DNA of 64,000 bases, from positions 1,054,001 through 1,118,000 of the forward strand of contig NZ_CP081964.1 in the NCBI RefSeq assembly GCF_019844075.1. Direction: 5' to 3'. Position numbers and translations under genes: made by a program. Source of the stretch: Curtobacterium sp. TC1 (GTDB taxonomy: Bacteria > Actinomycetota > Actinomycetes > Actinomycetales > Microbacteriaceae). The notes below the pieces were generated by a model. That model made no database searches, had not been told where the DNA came from, and was given only the letters and a program-made list of their open reading frames with translations. How positions within the stretch are numbered: the first letter of the stretch is position 1; the number at the start of each line of letters is the position of its first letter. Below are positions 1-64,000 of this stretch, piece after piece.

Positions 1-186
1 CACGGGGCGGTCGTCGATCCAGGACACGATGTACCCGCGGCGGGCGGCCTGCGGGTCGCGCCAGCCCAGGAACTCGCGCTCGTCCCAGAGCATCTCGTGC
101 AGGCCGGGGATCGGCAGCTGCTCGAGCTCGTCGGGGGTGGCGTTGACGAACGAGGATCGGATGTCGGCTTCGGTCAGTGGCTTCAC
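1..186 (-). CDS. FBP-domain protein, N-terminal part (cut by window start)
   Basis: Sixty-two codons are visible, running off the left edge of the window. The GTG start at 186 opens with VKPLTEADIRSSFVN and continues through a WDEREFLGWRD motif. This pattern is typical of the actinobacterial FBP domain family, which is related to the C-terminal treble-clef zinc finger of FusB-type elongation factor G-binding proteins. The zinc-binding part would lie beyond the window. No Shine-Dalgarno sequence is obvious. A TATGGT hexamer sits 9 nt upstream, slightly further than in the leaderless genes elsewhere here. The family name rests on remembered N-terminal similarity, and the molecular function in actinobacteria is not established. 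Confidence 0.7.
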   Translation of the reverse strand, partial: MKPLTEADIRSSFVNATPDELEQLPIPGLHEMLWDEREFLGWRDPQAARRGYIVSWIDDRPV

Positions 187-224
187 GGTCCGATCACCAT
201 ATGCCTCGCCTCCGACACGTGCTC

Positions 225-301
225 GCTCAGGAGAGACGTGCGGGCGACGGCGCGGTCGCGGATCGCCCCGCTCAGGAGAGACGGGAGGCGCGGATCGCCC
301 C
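225..301. repeat. imperfect direct repeat at the 3' end of the M56 gene
   Basis: The 14-mer GCTCAGGAGAGACG occurs at 225-238 and again at 270-283. In both places it is followed within about 30 bases by CGGATCGCCCC. The second copy carries the stop codon of the M56 peptidase, so the first copy looks like a duplicated gene tail lying just outside the coding region. It is a small local duplication with no other visible function. Confidence 0.5.
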
Positions 302-1009
302 GAGCGCGCTGCTCTCGTCCGCCACCAGGACGGCCCGGCGCAGGGCGTCGCGTCCGACGCGTCGGGCTGCGGCGTCGTCGGCGGCGAACTCCACGAGGAC
401 GCGCGTCGAGCGCGCCATCGCGCGCGCACCGGGCACCCACGGGACCGCACGCTCGATCGATTCGGCGACCGCGACCGCCGCCGCGTGGTGCTGGGTCAGG
501 TGGGCGCGTTCGTGGGCGACCACGGCCTCCAGTTCGTCCGTCCGCAACCGGTCTGCCAGGCCGGTGCTGACCAGCACACCGCCGCTCCGTCCGGGCACGG
601 CGCAGGCCAGGGCGTGGTCCGCGTCGACGACGGCCACCGGGGTGCCGTCGATCTCGCGGTGCGGGGCGACGCCGGAGCGCATCGCCTGGCGGACGGCTTC
701 GTGCTCGGGCCCGGGGCGGACGCGGACGGCGACCACGAACGCGATGACCGCGAGCAGTGCGACGCCGACGTTGAAGCCGTGGGTGGGGGAACCGTCGCCG
801 CCCAGGAGGTCGGTGAGCGGGCGGTCGGCGAGCACGACGAGGGCGATGCCGGCGACGAACCCGACGACGCCGAGCAACACCGCGAGCGACCAGCACACCA
901 GGGCGGTGCGCGGGCGGTCGATGGTCCAGGCGGAGCGGGTCAGCACCCTCGGGGCGAACACGACCACCAGCAGGGCGAGGACGATGAGCGCGATGCCGGC
1001 GACGACCAC
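272..1009 (-). CDS. M56 (BlaR1-like) membrane metalloprotease
   Basis: Predicted 245-residue integral membrane zinc protease. The GTG start at 1009 follows the blaI stop by 13 nt and places a strongly hydrophobic segment (VVVAGIALIVLALLVVVF) at the N-terminus. More membrane segments follow at roughly residues 35-60 and 70-90. The catalytic signature HERAH lies in a VVAHERAHLTQHH context near residue 175, and a downstream EFAADDAAAR segment could supply the third zinc ligand. Pairing with a BlaI repressor is the classic antibiotic-sensing arrangement, in which the protease inactivates the repressor. Actinobacterial short M56 proteins like this one lack the penicillin-binding sensor domain of true BlaR1, so the signal is unknown. 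No beta-lactamase gene is adjacent. Confidence 0.85.
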   Translation of the reverse strand: MVVAGIALIVLALLVVVFAPRVLTRSAWTIDRPRTALVCWSLAVLLGVVGFVAGIALVVLADRPLTDLLGGDGSPTHGFNVGVALLAVIAFVVAVRVRPGPEHEAVRQAMRSGVAPHREIDGTPVAVVDADHALACAVPGRSGGVLVSTGLADRLRTDELEAVVAHERAHLTQHHAAAVAVAESIERAVPWVPGARAMARSTRVLVEFAADDAAARRVGRDALRRAVLVADESSALGAIRASRLS

Positions 1010-1022
1010 GGAGCGACCCCGG

Positions 1023-1397
1023 TCAGGAACGTGCGCGGGCGTCGAGGGCGCGGCGCAGGGCCTCGAGGTCGTCGGAGGCGAGCGAGCCGGTGAACTGCAG
1101 CAACGCTGCTTCACGGTCGGCCGAGGCGGCGAGCGCACTCGACATGAGGGACGCGGTCTGCTCGTCGCGACTGTGCACGGCGCGGAAGCTCAGCGGGGCG
1201 TCGTCGTGCTCCTGCCGCTCCACCTGCCCCTTGCGGCCGAGCCGGTCGAGGACGGTGAGCACCGTGGTCAGTGCTGGACGGGGCTCCGGGAAGGCGTCGA
1301 GCACCTGGCGGGCGGTGAGGCCGTCGGTCACGGAGCGGAGCGCGTCGAGCACCGCCTGCTCGAGCTGCCCCCTGGGGCGTGATCGCTGTCCGGCCAT
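1023..1397 (-). CDS. BlaI/MecI/CopY family transcriptional repressor
   Basis: A 124-residue winged-helix repressor of usual family length. The N-terminal two thirds (LEQAVLDALRSVTDGLTARQVLDAF, then LTTVLTVLDRLGRKGQVERQ) matches the BlaI DNA-binding domain, and the C-terminal helices would dimerise. It lies directly upstream of the M56 protease on the same strand, which supports a co-transcribed sensor-repressor pair. The ATG at 1397 has TAGAAT six nt upstream and no ribosome-binding site, suggesting a leaderless transcript. It probably represses its own promoter. The target regulon cannot be read from this window. Confidence 0.9.
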   Translation of the reverse strand: MAGQRSRPRGQLEQAVLDALRSVTDGLTARQVLDAFPEPRPALTTVLTVLDRLGRKGQVERQEHDDAPLSFRAVHSRDEQTASLMSSALAASADREAALLQFTGSLASDDLEALRRALDARARS

Positions 1398-1403
1398 CCC
1401 CGC

Positions 1404-1419
1404 ATTCTACGAGATGTCG
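1404..1419 (-). promoter_or_regulatory. -10 element and possible BlaI operator of the blaI-M56 pair
   Basis: On the minus strand TAGAAT (1404-1409) lies six nt before the blaI ATG. The overlapping stretch 1407-1419 reads CTACGAGATGTCG on the plus strand. It contains ACGA and TGTCG half-sites vaguely like BlaI operators (TACA/TGTA type), but the dyad is imperfect. The -10 call is fair and the operator call is weak. Confidence 0.4.
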
Positions 1420-1496
1420 AAGGCCGGTACGCGACACACGTTCGTAACGCGGTCTCGGTATGCTCGGCGCGGACAACTGAACACACCGGCCGTTCA

Positions 1497-1735
1497 TCCG
1501 TCGCGGGAGACGCCGTGCAGTGCCCACGGGTACCTCGTGCCCACGGGCACATCGTGCCCTCGGGCGCACGCACGGCACCGAAGGAGCAATCCCCCCGTCA
1601 ATCTCTCAGGTCCCACACCGCAGCGGACAGGCCACTCTGAAAAGCAGACGCTCAGTCGTCTCGCCCACGGTGAAAGCCGCCGGACCTCACGGGCCGCGGT
1701 GAAACTCTCAGGCCCATGACAGAGGGGGAGTTCCA
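1497..1735 (+). promoter_or_regulatory. tandem glycine riboswitch
   Basis: Two consecutive glycine aptamers precede gcvT. Aptamer I starts with GCGGGAGAC (about 1502), has the conserved ACCGAAGGAGCAA (1577-1589) and AATCTCTCAGGT (1600-1611), and ends around GGACAGGCCACTCTGAAAA. Aptamer II runs from about 1644 through GGTGAAA, GAAACTCTCAGG and GACAGAGGGGGAG (to 1730). The paired arrangement and its position 50 nt before glycine cleavage genes match the known family, in which glycine binding turns expression on. Aptamer I has an unusual insert: stem GCCGTGC (1512-1518)/GCACGGC (1570-1576) encloses three 17-nt repeats. A -10 candidate TATGCT (1459-1464) lies upstream. Confidence 0.93.
1521..1571 (+). 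repeat. three 17-nt palindromic repeats inside riboswitch aptamer I
   Basis: Units are TGCCCACGGGTACCTCG (1521-1537), TGCCCACGGGCACATCG (1538-1554) and TGCCCTCGGGCGCACGC (1555-1571). Each unit can fold on itself through a TGCCC/GGGCA-type stem. They sit in the loop of the variable hairpin between the conserved GGAGA and ACCGAAGG elements of the first glycine aptamer. Confidence 0.85.
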
Positions 1736-1781
1736 CCCGGCGATCGTCGCCGGGCCCTGCTGATGCCAGGAGAACTCCGCC

Positions 1782-2900
1782 ATGAGTCCGACGCCACTGC
1801 GTTCGTCCCCGCTCGAACCCGCGCACGAAGCCGCCGGTGCGACCTTCACCGACTTCGCCGGGTACCGCATGCCCGTGCGCTACTCGTCCGACCTCGCCGA
1901 GCACCACGCCGTCCGACAGTCGGCCGGGGTCTTCGACCTGTCGCACATGGCCGAGATCGGGGTGACCGGTCCGGACGCCGTCGCCTTCCTCGACCACGCG
2001 CTCGCCGGTTCCTTCGGCGCGATGCCGCTCGGCCGCGCGAAGTACTCCCTGCTGCTCGCCGAGGACGGCGGGATCCTCGACGACCTCGTCGTGTACCGCA
2101 CCGACGACGACGTGTTCCTCGTCGTCGCGAACGCCTCGAACCGCGAGGTCGCCGTCGCCGCGCTGTCCGAGCGCACCGACGGCTTCGACGTCGCGGTGTC
2201 GGACGACTCGGACAGCACCGCACTCGTCGCGATCCAGGGCCCAGCGGCCGCCGGCACGCTCGACGCCCTCGTCGTCGCCGATCGCCTGCAGCCGGAGAGC
2301 CCCCTCGACGACCTCGGCTACTACCGCGCCCTGCACGCCGTGTTCGACGGCTCCGAGGTGCTCGTCGCCCGCACCGGGTACACCGGCGAGGACGGCTTCG
2401 AGCTGTACTGCGCCCCCGAGGTCGCCCCGGCGATCTGGGACGCGCTGCTCGAGGCCGGCGCCGACCGCGGTGTCGTCCCCGCCGGACTCGCTGCACGCGA
2501 CACCCTGCGGCTCGAGGCCGGCATGCCGCTGTACGGGCACGAGCTCAGCACCGACGTGCGCCCCGCCCAGGCCGGACTCGGCCGCGTGGTCGCGAAGACC
2601 GGCGACTTCGTCGGCGCGGCCGGTGTCGCGCCGTCGGACGACGCCCGCGTGCTCGTCGGGCTCGTCACCGATGGGCGCCGCGCCCCACGTGCCGGCTACG
2701 ACGTCGTGCACGACGGCGCGGTCGTCGGCACCGTCACCTCGGGTGCTCTCTCGCCGACCCTCGGCCACCCGGTCGCGATGGCCTTCGTGGACCCGGCGGT
2801 CGCCGCCGAGGGACAACTCCTGCACATCGACGTCCGCGGAACGGCCATCCCCAGCACCGTCACCGCGTTCCCCTTCTACCGCCGCGCCTCGAAAGGCTGA
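1782..2900 (+). CDS. gcvT: glycine cleavage system T protein (aminomethyltransferase)
   Basis: GcvT, 372 residues, transfers the methylene carbon of the aminomethyl group on lipoylated GcvH to tetrahydrofolate and releases ammonia. The N-terminal folate-binding aminomethyltransferase domain opens with [35 protein letters not shown]. It contains [15 protein letters not shown] and a C-terminal beta-barrel domain ending [12 protein letters not shown]. The ATG at 1782 is preceded by AGGAGA with good spacing. An upstream in-frame ATG at 1763 is not needed to complete the family N-terminus. It is the first gene of the riboswitch-controlled T-H-P operon and ends 4 nt before gcvH. Confidence 0.97.
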
Positions 2901-2904
2901 TGTC

Positions 2905-3278
2905 ATGACCGACCAGACCGCACTCCAGTACACGGCCGACCACGAGTGGCTCCTCGTCGAGGGCGACACCGTCACCGTCGGCATCACCGACCACGCCGCC
3001 GAGCAGCTCGGTGACGTCGTCTACGTCGAACTCCCCGCCGTCGGCACCGCCACCACCGCCGGCGCGCAGATCGGCGAGATCGAGTCCACCAAGAGCGTCG
3101 GCGAGCTCTTCGCGCCGATCGAGGGCGAGGTCATCGCGGTCAACGACGCCGTGGTCGACGCCCCCGACACCGTCAACCAGGACCCGTTCGGCACCGGCTG
3201 GCTCGTGAAGATCAAGGTCGAGGGCACCTCGTTCCCCGAGGACCTGATGGACCACGACGCGTACCGGGCGTCCATCGC

Positions 3279-3282
<4 letters not shown>
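2905..3282 (+). CDS. gcvH: glycine cleavage system H protein
   Basis: GcvH is the lipoyl carrier that shuttles the aminomethyl group between the P, T and L proteins. The protein has 125 residues, the usual length, starting [15 protein letters not shown]. The lipoylation site is K63 in the motif [10 protein letters not shown]. The C-terminus [15 protein letters not shown] is family-typical. The ATG at 2905 follows the gcvT stop by 4 nt with GAAAGG upstream, and the last four bases overlap the gcvP start (ATGA). Translation of the three genes is therefore probably coupled. The L protein (dihydrolipoamide dehydrogenase) is not in the window and would be supplied from elsewhere. Confidence 0.97.
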
Positions 3283-6218
<2,936 letters not shown>

Positions 6219-6248
6219 CGACCCGCGTCCTCGACGCACCACCGAGAC

Positions 6249-6288
6249 GACGGGAGGCCCGTGGCGGATCCGCCACGGGCCTCCCGTC
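6249..6288. terminator. bidirectional terminator hairpin between gcvP and the S9 peptidase
   Basis: A perfect 40-bp palindrome centred on GGATCC, with arms reading GACGGGAGGCCCGTGGCGGA and its complement. It lies 30 bp after gcvP and 14 bp from the convergent S9 peptidase stop, so it can serve both genes. There is no T-run, as is common in high-GC actinobacteria. The inner 38 bp recur exactly at 38827-38866 apart from flanking bases. Confidence 0.85.
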
Positions 6289-6302
6289 ATCCCTCGGTCA
6301 GG

Positions 6303-8291
6303 TCACGCGACCGGCGTGACGGGCAGGTGCTCCGCCCACCACGCGAGGACGTGCTCGAACCGCTGCACGCGGTGCCACGGCGAGCCGGAGCGGGAGAGTT
6401 CGTGGCCCTCGCCCGGGAACACGAGGAACGACGCGTCGACCCCGGCGCGCCGGAGCGCGACGAACTGGCGCTGCCCCTGCTCGATCGGACAGCGCCAGTC
6501 CGCTTCCGAGTGCGCGACCATGAACGGGATCGTGACCTGCGCGGCGTACGTCAGCGGGCTCCGGCGACGCTGCTCCTCGGGGTCGGCGCCGACGTAGGCG
6601 TCGGCGAAGTACCAGCCGATGTCGGAGCTGCCCGCGAACGAGTCCCACGCGTTCACGGCGCGTTCGCTCCACGCGGCGACGAACCGGTCACCGTGGTGGG
6701 CGGCGACCCAACTCGTCATGAACCCGCCGTACGAGCCGCCCATGATGCCGACGCGGGCCGCGTCGAGGTCGGGGCGCTCGAGCGCCGCGTCGAGCAGGGC
6801 GAGCACGTCGTCGACGTCGACGGTGCCCATCGCACCGATGACCGCGCGGCCGTGGTCGAGGCCGTAGCCGGCAGACCCGCGCGGGTTGCCGATGACGACG
6901 GCGTACCCGGCACTGGCGTACACCTGCGCCTCGTCGAAGAACGCCCAGGTGTCCTGGCCGAACGGTCCGCCGTGCACCACCCGGAGGACGGGGTGCGGGC
7001 CGTCGCCCTCGGGCAGGACGACCCAGCCGTGCACCGGGGTGCCGTCGGCAGCGGTGCCCGTGAGTTCCTCGATGCGGCGGACACCGGGGGCGGACGCCTC
7101 CGACCGGAGCGGAGCCGCGTAGTCGGTGAGGACCGTCGGCAACGCGTCGTCGGATGCCGTGAGGTCGACCACGTGCACCTCGCCGGGCGAGTCCGTCGTG
7201 GCAGCCGTGGCGACCAGGACGTCCCCGTCGACGGAGAAGCCCGAGACGACCAGACGGCCCCCGAGGACGACGCCGAGCTCGTCGAGCTGGAGCGGCGCCG
7301 TCGTGCCGGCGGGGACACGACGCACGGTGACGGTCCCGCGGTCGAGCACCGCGACGAGGACGTCTCCGCGGTGAAGCACGGGCGTTCCGGTGACGTCGAC
7401 CGTCTCGCGGGCGGTCAGTCGGATCGGTTCGGAGTCGTGCGCCGCGACCCAGAGGCCTTCGGGTTCGGCGACCAGGCGTCCGTCGAGGTGCGACGCCCCG
7501 ACGTAGTACACGGTGCCGTCCGGGCCCGTTGCGATCGCGCTGACGGAGCCCTCGGTCCGGATCGCGAGCGTCATCGTGCCGTCGGACGCGTCGACGCGGT
7601 ACAGGTCGTCGTCGTGGGCCTCTCGTGCACCGAGGTCACGCGGGGCCACGACGAGGAGCGCGCCGCCGTCGGGGTACCAGGCCGGAGCGGAGACCGAGCA
7701 CGGCGCACTCGTCAGCGGGGCGTCCACGGTCGCGGCGGCGGGGTCGGTGACGTCGACGACCACGATCTGCTGCAGCTTGTCGAGCAGGTACCCGGTGCCG
7801 TCGACGTGGAAGTCGAGCCGGGAGACGAGCCGCGGCGCCTCGGCGCCCGGTGCCGGACGACGGTCGGCACCGGGGACCGTCGAGCCGTAACGCCCCGGTT
7901 CGGGGAAGCGTGCGGTGACCGCGACACGCGTCGAGTCGGGCGACCAGACCGGGTCGCCGGCGCCGAGCGGCAGGGCGGTGACGATGCGGGCCTCGCCGCC
8001 GTGCACCGGTGCCACGGCGAGCTGCGGGTGCGCGCCCCCGCGGTCGTCCTCGACCGACCGGAGGAACGCGAGCGCCCGCCCGTCGGGGGACAGGACCGGT
8101 GACGAGTCGCGGTCGCCGGAGGTCCAGCGGACCGCGCCCTCGGCGGTCACGCGTTCGATGGTGCTGCGGGAGGCGTCCTGCTCGAGGTCCGGGCGGGAGA
8201 CCGCGACGAAGGCCCTTCCGGCGTTCCCGGGATCACCGCTCACGGAGGGCGAGGAGGGGACGTGGAGATGGGGGATGTCGTTCGCGAGCAC
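6303..8291 (-). CDS. S9 family prolyl oligopeptidase/acylaminoacyl-peptidase
   Basis: A 662-residue cytoplasmic-type serine peptidase with an N-terminal beta-propeller (repeated SPDG/DG-type blades, about residues 30-400) and a C-terminal alpha/beta hydrolase domain. The nucleophile is S520 in GIMGGSYGGFMTSW. The oxyanion region reads LRVVHGGPFGQ, and the catalytic His is in FPGEGHELSRSG near the C-terminus. The GTG at 8291 is chosen because TACCGT lies exactly six nt upstream (leaderless pattern). The only longer possibility is a TTG at 8384 with no translation signals. It faces the peptide importer at 8597 and could trim imported peptides, but this is contextual inference only. Confidence 0.9.
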   Translation of the reverse strand: MLANDIPHLHVPSSPSVSGDPGNAGRAFVAVSRPDLEQDASRSTIERVTAEGAVRWTSGDRDSSPVLSPDGRALAFLRSVEDDRGGAHPQLAVAPVHGGEARIVTALPLGAGDPVWSPDSTRVAVTARFPEPGRYGSTVPGADRRPAPGAEAPRLVSRLDFHVDGTGYLLDKLQQIVVVDVTDPAAATVDAPLTSAPCSVSAPAWYPDGGALLVVAPRDLGAREAHDDDLYRVDASDGTMTLAIRTEGSVSAIATGPDGTVYYVGASHLDGRLVAEPEGLWVAAHDSEPIRLTARETVDVTGTPVLHRGDVLVAVLDRGTVTVRRVPAGTTAPLQLDELGVVLGGRLVVSGFSVDGDVLVATAATTDSPGEVHVVDLTASDDALPTVLTDYAAPLRSEASAPGVRRIEELTGTAADGTPVHGWVVLPEGDGPHPVLRVVHGGPFGQDTWAFFDEAQVYASAGYAVVIGNPRGSAGYGLDHGRAVIGAMGTVDVDDVLALLDAALERPDLDAARVGIMGGSYGGFMTSWVAAHHGDRFVAAWSERAVNAWDSFAGSSDIGWYFADAYVGADPEEQRRRSPLTYAAQVTIPFMVAHSEADWRCPIEQGQRQFVALRRAGVDASFLVFPGEGHELSRSGSPWHRVQRFEHVLAWWAEHLPVTPVA

Positions 8292-8379
8292 GTGTTCACG
8301 GTACGGCTGGTGGCGGGTGGATGCCCGGGTCCCGAGGGGGACTCGGGACAGGTGTTCCTTGCACAGAACTGTGTCGCAG

Positions 8380-8467
8380 TGCAACGAATTTCATGCAGAT
8401 GCAACAAAAGCGCGAGGGTGTTCAGCGAGCGCGCGAATCTTGCATCCTCTCGCAAGGATCGTGCAAC
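8380..8467. promoter_or_regulatory. TGCAAC box cluster upstream of the first peptide ABC operon
   Basis: Exact TGCAAC occurs at 8380-8385, 8400-8405 and 8462-8467 (starts 20 and 62 bp apart), plus an inverted TTGCA at 8440-8444. The last two frame a dyad with inner arms ATCCT/AGGAT. The same hexamer is at 18927-18932 in the control region of the second peptide operon. A regulator site is possible but unproven. Confidence 0.3.
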
Positions 8468-8469
8468 TT

Positions 8470-8487
8470 GGTTACCGGCTTGTAACC
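8470..8487. promoter_or_regulatory. GGTTAC-N6-GTAACC dyad, probable operator
   Basis: A perfect inverted repeat with 6-bp arms and a 6-bp spacer. It ends 14 bp upstream of the -35 box of the peptide-binding lipoprotein gene, where an activator or repressor dimer would bind. No regulator gene is adjacent. Confidence 0.5.
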
Positions 8488-8501
8488 GTTCGCTCCAGGG
8501 T

Positions 8502-8531
8502 TTGGAGGCTGCTGTCCACCTTGCCTACAGT
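8502..8531 (+). promoter_or_regulatory. sigma-70-type promoter of the peptide-binding protein gene
   Basis: TTGGAG (8502-8507) and TACAGT (8526-8531) are separated by 18 bp. Transcription would start near 8538, giving a leader of about 60 nt that contains the AGGAGG ribosome-binding site before the TTG start at 8597. Confidence 0.6.
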
Positions 8532-8596
8532 GCAGATGTCAAACGCGCCCGGGCGACACCGCTGTGCCCTGCGCGTCCCATGCACCAGGAGGAACC

Positions 8597-10222
8597 TTGA
8601 TCAAGAAGCGCGCCGGGCTTTCCGCCCTCGCCGTGCTCGGGGCCACAGCACTCGCCCTGACCGCCTGCTCCAGCAACAGCTCCGACGGGGGTGGCTCGGG
8701 CTCGGCGAACGCGTCCGGGATCGTCACCACCAACGGCAGCGAGCCCCAGAACCCGCTGATCCCGTCGAACACCACCGAGACCGGTGGCGGCAAGATCATC
8801 GACTCGCTCTTCGAAGGCCTCGTCTCGTACGACGCCGACGGCAAGCCGGTCAACGAGGTCGCCAAGAGCATCGACACCGATGACTCGAAGACGTTCGACA
8901 TCACGCTGAACACCAACTACACCTTCACGAACGGCGAGAAGGTCACGGCCGAGTCGTTCACCAAGGCGTGGAACTGGGCAGCCCAGAAGTCGAACGCCCA
9001 GGGCGCCAGCTACTTCTTCGAGAACATCGAGGGCTACAACGCCGACAAGGACTCGGAGCTCACGGGCCTCAAGGTCGTCGACGACGACGAGTTCACCGTC
9101 ACGCTGAAGTCGGCCCAGTCGGACTTCCCGCTGTCGCTCGGCTACTCGGCTTTCGTGCCGCTGCCGTCCTCGTTCTACGACGACACCAAGGCGTTCGGTG
9201 AGAACCCGATCGGCAACGGTCCGTACAAGCTCGACGGCAAGAAGGCCTGGACGCACAACCAGTCCATCAAGCTCGTCACCAACAAGGACTACGAGGGCAA
9301 GCGCAAGCCGAAGAACGGTGGTCTGACGATCACGTTCTACGCCTCGCAGGACACCGCGTACTCCGACGCACAGGGCGGCAACCTCGACGTCCTCGACGCC
9401 GTGCCGGACAGCGCCTTCAAGACCTACAAGTCCGACTTCCCGGACTCGAACGTCAACCAGCCGGCCGCCATCTTCCAGGCGATCTACCTGCCGTACTACC
9501 TCGACCACTGGAAGGGCGAGGAAGGCACGCTGCGTCGTGAGGCCATCTCGATGGCCATCAACCGCAAGCAGATCACCGACAAGATCTTCGACGGCACGCG
9601 CACCCCGGCGAAGGACTTCACGTCGCCGGTCATCGCGGGCTGGAACGACGACCTCGACGGCTCCGACGTCCTGGACTACGACGAGTCCGAGGCCAAGAAG
9701 CTCTGGGCCGAGGCCGACAAGATCTCGAAGTACGACGACACCCTCACCATCACGTACAACGCCGACGGTGGGCACGAGGCGTGGGTGACCGCGGTCACGA
9801 ACTCGATCTCGAACACGCTCGGCATCAAGGCCGAGGGCAACGCGATCCCGACGTTCCAGGAAGCCCTGGACCTCCAGACGAACGACAAGCTCACGGGCGG
9901 CAGCCGCACCGGTTGGCAGGCCGACTACCCGTCGCTGTACAACTTCCTCGGCCCGACCATGGGTGAGGGCTCGTCGAACAACTACTCGCGGTACGACTCC
10001 AAGGAGTACAACGAGCTGCTCGCCGAGGGCCGTTCGGCCGCCACGGTCGAAGAGGGCAACAAGGCCTTCGACCAGGCCCAGGAGCTCCTGTTCAAGGACC
10101 TCCCGGAGATCCCGCTCTGGTACTCGAACGTCACCGGTGTCTGGAACGCGGACAACGTGTCCAACGTGAAGTTCGGTTGGAACTCGGTGCCGCTGTACTA
10201 CGACATCGAGGTCAAGAACTGA
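8597..10222 (+). CDS. peptide ABC transporter substrate-binding lipoprotein (OppA family)
   Basis: Extracellular solute-binding protein family 5, 541 residues, anchored to the membrane as a lipoprotein. The signal peptide LIKKRAGLSALAVLGATALALTAC ends in the lipobox LTAC with the lipidated cysteine at position 24, followed by a Ser/Gly-rich linker. The fold signature includes GSEPQNPLIPSNTTETGGGKIIDSLFEGL. The TTG start at 8597 is preceded by AGGAGGAACC, a strong ribosome-binding site. An upstream in-frame ATG at 8564 would spoil the signal peptide. A terminator-like hairpin separates it from the permease genes, so it may be made in excess over them. Oligopeptides are the likely ligand, but the specificity is unknown. 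Confidence 0.93.
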   Translation: MIKKRAGLSALAVLGATALALTACSSNSSDGGGSGSANASGIVTTNGSEPQNPLIPSNTTETGGGKIIDSLFEGLVSYDADGKPVNEVAKSIDTDDSKTFDITLNTNYTFTNGEKVTAESFTKAWNWAAQKSNAQGASYFFENIEGYNADKDSELTGLKVVDDDEFTVTLKSAQSDFPLSLGYSAFVPLPSSFYDDTKAFGENPIGNGPYKLDGKKAWTHNQSIKLVTNKDYEGKRKPKNGGLTITFYASQDTAYSDAQGGNLDVLDAVPDSAFKTYKSDFPDSNVNQPAAIFQAIYLPYYLDHWKGEEGTLRREAISMAINRKQITDKIFDGTRTPAKDFTSPVIAGWNDDLDGSDVLDYDESEAKKLWAEADKISKYDDTLTITYNADGGHEAWVTAVTNSISNTLGIKAEGNAIPTFQEALDLQTNDKLTGGSRTGWQADYPSLYNFLGPTMGEGSSNNYSRYDSKEYNELLAEGRSAATVEEGNKAFDQAQELLFKDLPEIPLWYSNVTGVWNADNVSNVKFGWNSVPLYYDIEVKN

Positions 10223-10277
10223 TCTAGGTCTCCCAGAGACCAAAGCGCGAGCAGGTATCCTGCCTCGCGACCACCGG

Positions 10278-10316
10278 ACGGGGGTTCGGGGACCGCACAG
10301 GTCCCCGAACCCCCGT
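10278..10316 (+). terminator. intra-operon hairpin between binding protein and permeases
   Basis: Arms ACGGGGGTTCGGGGACC (10278-10294) and the exact complement (10300-10316) enclose a 5-nt loop. It lies 56 bp after the binding-protein stop and 134 bp before the permease start. It may be a partial terminator or an mRNA-stabilising end that lets the binding protein outnumber the membrane components. I see nothing else convincing in 10317-10450. Confidence 0.75.
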
Positions 10317-10450
10317 ACCTCGGCGGCAACACCTTCCCCCACCACATCGGGCGCCGCCGCCCGTGCCGGACATCCGTGCCGACCCTCGGAACGTCCACCC
10401 CTCACCACAATGAACCTGATCGACATCGCTCCGGACCGGGCAGGGATCTG

Positions 10451-11380
10451 ATGCTCTGGTACCTCGGCAAGCGCCTCCTGCAACTCATCCCCGTGTTCTT
10501 CGGGGCCACGTTCCTCATCTACTTCATGGTGTTCTCGCTGCCCGGCGACCCCATCGCAGCGCTGTTCGGCGACCGCCAGCCGTCGCCGCAGGTCATCGAG
10601 ACCCTGCGCCAGCAGTACAACCTGGACAAGCCGTTCATCGTCCAGTACCTGCTCTGGATCGGCGGCGTCTTCCGCGGCGACCTCGGCGTGACCTACTCGG
10701 GCCTGCCGGTCAGCCAGCAGCTCGCCTCGGCGTTCCCGATCACCGCGCGCCTGGCGATCCTCGCGCTCGTGTTCGAGGCCGTCGCCGGCATCGTCGTCGG
10801 CGTCATCGCGGGTCTGCGCAAGGGCAAGCTGTTCGACGCCACCGCGCTCGTCGTGTCGCTGCTGCTCATCTCGGTGCCGACCTTCGTCGTCGGGTTCGTG
10901 CTGCAGTACGTGTTCGGCATCAAGCTCGGGTTGTTCCGGGTCACGGTGTCCGGACAAGCGCCGTGGGACGAGCTCGTCCTGCCGGCGATCGTGCTCGCGT
11001 CGGTGTCCTTCGCCTACATCGTGCGGCTCACCCGTGCGAGCGTGGCCGAGAACACCACGGCGGACTTCGTGCGCACCGCGACCGCGAAGGGCCTGCCCCG
11101 TCGTCGTGTCGTCGGCGTGCACATCTTCCGGAACTCGCTCATCCCCGTGGTGACCTACCTGGGTGTCGACATCGGCAACCTGATGGTCGGCGCGATCGTG
11201 ACCGAGGGCATCTTCAACATCAACGGTGTCGGCGGCACGGTGTTCCGCGCCGTCAAGCTCGGCGAGGGGCCGACGGTGGTCTCCTTCGTCGCCGTGATGG
11301 TCATCATCTTCATGCTCGCCAACCTCCTGGTGGACCTGCTCTACGCCGTCCTGGACCCGAGGATCCGCTATGCCAAGTAA
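10451..11380 (+). CDS. peptide ABC transporter permease (OppB/DppB type)
   Basis: A 309-residue inner-membrane permease. It begins MLWYLGKRLLQLIPVFFGATFLIYFMV, the usual OppB N-terminus, followed by LPGDPIAALFGDRQPS. The EAA loop that contacts the ATPase is near DFVRTATAKGLPRRRVVGVHIFRNSLIPVVT, and about six membrane segments are visible. The ATG at 10451 gives the canonical N-terminus. The next gene starts 11 nt before its stop, so the two permeases are translationally linked and probably form a heterodimeric channel. Confidence 0.94.
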   Translation: MLWYLGKRLLQLIPVFFGATFLIYFMVFSLPGDPIAALFGDRQPSPQVIETLRQQYNLDKPFIVQYLLWIGGVFRGDLGVTYSGLPVSQQLASAFPITARLAILALVFEAVAGIVVGVIAGLRKGKLFDATALVVSLLLISVPTFVVGFVLQYVFGIKLGLFRVTVSGQAPWDELVLPAIVLASVSFAYIVRLTRASVAENTTADFVRTATAKGLPRRRVVGVHIFRNSLIPVVTYLGVDIGNLMVGAIVTEGIFNINGVGGTVFRAVKLGEGPTVVSFVAVMVIIFMLANLLVDLLYAVLDPRIRYAK

Positions 11381-12320
11381 CGCCGCACCGCGCTCGGCGA
11401 CGCACTTCGTCGCCCCGCTCGAGGAAACGCCCCTGCAGGCGATCGACCAGGTCAACGAGGACGAGAAGACCCGTTCCCTCTGGACCGACGCCTGGGAGTC
11501 CATGCGGACCCGCCCGACGTTCTGGATCTCCTCGGTCCTGATCCTGCTGATCATCGTCGTCGCGGTCTTCCCGGGCCTCTTCGCCCACGTCGACCCGCGT
11601 GCGTCGAACCTCGACAACAGCGACGGCGGGCCCGAGGCCGGGCACATCCTCGGCTTCACGCGTCAGGGCTCCGACGTCTACGCCCGCGTGATCTGGGGCG
11701 CCCAGAACTCGCTCATCGTCGGCATCGTCGCGACGGTCCTGGTGTCGCTCGTCGGCATCGTGATCGGCGCGCTGGCCGGCTTCTACGGCGGCTGGCTCGA
11801 CACGATCGTGTCCCGCATCGGTGACATCTTCTTCTCGATCCCCACCGTCCTCGGTGCGATCGTGATCATGTCGGTCATCCCCGCGCGGAACGCGATCACC
11901 GTCGCGCTCGTGCTCGCGGCGTTCGCATGGCCGCAGATCGCCCGCATCATGCGTGGTGCCGTGCTGAGCGCCAAGCAGGCCGACTACGTCATGGCGTCGG
12001 CGGCCCTCGGCGTCAGCCGGTTCAAGACGCTCGTGCGCCACGTCATCCCGAACTCGCTGGCCCCGGTCATCGTGGTCGCGACCGTGTCGCTCGGCACGTT
12101 CATCGTGGCGGAGGCGACCCTGTCGTTCCTCGGCATCGGACTGCCGCCGTCGGCCCTCAGCTGGGGTCTCGACATCGGAACGGCGCAGACGTCGATCCGC
12201 ACCAACCCGTCGACGATCTTCTGGCCGTCGGCCGCGCTGTCCATCACCGTGCTCGCGTTCCTGCTCCTCGGTGACGTGGTGCGCGACGCGCTCGACCCGA
12301 AGGCGAGGGCCCGCCGATGA
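11370..12320 (+). CDS. peptide ABC transporter permease (OppC/DppC type)
   Basis: A 316-residue permease with the OppC arrangement. It has an N-terminal cytoplasmic segment, a first membrane helix (FWISSVLILLIIVVAVFPGLF, residues about 51-71), and a periplasmic loop. The remaining helices include the EAA loop DYVMASAALGVSRFKTLVRHVIPNSLAPVI. The C-terminus LLLGDVVRDALDPKARARR is typical. It overlaps the preceding permease by 11 nt and the ATPase by 4 nt (ATGA), so it belongs to a tightly coupled operon. Confidence 0.94.
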   Translation: MPSNAAPRSATHFVAPLEETPLQAIDQVNEDEKTRSLWTDAWESMRTRPTFWISSVLILLIIVVAVFPGLFAHVDPRASNLDNSDGGPEAGHILGFTRQGSDVYARVIWGAQNSLIVGIVATVLVSLVGIVIGALAGFYGGWLDTIVSRIGDIFFSIPTVLGAIVIMSVIPARNAITVALVLAAFAWPQIARIMRGAVLSAKQADYVMASAALGVSRFKTLVRHVIPNSLAPVIVVATVSLGTFIVAEATLSFLGIGLPPSALSWGLDIGTAQTSIRTNPSTIFWPSAALSITVLAFLLLGDVVRDALDPKARARR

Positions 12321-14059
12321 GCGAGACGCTGACCAACCCCACCGGCCGACGCACCAACGCCGGCGGTGCTCCGCTGCTCGAGATCCGCGACCTGCAGGTC
12401 GGGTTCACGACGCAGTCCGGTCTCGTGCAGGCCGTGCGCAGTGTCGACCTCACCCTCGAGCAGGGCGAGCGCCTCGCCATCGTCGGCGAGTCGGGCTCCG
12501 GCAAGTCGACGAGCGCCCAGGCGATCATCAAGCTGCTGCCCGGCACCGGCCAGGTCACCGGCGGATCGATCAAGTTCAACGGGCGTGAGCTCGTCGGGCT
12601 GAGCGACAAGGAGATGTCCGAGATCCGCGGGAAGGAGATCGGCTACGTCCCGCAGGACCCGATGTCGAACCTCAACCCGCTGTGGTCGATCGGCTTCCAG
12701 GTCGAGGAGGCGATCCGTGCGAACGGCATGGCCACCGGCAAGAAGGCCGTCCGCGACCGTGCGATCGAGGTCCTGAAGGAGGCGGGCCTCGGCGACGCCT
12801 CGAACCGTCTCAAGCAGTACCCGCACGAGTTCTCCGGCGGCATGCGGCAGCGCGTGCTCATCGGCATCGGTCTGTCGAGCCGCCCGCAGCTGCTCATCGC
12901 CGACGAGCCGACGAGTGCGCTCGACGTCACCGTCCAGCGGGTCATCCTCGACCACCTCGAGAGCCTGACCCGCGACTTCGGCACCTCGGTGCTGTTCATC
13001 ACGCACGACCTCGGCCTCGCCGCCGAGCGGGCCGAGAAGCTCGTCGTGATGTACAAGGGCCAGGTCGTCGAGGCCGGTCCCTCGAAGGAGATCCTGGCCA
13101 ACCCGCAGCACCCGTACACGCAGCGCCTCGTCGCCGCGGCGCCCTCGCTCGCGAGCCGCCGCATCCAGTCGAAGGTGCAGCACGAGCGGGTCGAGATCGC
13201 CGACGCCGGCAGCGACGACGCCGAGCTCATCGCCCGGGCGCAGGAGCGCGAGCACCGTCCCGCCGAGGACCTCATCGTGGTGAAGAACCTCGAGAAGGTC
13301 TACAAGCTGCGTGGCAAGAGCCTCGCCACCCGCGAGCTCAAGGCCGTCGACGACGTGTCCTTCGCGATCCCGAAGGGCACCACCACGGCGCTCGTCGGCG
13401 AGTCCGGTTCGGGCAAGTCGACCGTCGCCAAGCTGGTGCTGCAGCTCGAGAGCATCACGAGCGGCACCGTGCAGTTCGACGGCATCGACATCGGCGCGCT
13501 GAAGGGCAAGGACCTCTTCGACTTCCGCCGCCGCGTGCAGCCGGTGTTCCAGGACCCGTACGGCTCCCTGGACCCGATGTACAACGTCGGGAACACGATC
13601 GCCGAGCCGCTCGCCACGCACAAGGTGGGCGACAAGGCATCGCGTCGGGCCCGCGTGCTCGAGCTGCTCGACCAGGTCGCGCTGCCGAAGTCGATGGTCA
13701 ACCGCTACCCGAACGAGCTCTCCGGTGGGCAGCGGCAGCGCATCGCCGTCGCCCGCGCGCTCGCGCTCAAGCCGGAGGTCATCGTCCTCGACGAGGCCGT
13801 GTCCGCGCTCGACGTGCTCGTGCAGGGGCAGATCCTCGACCTGCTGACGGAGCTGCAGACCGAACTCGGCCTGACGTACCTGTTCATCACGCACGACCTC
13901 GCGGTCGTCCGCCTGGTCGCGGACAACGTGTGCGTCATGCGCCAGGGCAAGATCGTCGAGAAGGCGACGACCGACGAGGTCTTCGCCGCCCCGAAGGAGC
14001 AGTACACGAAGGACCTCCTGGCCGCCATCCCCGGCGCCGGGTTCGAGTTCGGACGCTGA
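12317..14059 (+). CDS. fused double ATPase of peptide ABC transporter (OppD-OppF fusion)
   Basis: One 580-residue polypeptide carries both nucleotide-binding domains of the importer. Domain 1 has Walker A GESGSGKS at about residue 57, signature FSGGMRQR and Walker B LLIADEPTSALD. Domain 2 has Walker A near residue 361, signature LSGGQRQR and VIVLDEAVSALD, with Ala in place of the usual Pro after DE. Fusions of this kind are frequent in actinobacteria. The short inter-domain linker lacks the cysteine motif seen in the second fused ATPase at 14736-16907. It is the last transporter gene of the operon. Confidence 0.94.
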   Translation: MSETLTNPTGRRTNAGGAPLLEIRDLQVGFTTQSGLVQAVRSVDLTLEQGERLAIVGESGSGKSTSAQAIIKLLPGTGQVTGGSIKFNGRELVGLSDKEMSEIRGKEIGYVPQDPMSNLNPLWSIGFQVEEAIRANGMATGKKAVRDRAIEVLKEAGLGDASNRLKQYPHEFSGGMRQRVLIGIGLSSRPQLLIADEPTSALDVTVQRVILDHLESLTRDFGTSVLFITHDLGLAAERAEKLVVMYKGQVVEAGPSKEILANPQHPYTQRLVAAAPSLASRRIQSKVQHERVEIADAGSDDAELIARAQEREHRPAEDLIVVKNLEKVYKLRGKSLATRELKAVDDVSFAIPKGTTTALVGESGSGKSTVAKLVLQLESITSGTVQFDGIDIGALKGKDLFDFRRRVQPVFQDPYGSLDPMYNVGNTIAEPLATHKVGDKASRRARVLELLDQVALPKSMVNRYPNELSGGQRQRIAVARALALKPEVIVLDEAVSALDVLVQGQILDLLTELQTELGLTYLFITHDLAVVRLVADNVCVMRQGKIVEKATTDEVFAAPKEQYTKDLLAAIPGAGFEFGR

Positions 14060-14124
14060 TCCTGCTGGACACCACGAACGAGACCGGTCGTCCCGTCGTC
14101 CTCCGCGCTGGTCGCGGAGGCGCC

Positions 14125-14631
14125 GTGGCGGCCGGCCTCGTCGCCGTCCTGGGCCTCTTCCTGCTGGTCGACGCGGCGGTACGCGGCAGCTGGATCGTCG
14201 TGCTCGACGCCGTCGGTCCGATCGCCGTGCTGGTCTGGGTCCTGTGGGTGCTCACCTACCGACCGTGCATCCGCATCGACGACACGGCCGTCACCGTCGT
14301 CAACCCGCTCCGCCGAACGGTGGTGCCGTGGCACGCGGTCGCCGACGTCACGCTCCGCTGGCAGATCGTCATCGAGACGGTCGCCGGCCGTCGCCTACAG
14401 TGCTGGGGCGGCCCGTCACTGCCCCGGCCGAAGCCGGCCCGGCGCGGTGAGCGTGCGGTGCTGCGCCAGCCGGACGAGATGGTCGTGCTGCTCGACCGCT
14501 GGGCGGAGCGGCGTGACGTCGCCACGGGCGGCGACGTCGTGCGTGGCTGGGACCGCCCCGCCGTGGTCGTCGGGGCGGTCGCCCTGGCGCTCCTCGTGGT
14601 CTCGCTGCTGAGCCTGTCGCTGGGCGGCTGA
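14125..14631 (+). CDS. membrane-anchored PH-like domain protein
   Basis: About 168 residues: two membrane segments (VAAGLVAVLGLFLLVDAAV and IVVLDAVGPIAVLVWVLWVL), a soluble PH-like beta domain starting YRPCIRIDDTAVTVVNPLRRTVVPWHAVADVTLRW, and a final membrane helix. The start is uncertain. No ATG, GTG or TTG lies between the ATPase stop and the GTG at 14125, which has GGAGG close upstream, although the frame is open further 5'. It lies 65 bp after the opp ATPase and is probably read through from that operon. A protein with the same layout flanks the second opp cluster (20890-21441). The function is unknown. Confidence 0.65.
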   Translation: MAAGLVAVLGLFLLVDAAVRGSWIVVLDAVGPIAVLVWVLWVLTYRPCIRIDDTAVTVVNPLRRTVVPWHAVADVTLRWQIVIETVAGRRLQCWGGPSLPRPKPARRGERAVLRQPDEMVVLLDRWAERRDVATGGDVVRGWDRPAVVVGAVALALLVVSLLSLSLGG

Positions 14632-14652
14632 CGCGGCTCGCGATCGCGACGA

Positions 14653-14705
14653 CAGACGGACGGGAGGCCCGGCGCACGTCGTGCGCCGGGCCTCCCGTCC
14701 GTCTG
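14653..14705. terminator. bidirectional terminator between the two peptide-transport operons
   Basis: A 25-bp perfect stem (CAGACGGACGGGAGGCCCGGCGCAC and complement) with loop GTC. It lies between the convergent PH-like gene and the second fused ATPase. It belongs to the GGGAGGC terminator family seen repeatedly in this window. Confidence 0.87.
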
Positions 14706-14735
14706 CTGGTCACGTCCACCACGTGACCAGCGTCC

Positions 14736-16907
14736 TCAGACGACCGCGCCGACCCGCTCGGTGAGCAGGTGCTCCTGGTCGGTCTGGATGCAGGCGACGC
14801 CGCGGCCGTGCACGTCCTGCAGGCGCGGGTCCACCGTGCGGCACTGCTCCTGCCGGCCCTCGTCGAGGAGCTGGTAGAGCGGGCAGCGGGTGCGGAACCG
14901 GCAGCCGTCGATGCGCTCGGTGGGGGAGGGCAGGTCGCCGTCGAGCAGGATCCGACCGCGGGCGGCCTCGGCGGACGGGTCCGGCACCGGCACGGCCGAC
15001 AGCAGGGCCCGCGTGTAGGGGTGCTGCGGGTCGGAGAACACCTCGTCGCCGTCGCCGTACTCGACGATGCGCCCGAGGTACATGACCGCGACGTCGTCGG
15101 CGATGTGCCGGACGACGGACAGGTCGTGCGCGACGAACAGGTACGACAGGCCGAGGCGGTGCTTCAGGTCCTCGAGCAGGTTGATGACCCCCGCCTGCAC
15201 CGAGACGTCGAGCGCGGACACCGGCTCGTCGAGCACCAGGATCTTCGGCTCGACGATGAGCGCGCGGGCGATGCCGATGCGCTGCCGTTGGCCACCGGAG
15301 AACTCGTGCGGGTACCGGTCGATGTAGCTCGGCTCGAGCCCGACGAGTTCGAGGACCTCGCGGACCCGTCGCCGGATCTCGTCCTTCGCGACGCCGTGCA
15401 CCGTCAGCGGCTCACCGATCACCGAACCGATGTCGAGCCGGGGGTCGATCGACGCCATCGGGTCCTGGAACACGACCTGGATGTCGCGGCGGATCGCCAG
15501 GCGGTCCTTCTTCGACAGCGACGCCGTGTCGACGCCGTTCACCCGGATGGTGCCCTGCTGGGCGCCGGCGAGCTCGAGGATCTCCATGATCGTGGTGGTC
15601 TTGCCGCAGCCGGACTCGCCGACCAGGCCGAGCACCTGCCCGCGCTTGAGCGTCAACGAGATGCCGTCGACCGCGTGCACCTCGCCGATCTGCCGGCGGA
15701 AGAGCGCGCCCTTGGTGAGCGGGAACGTCTTGACGACGTCGGTGAGCTCGAGGACGACGTCGTCGCCGTGGTCGATCGTCGCGTCGGGGACGTCGTCGGG
15801 CCGGGGGAAGATCTCCGACCGTTCGAGGGTGCCGGCGGCGATCTCGTCGCGACGGATGCACGCGGCGGTGTGGTCGACGAGCACGGCGGGCGCGGAGACC
15901 GCGGCGCCGGTGGCGATGTCGGCGACCGTGTCACCGCCGGCGTTCGTGATGGCGCCGGCACCGGCCTGCGTGATGGTCGGGGCGATGAGCGCCGGTTCGC
16001 CGTCGCGGCAGGCGTCGATCACGGCGGGGCAGCGGTCGGCGAACGGGCAGCCGGTCGGCTTCTGCGTGAGCAGGGGCGGGCGGCCCTCGAGCGGGACGAG
16101 CCGTTCGGTGCGGGCCGCGGTCATGTTCGGCATCGACCGGAGGAGCCCGATCGTGTACGGCATGACCGGCTCGCGGAAGAGCGGCTCGACCGGTGCCGTC
16201 TCGACGATGCGGCCCGCGTACATCACGGCGACGCGGTCCGCGTTGCCGGCCACGACGCCGAGGTCGTGCGTGATGAGCACGACGGCTGCGCCGGTCATGT
16301 CCTTCGCCGTCTGCAGCACGTCGAGTATCTGCGCCTGGATCGTGACGTCGAGCGCGGTGGTCGGCTCGTCGGCGATGATCAGCTTCGGGTCGTTCGCGAT
16401 GGCGATGGCGATCATGGCGCGCTGGCGCATGCCGCCGGAGAACTCGTGCGGGAACGCGTCGAGGCGTCGTGCGGGGTTCGGGATGCCGACGACGCGCAGG
16501 AGTTCCTCGGCGCGGGTACGGGCGGCGTGCTGGGTGAGGGAGCGGTCGTGCAGTCGCAGCCCCTCGATGATCTGCTGGCCGATCGTGTACACGGGCGTCA
16601 GGGCGGACAGCGGGTCCTGGAACACCATCGCGATGTCGCGGCCGCGCAGGCGGGACATCTCACGGTCGTTCTTGCCGAGGAGCTCCTGACCGTCGAAGCG
16701 GATGCTGCCCTCGACGTGGGCCGATGACGGGAGCAGACCCATCACGGCCATCGAGGACACCGACTTGCCCGAGCCCGACTCGCCGACGATCCCGAGGAAC
16801 TCGCCGGGGGCCACCGTGTAGTCGACCCCGCGGACGGCGTGGACGGGCTTGGTCTTCGGGTTGAACGTGACCGACAGGTCGGACACGGTCAGCAGCGGCT
16901 CAGTCAC
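14736..16907 (-). CDS. fused double ATPase of second peptide ABC transporter (DppD-DppF fusion)
   Basis: A 723-residue fusion of the two ATPases. Domain 1 has Walker A GESGSGKS at residues 42-49, signature FSGGMRQR at about 156 and [12 protein letters not shown] at about 176. An oligopeptide-transporter C-terminal motif with clustered cysteines ([14 protein letters not shown], about 287-300) follows. Domain 2 has Walker A GESGCGKT at 430-437, signature FSGGQRQR and [13 protein letters not shown] roughly 60-residue Ala/Gly-rich insert (about 310-345) within the inter-domain linker is the only odd feature. It overlaps the upstream permease by 8 nt and ends the minus-strand operon. Confidence 0.94.
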
Positions 16908-17838
16908 GGTTGGCTCCGGAGGTGGGGTCGATGGCGTCGCGCAGGGCGTCGCCGAGCAGGCTGGTCGAGAGCACGGTCGCGACGAGGGTCGCGGCGGGCA
17001 GGACGAACAGCCACGGGCGGGTGACGGCGGACTGGCTGCCCGCGGCGAGCAGGGTGCCGAGCGAGACGTCGGGGATCTGGATGCCGAAGCCGAAGAAGCT
17101 CAGCGAGCTCTCCGCCAGGATCGCGGCCCCGACGCCGAGCGTCGCGTCGATGATGAGCAGGGACGCCACGTTCGGCAGGATGTGCCGTCGGATGATCGTG
17201 AACGCCGGCACCCCCATGAACCGGGCGGCCTTGACGTAGTCGCGTTCGCGCAGGGACATCGTCTGCCCGCGGATGACGCGGGCCATGACCATCCAGCTGA
17301 ACACCGCGAGGCCGACGATGAGCGCCACCCACGTCAGGTTCTTGAACACCGGGCTGAGGAGGACGAGCGCGTAGAACGACGGGATCACGAGCAGCAGGTC
17401 GATGACCCACACGAGCACGCGGTCGACCGTGCCGCCGAAGTAGCCGGCGATCGCACCGACGATGCCGGCGATCAGCGTGGCGGCCGGACCGGCGATGAGG
17501 CCGATGAGCAGCGACTTCTGCAGGCCGACGAGCGTCTGTGCGTAGATGTCCTGGCCGATGTCGTTCGTGCCGAACCAGTGGGCGGCGCTCGGCGGCATGC
17601 CGAACGCCAGACCGTCGGAGTCGACGGCGTTCCAGTGGTACAGGTGCGGGCCGACGAAGGCCCACAGCAGGATGAGCAGCAGCGCGCCACCACCGATGCG
17701 GGCACGCCAGGTGCCGAACACCTTGCGCCAGAGCGGCGTGCGGCCGCCCTTGACCTCGATGACGTGCGCCGGGACACCGGCGTTGCCGTCACCGGGGTCA
17801 CCGGCGGTGGTCGTGGTCGTGGGATCGAGAACAGACAC
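16900..17838 (-). CDS. peptide ABC transporter permease (DppC type)
   Basis: A 312-residue DppC-type permease. Residues 1-45 are cytoplasmic, the first membrane helix is [20 protein letters not shown], and about five further helices follow. The EAA loop [29 protein letters not shown] lies before the last helices. The start at 17838 lies 3 nt after the upstream permease stop (which ends at 17842 on this strand), and its end overlaps the ATPase start by 8 nt. It partners the DppB-type permease in the second peptide importer. Confidence 0.93.
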
Positions 17839-17841
17839 GGG

Positions 17842-18822
17842 TCACACCCTCACTCGCGGGTCGAGCGCGGCGTAGAGCAGGTCCGCGAGGGTTCCTGCGA
17901 TGAGCACGAGGATCGCCGTGAAGAGGATCGTGCCCGATGCCGCGTTGATGTCGTTGTTGGTGATGCCCTGGACGAAGTACTCGCCCATGCCGTGCCAGCT
18001 GAAGACCAGCTCGGTGATGCTCGCGCCGGTCAGGATCAGCCCGAACGAGTACGCGAAGAACGTCGACATCGGGATGAGGGCGACGCGGACGCCGTGGCGC
18101 ATGATGGCCGATCCGCGCGTCCGGCCCTTCGAGCGCGCGGTGCGGATGAAGTCGTTCGACAGCACGTCGAGCATCGCGGAGCGCTGGTACCGCGAGTACG
18201 TGGCGACGGCGCCGATGGTCAGCGAGATCGTGGGTAACAACAGGTGGATCAGCCGGTCGCCGAGCACCGGGAAGAACCCGTTCACGCCCGGCGTGTACTC
18301 ACCCGTGAACCGGATCACCTGGGTGCCGAGGCCCTGGTTCATCGCGGTCGCCAGGATCATCAGGACGACGGCGATGACGAAGGTCGGGGTGGCGAGCACC
18401 GCGAAGGACAGGTACGTCGAGACCTGGTCCGACGTGCGGTACTGGCGGACGGCGTTCCAGACACCGAGCAGCACCCCGAGGATCGCGCCGAGCAGGGTGC
18501 CGATGACCAGCAAGCGCAGGCTCGTGCCGGAGCGGGCGACGATGTCGGCCGTGACCTCGGTGCCGCGCGTGCTCATGCCGAGCGACCCGTGCGTGACGAG
18601 GTTCGACCACCAGGTCCACGTCCGGACGATCAGCGGGGTGTCCGGATCCGCGCCGAGCTTCCGCAGGGACGCGTCGATCGTGCCCTGCGGTACGGCCGGG
18701 TTGCGGCCCAGGAACCGGGCAGCCGGGTTCAGCGTGGTGCTGGCGAGGATGTAGCCGAGGGTCGTCGCGACGATCGTCAGGACGATGTAGTTGACGATCC
18801 GCTTTGCGATGAAGGCAAGCAT
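17842..18822 (-). CDS. peptide ABC transporter permease (DppB type)
   Basis: A 326-residue permease, first gene of the minus-strand half of the second peptide importer. It starts MLAFIAKRIVNYIVLTIVATTLGYILAS, a canonical DppB N-terminus. Its EAA loop reads DFIRTARSKGRTRGSAIMRHGVRVALIPMST, and it ends ADLLYAALDPRVRV. It is divergent from the binding-protein gene at 19080, and the 257-bp gap between them holds the control region. The binding protein and the membrane and ATPase components are thus on separate transcripts. Confidence 0.93.
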   Translation of the reverse strand: MLAFIAKRIVNYIVLTIVATTLGYILASTTLNPAARFLGRNPAVPQGTIDASLRKLGADPDTPLIVRTWTWWSNLVTHGSLGMSTRGTEVTADIVARSGTSLRLLVIGTLLGAILGVLLGVWNAVRQYRTSDQVSTYLSFAVLATPTFVIAVVLMILATAMNQGLGTQVIRFTGEYTPGVNGFFPVLGDRLIHLLLPTISLTIGAVATYSRYQRSAMLDVLSNDFIRTARSKGRTRGSAIMRHGVRVALIPMSTFFAYSFGLILTGASITELVFSWHGMGEYFVQGITNNDINAASGTILFTAILVLIAGTLADLLYAALDPRVRV

Positions 18823-18970
18823 GTACTGGGACCTCGTGGGGTGCGGCCATCCGTCCGGACGGCGTTGTCGGTGGCGACAGGTTAGCCGCTCGCGGCGGAG
18901 GGATGGGACTTGGCGTTGTGACGCTATGCAACATTCGTTACGAGCATGTTTCGATTCCCCACATCAACCC

Positions 18971-18998
18971 TTGTGGAGCCTTCGGATGTGACTAGGGT
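18971..18998 (+). promoter_or_regulatory. promoter of the second peptide-binding protein gene
   Basis: TTGTGG (18971-18976) and TAGGGT (18993-18998) with a 16-bp spacer lie about 80 bp before the ATG at 19080. The rest of the 257-bp divergent gap holds a TGCAAC box (18927-18932). The promoter for the permease operon on the other strand was not resolved. Confidence 0.55.
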
Positions 18999-19079
18999 TC
19001 TCAACCAACAGGCGTGGCGGCGGGGGTCGTCGCGTTCCAGCGCGATCAGCGCGAACCACAACGAAAGGGAATCCTCGCC

Positions 19080-20798
19080 ATGCGAAAGAGGATCAAGGGC
19101 ATCGCCGTGCTGGCCACCGCTGCGGCTGCGGCCGTCGTGCTGGCCGGCTGCTCCGGCGGTGGACAGGCGGGCAACAGCAGCTCCGCGGTCGCCGAGTCGT
19201 CGCTGAAGTCGACCGGTTGGACCGTCGCCGACCGCGCGGACGTCAAGGACGGCGGGTCGATCACCCTGCCGATCGACACCGCACCGGCGAACTTCCAGAT
19301 CAACAACCTCGACTCCGGGACCGTCGACGACCAGACGATCGCCGGGACCTACCTGCCGAGCTTCATCCAGTTCAAGGAGAACGGCGAGTGGGAGGCGAAC
19401 AAGGACTTCGCGACCTCGGTCGAGCTGACCAAGGACTCGCCCCAGACCGTCGAGATCAAGATCAACCCGAAGGCCGTGTGGTCCGACGGCACCCCGATCA
19501 GCGCGAAGGACGTCATCGCCAACTGGAAGGCGCTGAACGGCACGAACAAGGCCTTCGCACCCCTCGCCACCAACGTGTGGGAGGACGTCGACTCCGTCAA
19601 GCAGGGCTCGGACGAACAGGACGTCATCATGACGTTCTCGAAGACGAACGCCGACTGGGCGAGCGTCCTCGGCACCATCTACCCGTACTGGGCCGTCGAC
19701 ACCCCCGAGCACTTCAACACGGCCTGGGCCAAGGGTCCGTACGCCGCTGACGGCAAGACCTACGTCTCCGGTGGCCCGTACATCGTGAAGTCCTTCGACG
19801 CCAACGGCGGCGTGCTCACCTTCGAGAAGAACCCGAAGTGGTGGGGCGACGAGGGCAAGCTCGACACCATCGTCTTCAAGACGGTCTCGCGTGACGGTGT
19901 CGCGCAGGCGTACGGCAACAAGGAGCTCGACGCGTTCAACCTGAACGGCAGCGCCGACAACCTCAAGACGGCGAACTCGCGCTCCGACTCGAAGATCGAG
20001 CGCTCGCTCGGCACCACGCAGCGGCAGATCACGCTGAACGGCACGTCGGACGTCTTCAAGGACCAGGACGTGCGCCAGGCGTTCGCGCAGGCCATCAACC
20101 GCAAGGTCCTCGCCCAGGCGATCCTGTCGCCGGTGAAGAGCCCGGGTGACGTGCTCAACAACCTGACGTACCTGCCCGGTCAGGACGGCTACCAGGACGA
20201 CGTGTCGAGCGTCTACGGCTACAGCACCGACAAGGCGAAGTCGAAGCTCGAGGACGCCGGCTGGAAGGTCGGTTCGGACGGCTACGCGACCAAGGGCGGC
20301 AAGGAACTCGACGTCCGATTCGTGATCCCGTCGGACAACCCGAACTCGGCGAACGTCGCGCAGCTCGTGCAGCAGCAGACGAAGCTCGCCGGCTTCAAGG
20401 TCACGATCGACACCGTCCCCTCGGACGACTTCTTCACGAAGTACATCACCACCGACGGCCGTGACTTCGACGCCACGTACTTCGCGTGGCAGGGCACGCC
20501 GTTCCCGATCTCGTCGCTCAAGTCGATCTACTACCCCGCCGACGCCGGCCAGAACTACACCGGTGTGACGGACGACTCGCTCGGCGCGGCATGGGACAAG
20601 GCGAACGCCGAGCTCGACCCCGATGCCCGCATCAAGGACGCGCAGGCGATCGACAAGAAGATCGTCGCCGTCGCCGGCACCATCCCGCTGTTCGCCGAGC
20701 CGTACGCCTGGGGTGTCCGCAAGGACCTCGTGAACTACGGTCCCGCGCAGTTCCAGCAGTACTCGGTCAAGTGGCAGGACGTGGGCTACACCAAGTAG
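19080..20798 (+). CDS. peptide ABC transporter substrate-binding lipoprotein (DppA/OppA family)
   Basis: A 572-residue family 5 solute-binding lipoprotein. The signal peptide MRKRIKGIAVLATAAAAAVVLAGC carries the lipobox LAGC with C24 as the lipidation site. The body shows the family pattern (GGSITLPIDTAPANFQINNLDSG, then WSDGTPISAKDVIANWKAL). The ATG at 19080 follows GAAAGGGA. It is divergent from its presumed permease and ATPase genes. The ligand is probably a peptide. Sequence similarity to the first binding protein (8597) looks low, so the two systems likely take different substrates. Confidence 0.93.
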   Translation: MRKRIKGIAVLATAAAAAVVLAGCSGGGQAGNSSSAVAESSLKSTGWTVADRADVKDGGSITLPIDTAPANFQINNLDSGTVDDQTIAGTYLPSFIQFKENGEWEANKDFATSVELTKDSPQTVEIKINPKAVWSDGTPISAKDVIANWKALNGTNKAFAPLATNVWEDVDSVKQGSDEQDVIMTFSKTNADWASVLGTIYPYWAVDTPEHFNTAWAKGPYAADGKTYVSGGPYIVKSFDANGGVLTFEKNPKWWGDEGKLDTIVFKTVSRDGVAQAYGNKELDAFNLNGSADNLKTANSRSDSKIERSLGTTQRQITLNGTSDVFKDQDVRQAFAQAINRKVLAQAILSPVKSPGDVLNNLTYLPGQDGYQDDVSSVYGYSTDKAKSKLEDAGWKVGSDGYATKGGKELDVRFVIPSDNPNSANVAQLVQQQTKLAGFKVTIDTVPSDDFFTKYITTDGRDFDATYFAWQGTPFPISSLKSIYYPADAGQNYTGVTDDSLGAAWDKANAELDPDARIKDAQAIDKKIVAVAGTIPLFAEPYAWGVRKDLVNYGPAQFQQYSVKWQDVGYTK

Positions 20799-20820
20799 TC
20801 CCGCGGTCGCACGACCCGCA

Positions 20821-20858
20821 ACGACACCCCCGACGTCGCACGACGTCGGGGGTGTCGT
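20821..20858. terminator. terminator after second binding-protein gene
   Basis: Perfect 18-bp arms (ACGACACCCCCGACGTCG and complement) with a CA loop. It lies 22 bp after the plus-strand stop and 31 bp from the convergent PH-like gene, so it can act in both directions. Confidence 0.88.
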
Positions 20859-20889
20859 CCTGCGTCGGCAGGGGCGTGGACGCCTGGCG

Positions 20890-21441
20890 CTACAGCCGGG
20901 CCGCCGCGAGCGACGCCGCGATCCCGAGCACGACGAACGCCAGCACCGTCCAGCCGTGCACCCGGTGGGTGATCGGTGCCGGGACCACGGTCGCCGGAGG
21001 CGGGCCGTCCTGCGGTGCCGGTGCGGGCACGAGGGTCAGCACCAGCGCGGCCGCAGCATCGACGTCGAGGTGATCCGGGCCTCCCGGTCGGCCCGGGACC
21101 TGCGCGGTGAGCCGCGCGGTCGGGCGGGTCGCGATCCACAGGCGGCGGACGCCCTCGCTCGAGACGACCTCGATGCCGTACTTGGTGCGCACCTCGGTGA
21201 CGCGCGACCACGTGTAGGTGCTGGTGCGGCGGACGTCCACGATCCGCAGGTGCTCGGGCGTCAGCTCGACGCGCGGACGCCAGAGCGCGGCCCACGCCAC
21301 GAACGCGATGCAGATGCTCGGGATCGGCACGAGCCAGGGGTTGCTGCCACCGAGCAGCGCCAGGGGGACGAGCGCCACCGCGACGACCCAGAGGACGAGG
21401 GCGAGGCGGCGAAGACCCGGGGCGACGATGGTGGTGTGCAC
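20890..21441 (-). CDS. membrane-anchored PH-like domain protein
   Basis: A 183-residue protein. Two N-terminal membrane segments (LALVLWVVAVALVPLALL and VPIPSICIAFVAWAALW) are followed by a PH-like domain (RPRVELTPEHLRIVDVRRTSTYTWSRVTEVRTKY) and a final membrane helix (GWTVLAFVVLGIAASLAAA). The GTG start at 21441 has TAACCT six nt upstream with no ribosome-binding site. It shares topology with the protein at 14125-14631, and both border peptide-transport clusters. Actinobacterial relatives include the secreted-antigen CFP6 group, but no activity is known. It seems monocistronic. Confidence 0.72.
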   Translation of the reverse strand: MHTTIVAPGLRRLALVLWVVAVALVPLALLGGSNPWLVPIPSICIAFVAWAALWRPRVELTPEHLRIVDVRRTSTYTWSRVTEVRTKYGIEVVSSEGVRRLWIATRPTARLTAQVPGRPGGPDHLDVDAAAALVLTLVPAPAPQDGPPPATVVPAPITHRVHGWTVLAFVVLGIAASLAAARL

Positions 21442-21461
21442 CGGACGAGGTTACGAGATGC

Positions 21462-21483
21462 CTCCCCGGGAACGCCCGGGGAG
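21462..21483 (-). terminator. short GC hairpin downstream of the peroxiredoxin gene
   Basis: CTCCCCGGG and CCCGGGGAG are separated by 4 nt. The hairpin lies between the peroxiredoxin stop (21659) and the start of the PH-like gene (21441) on the same strand. The remaining stretch 21484-21658 shows no gene or motif I can support. Confidence 0.55.
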
Positions 21484-21658
21484 CGGGTGTGACACACCAG
21501 CGCGTATCTCCGGACGACCCGATTCCCCGGGGAGGCAGATCCTGTTCGGACCTCTCGTGCGGACAATGGTCGTCGCCCCCAGTTCGGGTGTCAATACCCC
21601 ATGGCGACGGGTTCGGGAAACCCCCACGCCGGGGAACAGCGTCAGCCGCGGGATCCGG

Positions 21659-22138
21659 TCACGAGACGAGCAGTTCGATCTGTTCGCGGATCGTCTCGGC
21701 CTTCGGGAACCGGAGGCCGACCAGGCCCACGTGCCGCCAGCGCACGACCCCGTCCGGGCCGATCACGAACACCGACCGGCGCAGTCCGATCCCCGGCGCA
21801 CGCACGCCGTAGTCGCGGATCACCGAGCCGGCGGTGTCGCTCAGCAGGGGGAACGTGAGCGAGGAACCGCGCGCGAACGTCTCGTGCGAGTCGAGGGCCT
21901 GCGGGCTGATGCCCCACACCACGGCGCCGAGGTCGTCGAACTCGTCGAGCTCGGCCTGGTAGCTGCAGAGCTGTGCGGTGCACACGGCCGTCGCATCGCC
22001 GGGGTAGAAGGCGAGCACCACGGTCCGGCCGATCTCCGACGACAGGTCGTACTCGTCGTCGGTCCGTACCCCGTCGCGGACGATCATGCCCGGCAGGGTG
22101 AACGTCGGCGCGGACTCGCCGACCTCGGGGATGCTCAT
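21659..22138 (-). CDS. peroxiredoxin (AhpC/TSA family, Bcp/AhpE-like)
   Basis: A 159-residue thioredoxin-fold peroxidase reducing hydrogen peroxide and organic peroxides. The peroxidatic cysteine is C53 in FYPGDATAVCTAQ, the PxxxTxxC motif. A second cysteine, C58, five residues on, could resolve it as in atypical two-cysteine Bcp proteins. The ATG at 22138 has TACCGT six nt upstream and no ribosome-binding site (leaderless pattern), even though the CPBP protease gene ends only 21 nt before it on the same strand. Physiological reductants are likely thioredoxin or mycothiol-dependent, the latter by inference from the mshB gene in this window. Confidence 0.9.
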   Translation of the reverse strand: MSIPEVGESAPTFTLPGMIVRDGVRTDDEYDLSSEIGRTVVLAFYPGDATAVCTAQLCSYQAELDEFDDLGAVVWGISPQALDSHETFARGSSLTFPLLSDTAGSVIRDYGVRAPGIGLRRSVFVIGPDGVVRWRHVGLVGLRFPKAETIREQIELLVS

Positions 22139-22159
22139 GTGCTCACGGTAGGGGTGCGT

Positions 22160-22909
22160 CTAGGAGAACAGCTGGGGGAACGCGTTCGCGACCCAGGGGT
22201 AGCCGATGAACACCGCGGCGTCGAGCAGGCAGTGCGTGACGATCAGGGGCATCAGTCGGCCCCACTTCGTGTAGATCCAGCCGAACACGATGCCCATCAC
22301 GGCGTTGCCGACGAACGCGCCGAAGCCCTGGTACAGGTGGTAGCTGCCGCGCAGCAGTGCCGTCGACAGGATCACCTGCCACCGGCCCCACCCGAGGTCA
22401 CCGAGCCGGGCGTAGAGGTACCCGATCACGATCACCTCTTCCTGCAGGCCGGAGCGGATCGCCGACAGCAGCAGGACCGGCACCGTCCACCAGTAGGAGT
22501 TCAGGGCGGCCGGGTCGACGTCCACCGTGATGCCGAGGGCACGCCCGGCGAAGTAGAGGGCGAGCCCCGGGATCCCGATGCAGAGTGCGATGAGCGCCGG
22601 GCCACCCAGGTCGGGCTTCACGCGGAAGCGGTCGATGCCGAGCCGGGCCAGGTGCGGGCGCGAGGTGCTCCACAGCAGGAAGCAGACGAGCGCGACCGGC
22701 GCCAGGTCCACCGCGATGCCGAGCAACTGCCGGGCCAGGTCGACGTACTGCACCGTCGTCGACGACGTGTTGAGCGCCGTCGACTGCTCGCCGAGCGGGG
22801 TCGTCTGCGACAGGTCGTCGATGATCTGCAGGATCGAGTACAGCGCGCTGGCACCCAGCGACAGGAGCAGCACGATCGTGATCTCGACCCACGTTCGCCG
22901 TCGGCTCAT
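22160..22909 (-). CDS. CPBP family intramembrane metalloprotease
   Basis: A 249-residue polytopic membrane protein with the CAAX-protease/bacteriocin-processing (Abi/CPBP) signatures. Motif 1 is SGLQEEVIVIGYLYARLG (the EExxxG/R type), motif 2 is STALLRGSYHLYQG with the conserved His, and motif 3 is MPLIVTHCLLDA. About seven to eight membrane helices are visible. The ATG at 22909 has AGGAG upstream. It is divergent from typA and followed closely by the peroxiredoxin gene. The substrate is unknown, and such proteins can confer self-immunity to bacteriocins or process prenylated peptides. Confidence 0.87.
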   Translation of the reverse strand: MSRRRTWVEITIVLLLSLGASALYSILQIIDDLSQTTPLGEQSTALNTSSTTVQYVDLARQLLGIAVDLAPVALVCFLLWSTSRPHLARLGIDRFRVKPDLGGPALIALCIGIPGLALYFAGRALGITVDVDPAALNSYWWTVPVLLLSAIRSGLQEEVIVIGYLYARLGDLGWGRWQVILSTALLRGSYHLYQGFGAFVGNAVMGIVFGWIYTKWGRLMPLIVTHCLLDAAVFIGYPWVANAFPQLFS

Positions 22910-22941
22910 GCGGAGTACTCCTGTCGGTTGCGAACTACCGG

Positions 22942-22947
22942 TAGACT
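22942..22947 (+). promoter_or_regulatory. -10 hexamer upstream of typA
   Basis: TAGACT in the context CCGGTAGACTGG, 83 bp before the typA start. No good -35 match was seen. The hexamer agrees with the TANNNT elements found before many genes here. Confidence 0.45.
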
Positions 22948-23030
22948 GGCGTGTCGGGCGTTCTGCCCACGGGTGCGGTGCTGTCAAATCACTGGCCCGA
23001 CACTCTCCCAGAAATTGAAGGATGTCCTGT

Positions 23031-24953
23031 ATGGCGCTCGCCACCCGGTCCGACCTGCGCAACGTCGCCATCGTGGCACACGTCGACCACGGCAAGACCA
23101 CCCTCGTCGACGCGATGCTCACGCAGACCAACTCGTTCGACGCCCACTTCGAGGGCGAAGACCGCATGATGGACTCGAACGACCTCGAGCGCGAGAAGGG
23201 CATCACGATCCTCGCGAAGAACACGTCGGTGCTCTACAACGGCAAGCACGCGACCGAGTTCGGCGCGGACGGCCCCATCACCATCAACGTGATCGACACC
23301 CCGGGTCACGCCGACTTCGGTGGCGAGGTCGAGCGCGGCCTGTCCATGGTCGACGGCGTCGTGCTGCTGGTCGATGCGTCCGAGGGCCCGCTGCCCCAGA
23401 CGCGCTTCGTGCTCCGCAAGGCGCTCGCCGCCAAGCTCCCGGTGATCCTGCTCGTCAACAAGACGGACCGCCCGGACTCCCGCATCGACGAGGTCGTCTC
23501 CGAGTCGCAGGACCTGCTCCTCGGCCTGGCGTCCGACCTGTCGGACGAGGTCGACGACCTCGACCTCGACGCGATCCTCGACGTCCCCGTGGTCTACGCC
23601 TCGGGCCGTGCCGGTGCCGCGTCGCGCAACAAGCCGGCCGACGGCTCGCTGCCCGACAACGACGACCTCGAGCCGCTGTTCGAGGCGATCCTGCAGCACG
23701 TCCCCGCGCCGAAGTACGACGACCAGCACCCGCTGCAGGCCCACGTCACCAACCTCGATGCGTCGCCGTTCCTCGGTCGCCTCGCGCTGCTGCGCATCTT
23801 CCACGGCACGATGAAGAAGGGCCAGACGGTCGCGTGGGTCAAGCACGACGGCACCGTCGCGAACGCCCGCATCACCGAGCTCCTCATCACCAAGGCGCTC
23901 GAGCGCTACCCCGCCGAGTCGGCGGGCCCCGGTGACATCGTCGCCGTCGCCGGCTTCGACACGATCACCATCGGTGAGACGCTGACCGACCCCGAGGACG
24001 TCCGTCCGCTGCCGACCATCACGGTCGACGACCCGGCGATCTCGATGACGATCGGCACGAACACCAGCCCGCTCGTCGGCAAGGTCAAGGGCCACAAGCT
24101 GACCGCCCGCATGGTCAAGGAGCGCCTCGACCGCGAGCTCATCGGCAACGTCTCGCTCAAGGTCCTCGACATCGGTCGCCCCGATGCCTGGGAGGTCCAG
24201 GGCCGTGGTGAGCTCGCGCTCGCCATCCTGGTCGAGCAGATGCGTCGCGAGGGCTTCGAGCTCACCGTCGGCAAGCCGCAGGTCGTCACGAAGCGTGACG
24301 AGAACGGCAAGCTGCAGGAGCCGTACGAGCACATGACGATCGACACGCCGGAGGAGTACCTCGGCGCGATCACGCAGCTCATGGCGGCGCGCAAGGGCCG
24401 CATGGAGAACATGACGAACCACGGCACCGGCTGGGTGCGCATGGAGTTCATCGTCCCGTCCCGTGGCCTGATCGGCTTCCGCACGTCGTTCCTGACCGAG
24501 ACCCGCGGCACCGGCATCGCCAACGCGATCTCGCACGGCTACGACGAGTGGGCCGGCCCGATCCAGACCCGCATCAACGGCTCGATCGTGTCCGACCGCT
24601 CGGGTGTCGTCACGCCGTTCGCCATCACGAACCTGCAGGAGCGGATGACGTTCTTCGTCAACCCCACCGAAGAGGTCTACGAGGGCATGGTCATCGGCGA
24701 GAACTCGCGCGCCGACGACATGGACGTCAACATCACGAAGGAGAAGAAGCTCACGAACATGCGTTCGGCGAACGCCGACTCCTTCGAGTCGATGACGCCG
24801 TCGCGCCAGCTCTCCCTCGAGGAGTGCCTGGAGTTCGCGCGCGAGGACGAGTGCGTCGAGGTCACCCCGGCCGTCGTCCGCATCCGCAAGGTCGAGCTCG
24901 ACGCGCAGGCCCGCCAGCGCTCGTACGCCCGCCTGAAGCGTCAGGACGCGTAA
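23031..24953 (+). CDS. typA: translational GTPase TypA/BipA
   Basis: A 640-residue ribosome-binding GTPase of the EF-G/LepA class involved in ribosome assembly and stress adaptation. G1 is IVAHVDHGKTTL near residue 15, switch II is DTPGHADFGGEVER, and the base-recognition motif is LVNKTDR. Domains II-V follow, ending ARQRSYARLKRQDA, the BipA C-terminal tail. The ATG at 23031 matches the family N-terminus MALATRSDLRNVAIVAHVDH and has AAGGA eight nt upstream. An ATG at 23022 sits directly on that ribosome-binding site and is less likely. Confidence 0.95.
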   Translation: MALATRSDLRNVAIVAHVDHGKTTLVDAMLTQTNSFDAHFEGEDRMMDSNDLEREKGITILAKNTSVLYNGKHATEFGADGPITINVIDTPGHADFGGEVERGLSMVDGVVLLVDASEGPLPQTRFVLRKALAAKLPVILLVNKTDRPDSRIDEVVSESQDLLLGLASDLSDEVDDLDLDAILDVPVVYASGRAGAASRNKPADGSLPDNDDLEPLFEAILQHVPAPKYDDQHPLQAHVTNLDASPFLGRLALLRIFHGTMKKGQTVAWVKHDGTVANARITELLITKALERYPAESAGPGDIVAVAGFDTITIGETLTDPEDVRPLPTITVDDPAISMTIGTNTSPLVGKVKGHKLTARMVKERLDRELIGNVSLKVLDIGRPDAWEVQGRGELALAILVEQMRREGFELTVGKPQVVTKRDENGKLQEPYEHMTIDTPEEYLGAITQLMAARKGRMENMTNHGTGWVRMEFIVPSRGLIGFRTSFLTETRGTGIANAISHGYDEWAGPIQTRINGSIVSDRSGVVTPFAITNLQERMTFFVNPTEEVYEGMVIGENSRADDMDVNITKEKKLTNMRSANADSFESMTPSRQLSLEECLEFAREDECVEVTPAVVRIRKVELDAQARQRSYARLKRQDA

Positions 24954-24962
24954 GCCAGAGCA

Positions 24963-24978
24963 CGACCTGAGGAGGTCG
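24963..24978 (+). terminator. weak hairpin after typA
   Basis: CGACCT and AGGTCG are separated by GAGG, 10 bp after the typA stop. A six-base-pair stem is weak for termination, so read-through into the M20 gene is possible. Confidence 0.35.
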
Positions 24979-24996
24979 GGGGTTACGGTGGATGCC

Positions 24997-26190
24997 GTGA
25001 CTCTCGACCTCCTCTCGCTGTACCAGGACCTGCACGCCCACCCCGAGCTCGGTTTCCAGGAGCACCGCACCGCGGGCATCGTGGCCGACCGGCTCGCCGA
25101 GATCGGTGGCATCGAGGTGACCACCGGCGTCGGCGGCACCGGGGTCGTCGGCGTGCTGGCGAACGGCGAGGGCCCGGTGGTGTGGCTCCGCGCCGACATG
25201 GACGGCCTGCCGGTCCAGGAGCGCACGGGTCTGCCCTACGCCAGCCAGCACCGTGGTACCGACGAGGACGGCAACGACGTCCCGACGATGCACGCCTGCG
25301 GCCACGACATCCACGTCACCTGGCTGCTCGGCGCGCTCGAGCGCCTGGCGGCGACCACGGGCGACTGGCACGGCACGGTCGTGGCGGTCTTCCAGCCGGC
25401 GGAGGAGGTCATCTCCGGCGCCCGCGCGATGGTCGAGGACGGCCTGGTCGACCGGTTCCCGAAGCCCGACGTGGTCCTCGGTCAGCACTCGGCTCCGGCG
25501 CCCGTCGGCATCGTCGCGATCGGTTCCGGTCCGGTGATGGCGTCGAGCGACCGACTGACGGTCACGTTCAACGGCCGCGGGGCCCACGGTTCCGCACCGC
25601 AGGCGTCCCTCGACCCGGTCGTCACCGCCGCGTCCGCCGTCGTCCGGCTGCAGACCGTCGTGTCGCGCGAGGTCTCGCCGAGCGACGCCGGGGTCGTCAC
25701 CGTCGGCAGCTTCCACGCCGGCACCCGCGCCAACATCATCCCCGACCAGGCCGTCATCGAGATCTCGACGCGTGCCCGCAACGAGGAGACCCGCGCGCGG
25801 ATCATCGCGTCGATCGAGCGGATCGTCCGGGCGGAGAGCGACGCCGGTGGCCTGCCCGAGCCGACGATCGTGCGGTCGCCGGGTGCCGAGGTGACGGTGA
25901 ACGACGCCGAATCCGCCGCTCGGGTGTTCGCGGCCGTGAGCGCTGCCGTGCCGGGAGCGCGCGAGCTCGAGATCGGGCTGGCGATGGCGTCGGAGGACGT
26001 CGGTCAGCTCGCGACGGCGGCGGGCGTCCCGCTCGTGTACTGGTTCACGGGGATCACCGACCCGGAGCTGTTCCGCCGTGGCGAGGACATCCCGAGCAAC
26101 CACTCGCCGTTCTACGCCCCGCAGGCCGAGACCGCGATCCCGGTGGGCGTCGACGCACTGGTCGCCGCGACGCGCGCCTACGTCGCCTGA
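24997..26190 (+). CDS. M20 family amidohydrolase (hippurate/N-acyl-amino-acid hydrolase type)
   Basis: A 397-residue zinc or manganese amidohydrolase of the M20D group, which cleaves N-acyl amino acids. The family motifs are HAHPELGFQEHRTAG at the N-terminus, WLRADMDGLPVQERTGLPYAS, the metal-binding MHACGHDIH, and QPAEEVISGA with the catalytic glutamate. A dimerisation domain begins HGSAPQASLDP. The GTG at 24997 is chosen because TACGGT lies seven nt upstream. An in-frame GTG at 24988 would add three residues but overlaps that hexamer. The substrate is unknown. No biosynthetic neighbour narrows it. Confidence 0.88.
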   Translation: MTLDLLSLYQDLHAHPELGFQEHRTAGIVADRLAEIGGIEVTTGVGGTGVVGVLANGEGPVVWLRADMDGLPVQERTGLPYASQHRGTDEDGNDVPTMHACGHDIHVTWLLGALERLAATTGDWHGTVVAVFQPAEEVISGARAMVEDGLVDRFPKPDVVLGQHSAPAPVGIVAIGSGPVMASSDRLTVTFNGRGAHGSAPQASLDPVVTAASAVVRLQTVVSREVSPSDAGVVTVGSFHAGTRANIIPDQAVIEISTRARNEETRARIIASIERIVRAESDAGGLPEPTIVRSPGAEVTVNDAESAARVFAAVSAAVPGARELEIGLAMASEDVGQLATAAGVPLVYWFTGITDPELFRRGEDIPSNHSPFYAPQAETAIPVGVDALVAATRAYVA

Positions 26191-26200
26191 CGGACGGGAG

Positions 26201-26222
26201 GCGCGGGGCGGCCCCGCCGCGC
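26201..26222 (+). terminator. imperfect hairpin after the M20 gene
   Basis: Inner stem GGCGG/CCGCC with outer GCGC pairing across a two-base bulge. The 5' arm carries the GGACGGGAGGC sequence of the recurrent terminator family, but the matching 3' arm is missing, so this looks like a degraded copy. Confidence 0.45.
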
Positions 26223-26298
26223 GGGTGACCGTCTCGGGGACAGGACGTTCACAGCCAACTCGCGCCGTGCCTGCCGGCTCACCCGTTACCGTCGGCGC

Positions 26299-26841
26299 AT
26301 GCGTTCCCTCCGTACCCCGCTGATCGCCGCCGTCGCCGCCGGCATCGCCCTGGCCGGACTCACCGGTTGCTCGTCCGACGCCGTCGAGCAGGCGACGGAC
26401 CTCGGGTCCTCGGTCGCCTCGACGGTCGCGGACGGCGTCGCCGGCATCGACGGCAAGGCGATCCAGGACGGCATGTCCTCGGTCGCGGGCGGGATCGACG
26501 GCGCGCTCGACACCGCGCTCAAGGGCGCGAACGTGACCTCCGACGGCAAGGTGCCCGACGGCTTCCCGTCGTCCGACGTGCCGCTCGTCGACGGCACGGT
26601 GCTCGGCGGGGGAGCGGGTCCGAACGGCTCCGGGTGGGTCGTGCAGGTGCGTGCCGGGGCCGTCGACGACTTCACCGCCGCTGCCCAGCAGCTCGCCGAC
26701 GCCGGGTACACCGAGTCGGCGAAGCGCGCCGACTCGTCGAGTGCGTTCGGGATGTTCCGCAGCGACGGGTACCGCGTCGTGCTCACGTTCTCGGACGGCG
26801 ACGACGGCGTCACCGCGACCTACATCGTCACGGCCCGCTAG
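26299..26841 (+). CDS. hypothetical lipoprotein
   Basis: A 180-residue exported lipoprotein. The signal peptide is MRSLRTPLIAAVAAGIALAGLTGC with lipobox LTGC and lipidated C24. The mature part has a low-complexity Ala/Gly/Ser stretch to about residue 70. A compact C-terminal domain follows (VPDGFPSSDVPLVDGTVLGGG through YIVTAR), with alternating strands and one predicted helix (FTAAAQQLADAGY). I do not recognise a named family. The ATG at 26299 is preceded by TACCGT six nt upstream and no ribosome-binding site. It lies 19 nt before mshB, but that gene has its own -10 hexamer. Confidence 0.75.
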   Translation: MRSLRTPLIAAVAAGIALAGLTGCSSDAVEQATDLGSSVASTVADGVAGIDGKAIQDGMSSVAGGIDGALDTALKGANVTSDGKVPDGFPSSDVPLVDGTVLGGGAGPNGSGWVVQVRAGAVDDFTAAAQQLADAGYTESAKRADSSSAFGMFRSDGYRVVLTFSDGDDGVTATYIVTAR

Positions 26842-26860
26842 TCCCGTACCCTTGGGGGCG

Positions 26861-28051
26861 ATGTCGAAGGCTTCCGTCACGCGCCCCGAGCGCGTCCTGT
26901 TCGTGCACGCCCACCCCGACGACGAGACCCTGTCGTCCGGTGGGACGATCGCCACCCTGCTCGAGCTCGGCGCCGAGGTCACCGTGTTGACGGCGACCCG
27001 TGGTGAGCGCGGCGAGATGCTCACCGAGCGGCTCACGCCCCTCGCCGGTGACGCGCAGCGCGTCGCCGCGCACCGCGAGACCGAGATCGACGCGGCGCTC
27101 GCGGCCCTCGGCGGCCCCGTGCACCTGTGGCTCGGCGGTCGCGGGGCGCGTCCGACCGACCTGCCGGAACGCCGGTACGTCGACTCCGGCATGCAGTGGG
27201 GACCGGACGGCCGGGCGACCGCAGCCGACGACGCCCCCGCCGACTCGCTGACCGCCGCCGACCTCGGCGAGGTCGTCGACGACGTCCGTGCCGCGATCCG
27301 CTCCACCGGGGCGGACGCGGTCGTGAGCTACGCCGACGACGGCGGGTACGGACACCCCGACCACGTGCGCGTGCACCACGCCGCCCGGTACGCGGCCCGG
27401 GCGGAAGAGGTCGCGTTCTCGATGATCGTCGCCCCGGACGACGGAGACGCCGACGTCACCGTCGACGTCCTGCCGGTGCGGGCGAAGGTGCGCGCCGCCG
27501 TCGAGCAGTACCGCTCGCAGGTGACGGTCGACCCGGTGGACCCCGCCGACCCGACGGCGCTGTCGTGGGTGATGCCGCACGGCGTCCGCCAGCACGCCCC
27601 CGCGGTCGAGACCTTCCGGCACGACGCCGACCAGCAGCCCCCGGCACCGCAGACCTACGCCGAGATGTCCGGCCAGGGCAAGGTCGCGGCGGTCGCCGTC
27701 GCGCTCGTACTCGGGCTCGTCACCGGTGGGCTCGGCACGGTGACGCACCAGCAGACCATCGGTGCCGCCGCGTTCCCGATCGGCATGGTGATCACCACGC
27801 TGCTCGTGGTCGGGCTCACGGTGGGCATCCGGCTGCTGTACCGGTCGCGGGCCATGGTCGCCGCGATCGGCATCGGCATCCTCGTCGCCACGCAGGTGCT
27901 CGTCTCGGTCGGTGGGCAGGGCTCGCCGCTCGTGCTGGCGAACGCCGCCGGGTACGTCTGGACGTTCGCACCCGCCGTCATCGCCGCCCTGGTGCTCGCG
28001 TGGCCGGACCTGTCGGGGCTGCGGTCCCGGACGGCCCCGGGCCGCGAGTAG
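26861..28051 (+). CDS. mshB: MshB-type PIG-L deacetylase fused to a C-terminal membrane domain
   Basis: A 396-residue protein. Residues 1-265 are a PIG-L deacetylase with the metal motif AHPDDE (H18, D21) and GYGHPDH near residue 165, matching MshB. MshB removes acetyl from the glucosaminyl-inositol precursor of mycothiol. Residues about 275-390 add four membrane helices (for example VAVALVLGLVTGGLGTV and IGMVITTLLVVGLTVGI), resembling the DUF6113-type protein often encoded just after mshB in actinobacteria. Here both are one chain. Downstream ferredoxin and dapC reproduce the conserved actinobacterial order. The ATG at 26861 has TACCCT eight nt upstream. The family and order are remembered knowledge, and the fusion is seen directly. 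Confidence 0.85.
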   Translation: MSKASVTRPERVLFVHAHPDDETLSSGGTIATLLELGAEVTVLTATRGERGEMLTERLTPLAGDAQRVAAHRETEIDAALAALGGPVHLWLGGRGARPTDLPERRYVDSGMQWGPDGRATAADDAPADSLTAADLGEVVDDVRAAIRSTGADAVVSYADDGGYGHPDHVRVHHAARYAARAEEVAFSMIVAPDDGDADVTVDVLPVRAKVRAAVEQYRSQVTVDPVDPADPTALSWVMPHGVRQHAPAVETFRHDADQQPPAPQTYAEMSGQGKVAAVAVALVLGLVTGGLGTVTHQQTIGAAAFPIGMVITTLLVVGLTVGIRLLYRSRAMVAAIGIGILVATQVLVSVGGQGSPLVLANAAGYVWTFAPAVIAALVLAWPDLSGLRSRTAPGRE

Positions 28052-28055
28052 ACTC
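28050..28055 (+). promoter_or_regulatory. -10 hexamer upstream of the ferredoxin gene
   Basis: TAGACT overlaps the mshB stop codon. It lies 31 bp before the ferredoxin GTG, which has its own GAAGGGAG ribosome-binding site, so ferredoxin-dapC may have a separate leadered transcript. Confidence 0.4.
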
Positions 28056-28086
28056 GAACCCGCTCGTCGAAGGGAGCACCCGAACC

Positions 28087-28404
28087 GTGACCTACGTGAT
28101 CGCCCAGCCCTGTGTCGACGTCAAGGACCGCGCCTGCATCGACGAATGCCCCGTCGACTGCATCTACGAGGGCGACCGGTCGCTGTACATCCACCCCGAC
28201 GAGTGCGTCGACTGTGGTGCGTGCGAGCCGGTCTGCCCGGTCGAGGCCATCTACTACGAAGACGACCTGCCCGACGAGTGGGCCGACTACTACAAGGCCA
28301 ACGTCGAGTTCTTCCAAGAGGTCGGCTCGCCCGGTGGTGCCGCGAAAGTCGGTGTGATCCACAAGGACCACCCGGTCGTCATGGCCGAACCGCCCCGCGG
28401 CTGA
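28087..28404 (+). CDS. fdxA: 7Fe-type ferredoxin
   Basis: A 105-residue bacterial ferredoxin. The first cluster region is CVDVKDRACIDECPVDCIYEG, where substitution of the standard CxxCxxC spacing gives a [3Fe-4S] site. The second is CVDCGACEPVCPVEAIYYEDD, a regular [4Fe-4S] motif. The long C-terminal extension ending VMAEPPRG is typical of actinobacterial FdxA, an electron donor for reductases and cytochrome P450s. The GTG at 28087 follows GAAGGGAG. It lies between mshB and dapC, an order conserved in actinobacteria, though the link to lysine synthesis is unexplained. Confidence 0.93.
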   Translation: MTYVIAQPCVDVKDRACIDECPVDCIYEGDRSLYIHPDECVDCGACEPVCPVEAIYYEDDLPDEWADYYKANVEFFQEVGSPGGAAKVGVIHKDHPVVMAEPPRG

Positions 28405-28417
28405 GCCGGACACGCAC

Positions 28418-29572
28418 GTGGCGCTCGACCTGCCCGACTTCCCCTGGGACCAGCTCGTCCCGTTCAAGCACCGTGCGGCGGAGTACGAGGGCGGCATCGT
28501 CGACCTGAGCGTCGGTTCGCCCGTCGACCCGACGCCCGAGGTCGTCCGACGGGCCCTCGCCGATGCCACCGACGCGCACGCCTACCCGCAGGTCGCCGGC
28601 ACCCCGGCCCTGCGGCAGGCCATCGCCGACTGGTACGGCCGCCGGCACGGGGTGACCCTGACCGAGGCGCACACGCTACCGACGATCGGCTCGAAGGAGT
28701 TCATCGCCGGTCTGGCGCTCTGGCTCGGCATCGGCGACGGCGACACCGTGGTGTTCCCGGCGGCCGCCTACCCGACCTACGAACTCGGGGCCGCCCTGGT
28801 CGGCGCGGACGCGCTCGCCTCGGACGACCCGGCGGCGTGGCCGTCGACGACGAAGCTGGTGTGGCTGAACTCGCCCGGCAACCCCGACGGCCGCGTGCTC
28901 TCGATCGACGACCTGCGCGTCGCGGTCGCCCGGGCCCGCGAGCTCGGCGCCGTCATCGTCGGCGACGAGTGCTACGCCGAGCTCGGATGGGACCCGGAGT
29001 ACGCGACCACCCCGACCCCGACGATCCTCGACCCCCGTGTCGTCGGCGACTCGGTCGACGGCGTGCTCAGCGTGTACTCGCTGTCGAAGCAGTCGAACCT
29101 GGCCGGGTACCGTGCGGCCTTCGTCGCCGGTGACGCCGAGATCCTGGCCGACGTGCTCGCCGTCCGGAAGCACGCCGGGCTCATGCCGCCCCTGCCCGTG
29201 CAGGAAGCCATGATCGTGGCGCTCGCGGACCAGACCCACGTGCAGCAGCAAAAGGCCCGCTACCGTGCGCGCCGGAACATGCTCCGACGGGCACTCGAGG
29301 GCGCCGGATTCCGCATCGACCACAGCGAGGCCGGGCTGTACCTGTGGGCGACCCGCGGCGAACCCGCGCTCGACACCGTGTCGTGGTTGGCCGACCGCGG
29401 GATCCTCGTCGCGCCGGGCACGTTCTACGGTGTGGCCGGGGGCGAGCACGTCCGGGTGGCCATGACGGCGACCGACGAGCGCATCGCAGCTGCGGCACAG
29501 CGGCTCGCCAGCAGCCGTCGGCTCGGCACCGTCCAGCCCGGAGCGCAATCGGTGGTTCCCACCAAGTCGTGA
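28418..29572 (+). CDS. dapC: succinyldiaminopimelate transaminase
   Basis: A 384-residue class I/II PLP aminotransferase of the actinobacterial DapC group. It transfers an amino group from glutamate to N-succinyl-2-amino-6-ketopimelate in lysine and peptidoglycan synthesis. The N-terminus reads MALDLPDFPWDQLVPFK. The substrate and cofactor region is LWLNSPGNPDGRV-like (VWLNSPGNPDGRV), and the cofactor lysine is in VYSLSKQSNLAGYR. The GTG start at 28418 lies 13 nt after the ferredoxin stop. DapD and DapE, acting before and after it, are encoded at 31.9-34.2 kb. The assignment to DapC rather than a generic aminotransferase rests on this context and on the family N-terminus. Confidence 0.88.
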   Translation: MALDLPDFPWDQLVPFKHRAAEYEGGIVDLSVGSPVDPTPEVVRRALADATDAHAYPQVAGTPALRQAIADWYGRRHGVTLTEAHTLPTIGSKEFIAGLALWLGIGDGDTVVFPAAAYPTYELGAALVGADALASDDPAAWPSTTKLVWLNSPGNPDGRVLSIDDLRVAVARARELGAVIVGDECYAELGWDPEYATTPTPTILDPRVVGDSVDGVLSVYSLSKQSNLAGYRAAFVAGDAEILADVLAVRKHAGLMPPLPVQEAMIVALADQTHVQQQKARYRARRNMLRRALEGAGFRIDHSEAGLYLWATRGEPALDTVSWLADRGILVAPGTFYGVAGGEHVRVAMTATDERIAAAAQRLASSRRLGTVQPGAQSVVPTKS

Positions 29573-29607
29573 CCTCCGAGGTGTGCACGAGCGACAGACG
29601 CCGCGAT

Positions 29608-29613
29608 TAGGCT
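29608..29613 (+). promoter_or_regulatory. -10 hexamer of gltA (leaderless)
   Basis: TAGGCT ends six nt before the GTG of citrate synthase. Transcription would begin at the start codon itself, and no ribosome-binding site is present. Confidence 0.6.
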
Positions 29614-29619
29614 GTCACC

Positions 29620-30978
29620 GTGACTGACACTGCCAACGACGCTCAGAAGACGGCCACACCGCCCACGACGCCCGTGCCCGTGAGTCCCGCCGCCGAACAG
29701 ACGGGCGAGACCGCGACGCTGACGTACCCGGGTGGCAGCGCGGAGTTCCCGATCCTGCCGAGCGTCGACGGCGCGTCCACGATGGACATCTCGACGTTCA
29801 AGAAGCAGACCGGCATGAACACGCTCGACTACGGGTTCGTGAACACCGGGTCCACCAAGAGCGCCATCACCTACATCGACGGCGACCAGGGCATCCTGCG
29901 GTACCGCGGCTACCCGATCGACCAGGTCGCGTCGAACTGCACGTTCCTCGAGGTCGCGTGGCTCCTGATCTACGGCGAGCTGCCCAGCGAGTCCGAACTC
30001 GCCGACTTCGACGCCCGCATCCGTCGTCACACCCTGCTGCACGAGGACCTCCGTCGCCTGTTCGACGCCCTCCCGCACTCGGCGCACCCGATGTCCGTGC
30101 TGTCCAGTGCCGTCAGTGCTCTGTCGACGTACTACGAGGACGACATGGACGTCGACGACCCGGAGAAGGTCGAGCTGCAGACCGTGCGGCTGCTCGCGAA
30201 GCTGCCGGTGATCGCCGCCTACGCGCACAAGAAGTCCATCGGCCAGGCGTTCCTGTACCCGGACAACGGGCTGTCGTTCGTCGACAACTTCCTGCGCCTG
30301 AACTTCGGCACCATGGCCGAGACGTACCAGCCGAACCCGGTGCTGTCGAAGGCCCTCGACCGGCTCCTCATCCTGCACGAGGACCACGAGCAGAACGCCT
30401 CCACGGCGACGGTGCGCTTGGTCGGCTCGACGAAGGCGAACATGTTCGCGTCGATCTCCGCCGGCATCAACGCCCTGTACGGCCCGCTGCACGGCGGCGC
30501 GAACGAGGCCGTGCTCGAGATGCTGCAGCAGATCAAGGACTCCGGCGAGCCCGTGCAGCGCTTCGTCGAGCGGGTGAAGAACAAGGAGCGCGGCGTGAAG
30601 CTCATGGGCTTCGGACACCGCGTCTACAAGAACTACGATCCCCGCGCGAAGCTCGTCAAGGAGTCGGCGGACGAGGTCCTCGAGTCCCTCGGCGTGCAGG
30701 ACGACCTGCTCGACATCGCGAAGGAGCTCGAGCAGATCGCGCTGAGCGACCAGTACTTCATCGACCGCAAGCTCTACCCGAACGTCGACTTCTACACCGG
30801 CATCATCTACAAGGCGATGGGCTTCCCGCCGCGCATGTTCACGGTGCTGTTCGCGATCGGCCGCCTGCCCGGCTGGATCGCGCAGTGGCGCGAGCTGAAC
30901 AACGACCCGCTCAACAAGATCGGCCGCCCGCAGCAGCTCTACGTGGGTGCCCCGAAGCGGGATCTCCCCACGCGCTGA
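29620..30978 (+). CDS. gltA: citrate synthase
   Basis: A 452-residue type II citrate synthase that condenses acetyl-CoA and oxaloacetate. A hydrophilic N-terminal tail of about 40 residues is followed by the NADH-sensitive-type N-domain (TLTYPGGSAEFPILPSVDG) and GILRYRGYPIDQVA. The catalytic residues are the His in GPLHGGANEAV, the His in GFGHRVYKNYDPR and the Asp in LYPNVDFYTG. The GTG at 29620 is leaderless by its -10 spacing. It stands alone between dapC and a bidirectional terminator. Confidence 0.95.
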   Translation: MTDTANDAQKTATPPTTPVPVSPAAEQTGETATLTYPGGSAEFPILPSVDGASTMDISTFKKQTGMNTLDYGFVNTGSTKSAITYIDGDQGILRYRGYPIDQVASNCTFLEVAWLLIYGELPSESELADFDARIRRHTLLHEDLRRLFDALPHSAHPMSVLSSAVSALSTYYEDDMDVDDPEKVELQTVRLLAKLPVIAAYAHKKSIGQAFLYPDNGLSFVDNFLRLNFGTMAETYQPNPVLSKALDRLLILHEDHEQNASTATVRLVGSTKANMFASISAGINALYGPLHGGANEAVLEMLQQIKDSGEPVQRFVERVKNKERGVKLMGFGHRVYKNYDPRAKLVKESADEVLESLGVQDDLLDIAKELEQIALSDQYFIDRKLYPNVDFYTGIIYKAMGFPPRMFTVLFAIGRLPGWIAQWRELNNDPLNKIGRPQQLYVGAPKRDLPTR

Positions 30979-30997
30979 CGCGCTCGGTGACGGACAG

Positions 30998-31027
30998 GAG
31001 GCACGGTGCCAGCTGGCACCGTGCCTC
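30998..31027. terminator. bidirectional terminator after gltA
   Basis: A perfect 30-bp palindrome centred on AGCT, with left arm GAGGCACGGTGCCAG. It serves gltA and the convergent small membrane protein gene. The left flank GGACAGGAGGC resembles the recurrent terminator family. Confidence 0.85.
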
Positions 31028-31081
31028 ACTTCCGCACCGGGGGCACGCTGAGCCCGTCGCCTCCTCGCGGACGCCTCGGGC

Positions 31082-31258
31082 TCAGGGCCGCCTACGGTGG
31101 CGGCGAATCGCGGTCCCGGTGAGCAGGATGGCCGCGAAGAGCGCGACAGCACCCAGAGCGTTGCTCGTCCACAGTCCGGCCGTCGCCGGCGACGTCGTGA
31201 TGACGACGCCGAAGGCGATCAAGCAGATGCTGACGACGATCGCGACGAGTACGCGCAT
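31082..31258 (-). CDS. small two-helix membrane protein with basic tail
   Basis: Fifty-eight residues. Two hydrophobic helices (VLVAIVVSICLIAFGVVI and NALGAVALFAAILLTGTA) are joined by a short loop, and the C-terminus RRHRRRP is strongly basic. The ATG at 31258 is chosen because GGAGCG lies seven nt upstream. A longer reading from 31291 is possible but would overlap the upstream gene's stop. It starts 25 nt after the secreted protein gene on the same strand and probably shares its mRNA. Size, topology and position suggest a dedicated partner or immunity-like protein, but that is inference only. No family is recognised. Confidence 0.6.
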   Translation of the reverse strand: MRVLVAIVVSICLIAFGVVITTSPATAGLWTSNALGAVALFAAILLTGTAIRRHRRRP

Positions 31259-31283
31259 CAATTCGCTCCGACCTGTTCTGGTC

Positions 31284-31838
31284 TCACACACAACGAGGGT
31301 TCCGTGAACCGCTGAAGGGGTAGACGCGGAGTGACTTCGATCCGCACCGAATGCCGTTGGTGGTCACCGCCCACGTCGCGGCGGCGATGATCGCTCCGGC
31401 CACCACGCAGAAGGTCCCCGCGCTGATCGCGCAGACGGCCGCGCCGAGGGCCCAGCCTGCACCGCTGATGATGGCGGATTGATCAGTCGCGTTGAAGGAG
31501 ACGTACGTTCCGTACTTGTCGCTGCCCGCACCCAGACGGGCTCGGGGATCGCTCTGCACGAGATCGAACGAGAAGCCGTCTCCGAGCTCGACGGTCGTCG
31601 TTCGCTCGCCGTCGCTCCCGACGCGCTCGTCGGTGACGTACCCGCCTGCGCGGGCTTCAGCAACGGCGACATCGAGCTGCTCTGACGTGATGTTCGCCAG
31701 CGGTTGCGACATCGCGGTCGCGGTCGGGCCGCTCAGCGCTGAGCGGCCCTCTGCGTGAGCAGACGGAGCGATGAGCAAGCTCGACGCAATGATGGCGACA
31801 GCTGATCCGATCGCCGTACCGGTGGTGCGAAGTGACAT
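31284..31838 (-). CDS. secreted protein with hydrophobic cysteine-containing C-terminus (unknown; bacteriocin-like)
   Basis: A 184-residue protein with a clear signal peptide, MSLRTTGTAIGSAVAIIASS to SAHA. An acidic linker of about 85 residues leads to a C-terminal module. That module has a Gly/Ala-rich hydrophobic hairpin (SGAGWALGAAVCAISAGTFC then VVAGAIIAAATWAV) and a basic end, RCGSKSLRVYPFSGSRNPRCV. Four cysteines in this module could form two disulfides. The second ATG at 31838 has AAGGGG upstream at a good distance. The first (31853) has none. Base composition is visibly less GC-rich than the neighbours, which suggests transfer. I do not recognise a family. A processed membrane-active peptide is one possibility, and a surface or adhesin-like protein is another. 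Confidence 0.68.
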   Translation of the reverse strand: MSLRTTGTAIGSAVAIIASSLLIAPSAHAEGRSALSGPTATAMSQPLANITSEQLDVAVAEARAGGYVTDERVGSDGERTTTVELGDGFSFDLVQSDPRARLGAGSDKYGTYVSFNATDQSAIISGAGWALGAAVCAISAGTFCVVAGAIIAAATWAVTTNGIRCGSKSLRVYPFSGSRNPRCV

Positions 31839-31858
31839 CTTCTTCCCCTTCATCTCGA

Positions 31859-31880
31859 GGCGCCGCGACAGCGCGGCGCC
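31859..31880 (-). terminator. nine-base-pair hairpin between dapD and the secreted protein gene
   Basis: GGCGCCGCG and CGCGGCGCC are separated by 4 nt. It may terminate dapD transcription. If the promoter at 31887-31916 is real, it also lies in the leader of the secreted protein gene, just before its start codons, where it could limit translation. Confidence 0.5.
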
Positions 31881-31886
31881 GATTCG

Positions 31887-31916
31887 ACCGTAGGGGAGTC
31901 GATGTCTGACACACAA
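31887..31916 (-). promoter_or_regulatory. candidate promoter of the secreted/small membrane protein pair
   Basis: On the minus strand TTGTGT (31911-31916) and TACGGT (31887-31892) are 18 bp apart, about 50 bp before the chosen start. The surrounding 100 bp is unusually AT-rich for this window. Confidence 0.4.
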
Positions 31917-31957
31917 GAGGTTACATATCAGCAAAGCGTTCCGGTGGTGGATCTCAG

Positions 31958-32941
31958 CTACGCGTGCAGCGCGGTGTTGAGCTGGATGCCCTCGCCCGCG
32001 CGCTGCAGGGCCTCGACCGCGCCGGACAGGCTGTTGCGGCGGAACAGGACGTTCGGGGCGCCGGAGAGCTCCGCCGCCTTGACGGTCTTCGGCGTGCCGT
32101 CCGGGTTCGGGGCGGCGCCGACCAGGACGACCTTCGTGCCGGCCGTGACGTACAGGCCGGCCTCGATCACGGAGTCGTCGCCGAGCGAGATGCCGAGGCC
32201 CGCGTTCGCGCCGAGCAGTGCGCGGTCGCCGAGGGAGACCCGGTGCGTGCCACCGCCGGAGAGTGTGCCCATGATGGACGCCCCGCCGCCGATGTCGGTG
32301 CCGTGTCCGACGACGACGCCCTGCGAGACACGGCCCTCGATCATGGCGTCGCCGAGGGTGCCGGCGTTGAAGTTCACGAAGCCCTCGTGCATGACGGTCG
32401 TGCCCGGCGCCAGGTGCGCGCCGAGGCGGACGCGGTTGGCGTCGCCGATGCGGACGCGGTCGGGCACGACGTAGTCCAGCAGGCGTGGGAACTTGTCGAT
32501 GGCGTGCACGGCGATGCCCGCGCGCTGCAGCGACGGGCGCAGTCGGGTCAGGGTTTCCGGGTGCACCGGCCCGGCGTTCGTCCACGCGACGATCGGCAGG
32601 AAGCCGAAAACCCCGTCGAGGTTGATGGTGGTCGGACGCACGTGCAGGTGGCTGAGCAGGTGCAGGCGCAGGTACGCGTCCTCGGTGCTGGTCGGTGCGG
32701 CGTCGATGGTGACCTCGGTGGTGACGGCCTCGATCCGGACCTCGCGGCGGGGGTCGTCGCCCACGTGCACCTGCAGTTCCGCGGGGAACTCCGCGTCGGT
32801 CGGCAGCGCGCCGAGGTGCGTCTCCGGGTACCAGGTGTCGAGCGTCGTGCCGTCGGCGGCGATCGTCGCGAGGCCGTGGCCCCAGGCGTGCGTCGGGCGG
32901 TCGGCGGCGGTCGGGTCGGTGGCAGCGGTCGTGTCGGTCAC
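31958..32941 (-). CDS. dapD: tetrahydropicolinate N-succinyltransferase (actinobacterial DapD)
   Basis: A 327-residue DapD that succinylates tetrahydrodipicolinate with succinyl-CoA in lysine and diaminopimelate synthesis. The N-terminal domain contains [23 protein letters not shown] left-handed parallel beta-helix follows with hexapeptide repeats ([21 protein letters not shown], then [20 protein letters not shown]). The C-terminal domain completes the trimeric enzyme. The GTG at 32941 has TACCCT six nt upstream, the leaderless pattern. It is divergent from dapE, whose own leaderless promoter lies about 110 bp away, so the two lysine genes share a compact control region. Confidence 0.94.
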
Positions 32942-32947
32942 CGCACC

Positions 32948-33067
32948 AGGGTACCGACGCCCTGGACGGGAGCACCGGACCGACCGGACGGACGCTGCGG
33001 ACCGGCACCGTGCCTCCCGGACCCCCGTGCCGTCGGCCAGCGCGACGCAAGCGGCGGCCGATAAGGT
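32948..33067. promoter_or_regulatory. divergent dapD/dapE promoter region
   Basis: Minus-strand TACCCT (32948-32953) sits six nt before the dapD GTG. Plus-strand TAAGGT (33062-33067) sits six nt before the dapE ATG. Both genes look leaderless. No clear operator was found between them. Confidence 0.55.
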
Positions 33068-33073
33068 GACCGC

Positions 33074-34156
33074 ATGCCGGAGCAGCTCGACCTCACCGCC
33101 TCGTCCATCGACATCACCCGTGCCATCTGCGACATCGAATCGGTGTCGGGGAACGAGCAGGCCCTCGCCGACGCGATCGAGGCGGTGCTCACGCCGCTGT
33201 CGCACCTCGAGGTGATCCGCGACGGTGACGCGATCGTGGCACGCACGAACTTCGGGCGCGAGCGCCGCGTCGTGATCGCCGGGCACATCGACACCGTGCC
33301 GCTCAACGACAACCTGCCGACGGAGTTCCGCACCGCCGAGGACGGCACCGAGATCCTCTGGGGTCGCGGCACCGTGGACATGAAGGCCGGCTGCGCGGTC
33401 CAGCTCAAGCTCGCGTACGACCTGGTCGAGCCCTCCGTCGACGTGACCTGGGTCTGGTACGACCACGAGGAGGTCAGCGACCTGCTGAACGGCCTCGGTC
33501 GTCTGGCCCGGACCCGTCCGGAGCTGCTGGCGGCCGACTTCGCGATCCTGGGGGAGCCGTCCGGCGCGCAGATCGAGGGTGGCTGCAACGGCAACCTCCG
33601 CGCCGAGATCCGCACGTTCGGCAAGCGCTCGCACAGCGCCCGCAGCTGGATCGGCGACAACGCGATCCACAAGACGGCACCGATCCTGGCGACCCTGGCC
33701 GCCTACGAGCCCCGCACCGTCACGGTCGACGGGCTCGAGTACCGCGAGGGCCTGAACGCCGTCGGCATCAGCGGCGGCATCGCGGGCAACATCATCCCGG
33801 ACGAGGCGATGGTGCACGTGAACTACCGCTTCGCGCCCTCACGCTCCGCCGACGAGGCCGTCGCGCACATCCGCGAGCTCTTCGACGGGTACGAGGTCAC
33901 GATCGTCGACCTCGCCGCCGGTGCCCGACCGGGCCTCGACGCCCCGCTCGCGCAGGACTTCGTGGCCGCGGTCGGCGGCCCGGAGCCCCGTCCGAAGTAC
34001 GGCTGGACCGACGTCGCGCGCTTCTCGGCACTCGGCGTGCCCGCGGTCAACTACGGCCCCGGTGAACCCGTCTTCGCCCACCACGACGACGAGCAGGTCC
34101 CGGTCGCGCAGATCACCGCGGTCGAGGCCGGCCTCCGTCGGTGGCTGACGGCCTGA
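33074..34156 (+). CDS. dapE: succinyl-diaminopimelate desuccinylase
   Basis: A 360-residue M20 di-zinc hydrolase of the actinobacterial DapE group, releasing succinate to give LL-diaminopimelate. Metal ligands are seen in [11 protein letters not shown], the bridging Asp in [11 protein letters not shown], the catalytic and bridging Glu pair in WYDHEEVSD, and Glu in [19 protein letters not shown]. The last His is in [11 protein letters not shown] near the C-terminus. The ATG at 33074 has TAAGGT six nt upstream. The following mannosyltransferase gene starts 16 nt before its stop, so the two are likely co-translated. Confidence 0.94.
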
Positions 34157-35385
34157 CGACGGCCGGGGTCCCCCGGCCGACCCCTGCACGCACCCGCTGG
34201 CGAGCCCGGTACCGGGTCGTGCCGTGGTGGGTCCGCATCACGGTCGTCTACGTGCTCGCGCGGTTCGTCACCGGACTGATGATGCAGGCGTTCGCGAGCG
34301 TGCAAGCGGCGAACTCGTTCACCGTCCAGCACCCGGCGTACCTGTCGTTCGCGTCCATCTGGGACGGCGCCTGGTACCGCGTGATCGCGACCGGTGGCTA
34401 CCCGTCGACCCTGCCCGTCGACGCGGCAGGGCACGTGACCGAGAACGCGTGGGCGTTCATGCCGGCGTACCCGTTCCTGGTGCGCGGCCTCATGCTGCTG
34501 ACCGGTGCGTCGTTCGAACTCGTCGCGGTGTCGGTGTCCTTGCTCGCCGGACTCGGTGCTGCCCTCGTGTTCCGCCGCCTGATGGGGCGCTTCCTCGACC
34601 CGGCACGGGCGACCTTCGCCACCGTGCTGTTCTGCGTCGCGCCCGTGTCGGCGATGTTCCAGGTGGCGTACGCCGAGTCGATGGGGCTGTTCCTGCTGCT
34701 CGTCGCGCTCCTGCTCATGGTCGACCGGCGGTGGTGGACGATGCTGCCCGTCGTGCTGCTGCTCGGCATGACCCGGCCGACCGGACTCGCCTTCTCGTTG
34801 CTCGTCGTCCTGTTCGTCGGCGCATGGGCGATCCGGCCCGCGTGGGTGCGGTCGTCGGAGCCGCTCACCCTGCGCCGGCTCGTGCCGCCAGCCGTGGTCG
34901 CGGTGGTGTCCGGGTTGGTGGGCCTGGCGTGGCCGGCGATCGCCTGGGCCGTCACCGGGGTGCCGAAGGCGTACACCGACACCGAGCTCGCCTGGCGGTC
35001 GTCGTACATCGGGTGGCAGGAGCTCGTGCCGTTCGCGCCGTGGATCCAGGGCTTCGGCTGGTGGTTCCACCAGCCGGCCGGCGGGATCCTGCTGGCCGCC
35101 GTGGTCGTCGGCTTCGCGGCGTTCGTCTGCATGCCCGCGGCACGTCGGATCGGGATCGAGCTGCGGCTCTGGGGCATCGCCTACGTCGTGTACCTGCTCG
35201 CCGTGTTCTTCCCGCAGTCGAGCACGTGGCGGATCCTGGTGCCGATCGCCCCGCTGCTCGGCATCGTGGCGCTGCCGCGGTCACGCGTGTACCGGGTGGC
35301 CGTCGTGGTGGCCTTCGTCGGATTGCAGTGGGTCTGGCTGTACTCCTGCTGGTGGATCGACGGCTACGACTGGACCCCGCCGTGA
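34141..35385 (+). CDS. PIG-V-like (GT-C fold) mannosyltransferase, integral membrane
   Basis: A 414-residue polytopic membrane glycosyltransferase with about eight to ten helices. The extracytoplasmic signature FASIWDGAWYRVIATGGYP, with WDG and WY, resembles the PIG-V (GPI mannosyltransferase 2) family, as does the early ENAWAFMPAYPFLVRGL. Actinobacterial members presumably move mannose from polyprenyl-phosphate-mannose to lipid glycans or proteins. The GTG at 34141 overlaps dapE by 16 nt. Its 3' end overlaps the convergent AI-2E family gene by 22 nt, which leaves no room for a terminator. The acceptor is unknown. Confidence 0.8.
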   Translation: MADGLTTAGVPRPTPARTRWRARYRVVPWWVRITVVYVLARFVTGLMMQAFASVQAANSFTVQHPAYLSFASIWDGAWYRVIATGGYPSTLPVDAAGHVTENAWAFMPAYPFLVRGLMLLTGASFELVAVSVSLLAGLGAALVFRRLMGRFLDPARATFATVLFCVAPVSAMFQVAYAESMGLFLLLVALLLMVDRRWWTMLPVVLLLGMTRPTGLAFSLLVVLFVGAWAIRPAWVRSSEPLTLRRLVPPAVVAVVSGLVGLAWPAIAWAVTGVPKAYTDTELAWRSSYIGWQELVPFAPWIQGFGWWFHQPAGGILLAAVVVGFAAFVCMPAARRIGIELRLWGIAYVVYLLAVFFPQSSTWRILVPIAPLLGIVALPRSRVYRVAVVVAFVGLQWVWLYSCWWIDGYDWTPP

Positions 35386-36599
35386 TCGGCGCGGCGCTCT
35401 CGCGCCTGGGCGCGGGCCAGGAGCCGTGCAGCGGGGCCGCTCCGCTCGCGCTTCGGCACGGTCGCTGACATCGGTTCCGGGTCACCCGGCCGCCAGTTCG
35501 CCGCCGCCACGACCATCGCGTTGACGGTGGCGATGAACGGCACGGCGAAGAACGCGCCGACGACCCCGGCGATCGTCGTGCCCGCGGTCACCCCGAGGAC
35601 GACCCCGAGCGGGTGCACCTTCACGGCGGTGCCCGTCAGGAACGGGTGCAGCACGTGGCTCTCGAGCTGTTGCACCACGACCACGATCCCGAGCATCACC
35701 AGCGCCGGTACCCACCCGTTGAACACCAGGGCGATGAGCACCGCGACCGCACCGGCGACGATCGCGCCGACGACGGGGACGAACGCACCGAAGAACACGA
35801 CGACGCCGATCGGGATCGCCAGGGGGATCTGCAGGGCGAGCGCGCCGATGGTCACGCCGAGGGCGTCGGTGACGGCGACCACCAGCTGGACACGGATGAA
35901 GCTCGTCAGGGTCTTCCAGCCGGCGTGCCCGGCGACGTCGATGCGCGCGCGGGCACGACGCGGGAAGAGCCGGACGACCCAGCCCCAGATGCGCGGACCG
36001 TCGATGAGCACGAACAGCGTCGTGAACACGACGATGAACAGCCCCTCCAGCACGTGCACGGCGCCGGTGCCGGCGGCCTGGAACCCGGACAGGATCGTCG
36101 AAGCGTGCGCCTGCAGGTAGTCGAAGCCGTTCGACACCCATCCGTCGACGTCCTTCGCCGTGATCCCGAACGGCTCGCTGTCGAGCAGGGTCCGGAGCGA
36201 CTGCACGCTGTGGTGGAGTCGGCGTTCGAGGGACGGCAGGTCGGACCGCACCTGCTCGGTGACGAGCAGCGCGAGCCCGCCGAGTGCCAGCACCAGGGCC
36301 ACCAGGCTCGACAGCACCGCCGTCCACTTCGGCCACCGGTGCCGCTGCAGGAACGACGACATCGGCATGAGCAGCGCGCAGACCAGCAGCGCGATGAGGA
36401 ACGGCACCACGATGTCCTGCAGCAGCACGACCAGCGCCACGAGGACCGCGAGCCCGGCACCCACGACGAGGATGCGCCAGGTGAACGCCGCGCCGATCCG
36501 CAGGCCGGCGGGCACGGCGTCGTCGGACCGCGCGGACCGCGTGGCCCGCTCGGGTCGTCCGTTGGGGGACTGACGGCGCGTGGAGCGGATGTTCGGCAT
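35364..36599 (-). CDS. AI-2E family transporter
   Basis: A 411-residue membrane protein of the AI-2E/YdiK/PerM exporter family. A basic N-terminal tail of about 40 residues is followed by paired helices (ILVVGAGLAVLVALVVLLQDIVVPFLIALLVCALLM) and a large cytoplasmic segment with LVTEQVRSDLPSLERRL. The C-terminal helices contain the conserved PIGVVVFFGAFVPVVGAIVAGAVAV. Family substrates range from autoinducer-2 to unknown ions, so the name does not prove quorum-sensing export. The ATG at 36599 has TAACCT six nt upstream. Confidence 0.9.
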   Translation of the reverse strand: MPNIRSTRRQSPNGRPERATRSARSDDAVPAGLRIGAAFTWRILVVGAGLAVLVALVVLLQDIVVPFLIALLVCALLMPMSSFLQRHRWPKWTAVLSSLVALVLALGGLALLVTEQVRSDLPSLERRLHHSVQSLRTLLDSEPFGITAKDVDGWVSNGFDYLQAHASTILSGFQAAGTGAVHVLEGLFIVVFTTLFVLIDGPRIWGWVVRLFPRRARARIDVAGHAGWKTLTSFIRVQLVVAVTDALGVTIGALALQIPLAIPIGVVVFFGAFVPVVGAIVAGAVAVLIALVFNGWVPALVMLGIVVVVQQLESHVLHPFLTGTAVKVHPLGVVLGVTAGTTIAGVVGAFFAVPFIATVNAMVVAAANWRPGDPEPMSATVPKRERSGPAARLLARAQARERRADHGGVQS

Positions 36600-36662
36600 C
36601 CGCCAAGGTTACGAACGCAACCCGCGAAGAACCGCCGATCCGACACCCCCAACCTGGGCGGT

Positions 36663-36692
36663 TTCGCAGTTGCCCCATCAATACGAGATAAT
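36663..36692 (+). promoter_or_regulatory. promoter of the DUF3117 gene
   Basis: TTCGCA (36663-36668) and GATAAT (36687-36692) are 18 bp apart. A leader of roughly 28 nt contains AAAGGGG before the ATG at 36727. Confidence 0.55.
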
Positions 36693-36726
36693 GAGCGGGC
36701 ATGTACTGCACGAAAGGGGACATCTG

Positions 36727-36897
36727 ATGGCAGCCATGAAGCCGAGGACCGGTGACGGGCCGATGGAGGCTGTTAAGGAGGGTCGACTCATCATCGTGCG
36801 GGTTCCGCTCGAAGGAGGAGGCCGCCTGGTCGTCTCGGTCAACGATGCCGAGGCCAAGGAACTCCACGACGCACTCGCTGAGGTCGTCTCGGCCTAG
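36727..36897 (+). CDS. DUF3117 small conserved actinobacterial protein
   Basis: Fifty-six residues beginning MAAMKPRTGDGPMEAVKEGR and continuing RVPLEGGGRLVVSVN. This is an exact-feeling match to the DUF3117 family that is nearly universal and highly conserved in actinobacteria. The predicted fold is a small beta-alpha unit with no catalytic motif. The ATG at 36727 has AAAGGGG upstream. It is monocistronic, with its own promoter and terminator. The function of the family is unknown. Confidence 0.93.
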   Translation: MAAMKPRTGDGPMEAVKEGRLIIVRVPLEGGGRLVVSVNDAEAKELHDALAEVVSA

Positions 36898-36914
36898 TAG
36901 TCGAAAGCACCAGA

Positions 36915-36952
36915 ACGACGGGCCCGGAGCGTGTACGCGCCGGGCCCGTCGT
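36915..36952 (+). terminator. terminator after the DUF3117 gene
   Basis: ACGACGGGCCCGG (36915-36927) pairs exactly with CCGGGCCCGTCGT (36940-36952) around a 12-nt loop, 17 bp after the stop. Confidence 0.82.
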
Positions 36953-36974
36953 CTGCGTCCGGCAGGATGGCCTC

Positions 36975-37703
36975 GTGCCGAGGACCCACATGCCGATCCG
37001 CCGCGTCGAGGAGTACCGCGACCCGGACCCGATGCCGCGTGACGTCTGGCCGGCGACGCTGCCCCCGGTGCGGCAGCTGCTCGACGAGGGGCTCGACCTC
37101 GACCCCGTGACGGTGTTCGTCGGCGACAACGGTGTCGGCAAGTCGACCCTGATCGAGGCCATCGCGCTCCGCTTCGGGATGTCACCGGAGGGCGGCTCCA
37201 CCCTGGCGAACCACTCGACGCGCCCGTCCGAGTCGGACCTGTGGGAGCACATCGTCCTCCGCCGTGACTTCGGTGCGCCCCGCGGCGGCTTCTTCCTGCG
37301 CGCCGAGACCATGCACGGCTTCTTCACCTACCTCGAGGACCACCCGAACCACTCCCGCCCGGAGCCGGTGTTCCACGAACGCAGCCACGGGGAGGCGTTC
37401 CTCGACTTCGTCATCGACCGCGCGCAGTGGCCCGGACTCTGGATCCTCGACGAACCCGAGTCGGCGTTGTCCTTCTCCGGGTGCCTGACGCTCATCGCGC
37501 TGCTGCGGTCGATCGTCGACAGCGGGGTCGGACAGGTCGTGCTCTCGACGCACTCGCCGGTGTTGGCGGCGTTCCCGGGCGCGACGATCCACGAGGTCGG
37601 CGAGTGGGGGTTCCGGCGCACCGAGTGGGACGAGCTCGACCTGGTGCGCAACCAGCGCTCGTTCCTCGAATCACCCGAGCGGTACCTCCGGCACCTCGAG
37701 TGA
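36975..37703 (+). CDS. AAA/ABC-type ATPase (predicted single-domain ATP-binding protein)
   Basis: A 242-residue cytoplasmic ATPase. Walker A is VFVGDNGVGKSTLIEAIA (about residues 47-64). It has HERSHGEAFLDFV in the position of a signature helix, Walker B WILDEPESALS, and a switch histidine in VVLSTHSPVLAAFPGA. The classic LSGGQ is replaced by SHGEAFL, as in the OLD/RecF-like and AAA_23 groups rather than importer ATPases. The GTG at 36975 is chosen. A CAGGAT hexamer lies six nt before it. No partner gene is adjacent. Its role is unknown. Confidence 0.82.
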   Translation: MPRTHMPIRRVEEYRDPDPMPRDVWPATLPPVRQLLDEGLDLDPVTVFVGDNGVGKSTLIEAIALRFGMSPEGGSTLANHSTRPSESDLWEHIVLRRDFGAPRGGFFLRAETMHGFFTYLEDHPNHSRPEPVFHERSHGEAFLDFVIDRAQWPGLWILDEPESALSFSGCLTLIALLRSIVDSGVGQVVLSTHSPVLAAFPGATIHEVGEWGFRRTEWDELDLVRNQRSFLESPERYLRHLE

Positions 37704-37730
37704 CCGACGGCGAGGGGGACGCAGCGTGCG

Positions 37731-38363
37731 CTACGCGGTGACCTTCGTCAGCTGCAGCAGCCCGTCGCCCGCCGGCGAGAGCGCACTCCGCACTGCGCCC
37801 GACGTCGACACCTCGGTGAGCAGCAGCCGGAAGTCGGTGGTCGCCCGGTCCCGCTTGACGGGGTCGGCCACGCGTCCGCGCCACAGTGCGTGCGGCACCA
37901 GGACGGTCCCGCCGAGGCGCGCGAGCCGCAGTCCGTGTTCGACGTACTCGATGACGTGCTCGGGGTCGGCGTCGACCAGGACGACGTCGTACGACGCCTC
38001 GTTCATCCGGGGAAGCACCTGGTTCGCGCGGCCCGGGATGAGCCGGATCCGGGCGGGAGCGGTGCCGGCGCTGATGTAGGCGTCGCGGGCGAACTGCTGG
38101 TGGTCGACCTCGACGTCGATCGTGGTCAGGGTCGCGTCCGGCGCGCCGCCGAGCAGGTACAGCCCGGAGACTCCCAGGCCCGTCCCGATCTCGATGATGC
38201 TCGTGGCTCGGGACGCTGCGGCGATGACGCCGATCTGCGCGCCGATCGCGGGCGAGATCGCCTCGACACCGAGCTCCAGGGAGTGCTCACGAGCGCGGGC
38301 GATCGCCTCGGACTCCGAGACGATGTCCTCGGCGAACTTCCAGTTCGACTCTTTCTCTGACAC
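37731..38363 (-). CDS. SAM-dependent O-methyltransferase (Rv1220c-like)
   Basis: A 210-residue class I methyltransferase of the catechol/caffeoyl-CoA O-methyltransferase group. The SAM-binding motif is IIEIGTGLGVSGLYLLGG, motif II contains LTTIDVEVDHQQFAR, and the catalytic Asp is in YDVVLVDADPEHV. The GTG at 38363 is chosen because GGAG lies five nt upstream. A GTG two codons earlier (38369) is less well placed. It is divergent from tatB, and in many actinobacteria this methyltransferase, a sigma factor pair and tatB are neighbours. The sigma factor is absent here. The substrate is unknown. Confidence 0.88.
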   Translation of the reverse strand: MSEKESNWKFAEDIVSESEAIARAREHSLELGVEAISPAIGAQIGVIAAASRATSIIEIGTGLGVSGLYLLGGAPDATLTTIDVEVDHQQFARDAYISAGTAPARIRLIPGRANQVLPRMNEASYDVVLVDADPEHVIEYVEHGLRLARLGGTVLVPHALWRGRVADPVKRDRATTDFRLLLTEVSTSGAVRSALSPAGDGLLQLTKVTA

Positions 38364-38414
38364 GCACACTCCGTTCGGATGACAACTCTAGGGGTGCATC
38401 CGAGCCGCACGGGT

Positions 38415-38420
38415 TAGGCT
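38415..38420 (+). promoter_or_regulatory. -10 hexamer of tatB (leaderless)
   Basis: TAGGCT lies seven nt before the tatB GTG at 38428. On the other strand TAGAGT (38386-38391) could serve the divergent methyltransferase. Confidence 0.5.
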
Positions 38421-38427
38421 CGCTCAC

Positions 38428-38802
38428 GTGAACATCCCGCTCGACAAGATCCTGATCATCGGGATCATTGCCGTGCTCTTGCTCGGGCCCCAGCGCCTGC
38501 CGATGTACGCCCAGAAACTGGCCGAGTTCGTAAAGGCCGTCCGCCGGTTCGCCGACACCGCGAAGGAGCGGATGCGAGACGAGATGGGCCCGGAGTTCGA
38601 CGACATCGAGTGGCAGAAGCTCGACCCGCGACAGTACGACCCCCGCCGGATCATCCGCGATGCACTCCTCGACTCCGGCGGCGCCAGCAGTGCCGCCGCG
38701 GTCCAGACCGCGCAGGTGACCGCGTCCAAGGTGCGCGCGACGGCTCCCGTCGTGCCGCTGGCCGTGGGGGAAGCGCCACCCTTCGACGCGGAAGCGACCT
38801 GA
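38428..38802 (+). CDS. tatB: twin-arginine translocase subunit TatB
   Basis: A 124-residue Tat component. A short N-terminal membrane helix (ILIIGIIAVLLLGPQRLP), with the conserved LGPxRLP motif ending the helix, is followed by an amphipathic helix (MYAQKLAEFVKAVRRFADTAKERMRDEMGPEFDD) and a variable hydrophilic tail. The E/D-rich start of the tail favours TatB over TatA. The GTG at 38428 is leaderless by spacing. TatA and TatC are not in the window. The placement next to the O-methyltransferase is a conserved actinobacterial order. Confidence 0.92.
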   Translation: MNIPLDKILIIGIIAVLLLGPQRLPMYAQKLAEFVKAVRRFADTAKERMRDEMGPEFDDIEWQKLDPRQYDPRRIIRDALLDSGGASSAAAVQTAQVTASKVRATAPVVPLAVGEAPPFDAEAT

Positions 38803-38825
38803 CGCCCGTCACGTGACCACGAGAC

Positions 38826-38867
38826 GTACGGGAGGCCCGTGGCGGATCCGCCACGGGCCTCCCGTAC
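38826..38867. terminator. terminator after tatB, near-copy of the gcvP terminator
   Basis: A perfect 42-bp palindrome centred on GGATCC, 23 bp after the tatB stop. Positions 38829-38864 repeat the core of 6251-6286 base for base. Confidence 0.87.
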
Positions 38868-38920
38868 TTCCGGTGGTCGTGTCGCGTCGTTCCTTCCCAA
38901 AGCCCTCGCGATGGAACGCG

Positions 38921-38967
38921 GAATCGGGCGTACCTGGTCGAAAGAATCGACCAGGTACGCCCGATTC
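38921..38967 (-). terminator. long hairpin downstream of the chitinase gene
   Basis: Twenty-base perfect arms (GAATCGGGCGTACCTGGTCG and complement) enclose a 7-nt loop, 26 bp beyond the chitinase stop on the minus strand. The inner motif TCGACCAGGT is repeated again directly outside the hairpin at about 38965-38974. Apart from the two hairpins, 38803-38992 shows nothing else. Confidence 0.8.
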
Positions 38968-38992
38968 GACCAGGTGAACCGGTCGAGCGTGG

Positions 38993-40279
38993 CTACCGCA
39001 GGTCGGCGAGGAACCGGTCCGTCCAGGCGAGCGCCGGTGCGCTCGGGACGGAGCTGCAGGTCGGCGATGCCGTGGTCGAGGCGCAGGGCGTGTCCCGGTC
39101 GAGCGACCAGGAGTGGATCCCGGCGAGGCCGTTCGCCTTCGCGTAGGTGGACAGGGTGTCGACGTCGGCGAGGGTGAAGACCTCGTCGGTGGTGTCGTTG
39201 ACGCCGATCATCGGGGTGACCTCGATCTTCGACGACGCGATGCCGTACGTGTGCTGCAGGTTCGTGACGGCTTGGATCGCCGACTTGCCCATCTGGCAGG
39301 TGGAGCCGGAGAGCACGCAGTTCGCGGCGGTCGCGCGGCCGAAGTCCATCGTCATGAGGTTGATCGTGTAGTTCGTCAGGGTCGACGCCTTGATCGCCTT
39401 CACGGTGGCGTCGCCGGTGCTGTTCAGCCCGCCGTACGAGCCGTCGCTGGCGGCCAGGGTCGCGAGCGTGAACGAGAAGCGCATGCCCGGGTACTTCGCC
39501 TGGGCGAGGGCAGCGGCGCTCACCAGGTTCTGCACGTCCGCGGCGGACTGGCCGCTCTCGATGTCGAAGTCGACGCCGATCATGTGCGGGGTGGCGTACC
39601 GGGCGATGAAGCTCTGCAGCGCCGCGCCCGAGCACTTGAACGAACCGGCGGCTCCACCGGTGCTCACGATGTAGTCCACCCCGGCGGCATCGAGCTTCGG
39701 GATGTTCGCGTTCGCGAAGGCATCCGCCGCGACACCGCCCCAGTTCTCGCTGCCGCACGTGCCGGTCGCGAAGGCGAGGGTGATCGTCTTGAGACCGGGT
39801 TCGCGGGTGGACACGAGGCTGTTGCTCGAGCCGACGACCGGGATGCGGGTGCCGGTGACGGCGGTGTTCATCACGTTCGTGTTCCAGTCGAGGTTCACGG
39901 TGATGTCCTTGTACGGGCTGAACACCAGTCCCTTGGCGGTGCCGCCGCTCCCGCCCGTGCCCGGGGTCGTCGTTCCCCCACCGGGAGGCGTGGTGCCGCC
40001 GCCGGAACCGGTGCAGGCCCCGGCGGAGGTCCACGGCTGGCCGCTGCCCGTCGCCCCCGAGTGGGTTGCCGGGTCGTCGCCCTGCGTCCACCAGTTCGCG
40101 GTGTAGTTCGTTCCGTTCTCGCTGACGGTGGCTCCGCCGTTGTAGGCGGTGCCGGCGCTCCAGGTGGTCGCGCAGGTCGTCGCGGCGAGGGCTGGCGCTG
40201 CTGCGAGCGAGCCCCCGGCGACGATGACGGCGGCGACGGTGGCCACGAGGCCCGATCGCACGCGGGTGTTCTGGTTCAC
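38993..40279 (-). CDS. secreted GH18 chitinase with N-terminal chitin-binding module
   Basis: A 428-residue exported chitinase. The signal peptide ends at ALA, residue 32. A CBM5/12-type chitin-binding module (residues about 34-85) contains TWSAGTAYNGGATVSENGTNY and NWWTQGDDP. A Gly/Thr/Pro linker (about 86-112) leads to a GH18 catalytic domain starting KGLVFSPYKDITVNLDW. The active-site motif is IGVDFDIESG, with E241 as the likely proton donor. Aromatic and substrate residues appear in NLMTMDFGR. The GTG at 40279 has AGGAG upstream. A strong palindrome overlaps its predicted transcription start, implying repressor control. The gene has its own terminator and looks monocistronic. Confidence 0.93.
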   Translation of the reverse strand: MNQNTRVRSGLVATVAAVIVAGGSLAAAPALAATTCATTWSAGTAYNGGATVSENGTNYTANWWTQGDDPATHSGATGSGQPWTSAGACTGSGGGTTPPGGGTTTPGTGGSGGTAKGLVFSPYKDITVNLDWNTNVMNTAVTGTRIPVVGSSNSLVSTREPGLKTITLAFATGTCGSENWGGVAADAFANANIPKLDAAGVDYIVSTGGAAGSFKCSGAALQSFIARYATPHMIGVDFDIESGQSAADVQNLVSAAALAQAKYPGMRFSFTLATLAASDGSYGGLNSTGDATVKAIKASTLTNYTINLMTMDFGRATAANCVLSGSTCQMGKSAIQAVTNLQHTYGIASSKIEVTPMIGVNDTTDEVFTLADVDTLSTYAKANGLAGIHSWSLDRDTPCASTTASPTCSSVPSAPALAWTDRFLADLR

Positions 40280-40343
40280 ACGGTTCTCCTGTCCTCGGCC
40301 GGACGTCCTCGTCCGACGGGTGGAGCCCTGGCGGTCACATTCC

Positions 40344-40369
40344 GCAAGGGCATTGTGCAATGCCCTTGC
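40344..40369. promoter_or_regulatory. 26-bp palindromic operator over the chitinase transcription start
   Basis: GCAAGGGCATTG (40344-40355) and CAATGCCCTTGC (40358-40369) form a perfect dyad with a TG centre. It begins directly after the minus-strand -10 hexamer, the usual place for a repressor operator. It differs from the direct-repeat element known from Streptomyces chitinase promoters. Confidence 0.65.
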
Positions 40370-40399
40370 ATAATGCTCCGGGGTGGAACGACCTGTCCA
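40370..40399 (-). promoter_or_regulatory. chitinase promoter
   Basis: On the minus strand TGGACA (40394-40399) and CATTAT (40370-40375) are 18 bp apart. The leader of about 85 nt contains the palindrome and ends with AGGAG before the GTG. Confidence 0.6.
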
Positions 40400-40449
40400 T
40401 GAACGAACGTACAGGCGTGCGTCAGGTGGACGGGCGAGTGCCCGAGTCG

Positions 40450-41298
40450 TCAGTCGCGGGTGGCGACGATCGTGTAGGTCAGGGGGATCCGGTCACGATC
40501 GACGTCCGGCCACGCCCACGAACCGTCGCCGGTGTCCTCCATGCGGGGACTGAAGCGCCAGGGCAGGGTGCGCCCTTCGTCCAGGCGGCGGAGTCGGAGT
40601 CCGGCGCCGAGCAGGGCGTTCACGATCTCGGACAGCGGGTGCGGCCACTCGAACGTCCGGGTGTTCGCGACGGAGCCGTCGCCGGCGTAGGTGCCGGCGT
40701 CGTCCCACTGCTGCGCGGTGCCGTCCGGGAAGTACCGGTACCGGGTGACGAGCTCGTCGGCGGACTCGTCCAGCGCGTAGAGCGCCGGGTGACCGTCTCG
40801 GATGAAGAACACCCCGCCCGGGCGCAGCAGGCCGGCGACCTGTGCGGCCCAGCGGTCGAGGTCGGGGAGCCAGGTGATCGTCCCGATGCTCGTGTAGACG
40901 ACGTCGAAGTCGCCGGTGACCGCAGCGCGGGCGTCGAGCACGTCGGTCTCCACCCAGGTGACGTCGAGGCCGAGCCGCGTCGCGAGGCCGGCAGCGGACG
41001 CGAGTGCCGCGGGGGAGAAGTCGACCCCGGTGAGCCGGGCGCCCTCGCGGGCGAGCGACACGGTGTCGGTGCCGATGTGGCACTGCAGGTGGCAGACGTC
41101 GAGCCCGGCGAGCGATCCGTTCGGCAGCCAGGGCGTCAACACCGGCAGGTCGTCGCGCACGACGTCGGAGCGGTGCCTCGGGTCGGACAGTTCGTCGATC
41201 GCGTAGGCACCCTCGTGGATGGGGACCCGGTCGTCCCAGTTCGCCCGGTTCGTGTCGCGGGCGCGGTCCCAGTCGACGCTGACGTGATCCATGCTCAT
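40450..41298 (-). CDS. class I SAM-dependent methyltransferase
   Basis: A 282-residue methyltransferase. The N-terminus NRANWDDRVPIHEGAYAIDEL and the motif LDVCHLQCHIGTDTVSLAREGARLTGVDFSPAAL contain the SAM-binding loop, in a variant (HLQCHIGTD) common in a group of uncharacterised actinobacterial methyltransferases. DVVYTSIGTITWLPDLDRW is the post-motif II region. The ATG at 41298 has TAGGCT seven nt upstream, and this hexamer overlaps the stop codon of mrp. The gene therefore probably has its own leaderless transcript despite lying only 10 nt behind mrp. The substrate is unknown. Confidence 0.85.
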   Translation of the reverse strand: MSMDHVSVDWDRARDTNRANWDDRVPIHEGAYAIDELSDPRHRSDVVRDDLPVLTPWLPNGSLAGLDVCHLQCHIGTDTVSLAREGARLTGVDFSPAALASAAGLATRLGLDVTWVETDVLDARAAVTGDFDVVYTSIGTITWLPDLDRWAAQVAGLLRPGGVFFIRDGHPALYALDESADELVTRYRYFPDGTAQQWDDAGTYAGDGSVANTRTFEWPHPLSEIVNALLGAGLRLRRLDEGRTLPWRFSPRMEDTGDGSWAWPDVDRDRIPLTYTIVATRD

Positions 41299-41308
41299 GG
41301 CAACGAGC

Positions 41309-42469
41309 CTAGGACAGCGACAGGCCGAGCTTCCGTCCGGCCAGTCCGCGCCCCATGGTCGTGATGCCGTCGGCGATCGCGGCGAGTGCGACGGCCGCGG
41401 GGTCCTCCGGCGCGGCGAGCACGACCGGCAGGCCGGTGTCCCCGCCCTCGCGCAACGGCACGGACAGCGGCACGCTGCCGAGCACCGGGACGGGGGCGTC
41501 CTGCCCACGGGACAGTCGGGCCGCGGTCTCGGCGCCGCCGCCCTCGCCGAACAGGTGCAGGACCGAGCCGTCGGGCTGCACGAGGCCCGCCATGTTCTCG
41601 ATGACCCCGATCACCCGCTGGCCGGTCTGCCGAGCGACGATCCCGCTGCGCTCGGCGACGTCGGCCGCGGCGGCCTGGGGGGTCGTGACGACGAGGACCT
41701 CGGCGTGCGGGAGCAGCTGGCCGACCGAGATCGCGACGTCGCCGGTGCCGGGCGGCAGGTCGAGCAGCAGGACGTCCAGGTCACCGAAGAACACGTCGGT
41801 CAGGAACTGGTTCACGGTGCGGTGCAGCATCGGGCCACGCCAGGACACCGCGGTGGAGGCGTCGTCGACGAACATGCCGATCGACACGACCTTCACGTCG
41901 TGGGCGACGGGCGGCAGGATCATGCTGTCCACCCGGGTCGGACGCGGCGCGACGCCGTGTTCGTCGGTCAGTCCCATCAGCCCGGGGATGCTGAAGCCGT
42001 GCACGTCGACGTCGACGATCCCGACCCGCAGGCCCCGGCGGGCGAGTGCGACGGCGAGGTTGGCGGTGACCGTCGACTTGCCGACACCCCCCTTGCCGCT
42101 CGTGACGGCGATGACACGGGTGAGTGAGTCCGGGGTGAACTGGATGCCGTTCGGCCTGCCGGCGCGCAGGCGCTCGGTCAGTGCGGCACGCGTCGCGGGG
42201 GCCATCACCGAGACGTCGACGGTGACCGACGACACTCCGTCGACGGAACCCGCTGCGACGCGCACGTCGCGCTCGATGGTGTCGGCGGCGGGGCACCCCA
42301 CGATCGTGAGCTGCAGGTCGACGCACACCGCGCCTCCTGGCTGCACGTCCACCCCGCGGATCATGTCGAGCTCCGTGACGGGCCGACGGATCTCCGGGTC
42401 GATCACGCGGCCGAGCGCAGCGAGGACCGCCGTGCCCAGCTGCTCGTCGGCGGCGGCCGCGTCAGCCAC
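41309..42469 (-). CDS. mrp: Mrp/NBP35-type P-loop ATPase (iron-sulfur cluster carrier)
   Basis: A 386-residue Mrp/ApbC family protein. Residues about 10-100 form a DUF59/MIP18 domain (LGRVIDPEIRRPVTELDM). The rest is a deviant Walker ATPase with VTSGKGGVGKSTVTANLAVAL and LLLDLPPGTGDVAISV. The usual cysteine pair after VIENMAG is absent (VQPDGSVLHLFGEGGG), which I believe is normal for actinobacterial members. The GTG at 42469 overlaps the upstream DUF1003 stop by 8 nt, so translation is coupled. It is thought to deliver Fe-S clusters. Confidence 0.92.
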   Translation of the reverse strand: MADAAAADEQLGTAVLAALGRVIDPEIRRPVTELDMIRGVDVQPGGAVCVDLQLTIVGCPAADTIERDVRVAAGSVDGVSSVTVDVSVMAPATRAALTERLRAGRPNGIQFTPDSLTRVIAVTSGKGGVGKSTVTANLAVALARRGLRVGIVDVDVHGFSIPGLMGLTDEHGVAPRPTRVDSMILPPVAHDVKVVSIGMFVDDASTAVSWRGPMLHRTVNQFLTDVFFGDLDVLLLDLPPGTGDVAISVGQLLPHAEVLVVTTPQAAAADVAERSGIVARQTGQRVIGVIENMAGLVQPDGSVLHLFGEGGGAETAARLSRGQDAPVPVLGSVPLSVPLREGGDTGLPVVLAAPEDPAAVALAAIADGITTMGRGLAGRKLGLSLS

Positions 42470-43031
42470 GGGTGGAGCTGCCGGGCTCGTTCGCGTACCC
42501 GGCGTCGTCGGCGTCGCGCCGGTCGAGTTCCTCGAGCAGGGATCGCAACTCGGCACGGATGAAGTCCTTCGACGCCATGTCGCGCATCGCCAGCCGGAGT
42601 GCGACGACCTCGCGTGCCAGGTACTCGGTGTCCGCCAGGTTCCGCTCGGCGCGCTGCCGGTCCTGCTCGAACTGCACGCGGTCGCGGTCGTCCTGCCGGT
42701 TCTGCGCGAGCAGGATGAGCGGCGCGGCGTACGAGGCCTGGAGCGACAGCACCAGGGTCAGTGCGGTGAAGCCGATCGCTGCCGAGTCGAACTGCCACGG
42801 CTTCGGCGCGAGGGTGTTGTAGCCCATCCAGACCACGCAGAACAGGGTGAGGCCGATGAGGAACCACGGCGTGCCCATGCCCCGTGCGATGCCCTCGGTC
42901 GCGCGACCGAACGTGTCACCGCGTCCGCCGCGGCGCCGGGTCGGGAGCACGCGCGTGCGCATGCCCTTGGGGGAGTCGAGGCGGACGTCGGAGCGCTCGC
43001 GATCGCGACGGTTCTCATCCGTTCGGGCCAC
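42462..43031 (-). CDS. DUF1003 membrane protein
   Basis: A 189-residue protein. A basic N-terminus is followed by two membrane helices (FLIGLTLFCVVWMGYNTLAPKPW and FTALTLVLSLQASYAAPLILLAQNR), the DUF1003 core. A charged coiled-coil-like C-terminus (RDRVQFEQDRQRAERNLADTEYLAREV) ends in a short Asp-rich tail. The GTG at 43031 lies inside the end of the CBS gene (17-nt overlap), and its own end overlaps mrp by 8 nt. The order CBS/MgtE-DUF1003-Mrp is conserved in actinobacteria. The function is unknown, possibly linked to magnesium handling by context. Confidence 0.88.
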   Translation of the reverse strand: MARTDENRRDRERSDVRLDSPKGMRTRVLPTRRRGGRGDTFGRATEGIARGMGTPWFLIGLTLFCVVWMGYNTLAPKPWQFDSAAIGFTALTLVLSLQASYAAPLILLAQNRQDDRDRVQFEQDRQRAERNLADTEYLAREVVALRLAMRDMASKDFIRAELRSLLEELDRRDADDAGYANEPGSSTRG

Positions 43032-44334
43032 GGGTGGTCCTCCTTCCCGTCGTCACGGGTGTCTTGCGCGGGCGTTGGCGTGGAAGCGGTGAGGGTTCCC
43101 CCTCGCCCTGACTTCGCCAGTCGTCCGGCAGGACGTGGTCGAGGACATCGTCGATCGTCACCACCCCGACGAGGCGGTGGGCGTCGTCGACCACGGGGAC
43201 GGACAGCAGGTTGTAGGTCGCCATCACGCGGGTGACCTCGGCGGCGCTCGCGTCGACCCGGACCGGTTCGGTCTGCTGGTCGATGAGCGTGCCGAGCCGT
43301 TCGTTCGGCGGGTAGCGGAGCATGCGCTGGAAGTGCACCAGCCCGAGGAACCGGCCGGTCGGCGGCTCGTACGGCGGCAGCGTGACGCACACCGCGGCAC
43401 CGAGCACCGGGGCGAGGTCGTGGCGGCGGACGAGCGCGAGTCCCTCGGCGACGGTCGCGTCGGCGGAGACGATGACGGGCTCGGTGGTCATCAGACCACC
43501 GGCGGTGTCCGGCTCGTACTCCAGGAGCATGCGGACGTCCTGCGCCTCCTCCGGCTCCATGAGCTGCAGGAGCGCCTCGCTCCGTTCGTCGGAGAACTGC
43601 GCGAGCACGTCGGCGGCGTCGTCGGGCTGCATCTGGTCGAGCACGTCTGCCGCGCGGGCGTCCTCGAGCCGCGACAGGATCTCGACGCGCTCCTGGTCGG
43701 GCATCTCCTCGAGCACGTCGGCGAGCCGGTCGTCCGGGAGTTCCTCGGCGACCTCGAACCGGCGTTCCTCCGGCAGGTCGAGCAGGGTGCTCGCCAGGTC
43801 GGCGGGCACGAGGTCGGAGTACGCGGCGATGACGTGCTCGGCGGACTGGGCCTCGCCGGGGAGCTCGTCCTCGGTGACCTCGTTCCACGTCGCGAACGTC
43901 GTCGGGCCCTTGCCGAACGGCGACGGCGTGGTCTTCGGCTTGCGGAGGAAGAGCTGCGCGACCTCCCAGTCGCCCTGCCCGCGGTCCTCGATCGCGACGT
44001 CCTCGATGGTGGCGCGGATCCGCTGGTTCTTGATGAGCACCTTGCGGCCGAGCATCTCGGCGATCACCCGGACCTCCCCGCCGCGCTGCTCGAAGCGGCG
44101 CATGTTGACGAGCCCGGTGGTGATCACCTGGCCGGCACCGATCGAGGTGATGCGCCCGACGCTGACGAAGATGCGGCGCTTGCCCGGCACCTCGACGATC
44201 AACCCCACGACGTGCGGGGGATCGGCCCGGCGGTAGACCACCAGGACGTCCCGGACCTTGCCCACGCGGTCGCCCGCGGGGTCGAAGACGGAGCACCCGG
44301 CGAGGCGGGCGACGAAGACCTTCGTGGCGCTCAC
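43015..44334 (-). CDS. MgtE N-terminal/CBS domain regulatory protein
   Basis: A 439-residue cytoplasmic protein. The order is a PRC-barrel-like start (VFDPAGDRVGKVRDVLVVYRR) and a second barrel-like segment, then an MgtE intracellular N domain (repeated LADVLEEMPDQERVEILSRLEDARAADVLDQM). Two CBS motifs follow (LMTTEPVIVSADATVAEGL and LLSVPVVDDAHRLVGVVTIDDVLDHV). It lacks the MgtE membrane channel, so it is a sensor-like protein rather than a transporter. The GTG at 44334 has TACGCT seven nt upstream (leaderless). It heads the CBS-DUF1003-mrp operon. Confidence 0.9.
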   Translation of the reverse strand: MSATKVFVARLAGCSVFDPAGDRVGKVRDVLVVYRRADPPHVVGLIVEVPGKRRIFVSVGRITSIGAGQVITTGLVNMRRFEQRGGEVRVIAEMLGRKVLIKNQRIRATIEDVAIEDRGQGDWEVAQLFLRKPKTTPSPFGKGPTTFATWNEVTEDELPGEAQSAEHVIAAYSDLVPADLASTLLDLPEERRFEVAEELPDDRLADVLEEMPDQERVEILSRLEDARAADVLDQMQPDDAADVLAQFSDERSEALLQLMEPEEAQDVRMLLEYEPDTAGGLMTTEPVIVSADATVAEGLALVRRHDLAPVLGAAVCVTLPPYEPPTGRFLGLVHFQRMLRYPPNERLGTLIDQQTEPVRVDASAAEVTRVMATYNLLSVPVVDDAHRLVGVVTIDDVLDHVLPDDWRSQGEGEPSPLPRQRPRKTPVTTGRRTTRGPNG

Positions 44335-44418
44335 CCGACCCAGCGTAGTCGGTGTGCGTGGTGGCGCTTCCCCGGCGGTGCACGTGCGATTGCAAGGTGT
44401 GCGGTGAATGATGGCTGT

Positions 44419-45309
44419 GTGAGCAATCAGAGTCCCTTCGCCGGCAGGACCGCCCAGGCCTTCCCGACGCTGCCCAAGGGCGACGTCCTCGGCACGTACG
44501 ACAGCTACCCCGACGCCCAGCGCGTCGTGGCGAAGCTCGCCGACGCCGACTTCCCGGTCAACCAGCTCTCGATCGTGGGCAACGACCTGAAGACCGTCGA
44601 GCGTGTCACCGGCAAGATGACCTACGGCCGTGCTGCGATCGCCGGAGCGCTGTCCGGGCTCTGGCTCGGCATCTTCTTCGGCATCGTGCTCACCCTGTTC
44701 TCGCCGAGCGCCGGCGGCCTGATCCTCGCCGCAGCGATCATCGGTGCCGCGTTCGGCATGCTGTACGGCATCGTCTCGTTCGCGATCACGAAGCGCCAGC
44801 GCGACTTCACGAGCGTCCACCAGGTGCTCGCCACGAACTACCAGATCGTCGTCAACCCGCAGCTGACCGGCCAGGCGCAGCGGATCCTCGGCGAGCACGG
44901 TGCGACGCCGTCCACGCACTGGAACGAGCAGCCCCAGCAGGGCGCGCCCGGTGCGCCCGTGCAGGGACAGCAGCCGTGGCGTCCTGCCCCGCCGCAGCAG
45001 TCGCCGTACGGCGGACACGCCACGCCCCACCAGCAGCCGGGAGGCCCGCAGCAGCCCGGCACGTCGGCCCACGGTGGGCAACCGGATGCGCCCACCGCCC
45101 CGCCGCGGTACGGCACGAACGACGGGCCCCGGTACGGGGAGAACGCGGACCCGGCAGCCGCCGCTCCCGCCGACCGACCCACCTCGGGTGGGTCGGCGAT
45201 CCCCGAGCGTCGTCCCCAGGATCCGCCGCAGTACGGCGAGCGGGTGCCCGGTGCGACGCCGCCGGCACCGTCGTCCCCGTCGTCCCCGAAGGGCGACGAC
45301 CGCGCCTGA
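44419..45309 (+). CDS. general stress protein (GSP17M/YflT-like) with Pro/Gln-rich tail
   Basis: A 296-residue protein. The N-terminal domain (GDVLGTYDSYPDAQRVVAKLADADFPVNQLSIVGNDL) matches the general stress protein 17M family. Two membrane helices follow (IAGALSGLWLGIFFGIVLTLF and GLILAAAIIGAAFGMLYGIV). Residues about 170-296 form a disordered tail rich in Pro, Gln, Gly and Tyr (repeated PPRYGTNDGPRYGEN-like units). The GTG at 44419 opens VSNQSPFAGR. It is divergent from the CBS operon. The tail may be cytoplasmic and interact with other proteins, but this is inference. Confidence 0.82.
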   Translation: MSNQSPFAGRTAQAFPTLPKGDVLGTYDSYPDAQRVVAKLADADFPVNQLSIVGNDLKTVERVTGKMTYGRAAIAGALSGLWLGIFFGIVLTLFSPSAGGLILAAAIIGAAFGMLYGIVSFAITKRQRDFTSVHQVLATNYQIVVNPQLTGQAQRILGEHGATPSTHWNEQPQQGAPGAPVQGQQPWRPAPPQQSPYGGHATPHQQPGGPQQPGTSAHGGQPDAPTAPPRYGTNDGPRYGENADPAAAAPADRPTSGGSAIPERRPQDPPQYGERVPGATPPAPSSPSSPKGDDRA

Positions 45310-45334
45310 CGCGTGTGGGCTTGGTGTGCTCGGT

Positions 45335-45823
45335 CTACAGCACCTTCGAGTAGCAGATCGACAGCGGGGCACCGACGTACGGGCCGAAGTTGGCGATGCG
45401 CGTGAAGCCCTCGCGCTCGTAGAACCCGACGGCGCGCTTCTGCTCGTTCCCCGTCTCGAGCACGAGCGCGGGTGACCCGAGGTCGAGCGCAGCCTCTTCG
45501 AGCCGGCGCAGCAGGGCGGCCGCCACGCCGGAGCCGCGGGACTCTGGCCGGACGTACATCCGCTTGATCTCGGTGATGCCGTCCGCGACGACCCGGAGCC
45601 CGCCGCACGCCAGCGGTGTGCCCGCGTCATCGCGCGCCACGAAGAACACCGCGATGGAGTCGGCCGTCGGCTTCTCGCCGGGTTCGGTGTCGCCGCCGTA
45701 GGCGCGGTCGATCTCCAGACGCTGCGCGGCACGGAGTCGCTGCGCGTCCGGGGAGTCGAAGTGCTCGACCTCGATCGAGAACTGCGGCGTGCGGGCGTCG
45801 GTGGAGGCGTCGGGCGTCGTCAC
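45335..45823 (-). CDS. GNAT family N-acetyltransferase
   Basis: A 162-residue acetyltransferase. The acetyl-CoA-binding motif A reads IKRMYVRPESRGSGVAAALLRRLEEAA, followed by LVLETGNEQKRAVGFYEREGF. The GTG at 45823 has TAGCCT six nt upstream, whose TAG is also the stop codon of the upstream aminopeptidase gene. It is convergent with the stress protein gene, with only 25 bp between the stops. The acceptor substrate is unknown. Confidence 0.9.
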   Translation of the reverse strand: MTTPDASTDARTPQFSIEVEHFDSPDAQRLRAAQRLEIDRAYGGDTEPGEKPTADSIAVFFVARDDAGTPLACGGLRVVADGITEIKRMYVRPESRGSGVAAALLRRLEEAALDLGSPALVLETGNEQKRAVGFYEREGFTRIANFGPYVGAPLSICYSKVL

Positions 45824-45832
45824 CCGCTCAGG

Positions 45833-47317
45833 CTAGCGGCCGGAGCGAGCGATCCACCCCTCCACTTCCGAGGGGGTCCGGGGGATGCCGACCGACAGGT
45901 TCTCGGCGCCGTCCTCGGTGACCAGGATGTCGTCCTCGATCCGGACGCCGATGCCGCGGAACTCCTCGGGCACGGTCAGGTCGTCCTGCTGGAAGTACAG
46001 TCCGGGCTCGATCGTGAACACCATGCCGGGCTGCACGACGCCGTCGATGTACATCTCGCGACGGGCCTTCGCGCAGTCGTGCACGTCGAGGCCGAGGTGG
46101 TGGCTCGTGCCGTGCACCATGTAGCGGCGGTGGAACTGGTTGTCCGGCTCGAGGGATGCTGCTGCCGAGACCGGCAGGAAGCCCCACTCGGCGGTCTTGC
46201 GGGCGATGACCTCCATCGCGGTGGCGTGCACCTGGCGGAACGTGATGCCCGGCTTGACGATCGCGAACGCGGCGTCCGCCGCCTCGAGCACGGCGTCGTA
46301 GACCATGCGCTGGACGGGGGAGAACGTGCCGCTGACCGGCAGGGTGCGGGTGATGTCGGCCGTGTAGAACGAGTCGACCTCGACCCCGGCGTCGATGAGG
46401 ATCAGGTCACCCGGCTGGACGGCGCCGTCGTTCCGGGTCCAGTGCAGGATGCAGGCGTGGTGGCCCGAGGCGGCGATGGTGTCGTAGCCGACCGTGTTGC
46501 CGTCGGCGCGGGCCCGGCGGTTGAAGGTGCCCTCGACGATGCGTTCGCCGCGAGGATGCGCGAGGACGGCGTCGAAGTCGGCGATGACGTCGTCGAAGCC
46601 GTGCTTCGTGGCGTCGACGGCCTTGCGGAGCTCGCCTACCTCGTACGCGTCCTTCACCAGGCGCTGCTCGGACAGGTCACGGGCGAGGACGTCGTCGGTG
46701 GCCGGTGCGTCGTCGGTCTCCGGTGCGCCGCCGACGGCGCTGCCGAGTCGTGCGTCGAGGGTGCGGGTCAGGTCGTCGTCGGCCTCGCGCACCAGCAGCG
46801 CCGAGGCGTCGAGCCCGTCGGCGACGGCCGGGAAGGCACCGAGGTCGGCCGTGGCCAGCCCGAGGTCGGCGGCGACGGCGTCGAGCGAGGGACGCGGGCC
46901 GACCCAGAACTCGCCGATCTCCGGGTTCGCGTAGAACTCCTCCGAGTCACGACCGGCCGTGGCGCGGAAGTAGAGCGTGGCGTCGTGCCCGGAACCGTTC
47001 GGCGTCATCACGAGGACGGAACCGACGACCGTGTCGGTGCCCCACCCGGTCAGGTGGGCGAACGTGGAGTGCGGGCGGAACGGGTAGTCGCAGTCGTTCG
47101 AGCGGACCTTGGCCTGGCCGGCGGGGACCACGATCGCGCGGCCCGGGTGCAGCTCGGAGATGCGCGCACGACGCTCGGCGGCGAAGGCGGCCTGCTCGCG
47201 GGGCGCGGGGATCGTCTGCTCGCGGTCGGCCCACTGGGACCCGATGAAGTCCTTGAAGGTCGAGGACCCTGGGGTCGTGGAACGGTTGCTCGTCGCGCGG
47301 GGAGTCGTGTCGGCCAT
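45833..47317 (-). CDS. aminopeptidase P family (M24B) metallopeptidase
   Basis: A 494-residue enzyme removing N-terminal residues that precede proline. The N-terminal creatinase-like domain contains RSNDCDYPFRPHSTFAHLTGW. The catalytic pita-bread domain has metal ligands in ILIDAGVEVDSFYTADITRT, the His in MVHGTSHHLGLDVHD, and the Glu residues in FTIEPGLYFQ and GIGVRIEDDILVT. An acidic linker DDAPATDD sits between the domains. The ATG at 47317 is the natural start, preceded by GATGATGGAGCC. It is divergent from the PHP gene. Confidence 0.93.
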   Translation of the reverse strand: MADTTPRATSNRSTTPGSSTFKDFIGSQWADREQTIPAPREQAAFAAERRARISELHPGRAIVVPAGQAKVRSNDCDYPFRPHSTFAHLTGWGTDTVVGSVLVMTPNGSGHDATLYFRATAGRDSEEFYANPEIGEFWVGPRPSLDAVAADLGLATADLGAFPAVADGLDASALLVREADDDLTRTLDARLGSAVGGAPETDDAPATDDVLARDLSEQRLVKDAYEVGELRKAVDATKHGFDDVIADFDAVLAHPRGERIVEGTFNRRARADGNTVGYDTIAASGHHACILHWTRNDGAVQPGDLILIDAGVEVDSFYTADITRTLPVSGTFSPVQRMVYDAVLEAADAAFAIVKPGITFRQVHATAMEVIARKTAEWGFLPVSAAASLEPDNQFHRRYMVHGTSHHLGLDVHDCAKARREMYIDGVVQPGMVFTIEPGLYFQQDDLTVPEEFRGIGVRIEDDILVTEDGAENLSVGIPRTPSEVEGWIARSGR

Positions 47318-47373
47318 GGCTCCATCATCGCACCGCGCTGCCCCCGCGTCCTCTGCGGCCCCGCACCTGTGGA

Positions 47374-47379
47374 TAGCAT
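47374..47379 (+). promoter_or_regulatory. -10 hexamer of the PHP gene (leaderless)
   Basis: TAGCAT ends seven nt before the GTG at 47387. Confidence 0.5.
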
Positions 47380-47386
47380 TGTCGAC

Positions 47387-48259
47387 GTGCCCGACCCGTT
47401 CATCGACCTGCACGCGCACTCGAGTGTCTCCGACGGCACCGAGCGACCCGCGGAGCTCGTCCGAGCGGCCGCGGCCGCCGGCCTGGACGCCGTCGCGCTG
47501 ACCGACCACGACACGACCGCCGGCTGGGCCGACGCGTCGGAGTCCGCACGGGCGCTGCCGCTGACGCTCCTGCCGGGTCTCGAGCTGAGCACGCGCATCG
47601 GCTTCCGCAGTGTGCACGTCCTCGGGTACCTGGTCGATCCGCAGGACCCCGGCCTGGTCGAGGAGACCGACCGCATCCGCGACGGCCGCCTCGCGCGTGC
47701 GCACCGCATGGTCGACCGCATCGGTGAGGACCACCCGATCACCTGGGCCGACGTGCTGGCGCAGGCGAGTCCCGGGGCCACCATCGGCCGCCCGCACATC
47801 GCCGACGCGCTCGTCGCCCGGGGCCTCGAGTCCGACCGGAGCGCGGCGTTCCGCGGCATCCTGCACCCGGCGTCCGGCTACTACGAACCGCACGAGGCAC
47901 CGTCGCCCCTGCGCGGCGTCGAACTCATCCGACAGGCCGGCGGCGTGCCGGTCATCGCGCACCCGGCGGCCTCGTCGCGGGGGATCGTCATCGACGAGCC
48001 GATGCTCCGCGACCTCGTCGACGCCGGGCTCGGCGGCCTCGAGGTCGACCACCGTGAGAACCTCGCGCACGGCAAGCGCACCCTGCTCGACTGGGCGTCG
48101 CGCTACGGCCTGTTCGTCACCGGCTCGAGCGACTACCACGGCACCGGCAAGCCGAACCGGCTCGGTGAGCACCGCACGGCGCGGGCCGCGTTCGACACCA
48201 TCCTGTCCGAGGCCACCGGCAGCGCCCCCGTGGTCGGCCCCGGCTCGCGCCTGTCCTGA
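47387..48259 (+). CDS. PHP domain phosphoesterase
   Basis: A 290-residue PHP-family metal-dependent phosphoesterase of the TrpH/YciV type. Metal ligands appear in IDLHAHSSVSDGT, ALTDHDTTAGW, the Glu in LLPGLELST, VPVIAHPAA and GSSDYHGTGKP. YciV-like relatives degrade 5'-phosphorylated oligonucleotides or nucleoside 3',5'-bisphosphates. The substrate here is not shown. The GTG at 47387 is leaderless by spacing. It is followed by a repeat-rich gap and the DEAD-box gene on the other strand. Confidence 0.9.
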   Translation: MPDPFIDLHAHSSVSDGTERPAELVRAAAAAGLDAVALTDHDTTAGWADASESARALPLTLLPGLELSTRIGFRSVHVLGYLVDPQDPGLVEETDRIRDGRLARAHRMVDRIGEDHPITWADVLAQASPGATIGRPHIADALVARGLESDRSAAFRGILHPASGYYEPHEAPSPLRGVELIRQAGGVPVIAHPAASSRGIVIDEPMLRDLVDAGLGGLEVDHRENLAHGKRTLLDWASRYGLFVTGSSDYHGTGKPNRLGEHRTARAAFDTILSEATGSAPVVGPGSRLS

Positions 48260-48350
48260 CCCGAGTCTCGTCACCACCAGCCCGAGACTCGCGTTCAGCG
48301 ACAGTTCTCGTGTCCGCGGGCGCGAGGAATGTCGTTCAGCCCGAGTCTCG
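48260..48350. repeat. REP-like element with CCGAGTCTCG/CCGAGACTCG motifs
   Basis: CCCGAGTCTCG occurs at 48260-48270 and 48340-48350, and CCCGAGACTCG at 48281-48291. Around the middle, TTCAGCGACAGTTCTCG and the inverted-looking GAATGTCGTTCAG form a longer imperfect dyad. It fills most of the gap between the PHP and DEAD-box stops and is not coding. Confidence 0.5.
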
Positions 48351-48364
48351 GGGGTGGAGACGAC

Positions 48365-48396
48365 GAAGGGCCCGTCGCGTCAGCGACGGACCCTTC
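48365..48396. terminator. terminator between the PHP and DEAD-box genes
   Basis: GAAGGGCCCGTCGC and GCGACGGACCCTTC pair with one mismatch around a GTCA loop. It is 13 bp beyond the DEAD-box stop and can act on both strands. Confidence 0.75.
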
Positions 48397-48408
48397 GGTC
48401 TGGAGGCG

Positions 48409-49911
48409 CTACTCGCCGTCCGACGAACCCTGCGGTGCCGAGGCGGTCGCCGAGGCATCGCCGGTGCCGGCACCGCGACGGCGGCGACGGCGACGACGCT
48501 TCGCGGCGCCGTCGGTGGTCCCACCCTCGGTGGCCGACGTGTCGTCGGTGGGCGCGGAGGTCGGAGCCGCGGACTCGGCGCCAGAGGCCTGCGAGGCGGG
48601 CTGCTCGGAGCCTGCTGACCGGGTGCGGCTGCGCGACCGCGAACGCGAGGCGTCACGCGGACCGGAGGCCGGACGATCGCTGCTGCGCTTCTCGGCAGGG
48701 GCACCCGCCGACGCCGCGTGCGACGAGGCACCGGGCAGACGGCCCTTGGTGCCCTTCGGGATGTCGAGCTCCTCGAACAGGTGCGGCGACGACGAGTAGG
48801 TCTCGACGGGCTCGGGGATGCCGAACTCGAGGGCCTTGTCGATCAGCGTCCACTTGTGCAGGTCGTCCCAGTCGACGAACGTGACCGCGATGCCGGTCTT
48901 GCCGGCACGGCCGGTGCGGCCGGCGCGGTGCAGGTAGGTGTCCGGGTCGTCCGGGATCGTGTGGTTGATGACGTGCGTGACGTCGTCCACGTCGATGCCG
49001 CGGGCGGCGACGTCGGTGGCGATGAGCACGTCGCGCTTGCCGGCCTTGAAGGCGGCCATCGCACGCTCGCGCTGCTCCTGGTTGAGGTCGCCGTGCACCG
49101 CTGCGGCGTTGAACCCGCGGTCCTTGAGCTCCTCGACGAGCTTCGCCGCCGCACGCTTGGTGCGGGTGAAGATCACGGTCTTGCCGCGGCCCTCGGCCTG
49201 GAGGATGCGGGCGATGACCTCGTCCTTGTCCAGGGAGTGCGCGCGGTAGATGAGGTGCTTGATGTTGGCCTGCATGAGGCCCTCGTCCGGGTCGGTCGCC
49301 CGGATGTGCACCGGACGGCTCATGAACCGGCGGGCGAGGGCGACGATCGGCGCGGGCATCGTCGCCGAGAACAGCATCGTGTGCCGTACCTCGGGGATGG
49401 CCTGGAAGATGCGCTCGATGTCCGACAGGAAGCCCAGGTCGAGCATGCGGTCGGCCTCGTCGAGGACGACTTCCTGCACGTGGGACAGGTCGAGGAGTCG
49501 CTGGCGCTGCAGGTCGATGAGTCGCCCGGGCGTGCCGACGACGATCTGGGCACCCGCCTTGAGCTGCTCGATCTGGCCCTCGTACGCCTTGCCGCCGTAG
49601 ATCGCCGCGATGGTCGTCGGGCGGTTCGAGGTGGCGACCTCGAGGTCCTCGGTCACCTGGACGGCGAGCTCGCGGGTCGGGACGACGACGAGTGCCTTGA
49701 CGCCGGGTGCCGGGTCGGCCCCGAGACGCTGGATGAGGGGGAGGCCGAACCCGAAGGTCTTGCCGGTACCGGTCTTGGCCTGGCCGATGATGTCCTGGCC
49801 GGTGAGGGCGAGCGGGATCGTCTGCTGCTGGATCGGGAAGGGCTCGAGGATGCCCTTTCCCGCGAGCGCGTCGACGATGTCCTGCTCGATGGAGAGGTCT
49901 GCGAAAGTCAA
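48409..49911 (-). CDS. DEAD-box RNA helicase (RhlE-like)
   Basis: A 500-residue ATP-dependent RNA helicase. The Q motif region is FADLSIEQDIVDALAGKGILEPFPIQQQTIP. Motif I is AKTGTGKT, motif II VLDEADRM, motif III LFSATMP and motif VI HRAGRTGRAG. A basic, low-complexity C-terminus (RSRSRSRTRSAG and KRRRRRRRRG) follows, likely an RNA-binding tail. The start is a TTG at 49911 with AAGGTGA upstream, giving the family N-terminus. It is divergent from the ferritin-like gene, a pairing conserved in actinobacteria including Mycobacterium. Confidence 0.94.
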   Translation of the reverse strand: MTFADLSIEQDIVDALAGKGILEPFPIQQQTIPLALTGQDIIGQAKTGTGKTFGFGLPLIQRLGADPAPGVKALVVVPTRELAVQVTEDLEVATSNRPTTIAAIYGGKAYEGQIEQLKAGAQIVVGTPGRLIDLQRQRLLDLSHVQEVVLDEADRMLDLGFLSDIERIFQAIPEVRHTMLFSATMPAPIVALARRFMSRPVHIRATDPDEGLMQANIKHLIYRAHSLDKDEVIARILQAEGRGKTVIFTRTKRAAAKLVEELKDRGFNAAAVHGDLNQEQRERAMAAFKAGKRDVLIATDVAARGIDVDDVTHVINHTIPDDPDTYLHRAGRTGRAGKTGIAVTFVDWDDLHKWTLIDKALEFGIPEPVETYSSSPHLFEELDIPKGTKGRLPGASSHAASAGAPAEKRSSDRPASGPRDASRSRSRSRTRSAGSEQPASQASGAESAAPTSAPTDDTSATEGGTTDGAAKRRRRRRRRGAGTGDASATASAPQGSSDGE

Positions 49912-49989
49912 AGAATCACCTTAGTTCTGGTGGAAGTCCCGGCCAGTCTACCGATGGGCGGGTGGAGCGGGGCGCGAGGCGGTTCCCGC

Positions 49990-49995
49990 TATGCT
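49990..49995 (+). promoter_or_regulatory. -10 hexamer of the ferritin-like gene (leaderless)
   Basis: TATGCT ends six nt before the first of two consecutive GTG codons at 50002. Confidence 0.5.
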
Positions 49996-50001
49996 CTCCG
50001 G

Positions 50002-50718
50002 GTGGTGTCGTGGTGGAACCGGAAGCGCGCGGCGCAGCTCGCAGCAGCGTGGCTCGCGTCGCGGAACCCGCGAGGCGCAGCCCAGGTCAAGCGCCTGGCG
50101 CTCGACGACGTCACCCCGGAGCTGGACGTGTACCTCGGCCAGGCCGCGTACCTGCAGCTCTCCGTCTACGAGACGATGGGTCGCGCCGGTGCCTCGGCGC
50201 CGACGCTGTCCGGTCGCCTGGTGACCGGCGTGCTCGCGACGACGGCCCTCGACCGGCACCGCACCATCGTCGCCGAGATCGAGCGCAACGGTTCGGACCC
50301 GGCGGCCCTGATGGCGCCGCACCGCGAGGCGATCGACCGGTTCCTCGAACGCACGAGCGGTGCCGACTGGTACGAGTCGATGCTGACCGGCTACGTCACG
50401 GCCGGCATCCTGAACGACCTGTTCGGCAACCTGCTGCGCTCGCTGCCGAACGACGTTCGGCAGCGGCTGCGCTCCGTGTTCGACGCGCGTGAGGAACCCG
50501 CTGTCGTCGAGGAACTGACCGCCCGGATCGAGGACGACCCCGAGGTCGGTTCGCGCCTGGCGATGTGGGGCCGACGGCTCGTCGGGGACACCCTGCTGGT
50601 GGCGCGGTCGGCCCTGGCGTCGCACGCGCGCGAGGACCAGGAGCGGCTCGAGCCGGTCTGGACGGAGCTCATCGCCGCGCACACCCGCCGGATGGACGCG
50701 CTCGGCCTGACGGCCTAG
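50002..50718 (+). CDS. ferritin-like fold protein (MiaE-related actinobacterial family)
   Basis: A 238-residue all-helical protein. The helix pattern LQLSVYETMGRAGASAPTLSG, HRTIVAEIERNG, and FLERTSGADWYESMLTGYVTAGILNDL supplies the Glu and His positions expected for a ferritin-like di-metal site. It lies beside the DEAD-box helicase and the DUF3107 gene, the same neighbourhood as in Mycobacterium. The first GTG at 50002 follows TATGCT by six nt. A role in tRNA hydroxylation like MiaE is only a distant suggestion. The true activity is unknown. Its stop codon shares CCTAGG with the stop of the convergent membrane protein gene. Confidence 0.82.
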   Translation: MVSWWNRKRAAQLAAAWLASRNPRGAAQVKRLALDDVTPELDVYLGQAAYLQLSVYETMGRAGASAPTLSGRLVTGVLATTALDRHRTIVAEIERNGSDPAALMAPHREAIDRFLERTSGADWYESMLTGYVTAGILNDLFGNLLRSLPNDVRQRLRSVFDAREEPAVVEELTARIEDDPEVGSRLAMWGRRLVGDTLLVARSALASHAREDQERLEPVWTELIAAHTRRMDALGLTA

Positions 50719-51011
50719 GCCCCGCGGGCCTTGAGCCGTTCGTAGTACTCGACGTCGCTCTTGTCGCGGCGCGTCCCGAGCAGCCACTCGACGACGAGGG
50801 CGACGACGCCCGCACCGACCAGGGCCACCACCCAGATCCAGGTGGCGTCGTACTGCCAGCCGGCCCAGGTCAGTGCCTCCCACAGGACGGCAGCGGCGAT
50901 GCCGCCCACGGCGGGCCCGATCAGGACGCCACGACTGGCACGCCACGGCAGGACCACGTGCGCGATCCCACCGATGATCAGGCCGCCGAGGACGGCGAAG
51001 AGCAGTTCCAC
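50715..51011 (-). CDS. small membrane protein next to the DUF3107 gene
   Basis: Ninety-eight residues with about three membrane helices: VELLFAVLGGLIIGGIAHVVL, VLIGPAVGGIAAAVLWEALTW and WIWVVALVGAGVVALVVEWLLG. A charged C-terminal tail reads RRDKSDVEYYERLKARGA. The GTG at 51011 starts 4 nt after the DUF3107 stop on the same strand, so the two are co-transcribed. No named family is recognised. The 3' end overlaps that of the ferritin-like gene by 4 nt. Confidence 0.72.
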   Translation of the reverse strand: MELLFAVLGGLIIGGIAHVVLPWRASRGVLIGPAVGGIAAAVLWEALTWAGWQYDATWIWVVALVGAGVVALVVEWLLGTRRDKSDVEYYERLKARGA

Positions 51012-51015
51012 GTCG

Positions 51016-51240
51016 TCAGGCGACGAAGCCGATGCGGCGTGCCTCTTCCGCGCCGACCTCGACGTACGCCAGGGCGGCGACCGGCACGATGAAGCGGCGG
51101 CCCTTCTCGTCCTGGAGCGACAGGTGCGTCGCCTTCGACGCGAGGGCCTCCGACACGGCCTTCTCGATCTCGTCGGCGGTCTGGGCGGTCTCGAACGCGA
51201 TCTCGCGCGGGCTGTTGATGATGCCGATCTTGATGTCCAC
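51016..51240 (-). CDS. DUF3107 small conserved protein (TB9.4-like)
   Basis: Seventy-four residues, starting VDIKIGIINSPREIAFETAQTADE and ending VPVAALAYVEVGAEEARRIGFVA. These are the hallmarks of the actinobacterial DUF3107 family (Mycobacterium Rv3208A). It is a compact alpha/beta protein without catalytic motifs. The GTG at 51240 has TACGCT six nt upstream. It is divergent from adnA. The function is unknown, and the conserved neighbourhood suggests a link with nucleic-acid metabolism. Confidence 0.92.
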   Translation of the reverse strand: MDIKIGIINSPREIAFETAQTADEIEKAVSEALASKATHLSLQDEKGRRFIVPVAALAYVEVGAEEARRIGFVA

Positions 51241-51355
51241 GAGCACAGCGTATCCGAGCGGTCCCGGAGGACATCGGACGTTCGCCGCGGGCGCACTCGA
51301 CGGCCGGGGTGCACGCCGCGCCCGCGCCCGGCCGGGTGGTGTCGGCGGTCGTGGG

Positions 51356-51361
51356 TACCGT
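51356..51361 (+). promoter_or_regulatory. -10 hexamer of adnA (leaderless)
   Basis: TACCGT ends six nt before the GTG at 51368. The divergent DUF3107 gene has TACGCT (51247-51252) at the same spacing on the other strand. Confidence 0.55.
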
Positions 51362-51367
51362 ACGAGC

Positions 51368-54300
51368 GTGCCGCAGACCACGCTGACGCCAGCTCCCGCA
51401 GACGCCGGCGTCGCACGTGCCCTGGTCGACGACCCGTCCCAGGCGGCCGTGCTCGCGTTGCCGGACGGTCGACACGCGGCGGTCATCGGGGCGCCCGGCA
51501 CGGGCAAGACGACGACGCTCGCCCGGCTCGTCGCCGACCGGTTGCACCGACCGGACGCGATCAGTCCCGACGGGCACGCCACGGTGCTCGCGCTGACCTC
51601 GGCGCGGACCGCTGCCACCGCGCTGCGTGACCGACTCGCGGCCGCCGTCGACCGCGTCGTGCCGGGTGCGCTCGCCCGGACCGTGAACTCGCTGGCCTTC
51701 CAGATCGTCGCGCACGCCGCCGCCGTCCAGGGGCAGGAGGCGCCGACGCTGCTCACCGGTGGTGAGCAGGACCGCATCATCGCCGACCTGCTCGCGGGCC
51801 ACGAGCTCGACGGGACCGGTCCGGACTGGCCCGAGCCGATCACCGCGGTGGTGCGCGAGCGCGCCGGGTTCCGGACCGCGCTGCGCGACGTCATGATGCG
51901 TGCGGTGGCGGCGGGTGTCGAACCCGAGGACATGCGCGAGCTCGCCGACGAGGGCGGTCGACCCGAGTGGCGGGCCGTGGGTGACTTCGTCGACGAGTAC
52001 CGGGCGTCGGTCACGGCGTTCCGTGCGACCAGCCTCGACTCCGGTGAGCTCGTCGCGTTCGCCACCGCCGCCGTGCTGCGGGGGGAGCTGCCGGCGAGCA
52101 TCGCGGCCCTCGGGCTGATCGTGGTCGACGACACCCAGGAACTCGTCGAGGGCGAGGTGGCGCTGCTCGGCGCGCTCGCCCGGTCCGGCGTGCAGGTCGT
52201 CGCGTTCGGTGACCCGGACATCGCCGCCTCGGCGTTCCGCGGCGCCGAACCGGACGTGCTCGGTCGCCTGGCGGTCCGGCTCGGCGTGGACCGGGTCGAC
52301 GAACTCGTCCTGGGGACCGTGCACCGGTACCCCGCGCCGATCCGGTCGCTGGTCTCGGGGATCACGGGGCGCATCGGCACGGCGGCGGCCGGTCGGCAGC
52401 GCGCAGCGACGGCGAGCGACGAGGACGCTCGAGCCGACGCCGTCGTGCACCTCGAGGCCGCGAGCCGGTCGGCGTTGCTCGTCGCCATCGCCCGACGGCT
52501 CCGCGAGCACCGCCTGCTCGACGGTGTGCCGTGGCACCGGATGGCTGTCGTCACCCGCAGCGGCGCCGCCATCCCCGAGCTCGTGCGTGCCCTGTCGGTG
52601 GCCGAGGTCCCGGCGACCGCCGGCGCCGCACCCGTCCGTCCGCGTGACGACTCAGCAGCGCGCGCGCTGCTCGACGCCGCAGCGGTCGCCCTCGGGGTGC
52701 TGCCGCTCGACGCCGCCCTGGCCACGGCGTTCGCCACCGGCCCGCTCGGTGGCCTCGACACCCTGGCGATGCGCCGGCTCCGACTCGCCCTGCGGCGCGA
52801 GGAACTCGCCGGGGACGGCACCCGCACCGCCGACGAGCTCCTGATCGACGCGCTCGGCGCCCCAGAACGTCTGGCCACCCTCGACGCCGGCTTCGCCAGG
52901 CGGGCAACCCGACTCGCGCGCAGCCTGGTGCAGGCGCACGCCGACGCCGAGGCCGGGTCGAGCATCGAGGAGATCCTCTGGGGGCTCTGGGAGCGCAGCG
53001 GCCTCGCGAAGTCGTGGGGTGCGCAGTCCGCGGCTGGCGGGGTCGGAGCGGGCGAGGCGGACCGGCACCTCGACGCCGTCGTCGGCCTGTTCACCGCCGC
53101 CAAGCGGTTCGTCGAACGCACCCCGGACGCCCCGGCCCGGGTGTTCGTCGACGACCTGCTCGGCGCCGACCTGCCCGAGGACTCCATCGGCCCCGACCGC
53201 ACGGCCGGCCGCGTCCGGGTGCTCACCCCCTCGGCGACGATCGGCCTCGAGTGCGACGTCGTCGTGGTGCTCGGCCTGCAGGACGGCGTGTGGCCGAACA
53301 CCCGGGTGCGCGGCAGCCTGCTCGACCCCGACGGGCTGGTCCGGGCGGCTTCGGGCGTCGAGCGCTCGCCGATCGACGACCGGGCCGCCGTCGTCGCCGA
53401 CGAACTCCGCCTGTTCGCCCGTGCCGTCTCCCGCGCCACCACACAGGTCGTGATCGGCACCGTCGCCAACGACGACGAGTCCCCGTCGCCGTTCGTCCGG
53501 CTGGTGCCGGTGCCGCCGGACCGGCAGCCGACCGTGCACCCGCTGTCCCTGCGGGGACTGGCCGGCTCCCTGCGCCGACGGGTGGTGCTGTCCGGCGACC
53601 ACGAGGCCGCCTCGGCACTGGCCCGCCTCGCCGAGGCCGAGGTCCCCGGCGCGGCGCCGGACGACTGGTACGGCCTCGCCGATCCGACCACCGACGAGCC
53701 CCTGGTCGACCTCGACGCCGATCCGGCCCCCGAGGTCGAGGGCGGCGAACCCGTCGCGCCGACCGTGTCCGTCTCGCCGTCGCGCATCGGCACGTTCGAG
53801 GAGTGCCCCGTGCACTGGTTCGTGCAGACCTTCGGCGGCGGCGCACCGAGCCCGGCCATGGGGATCGGCACGATCGTGCACGAGGCCATGGAACACGCGA
53901 CCGAGATCGACGTCGAGTCGCTGTGGGAGCGGGTCGAGGCCCGGTGGGACGAACTGACCTTCGAGTCGCCGTGGGTCGCCGACCGCGAACGCGCGCGCAC
54001 CCGGCGGATGATCGAGGGACTCAGCGACTACCTGCGGACCTTCGCCGGGGCCGGCCGCCGACTGCTCGGCGCCGAGACCTCGTTCGCCCTGGTCACCGGC
54101 CCCGCCCGGATGCGCGGCAGCATCGACCGCATCGAGGTCGACCCCGAGGGCCGCGTCAGCGTGGTGGACCTGAAGACCGGCCGGTCGATGCCGAGCGAGA
54201 AGAACGACATGCCGGAGCACCCGCAGCTCGGCGCCTACCAACTGGCGGTCGAGGACGGCGCGGTCGAAGGGGTGCCGGCCGGCTCGGTGATGACGGACGC

Positions 54301-54523
54301 CCGACTGGTGTTCGTGCAGAACCCGCGCGGTGGGCACGCCTTCTCGGAGCGGACCCAGCACGCGTTCGACGCCGAGGCGCGCAACGCCTACCGGGAGCGC
54401 CTGCACGGGGTCGCGCGCGGCATGGCCGGGCGGACGTTCCTGGCGAACGTGGACGACCACTGCGAGAAGGCCCGGACCGGCGTCGAGTGCCGCATCCACG
54501 TGGTCGCGGAGGTGACCTGGTGA
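51368..54523 (+). CDS. adnA: AdnA-like helicase-nuclease subunit
   Basis: A 1051-residue UvrD/RecB-type protein that with AdnB would resect double-strand breaks. Walker A is GAPGTGKTT at 41-49. The Walker B region reads LIVVDDTQELVEGE near 253, not the canonical DEYQD, which fits the non-lead motor. The C-terminal PD-(D/E)XK nuclease starts SPSRIGTFEECPVHWFVQTF (C813) and has VVDLKTGRSM near 930. The iron-sulfur cysteines look reduced: C813, C1032 and C1041 remain, but the expected middle cysteine is A1035. The GTG at 51368 follows TACCGT by six nt. It overlaps adnB by 4 nt. Confidence 0.9.
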   Translation: MPQTTLTPAPADAGVARALVDDPSQAAVLALPDGRHAAVIGAPGTGKTTTLARLVADRLHRPDAISPDGHATVLALTSARTAATALRDRLAAAVDRVVPGALARTVNSLAFQIVAHAAAVQGQEAPTLLTGGEQDRIIADLLAGHELDGTGPDWPEPITAVVRERAGFRTALRDVMMRAVAAGVEPEDMRELADEGGRPEWRAVGDFVDEYRASVTAFRATSLDSGELVAFATAAVLRGELPASIAALGLIVVDDTQELVEGEVALLGALARSGVQVVAFGDPDIAASAFRGAEPDVLGRLAVRLGVDRVDELVLGTVHRYPAPIRSLVSGITGRIGTAAAGRQRAATASDEDARADAVVHLEAASRSALLVAIARRLREHRLLDGVPWHRMAVVTRSGAAIPELVRALSVAEVPATAGAAPVRPRDDSAARALLDAAAVALGVLPLDAALATAFATGPLGGLDTLAMRRLRLALRREELAGDGTRTADELLIDALGAPERLATLDAGFARRATRLARSLVQAHADAEAGSSIEEILWGLWERSGLAKSWGAQSAAGGVGAGEADRHLDAVVGLFTAAKRFVERTPDAPARVFVDDLLGADLPEDSIGPDRTAGRVRVLTPSATIGLECDVVVVLGLQDGVWPNTRVRGSLLDPDGLVRAASGVERSPIDDRAAVVADELRLFARAVSRATTQVVIGTVANDDESPSPFVRLVPVPPDRQPTVHPLSLRGLAGSLRRRVVLSGDHEAASALARLAEAEVPGAAPDDWYGLADPTTDEPLVDLDADPAPEVEGGEPVAPTVSVSPSRIGTFEECPVHWFVQTFGGGAPSPAMGIGTIVHEAMEHATEIDVESLWERVEARWDELTFESPWVADRERARTRRMIEGLSDYLRTFAGAGRRLLGAETSFALVTGPARMRGSIDRIEVDPEGRVSVVDLKTGRSMPSEKNDMPEHPQLGAYQLAVEDGAVEGVPAGSVMTDARLVFVQNPRGGHAFSERTQHAFDAEARNAYRERLHGVARGMAGRTFLANVDDHCEKARTGVECRIHVVAEVTW

Positions 54524-57500
54524 CCGACACGACCGACGTGACCGACACGACCGACGTGACCGACGTGACCGACGTGACCGACACGACCGACGTGACCGCC
54601 ACGGCAGGGACCGTCGCGCCCGCGATCCGGCACGGCGCCGACGCCATCGCCGACGCCCTCGGCCGCCCCCGCCCGACCGCGCAGCAGCGCGCCGTCATCG
54701 AGTCCCCGCTCGCCCCCGCCCTGGTCGTCGCCGGGGCCGGCAGCGGCAAGACCGAGACGATGGCGTCGCGCGTCGTCTGGCTCCTGGCGAACGGCCTCGT
54801 CCGCCCCGACGAGGTCCTCGGCCTGACGTTCACCCGCAAGGCCGCCGGCGAACTCTCGGTCCGCATCAACGACCGCATCCGTGCGCTGGAGGACGTCGGC
54901 CTGATCACCCCGGGCGACGCCTTCGAAGCGCCGACGGTGTCGACCTACAACGCGTTCGCGAACGCCGTCTTCCGCGAGAACGCCCTGCTCGTCGGCCGCG
55001 ACGGCGAGTCCCAGGTCCTGACCGAACCCTCCGCCTGGCAGCTGGCCCGCCGCGTCGTGGTGGCCGCGCGTGACGACCGGCTGGCCGGACTCGACCGCGA
55101 CGTCGACACCCTCACCGCGGCCGTGGTGGCGCTCGCCGGTGCGACGTCCGAGCACCTCGTCGAACCCGAGGACCTCCGTCGTTTCGCCGTCGAGTTCTCC
55201 GACCTGCTCGAGCTGCCCGGCAACCGGGGCAAGCCGTACAAGGCGATCACCGACGCCGTCGCCGCGATCGGTGCACTGGAACCGCTCGCCGACCTGGTCA
55301 CGGAGTTCCGGCGGCAGAAGGTCGACCGGGGCTTCGTCGAGTTCTCCGACCAGATCGCCCTGGCGCTCGCCGCGGCCGAGTCCGCGCCGCGCGTGGTCAC
55401 GGACCTGCGGCAGCGGTTCGGCGTCGTGCTGCTCGACGAGTACCAGGACACCTCGGTGGTGCAGACCCGGTTCCTCGCCCGGCTGTTCCGCGGGCACTCG
55501 GTGATGGCAGTGGGCGATCCGCACCAGTCGATCTACGGGTTCCGCGGTGCGAGCGCCGCGAACCTCGCCCGCTTCCCGCGCGACTTCGGGGGGACCGAGC
55601 CGGAGTCGGCGCGGCCCGTCACGTTCGCGCTGTCGACGAGCTGGCGGAACCCGGTCGACGTCCTCGCGGGGGCGAACGCGATCGTGGCTCCGTTGTCCGA
55701 AGCGTCCGAGGTCGACGTCGAGCGCCTGTCACCGCGACCCGGCGCCGACACCGGGACGGTCCGTGCGGTGTTCCCGGAGACCCTGCCGGAAGAGGCCGAC
55801 GAGGTCGCCGCGTGGTTCCAGGACCACCGGAAGCGGAACCCGACCGGGTCGATGGCTCTGCTGCTCCGTGCCCGCAAGGACCTGGCGTCGTTCACCGCTG
55901 CGCTCGGTGCGCGCGCGGTGCCCTTCCACGTGCTCGGGACCGGCGGCCTGCTGCAGCGCCCCGAGATCGTGGACCTCGTCGCCTGCCTGCGGGTGCTGCA
56001 CGACCCGGCCGCCGGCAACGACCTCATCCGGTTGCTCGCGGGCGCCCGGTGGCGGGTGGGCGCGGCGGACGTCGTCGCCCTGCACCACCTCGCGCGCTGG
56101 CTGTTCCAGCGCGACCACACCCAGCAGCGCCTCGACGACGAACTGACGGCGGCCTTCCGCGCCTCGGTCGCTGCGGGGGAGCACGGCTCGATCGTCGACG
56201 CCCTGGACTTCGTGGCGACCGCACCGGACGACCACGGTGCGCTCGAGGGCATCACGCCCGCCGGTCGCAGCCGGATGCGGGCGCTCGGCGCGCAGCTCGC
56301 GATGCTGCGGTCGCGGGCCGGCAGCGACCTGGTCGACTTCGTGACGCTCGTGGTGCAGGAGATGCGGCTCGACATCGAGGTCGCGGCGCACGAGCAGGGC
56401 AGTGGGGCGTACCTCGACGCCTTCATCGACGAACTCGCCGGGTTCGTGTCCACCGACGACCGCGCCGACCTCGGGTCCTTCCTGGGGTGGATCGACGCCG
56501 CTGCCCGTCGTGACGACATGGGCCCGCGCTCCGAGGAACCCGAGGCGGGCACGGTCCAGATCCTGACGATCCACGGATCGAAGGGCCTCGAGTGGGACGC
56601 CGTCGCGGTGCCGCGCATGGTCGAGGGCGGGCTGCCCGCACGGCCGCAGGAAGGCTCGTCCGGGTGGCTCGGCTTCGGCCGTCTGCCGTACGAGTTCCGG
56701 GGGGACGGCGCCGAGCTGCCGAACCTGGCGTGGCGCGGGCAGGAGACCCAGAAGGACGTCACGACCGCGATCGACGCCTTCAAGGAGCAGGTGAAGGCCC
56801 GCAACGAGGACGAGGAACGCCGACTCACGTACGTCGCGCTGACGCGTGCCCGCCACGACCTGCTCGTGTCCGGCTCGTTCTGGGCCGGCGGCGTGCGCCC
56901 CACGGAGCCGAGCCGGTACCTGCACGACCTGGTCGAGGCCGGGGTCGTGGACGACACCGCGATCCCGGAGACCACCGTGCACGACGAGAACCCCCTCGGC
57001 GAGGACGGTGCGACGCAGCTCTGGCCGCACGTGCCGTTCGGACAGCGGGCGCCCCGGGTGCTCGCGGCGGCCGAGCGGGTGCGGAACGCCAACCCCGGCG
57101 CCTCCGGCCGGTACGCCGCCGACATCGACCTGCTGCTCGCCGAACGACGCGCGACCCGGAACGCGAAGCACGCGGTCGTGGTCCCGCACCGTGTGCCGGC
57201 CTCCGGCTTCAAGGACTACCTGACCGAGCCGGACAAGGTGGCCGAGCGCCTGCGTCGGCCGATGCCGGAGCGTCCGTACCGCGCGACCCGGCTCGGCACG
57301 CTGTTCCACCAGTGGGTCGAGCAGCGCGCCCGGACGGGCGGGTCGCTCGAGACCCTCGACGTGTGGGGCGACGAGCTCGACCTCGACGCCGACGACCTGG
57401 TCGACGCCTCGCCCGACGCCGTGGTCACGGACGACGACGCCCGACGGCTGGCCGACTTCCAGGCGACCTTCGCGCGTTCCCGGTGGGCCGGTCGCACGCC

Positions 57501-57819
57501 GGTGGAGGTCGAGCGGGAGATCCACATCCCGTTCCTCGGGCACAGCGTCGTCTGCAAGCTCGACGCCGTCTACGAGATCGACGGGCGGGCCGAGGTCGTG
57601 GACTGGAAGACGGGCAAGGCGCCGTCCGGTGCCGACGACCTGGCCCGCCGGACCCTGCAGCTCGCCCTGTACCGGGTGGCGTACGCCGAGTTCACCGGAC
57701 GGCCGCTCGACCAGGTCGACGCGGTGTTCTACTTCGTCGCGGACGACCTCGAGGTGCGTCCGACCGAGCTGCTGGACCGCGCCGGACTCGAGCGGGCCTG
57801 GACGGCCGCGATCAGCTGA
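54520..57819 (+). CDS. adnB: AdnB-like helicase-nuclease subunit
   Basis: A 1099-residue UvrD/RecB-type ATP-dependent DNA helicase-nuclease, partner of AdnA. Walker A is GAGSGKT at 72-78. Motif II is the canonical LLDEYQDTS at about 304-312, then MAVGDPHQSIYGFRGA, HGSKGLEWDAVAVPR and YVALTRARHDLL. The C-terminal nuclease domain has VVDWKTGKAPSGADDLARR near 1025. The intact motor motifs match the lead motor role of AdnB. The GTG at 54520 overlaps the adnA stop (GTGA). The first 27 residues are a repetitive Thr/Asp/Val stretch encoded by tandem repeats, so the true start could be any of several GTG codons. Confidence 0.92.
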   Translation: MTDTTDVTDTTDVTDVTDVTDTTDVTATAGTVAPAIRHGADAIADALGRPRPTAQQRAVIESPLAPALVVAGAGSGKTETMASRVVWLLANGLVRPDEVLGLTFTRKAAGELSVRINDRIRALEDVGLITPGDAFEAPTVSTYNAFANAVFRENALLVGRDGESQVLTEPSAWQLARRVVVAARDDRLAGLDRDVDTLTAAVVALAGATSEHLVEPEDLRRFAVEFSDLLELPGNRGKPYKAITDAVAAIGALEPLADLVTEFRRQKVDRGFVEFSDQIALALAAAESAPRVVTDLRQRFGVVLLDEYQDTSVVQTRFLARLFRGHSVMAVGDPHQSIYGFRGASAANLARFPRDFGGTEPESARPVTFALSTSWRNPVDVLAGANAIVAPLSEASEVDVERLSPRPGADTGTVRAVFPETLPEEADEVAAWFQDHRKRNPTGSMALLLRARKDLASFTAALGARAVPFHVLGTGGLLQRPEIVDLVACLRVLHDPAAGNDLIRLLAGARWRVGAADVVALHHLARWLFQRDHTQQRLDDELTAAFRASVAAGEHGSIVDALDFVATAPDDHGALEGITPAGRSRMRALGAQLAMLRSRAGSDLVDFVTLVVQEMRLDIEVAAHEQGSGAYLDAFIDELAGFVSTDDRADLGSFLGWIDAAARRDDMGPRSEEPEAGTVQILTIHGSKGLEWDAVAVPRMVEGGLPARPQEGSSGWLGFGRLPYEFRGDGAELPNLAWRGQETQKDVTTAIDAFKEQVKARNEDEERRLTYVALTRARHDLLVSGSFWAGGVRPTEPSRYLHDLVEAGVVDDTAIPETTVHDENPLGEDGATQLWPHVPFGQRAPRVLAAAERVRNANPGASGRYAADIDLLLAERRATRNAKHAVVVPHRVPASGFKDYLTEPDKVAERLRRPMPERPYRATRLGTLFHQWVEQRARTGGSLETLDVWGDELDLDADDLVDASPDAVVTDDDARRLADFQATFARSRWAGRTPVEVEREIHIPFLGHSVVCKLDAVYEIDGRAEVVDWKTGKAPSGADDLARRTLQLALYRVAYAEFTGRPLDQVDAVFYFVADDLEVRPTELLDRAGLERAWTAAIS
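54523..54594 (+). repeat. four tandem 18-bp repeats at the start of adnB
   Basis: The unit ACCGACACGACCGACGTG occurs four times (54523-54540, 54541-54558, 54559-54576 with two changes, 54577-54594). It is itself a doubled 9-mer. It encodes the (TDTTDV)n N-terminus of AdnB and creates five additional in-frame GTG codons. Confidence 0.9.
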
Positions 57820-57911
57820 CGGGCGGCCGGGTCGCGGTCGATCGGTGGACGTGACCGCCCGGCGGACGTGACCGTTCGGCGGGGCGCCCCGCGCCCGTCC
57901 GGCGACGCACC

Positions 57912-57952
57912 GGAGGCCCGGAGCGGGTCCGCCGGACCGGCACCGGGCCTCC
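57912..57952. terminator. terminator after adnB
   Basis: GGAGGCCCGG (57912-57921) pairs with CCGGGCCTCC (57943-57952), and the loop holds a second small hairpin, GGTCC/GGACC. It belongs to the GGGAGGC-type family with one changed base. It sits between convergent adnB and the phosphotransferase gene. The rest of 57820-58013 is empty. Confidence 0.75.
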
Positions 57953-58013
57953 AGACGGTTGCGTGCACCGCGACCCACGCGACCGGCGTGGACCGCTCTG
58001 CGGGCGGGCGGCG

Positions 58014-59012
58014 TCAGCCGTGGCGGCGTTCGGTCGACGACAGCAGCTGCTCGACCTCGCCGATCTCCATCGTCTCGGGGGACACCGACTGCAGCGGCTC
58101 CGCGCTCGGCGCGTGCACCGCGTCCACCAGTCGGTGCATCATCGCGACCGCGTCGTCGACGACCTCGGTGCTCTTCGCCTGCACGCCGTGCAGCAGCCAG
58201 TGCGCCGTCTCGAGTTCGTGGTGCACACGAGCGCGCTGGGCGAGCTGGCGGTCGCGTCCACCGCCGTTCGCCTCGTAGGCGCTCAGGACGGTGTCGAAGG
58301 CGTCGCGTCGGCCGGCGAGCACCCAGGCGAGGTCCTTCGCCGGGTCGCCCAGCCGGAGCTCGCCCCAGTCGAGGATCCCGCTGACGGCGTCGCCGTCGAC
58401 GAGCAGCACGCCGGGGCCGATCGATCCGTGCACGACGGTCGGGGTGAACTGCCACAGCTGCTGGTCGCGCGCGGCACCCTCCCACCGTTCGACCAGGGCG
58501 GCGGGCACGAGCTTGGTGGCGACGGCGCGGTCCATCACGGACACGGCGGAGCGCAGCACCTCGAACGGGGTGAGCGACGGCAGGCCGGCGTCGGAGACGA
58601 AGCTCGTCGGCAGCTGGTGGATCGCGGCGAGGGCGCGGCCCACGCTCGTGGCGAGCTCGGGGCGCTCGGCGAACGACGCGAGCGTCGGGTGCGCGCCCGG
58701 CAGACGGGTGGTGACGATGGCGCGGGTCGATCCGATCGGCGCCTGACCGCGGTACTCGGCCACACCGAACGGGAGGCGCGTGCGGATCCCGGCGCTCAGC
58801 GCACGGATCGCGACGAGGTCGGCCGACTGCCGGGCTTCCGCCCGCTGGTTCCGGGGACGTCGGATGACCGTCTCGGCGCCGTCGGCGTCGCGGAGGAGAG
58901 CCGACTCGTAGTCGCCGGCCGCGGCCGAGCCGAGCGTGCGCGTGCCCGTGACGACGAGACCGGGCACGGCCGTCGTCGCCAACGCGGCTAGAGTGAACTG
59001 GGATCCCGCCAT
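58014..59012 (-). CDS. aminoglycoside-phosphotransferase-fold protein, probably catalytically degenerate
   Basis: A 332-residue protein with the APH/choline-kinase fold. The N-lobe contains DYESALLRDADGAETVIRRPRN and the C-lobe contains ILDWGELRLGDPAKDLAWVL, where the DW and DPAKDL elements are intact. The catalytic loop, normally HGDLxxxN, reads H195-G196-S197-I-G-P-G-V. The catalytic Asp and metal-binding Asn are thus replaced. The ATG at 59012 has TACCCT seven nt upstream. It is divergent from nudC in the UvrD2 neighbourhood. A kinase assignment is not safe. It may bind a nucleotide or act as a scaffold. Confidence 0.85.
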   Translation of the reverse strand: MAGSQFTLAALATTAVPGLVVTGTRTLGSAAAGDYESALLRDADGAETVIRRPRNQRAEARQSADLVAIRALSAGIRTRLPFGVAEYRGQAPIGSTRAIVTTRLPGAHPTLASFAERPELATSVGRALAAIHQLPTSFVSDAGLPSLTPFEVLRSAVSVMDRAVATKLVPAALVERWEGAARDQQLWQFTPTVVHGSIGPGVLLVDGDAVSGILDWGELRLGDPAKDLAWVLAGRRDAFDTVLSAYEANGGGRDRQLAQRARVHHELETAHWLLHGVQAKSTEVVDDAVAMMHRLVDAVHAPSAEPLQSVSPETMEIGEVEQLLSSTERRHG

Positions 59013-59129
59013 GCCCCTCAGGGTAGGTGCGTGACGCCTGCACCGGTGCACGCCACGCTGTTCCCGAAGCCTTCCCAGCACGCCTTGCCCGCAGGCCTCG
59101 CCTGCACCTGAACCGAGGAGCCCTCTGCC

Positions 59130-60065
59130 GTGACCGTCGAGTTCGCCTCCCGGCTCCCGCTGTCCCGCAACGAACTCGACCGCGACGCCGAGTTCCGTAC
59201 GACGCCGGACCTCGACCGGGTCCTGCGCGAGGACTCCGCGACCCGGTACCTGCCGGTGCACGGCTCGGAGATGCTCCGGAACGCCGACGGCACCCTGCGC
59301 TTCGTCACCGCGTCCGAGGTCCCGGCCGGCACCGTGACCCTGTACCTCGGCCGCGCGGTCGCCGATGCTGCCGACGCTCCCGCCGGCACCCGCTTCGTCG
59401 CCGCCCTCGTCGACGACGGCACCGCGGCGGCCATCGAGCCGTCCGACGACGCGTGGGAGAGCCTGCGCATGTTCGGCACCGAGCTGTCCCCGCGCGACCA
59501 GGGCCTGGCCGTCGAGGCGGTGGCGATGGCGAACTGGCACGCCGTCCACGGCTTCTCGCCCCGCACCGGGTCGGCGACCGACGTCGTCACCGGCGGCTGG
59601 GTCCGCCGCGACCCCGAGGGGCACGAGCACTTCCCGCGCACCGACGCCGCCATCATCGTCGGGGTCGTCGACGCCGACGACCGCATCCTGCTCGGCTCGA
59701 ACGCCGCGTGGGACGCGAACCGCTACTCGTTGCTCGCCGGGTTCGTCGAACCGGGCGAGTCGCTCGAGGACGCCGTCCGCCGCGAGGTCTTCGAGGAGTC
59801 CGGCGTGCACGTCGAGGAGCCCGAGTACCTCGGCTCGCAGCCGTGGCCGTTCCCCGCGTCGCTGATGGTCGGCTTCCGCGCCCGCGCGGTGGACGGCGAC
59901 CCGTCGACGGCGCGACCCGACGGCGTCGAGATCCTCGACGTGCGCTGGTTCTCGCGTGAGGACATCCGGGAGCGCGCGGGGGACACCCTGCTGCTGCCCG
60001 GCCGGACGTCGATCGCCCGCGCCATCATCGAGGAGTGGTACGGCGGGCCCCTGGACCTGCCGTGA
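59130..60065 (+). CDS. nudC: NAD(+) diphosphatase NudC (zinc-ribbon-less)
   Basis: A 311-residue Nudix hydrolase cleaving NADH to NMNH and AMP, and able to remove NAD caps from RNA in related species. The Nudix box GFVEPGESLEDAVRREVFEESGV is complete (residues about 204-226). The NudC-specific SQPWPFPASLMVGF follows. The zinc-ribbon cysteines expected between the domains are missing: FCxxCG is FSPRTG and the next pair is replaced (WVRRDPEGHEHFPRTD, about 139-170). The GTG at 59130 has GAGGAG upstream. Its stop overlaps the UvrD2-like gene start (GTGA). Confidence 0.92.
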   Translation: MTVEFASRLPLSRNELDRDAEFRTTPDLDRVLREDSATRYLPVHGSEMLRNADGTLRFVTASEVPAGTVTLYLGRAVADAADAPAGTRFVAALVDDGTAAAIEPSDDAWESLRMFGTELSPRDQGLAVEAVAMANWHAVHGFSPRTGSATDVVTGGWVRRDPEGHEHFPRTDAAIIVGVVDADDRILLGSNAAWDANRYSLLAGFVEPGESLEDAVRREVFEESGVHVEEPEYLGSQPWPFPASLMVGFRARAVDGDPSTARPDGVEILDVRWFSREDIRERAGDTLLLPGRTSIARAIIEEWYGGPLDLP

Positions 60066-61798
60066 GCGGGGTGCCCGAGCTCCGTCCACCGTCACCCGAT
60101 GAACTGCTCGCCGCCCTCGACGCGGAGCAGCGCACCGTCGCCCGGACCCTGCTCGGCCCCGTCGCGGTGCTGGCGGGAGCCGGAACCGGCAAGACCCGGG
60201 CGATCACCCACCGCATCGCCTACGGGGTCGCGACCGGCACCTACGCGCCGAACCACGTCCTCGCGCTGACGTTCACCACCCGCGCTGCCGGTGAGCTGCG
60301 GTCGCGACTCCGCTCGCTCGGCGCCGGGACGGTGCAGGCCCGCACCTTCCACGCCGCGGCGATGGCGCAGCTCAGCTACTTCTGGCCGGACACCGTCGGC
60401 GGGCACGCCCCGAAGATCGTCGAGTCCAAGGGGCGGATGATCGCGCACGCCGCCGACACCGTCGGCATGTCGGTCGACACGCCGGTGCTGCGCGACCTGG
60501 CCGCCGAGGTCGAGTGGCGCAAGGTGCAGATGCTCTCGCTCGAGGAGTACGAGGCCGCCGCCGCCGAACGCGTCATGCCGCGTGACACCTCGCCGCGCCG
60601 GGTGATCGACCTGATGAAGGCGTACGAACGCCTCAAGGACGACCGCCGACAGCTCGACTTCGAGGACGTCCTGCTCGCCACGCTCGGCATGGTGGAGTCG
60701 GAGCCGCGGGTGGCGTCGTACGTGCGGCAGCAGTACCGGTTCTTCGTCGTCGACGAGTACCAGGACGTCTCGCCCGTGCAGCACGACCTGCTGCGCGCCT
60801 GGCTCGGCGGCCGCGACGACCTGTGCGTCGTCGGTGACGCCAGCCAGACGATCTACTCGTTCGCCGGTGCCTCGAGCGACTACCTGCTGGGGTTCGGCTC
60901 GGAGTTCCCGCGCGGCTCGGTCCTGCGACTCGAACGGAACTACCGCTCCACCCGCGAGGTCGTGCACGCCGCCAACGCGCTGATGCGCGGACAGCCGGGC
61001 GCCCTCGACCTGGTCGCCCAGACGCAGGAACCCGGACCCGACCCCGTCGTGGTGCCGTGTGTGCACGACGGCGACGAGGCGCAGACCATCGCCCGGCGGA
61101 TCGCGGAACTCGTCGCCGCGGGGGCGAAGTACGGCGACTGCGCGGTGCTGTTCCGCGTCGGCGCGCAGTCCGCGGCGCTCGAGTCCGCGCTGGGCCGCAA
61201 CGGCATCCCCTACCGCGTGCAGGGTGGCACGCGCTTCTTCAACCGCCCCGAGGTGAAGCTCGCGGTGCACCACATGCGCGGTGAAGCGATCCGGCAGACC
61301 GACGACGAACTGACCCGCCGTGTCCGTCTCGTGCTGCAGGTCAGTGGGTGGACGCCGACCGCGCCCGAGGGCACAGGCGCCGTCCGTGACCAGTGGGAAG
61401 CCCTGCAGGCGATCATGGGCCTGGCCGAGGACGCCCCCGCCGGCACGACCATGCAGCAGTTCACCCAGGACCTGGTGGACCGTGCGGCGACCCACCACGA
61501 GCCCGAGGTCGACGCCGTCACCCTGGCGACCCTGCACTCGTCGAAGGGCCTGGAGTGGCCCAACGTCGTGATCGCCGGCGCCGCCGAGGGGCTCCTGCCG
61601 ATCTCCCACGCCACCACCGACACCGAGGTCGACGAGGAACGACGCCTGTTCTACGTCGGACTCACCCGTGCCCGGCGAACCGTGACCATCACGTGGTCGC
61701 GACAGGGCTCCACACGTGGGGGAGCCCGTGCTCCGAGTCGGTTCCTGGCAGCGCTCGGCACGCGCACCGCGGATGGAGCGGCACCGACCACCGGCTGA
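60062..61798 (+). CDS. uvrD2: UvrD2-like superfamily 1 DNA helicase
   Basis: A 578-residue 3'-5' DNA helicase. Walker A is AGAGTGKTRA at about 38-47, with FTTRAAGELRSRL. Motif II is VVDEYQDVSPVQ near 230, then VGDASQTIYSFAGAS, LRLERNYRST, LHSSKGLEW and FYVGLTRAR. It follows nudC with a GTGA overlap, as in Mycobacterium. It is shorter than mycobacterial UvrD2 (about 700 residues): the protein stops soon after motif VI and I see neither the four-cysteine motif nor an HRDC domain. The 3' end overlaps the convergent E1-like gene by 110 bp. Confidence 0.9.
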   Translation: MSGVPELRPPSPDELLAALDAEQRTVARTLLGPVAVLAGAGTGKTRAITHRIAYGVATGTYAPNHVLALTFTTRAAGELRSRLRSLGAGTVQARTFHAAAMAQLSYFWPDTVGGHAPKIVESKGRMIAHAADTVGMSVDTPVLRDLAAEVEWRKVQMLSLEEYEAAAAERVMPRDTSPRRVIDLMKAYERLKDDRRQLDFEDVLLATLGMVESEPRVASYVRQQYRFFVVDEYQDVSPVQHDLLRAWLGGRDDLCVVGDASQTIYSFAGASSDYLLGFGSEFPRGSVLRLERNYRSTREVVHAANALMRGQPGALDLVAQTQEPGPDPVVVPCVHDGDEAQTIARRIAELVAAGAKYGDCAVLFRVGAQSAALESALGRNGIPYRVQGGTRFFNRPEVKLAVHHMRGEAIRQTDDELTRRVRLVLQVSGWTPTAPEGTGAVRDQWEALQAIMGLAEDAPAGTTMQQFTQDLVDRAATHHEPEVDAVTLATLHSSKGLEWPNVVIAGAAEGLLPISHATTDTEVDEERRLFYVGLTRARRTVTITWSRQGSTRGGARAPSRFLAALGTRTADGAAPTTG

Positions 61799-62546
61799 CG
61801 GCCAGGTCGTCGCGGTCGAAGACCACCTGGTCGGGGTCGGCGCGTTGCGTCCGCAGGGGCAGGCGCTGCACGAGCAGTCGGGTCGTGGCAGCGGCCACCG
61901 CGGCGGTCCGCCAGGGCGACAGGGGCGACGGCGGTCGTCCCCACAGCTGCGACGCGATCGCCGGCCACGCCGGGTCGTCGTCCACGCGAGCGAACTCCGC
62001 GCACTGGAGGCACGGGCCGGCCCCCGGCACGACGAACGGCCCGAGGCGGATGCGTCCGTCGCCCACCACGACCGCCAGGTGCGGCACGCCCCTGCGGGTC
62101 CAGGCGGCGCGGAGCGCCGGGTCGACGACGTGGTCGGCGACCACCACGGCGAGCCGGGGCTCGTGCTCCGGCAGGACGACCGGGCCGCCCCGCGGGGACG
62201 ACGTCCGGGCGACGGTCACGCCCTCACCGCACAGGTGGGCCGCGATCGTGTCCGCGAGCCCGCCGGACCCGTGCACCTCGATCCGTTCGAGCGGTTCGGG
62301 CAGGACGTCGATCACCGCGGGGGACGCCGCACCGAGCACCCGCGCGGCGACGTCCGGTGGGCAGCCCGACGTGACGGCGAGGCCGCTCAGGGCCTCGCGC
62401 CCCGTCTCACGCCGGAGGGCGCTGAGGAACCGCTCTTCGCCCGTGGTCGGGACGGCGACCACGGCACGGGGCGGATCGACCCCGAGCTGCACCGTGGCCG
62501 GGTCGCGCCAGACGAACTCGAGTGTCGGATCGATGCGGATGCCCAT
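61689..62546 (-). CDS. E1/ThiF-like protein related to TOMM cyclodehydratase leader-binding proteins
   Basis: A 285-residue protein. A nucleotide-binding-type segment IEVHGSGGLADTIAAHLCGEGVTV (about 90-113) is followed by a zinc-knuckle-like pair: CLQC near 183 and HPRCAC near the C-terminus. This is the four-cysteine structural zinc site of E1-like enzymes. Actinobacteria carry such a gene next to uvrD2, and databases often call it a bacteriocin cyclodehydratase-domain protein. No precursor peptide or YcaO gene is nearby, so a housekeeping role is likely. The last CxC codons lie within the overlap with the UvrD2-like gene. Confidence 0.72.
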   Translation of the reverse strand: MGIRIDPTLEFVWRDPATVQLGVDPPRAVVAVPTTGEERFLSALRRETGREALSGLAVTSGCPPDVAARVLGAASPAVIDVLPEPLERIEVHGSGGLADTIAAHLCGEGVTVARTSSPRGGPVVLPEHEPRLAVVVADHVVDPALRAAWTRRGVPHLAVVVGDGRIRLGPFVVPGAGPCLQCAEFARVDDDPAWPAIASQLWGRPPSPLSPWRTAAVAAATTRLLVQRLPLRTQRADPDQVVFDRDDLAVSRWSVPLHPRCACRALPGTDSEHGLPHVWSPVATT

Positions 62547-62621
62547 GACCTCACGCTGCCCGAGTCGGGGGCAGGCGTGGGGTCGGGAGGTGGATCTGTG
62601 GAGAACTCGTCGGTGGCGGCG

Positions 62622-64000
62622 TCAGCGGGGCTGGTCGCCGGGGTGGTCCCCGTCGGTGCCGGTCTCGTCGGTGCCGGTCCCGCTGTCGTCGGTGCCCGGG
62701 GCGCCGTCGTCGATCCGACCGGACTCGTCCTCGTGCGGGCGGGAACCGGTGGCGTCGTTGAGCAGGTCCTCGAGCGCCTTGTCGAACGCGTCGTCCTCTT
62801 CCGTCTGCGCGGGGTTCCGCAACCGGGCGACCAGGGCGTCCGGTGCGTCGACGTCGTCGGACGTGGGCACCAGGTCGAAGTGCGACCAGAGGGCATCACG
62901 CTGCTCCGCGCCGAGCTCGTCCGTGACCCGCTGCCACATCGCGGCGGCCTCGCGCAGACGGCGGGGGCGCAGTTCGAGGCCGACGAGCGTCGCGAAGGCC
63001 GACTCGGCGGGCCCGCCGGCCGCCCGGCGACGGCGGACCATCTCGGCGATGGCGCCGCTCTTCGGCAGCCGGACGGTGGCGGCGGCGGTCACCGTGTCGA
63101 CCCAGCCCTCGACGAGGGCGAGCATGGTCTCGAGTCGTGCCAGCGCGGCGTCCTGCTCGGGCGTCCTCGGCGGGATGAGCGCACCGGAGGCGAGCGCGTC
63201 CCGCAGCTGCTCCTGGTTGGTCGGGTCGATGTCCGCCGCGAGCTCCTCGACGCGGTCGAACGGGATGTGGATGCCCTGCGCGTAGTCCGTGATCGACGAG
63301 ATGATGTGCAGGCGCAGCCACCGCGCAGAGCGGAAGAGTCGCGCGTGGGCGAGTTCGCGGACCGCCAGGTAGATGCGGACCTCGTCCTCGGAGACGTCGA
63401 GTCCCTCGGCGAACTCCGCCACGTTCTGCGGCAGGAGTGCAGCGACCTGCTCGTCCAGCAGGGGCACGCCGACGTCGCCGCCGGAGACGACCTCCTTCGA
63501 CAGCTGGCCGACGACCTGGCCCAGCTGGATGGCGAACAGCGCACCGCCGACGCCGCGCATCGCCTTCGAGACGTCGCCGAGCATCGCCTTGAGTTCTTCG
63601 GGAGCCCGCTGGTCGATGGCCTCGGTCAGTGCGTCGGCGATGCTGAACGCCACGGGCTCGGCGATCTGGGTCCACACCGGCACCGTCGCCTTCGCCCACT
63701 GCTCACGCGTGTAGAGGCTCGGGGTGGCGGTGAGCTCGGCGACCGTCGTGACCTCGTCCAGCCAGAGCGCCGCGACCTGGAACGCCTGGTCGGCCGCCTG
63801 CGAGGCCACCGGGTCGACGGCGTGGCCGCCCTCGCGGGCGATCGCGGTCGCGCGCTCGGCGGTCGCGGAGAAGTCGATGCCGTCTCCGCCGGACTGCGCG
63901 GCACGCTGCAGCTGGCTCATGAGGTTCGCGACGAAGGCCGGGTCGTTCGGCAGGCCGGCCGCCCCGGCGAGCTGCGACGGGTCGATCTGGCCCTCGCCCG
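62622..64000 (-). CDS. DUF2342 zinc-metalloprotease-like protein (5' end beyond window)
   Basis: Only the C-terminal 459 or so residues are visible. The frame stays open to the window edge (reading GEGQIDPSQLAGAAGLPNDPAF before the internal ATG at 63920). The family is the actinobacterial DUF2342/zinc-dependent metalloprotease group, with VPLLDEQVAALLPQNVAEFAEGL, the metal-site-like VRELAHARLFRSARWL, and YAQGIHIPFDRVEELAADIDP. The C-terminus is a Thr/Asp/Gly-rich acidic tail (DDSGTGTDETGTDGDHPGD). Activity is unproven for the family. Its position after uvrD2 matches Mycobacterium (Rv3195). Confidence 0.85.
   Translation of the reverse strand, partial: GEGQIDPSQLAGAAGLPNDPAFVANLMSQLQRAAQSGGDGIDFSATAERATAIAREGGHAVDPVASQAADQAFQVAALWLDEVTTVAELTATPSLYTREQWAKATVPVWTQIAEPVAFSIADALTEAIDQRAPEELKAMLGDVSKAMRGVGGALFAIQLGQVVGQLSKEVVSGGDVGVPLLDEQVAALLPQNVAEFAEGLDVSEDEVRIYLAVRELAHARLFRSARWLRLHIISSITDYAQGIHIPFDRVEELAADIDPTNQEQLRDALASGALIPPRTPEQDAALARLETMLALVEGWVDTVTAAATVRLPKSGAIAEMVRRRRAAGGPAESAFATLVGLELRPRRLREAAAMWQRVTDELGAEQRDALWSHFDLVPTSDDVDAPDALVARLRNPAQTEEDDAFDKALEDLLNDATGSRPHEDESGRIDDGAPGTDDSGTGTDETGTDGDHPGDQPR

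Follow-up and report, generated by a model that had tools for sequence, protein, structure and literature searches.

A two-gene locus of Curtobacterium sp. TC1 that probably encodes a secreted bacteriocin and a small membrane immunity protein

Between the genes for citrate synthase (gltA) and DapD, the 64,000-nucleotide stretch of Curtobacterium sp. TC1 DNA analysed here (the window) carries a pair of small genes encoding an exported-type protein of 184 aa, referred to as the main protein, and a 58-aa membrane protein, its partner. Sequence comparison favours, with a rough probability of 0.7, the reading that the pair encodes a secreted propeptide bacteriocin and a membrane immunity protein which would act in an SDP- or PAMP-like mode without the former being a recognisable relative of SdpC. 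The main protein matches no Pfam or NCBIfam model and none of the known bacteriocin families in the libraries tried, and nothing on the gene pair appears in the titles and abstract openings of the literature matches listed. An earlier note on this DNA had called the system undescribed, which holds within these libraries and the literature searched.

The gene pair and its locus

The main gene (31284-31838, reverse strand) starts with an ATG that has AAGGGG ahead of it; an alternative in-frame ATG at 31853 would give a protein of 189 aa, the form on which the predicted hairpin helices and the invariant residues below are numbered. The partner gene (31082-31258, reverse strand) lies 25 nt past the main gene and encodes a two-helix membrane protein, proposed to confer immunity, with two hydrophobic stretches and a basic tail with a terminal RRHRRRP. 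Reading of the open frames confirms this layout, which the earlier note had described, and the position of the pair is borne out by matches of the neighbouring genes to PF00285 (citrate synthase) and, over its cut-off, to TIGR03535 (DapD).

Two further observations of that note hold only in part. The unit is indeed less GC-rich than the window (0.660 vs 0.711, the 6.6th percentile of 835-nt windows), but the adjoining gltA is equally low at 0.661 and low GC therefore fails to single out the unit; it was dropped as a sign of foreign origin. As for a promoter-like sequence, a TAnnnT box 40-56 nt before the ATG is the best candidate in 13 of the 14 relatives read, a raw count with no chance expectation beside it, and the candidate -10 box in TC1 (TACGGT, 31887..31892, reverse strand) is placed purely by this comparison, whereas a strict sigma-70 scan found no promoter for the pair. 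It is plausible that the pair has its own promoter. Two inverted repeats (window positions 30991-31034 and 31048-31085) lie between gltA and the partner gene, and neither has T-runs that satisfy a terminator scan.

The interval between gltA and dapD is readable in 18 of 22 Curtobacterium loci, where it measures 78 nt at its shortest, 979 nt here and 1348 nt in genome G011, the only one besides TC1 among the 18 with the pair in this place. In the close relative L003 the pair likewise lies between gltA and dapD, and the remaining family copies are placed elsewhere in their respective genomes. The interval behaves as a variable cargo site: in some other Curtobacterium it is just 78-119 nt long, and in three loci (L059, L062 and L063) it has a different ORF, by eye an alpha/beta hydrolase. 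Plasmid carriage was also considered, and a plasmid collection gave no match.

The exported protein

The main protein consists of three parts, all encoded on the reverse strand. Its N-terminus (31752..31838), read off the sequence, resembles a signal peptide and terminates in AHA, an AxA site of which both alanines are invariant in 47 homologues. It is followed by an acidic pro-region (31536..31751), assigned from an AlphaFold2 model and pN/pS, for which a helix and beta strands are predicted, and by a C-terminal module of about 83 residues (31287..31535), assigned from alignment and pN/pS, which comprises a FNATDQ motif, a hydrophobic hairpin and a basic tail. The C-terminal part is Gly/Ala-rich and hydrophobic and includes four cysteines. 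Within it AlphaFold2 predicts a helical hairpin (31356..31457; helices 133-143 and 149-166) with Cys141 and Cys149 at the turn, and alignments outline a basic loop RCG-K-LRVYP---PRC (31290..31346) from Cys170 to Cys188, probably closed by a disulfide. Invariant among 61 aligned relatives are the D-Q pair (D124, Q125), G131 and the cysteines C141, C149, C170 and C188. Four divergent members of the family (L036 and L085-L087) lack Cys141 and Cys149 jointly and retain the two C-terminal cysteines, and this joint loss suggests that the disulfide pairs are 141-149 and 170-188.

Compared with L003, the main gene has a pN/pS of 0.30, which falls to 0.06 over the last 63 residues and is about 0.41 in the pro-region; within the protein, constraint is strongest in the C-terminal module, and the pro-region varies most. 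The full AlphaFold2 model consists of a helix at 57-69, five strands within 73-120, helices at 122-129, 133-143 and 149-166, and short strands in the tail, and its confidence is modest (mean pLDDT 73.6, pTM 0.44, hairpin blocks 63-72).

The membrane partner

The partner has a pN/pS of 0.23 against its nearest orthologue in L003 and of 0.25-0.56 in five further comparisons. Main gene and partner are both real genes, and the partner is under purifying selection. The partner (P0002) matches DUF308 (PF03729) with 27 bits at a gathering cut-off of 25, but of 21 partners just two reach E 0.01, and the match may reflect the composition of membrane helices.

Linkage was assessed with a fixed rule that defines a partner as a protein of 50-95 aa with two hydrophobic segments and a basic tail, starting between -60 and +120 of the main stop codon. 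Of the 45 family loci, which are not fully independent (L024-L026 are nearly identical and L028 and L029 close), 36 satisfy the rule, or 38 when its limits are loosened. None of 102 control ORFs does; these are further coding-like ORFs from the window and from the dapD loci, in which a few gene families (gltA, dapD and neighbours) recur so that they are not independent either. The 45 loci leave out weak matches (L015, L038-L040 and L090-L097, of which last group L094 alone was read and is a different protein) and repeats (L018, L019, L041, L046, L080, L081, L083 and L098). Nine loci fail the strict rule; in four of them, L010, L012, L021 and L085, a weaker partner candidate can be made out by eye. 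The earlier note had held that homologues lacking a small partner would speak against the system it proposed, and such homologues do exist but are a minority of the 45. L032 and L033 have no small partner downstream on the same strand and instead a convergent multi-helix membrane protein beside a helix-turn-helix (HTH) gene, the HTH_3 domain being confirmed for L032 only; L035 has none in the usual place and a divergent two-helix, basic-tailed ORF upstream; and neither L036 nor L089, both weak members, has a small partner close by. The divergence of main protein and partner is correlated (Mantel r 0.81 over 17 pairs, equalled in 0 of 5000 permutations), which is also expected from shared descent alone.

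Distribution of the family

A paralogue with 49% identity, elsewhere on the same chromosome, has a small partner of its own. A single-sequence search listed 48 proteins including that of the TC1 window, to which a profile search added one Frondihabitans protein and one from a Bifidobacteriaceae MAG, and a third protein search one more (P0057). At the genome level, main-gene matches occur in 14 of 59 genomes (TC1 and relatives), of which G032 (E 7e-4) is judged spurious; without it there remain 12 of 36 Curtobacterium genomes, the gene being intact in 11, plus a single genome from another family. With a profile, matches turn up in 22 of the 299 Microbacteriaceae genomes searched and, across the order, in 18 of 347, weak rows that match the signal region only being included. 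Against 396 genomes of the phylum, with eight candidates scored per row listed, the profile matched the TC1 genome alone. A second profile did match other families of the order, and since the phylum search scored few candidates per genome, the family may extend beyond the order.

Several members are unusual. P0016 (324 aa, on a 138 kb contig) combines a main-type C-terminal part with a DapD-like Hexapep_2 domain in a single reading frame, which may be due to a fusion or to a frame error next to dapD. The divergent L036, from a 0.9 Mb genome, has a charged hairpin region devoid of cysteines, retains just the last two of the four cysteines and lacks a close small partner. In L089 the hairpin module forms the C-terminal part of a 343-aa open frame with an unrelated-looking N-terminal region, a possible domain swap.

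Partner genes that outlive the main gene

A profile built from 21 partners, which match it by construction, gave 30 matches in 22 of the 36 Curtobacterium genomes, near-identical genomes being included in these counts, and one weak match outside the genus. Thirteen of the 30 partners adjoin an intact main gene; conversely, all 13 intact main genes in these genomes have a partner. In four cases the adjacent main gene has lost a large internal segment (L013, L017, L114 and L128), one partner (L122) adjoins a vestige consisting of the last main-gene residues, and for 11 no main gene is recognised by eye within 690 nt upstream (L106, L109, L110, L113, L116-L120, L125 and L127), with one locus not fetched.

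Two further deleted main genes outside the genus retain their partner (L030 and L044). In all six internally deleted genes the start codon and the last codons remain in one frame, even in L114 where the remnant spans 17 codons, and in L013 the signal region and most of the pro-region are gone and the module is retained. A seventh damaged main gene, L086, has a frameshift, which may be a sequencing error, beside an intact partner; the 5'-truncated L045 was left uncounted. If one in three were expected to stay in frame, six of seven would have a P of about 0.007, calculated by hand and post hoc. That all six deletions are in frame fits a need for translation to run on to the partner start, and is read as selection that keeps ribosomes arriving there.

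Proposed function and alternatives

The features of a bacteriocin-immunity system that are seen in this family are a linked gene for a small membrane protein and the presence of the partner where the main gene is missing in relatives. In the mechanism that we infer for disulfide pairing, processing, membrane damage, target range, killing and protection of the producer, the main protein would be exported via Sec and cleaved by signal peptidase after AHA, while the acidic pro-region would hold the hydrophobic C-terminal module soluble and harmless. By analogy with PAMP and SDP/YIT, a general extracellular protease, for which the conserved R106 is a candidate cut site, would then release some 60-80 residues as the module, in which one disulfide clamps the turn of the Gly/Ala-rich helical hairpin and a second closes the basic loop. 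The basic loop may attach to the surface of a related cell, upon which the hairpin would insert and disturb the membrane, and the partner, with its basic tail inside according to the positive-inside rule, would block this damage in the producer. A membrane target is proposed because the hairpin is hydrophobic and the partner is itself a membrane protein. The earlier note had likewise suggested a processed bacteriocin with its immunity protein, and this stands as the best-supported reading in that the partner is coding, conserved and often found beside a damaged main gene or with no main gene at all, with processing, killing and protection belonging to the proposed mechanism. Several observations count against it: no known bacteriocin family matches in the libraries tried, close relatives have a module that is conserved and not diversified, the AlphaFold2 confidence is modest, L035, L036 and L089 are without a partner in the usual place, and L086 is out of frame.

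The alternatives differ mainly in the role that they give to the partner. As a helper it could assist the main protein in export, anchoring or maturation, and the main protein would then perhaps be a surface protein or another secreted factor and not a toxin. Constant linkage and joint divergence fit a helper equally well, and membrane helper proteins do serve SDP-type systems. A Sec-type signal should however make a dedicated exporter needless, and an idle helper should be lost, yet 11 Curtobacterium partners have no main gene and five sit beside a damaged or vestigial one; it is because of these orphans and damaged genes, unpredicted by a helper role, that immunity is preferred and the helper considered unlikely. 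The same survival of the partner alone is left unexplained if the secreted protein is aimed at a eukaryotic host, a predator or the producer's own surface, for signalling or adhesion, with the partner as receptor or anchor. Plants are the habitat of Curtobacterium and the hairpin could act on any membrane, but members also come from further families of the order, a Bifidobacteriaceae MAG among them, and this reading appears slightly less likely still than a helper.

A toxin-antitoxin-like or stress pair working inside the cell, with the producer's own membrane as the target of the main protein, is improbable. Such a pair would account for a small membrane partner adjoining a membrane-active module and for the retention of the module in L013 after loss of the signal region, but nearly all aligned relatives have the signal-like N-terminus. 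That the main protein has no true partner and the 58-aa frame is open by chance, a possibility which the earlier note had raised and to which the many long spurious frames in this high-GC DNA lend some colour, is in effect already refuted by the pN/pS of 0.23-0.56 across all six comparisons, by the contrast of 36 of 45 loci with 0 of 102 controls, and by partners found alone at E values down to 2.6e-22 (L106).

Returning to the reading as bacteriocin and immunity protein, the odds are roughly even that the pair represents a distinct class spanning the order Micrococcales, in which a Sec-secreted bacteriocin (signal, pro-domain and two-disulfide hairpin peptide) would be translationally coupled to a minimal two-helix immunity gene that is sometimes exchanged for a membrane protein and HTH regulator, and that persists alone as a defence in many Curtobacterium. 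If the bacteriocin reading is true, Curtobacterium gains a candidate toxin-immunity pair of only two genes, orphan partners would predict which strains resist which, and the four-cysteine hairpin would offer a simple, apparently unmodified membrane-active scaffold.

Comparison with known systems

Two-helix immunity proteins for which membrane action has been suggested are described, in the available text on polymorphic toxin systems, as linked to large polymorphic toxins, unlike the main protein here; one of them, Imm17, has a WxW motif and an arginine between its helices, and the partner has neither (PMC3482391). No sequence match was found between the partner and the two-helix immunity proteins of polymorphic toxins. 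The leaderless bacteriocins of Actinomycetota are small antibacterial peptides with a mean of 50 aa that are encoded with membrane-associated proteins, and in the excerpted text of the same 2024 survey Curtobacterium, Microbacterium and Frondihabitans are without described bacteriocins to date (PMC11580447). The main protein differs from the leaderless class in its signal-like N-terminus, with the AxA conserved in 47 homologues, and its pro-region; the N-terminus rules out this identity.

We know of no two-helix partner for PAMP of Propionibacterium jensenii. The main protein is likened to PAMP by layout and not by sequence, namely in its size and in the order of signal, pro-region and C-terminal fragment: the PAMP precursor is described as 198 aa long, with a signal peptide of 27 aa, and an extracellular protease releases its C-terminal fragment (PMC5756557).

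Homology to SdpC is unsupported, since TIGR04032 (the SdpC family) gave nothing up to E 10 against the main protein (P0001) or 18 family members, and profile-profile comparison, with three SdpC-like sequences only, revealed no similarity beyond the signal region; the relationship is retained as an analogy. The TC1 genome has three SdpC-like genes below the TIGR04032 cut-off (C1:96689-97063, C1:99311-99682 and C3:3833436-3833951; L047-L049), of which the chromosomal one has next to it an SdpA gene that exceeds the cut-off of TIGR04034 and a gene that looks SdpB-like by eye, so that TC1 may make SDP-type toxins too. Unlike in SDP, no SdpA- or SdpB-type genes lie beside the pair, whose neighbours are citrate synthase and DapD, and the partner is just 58 aa long in contrast to the multi-helix SdpI. 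In architecture the pair resembles SDP/YIT, with a putative Sec-type secreted precursor and a C-terminal hydrophobic domain, which is the toxin in SDP/YIT, where a membrane immunity gene likewise lies nearby, and in the account of these Bacillus subtilis toxins and their SdpI/YitQ immunity proteins, as far as its text was available, some strains retain only the immunity and regulator genes (PMC6818787).
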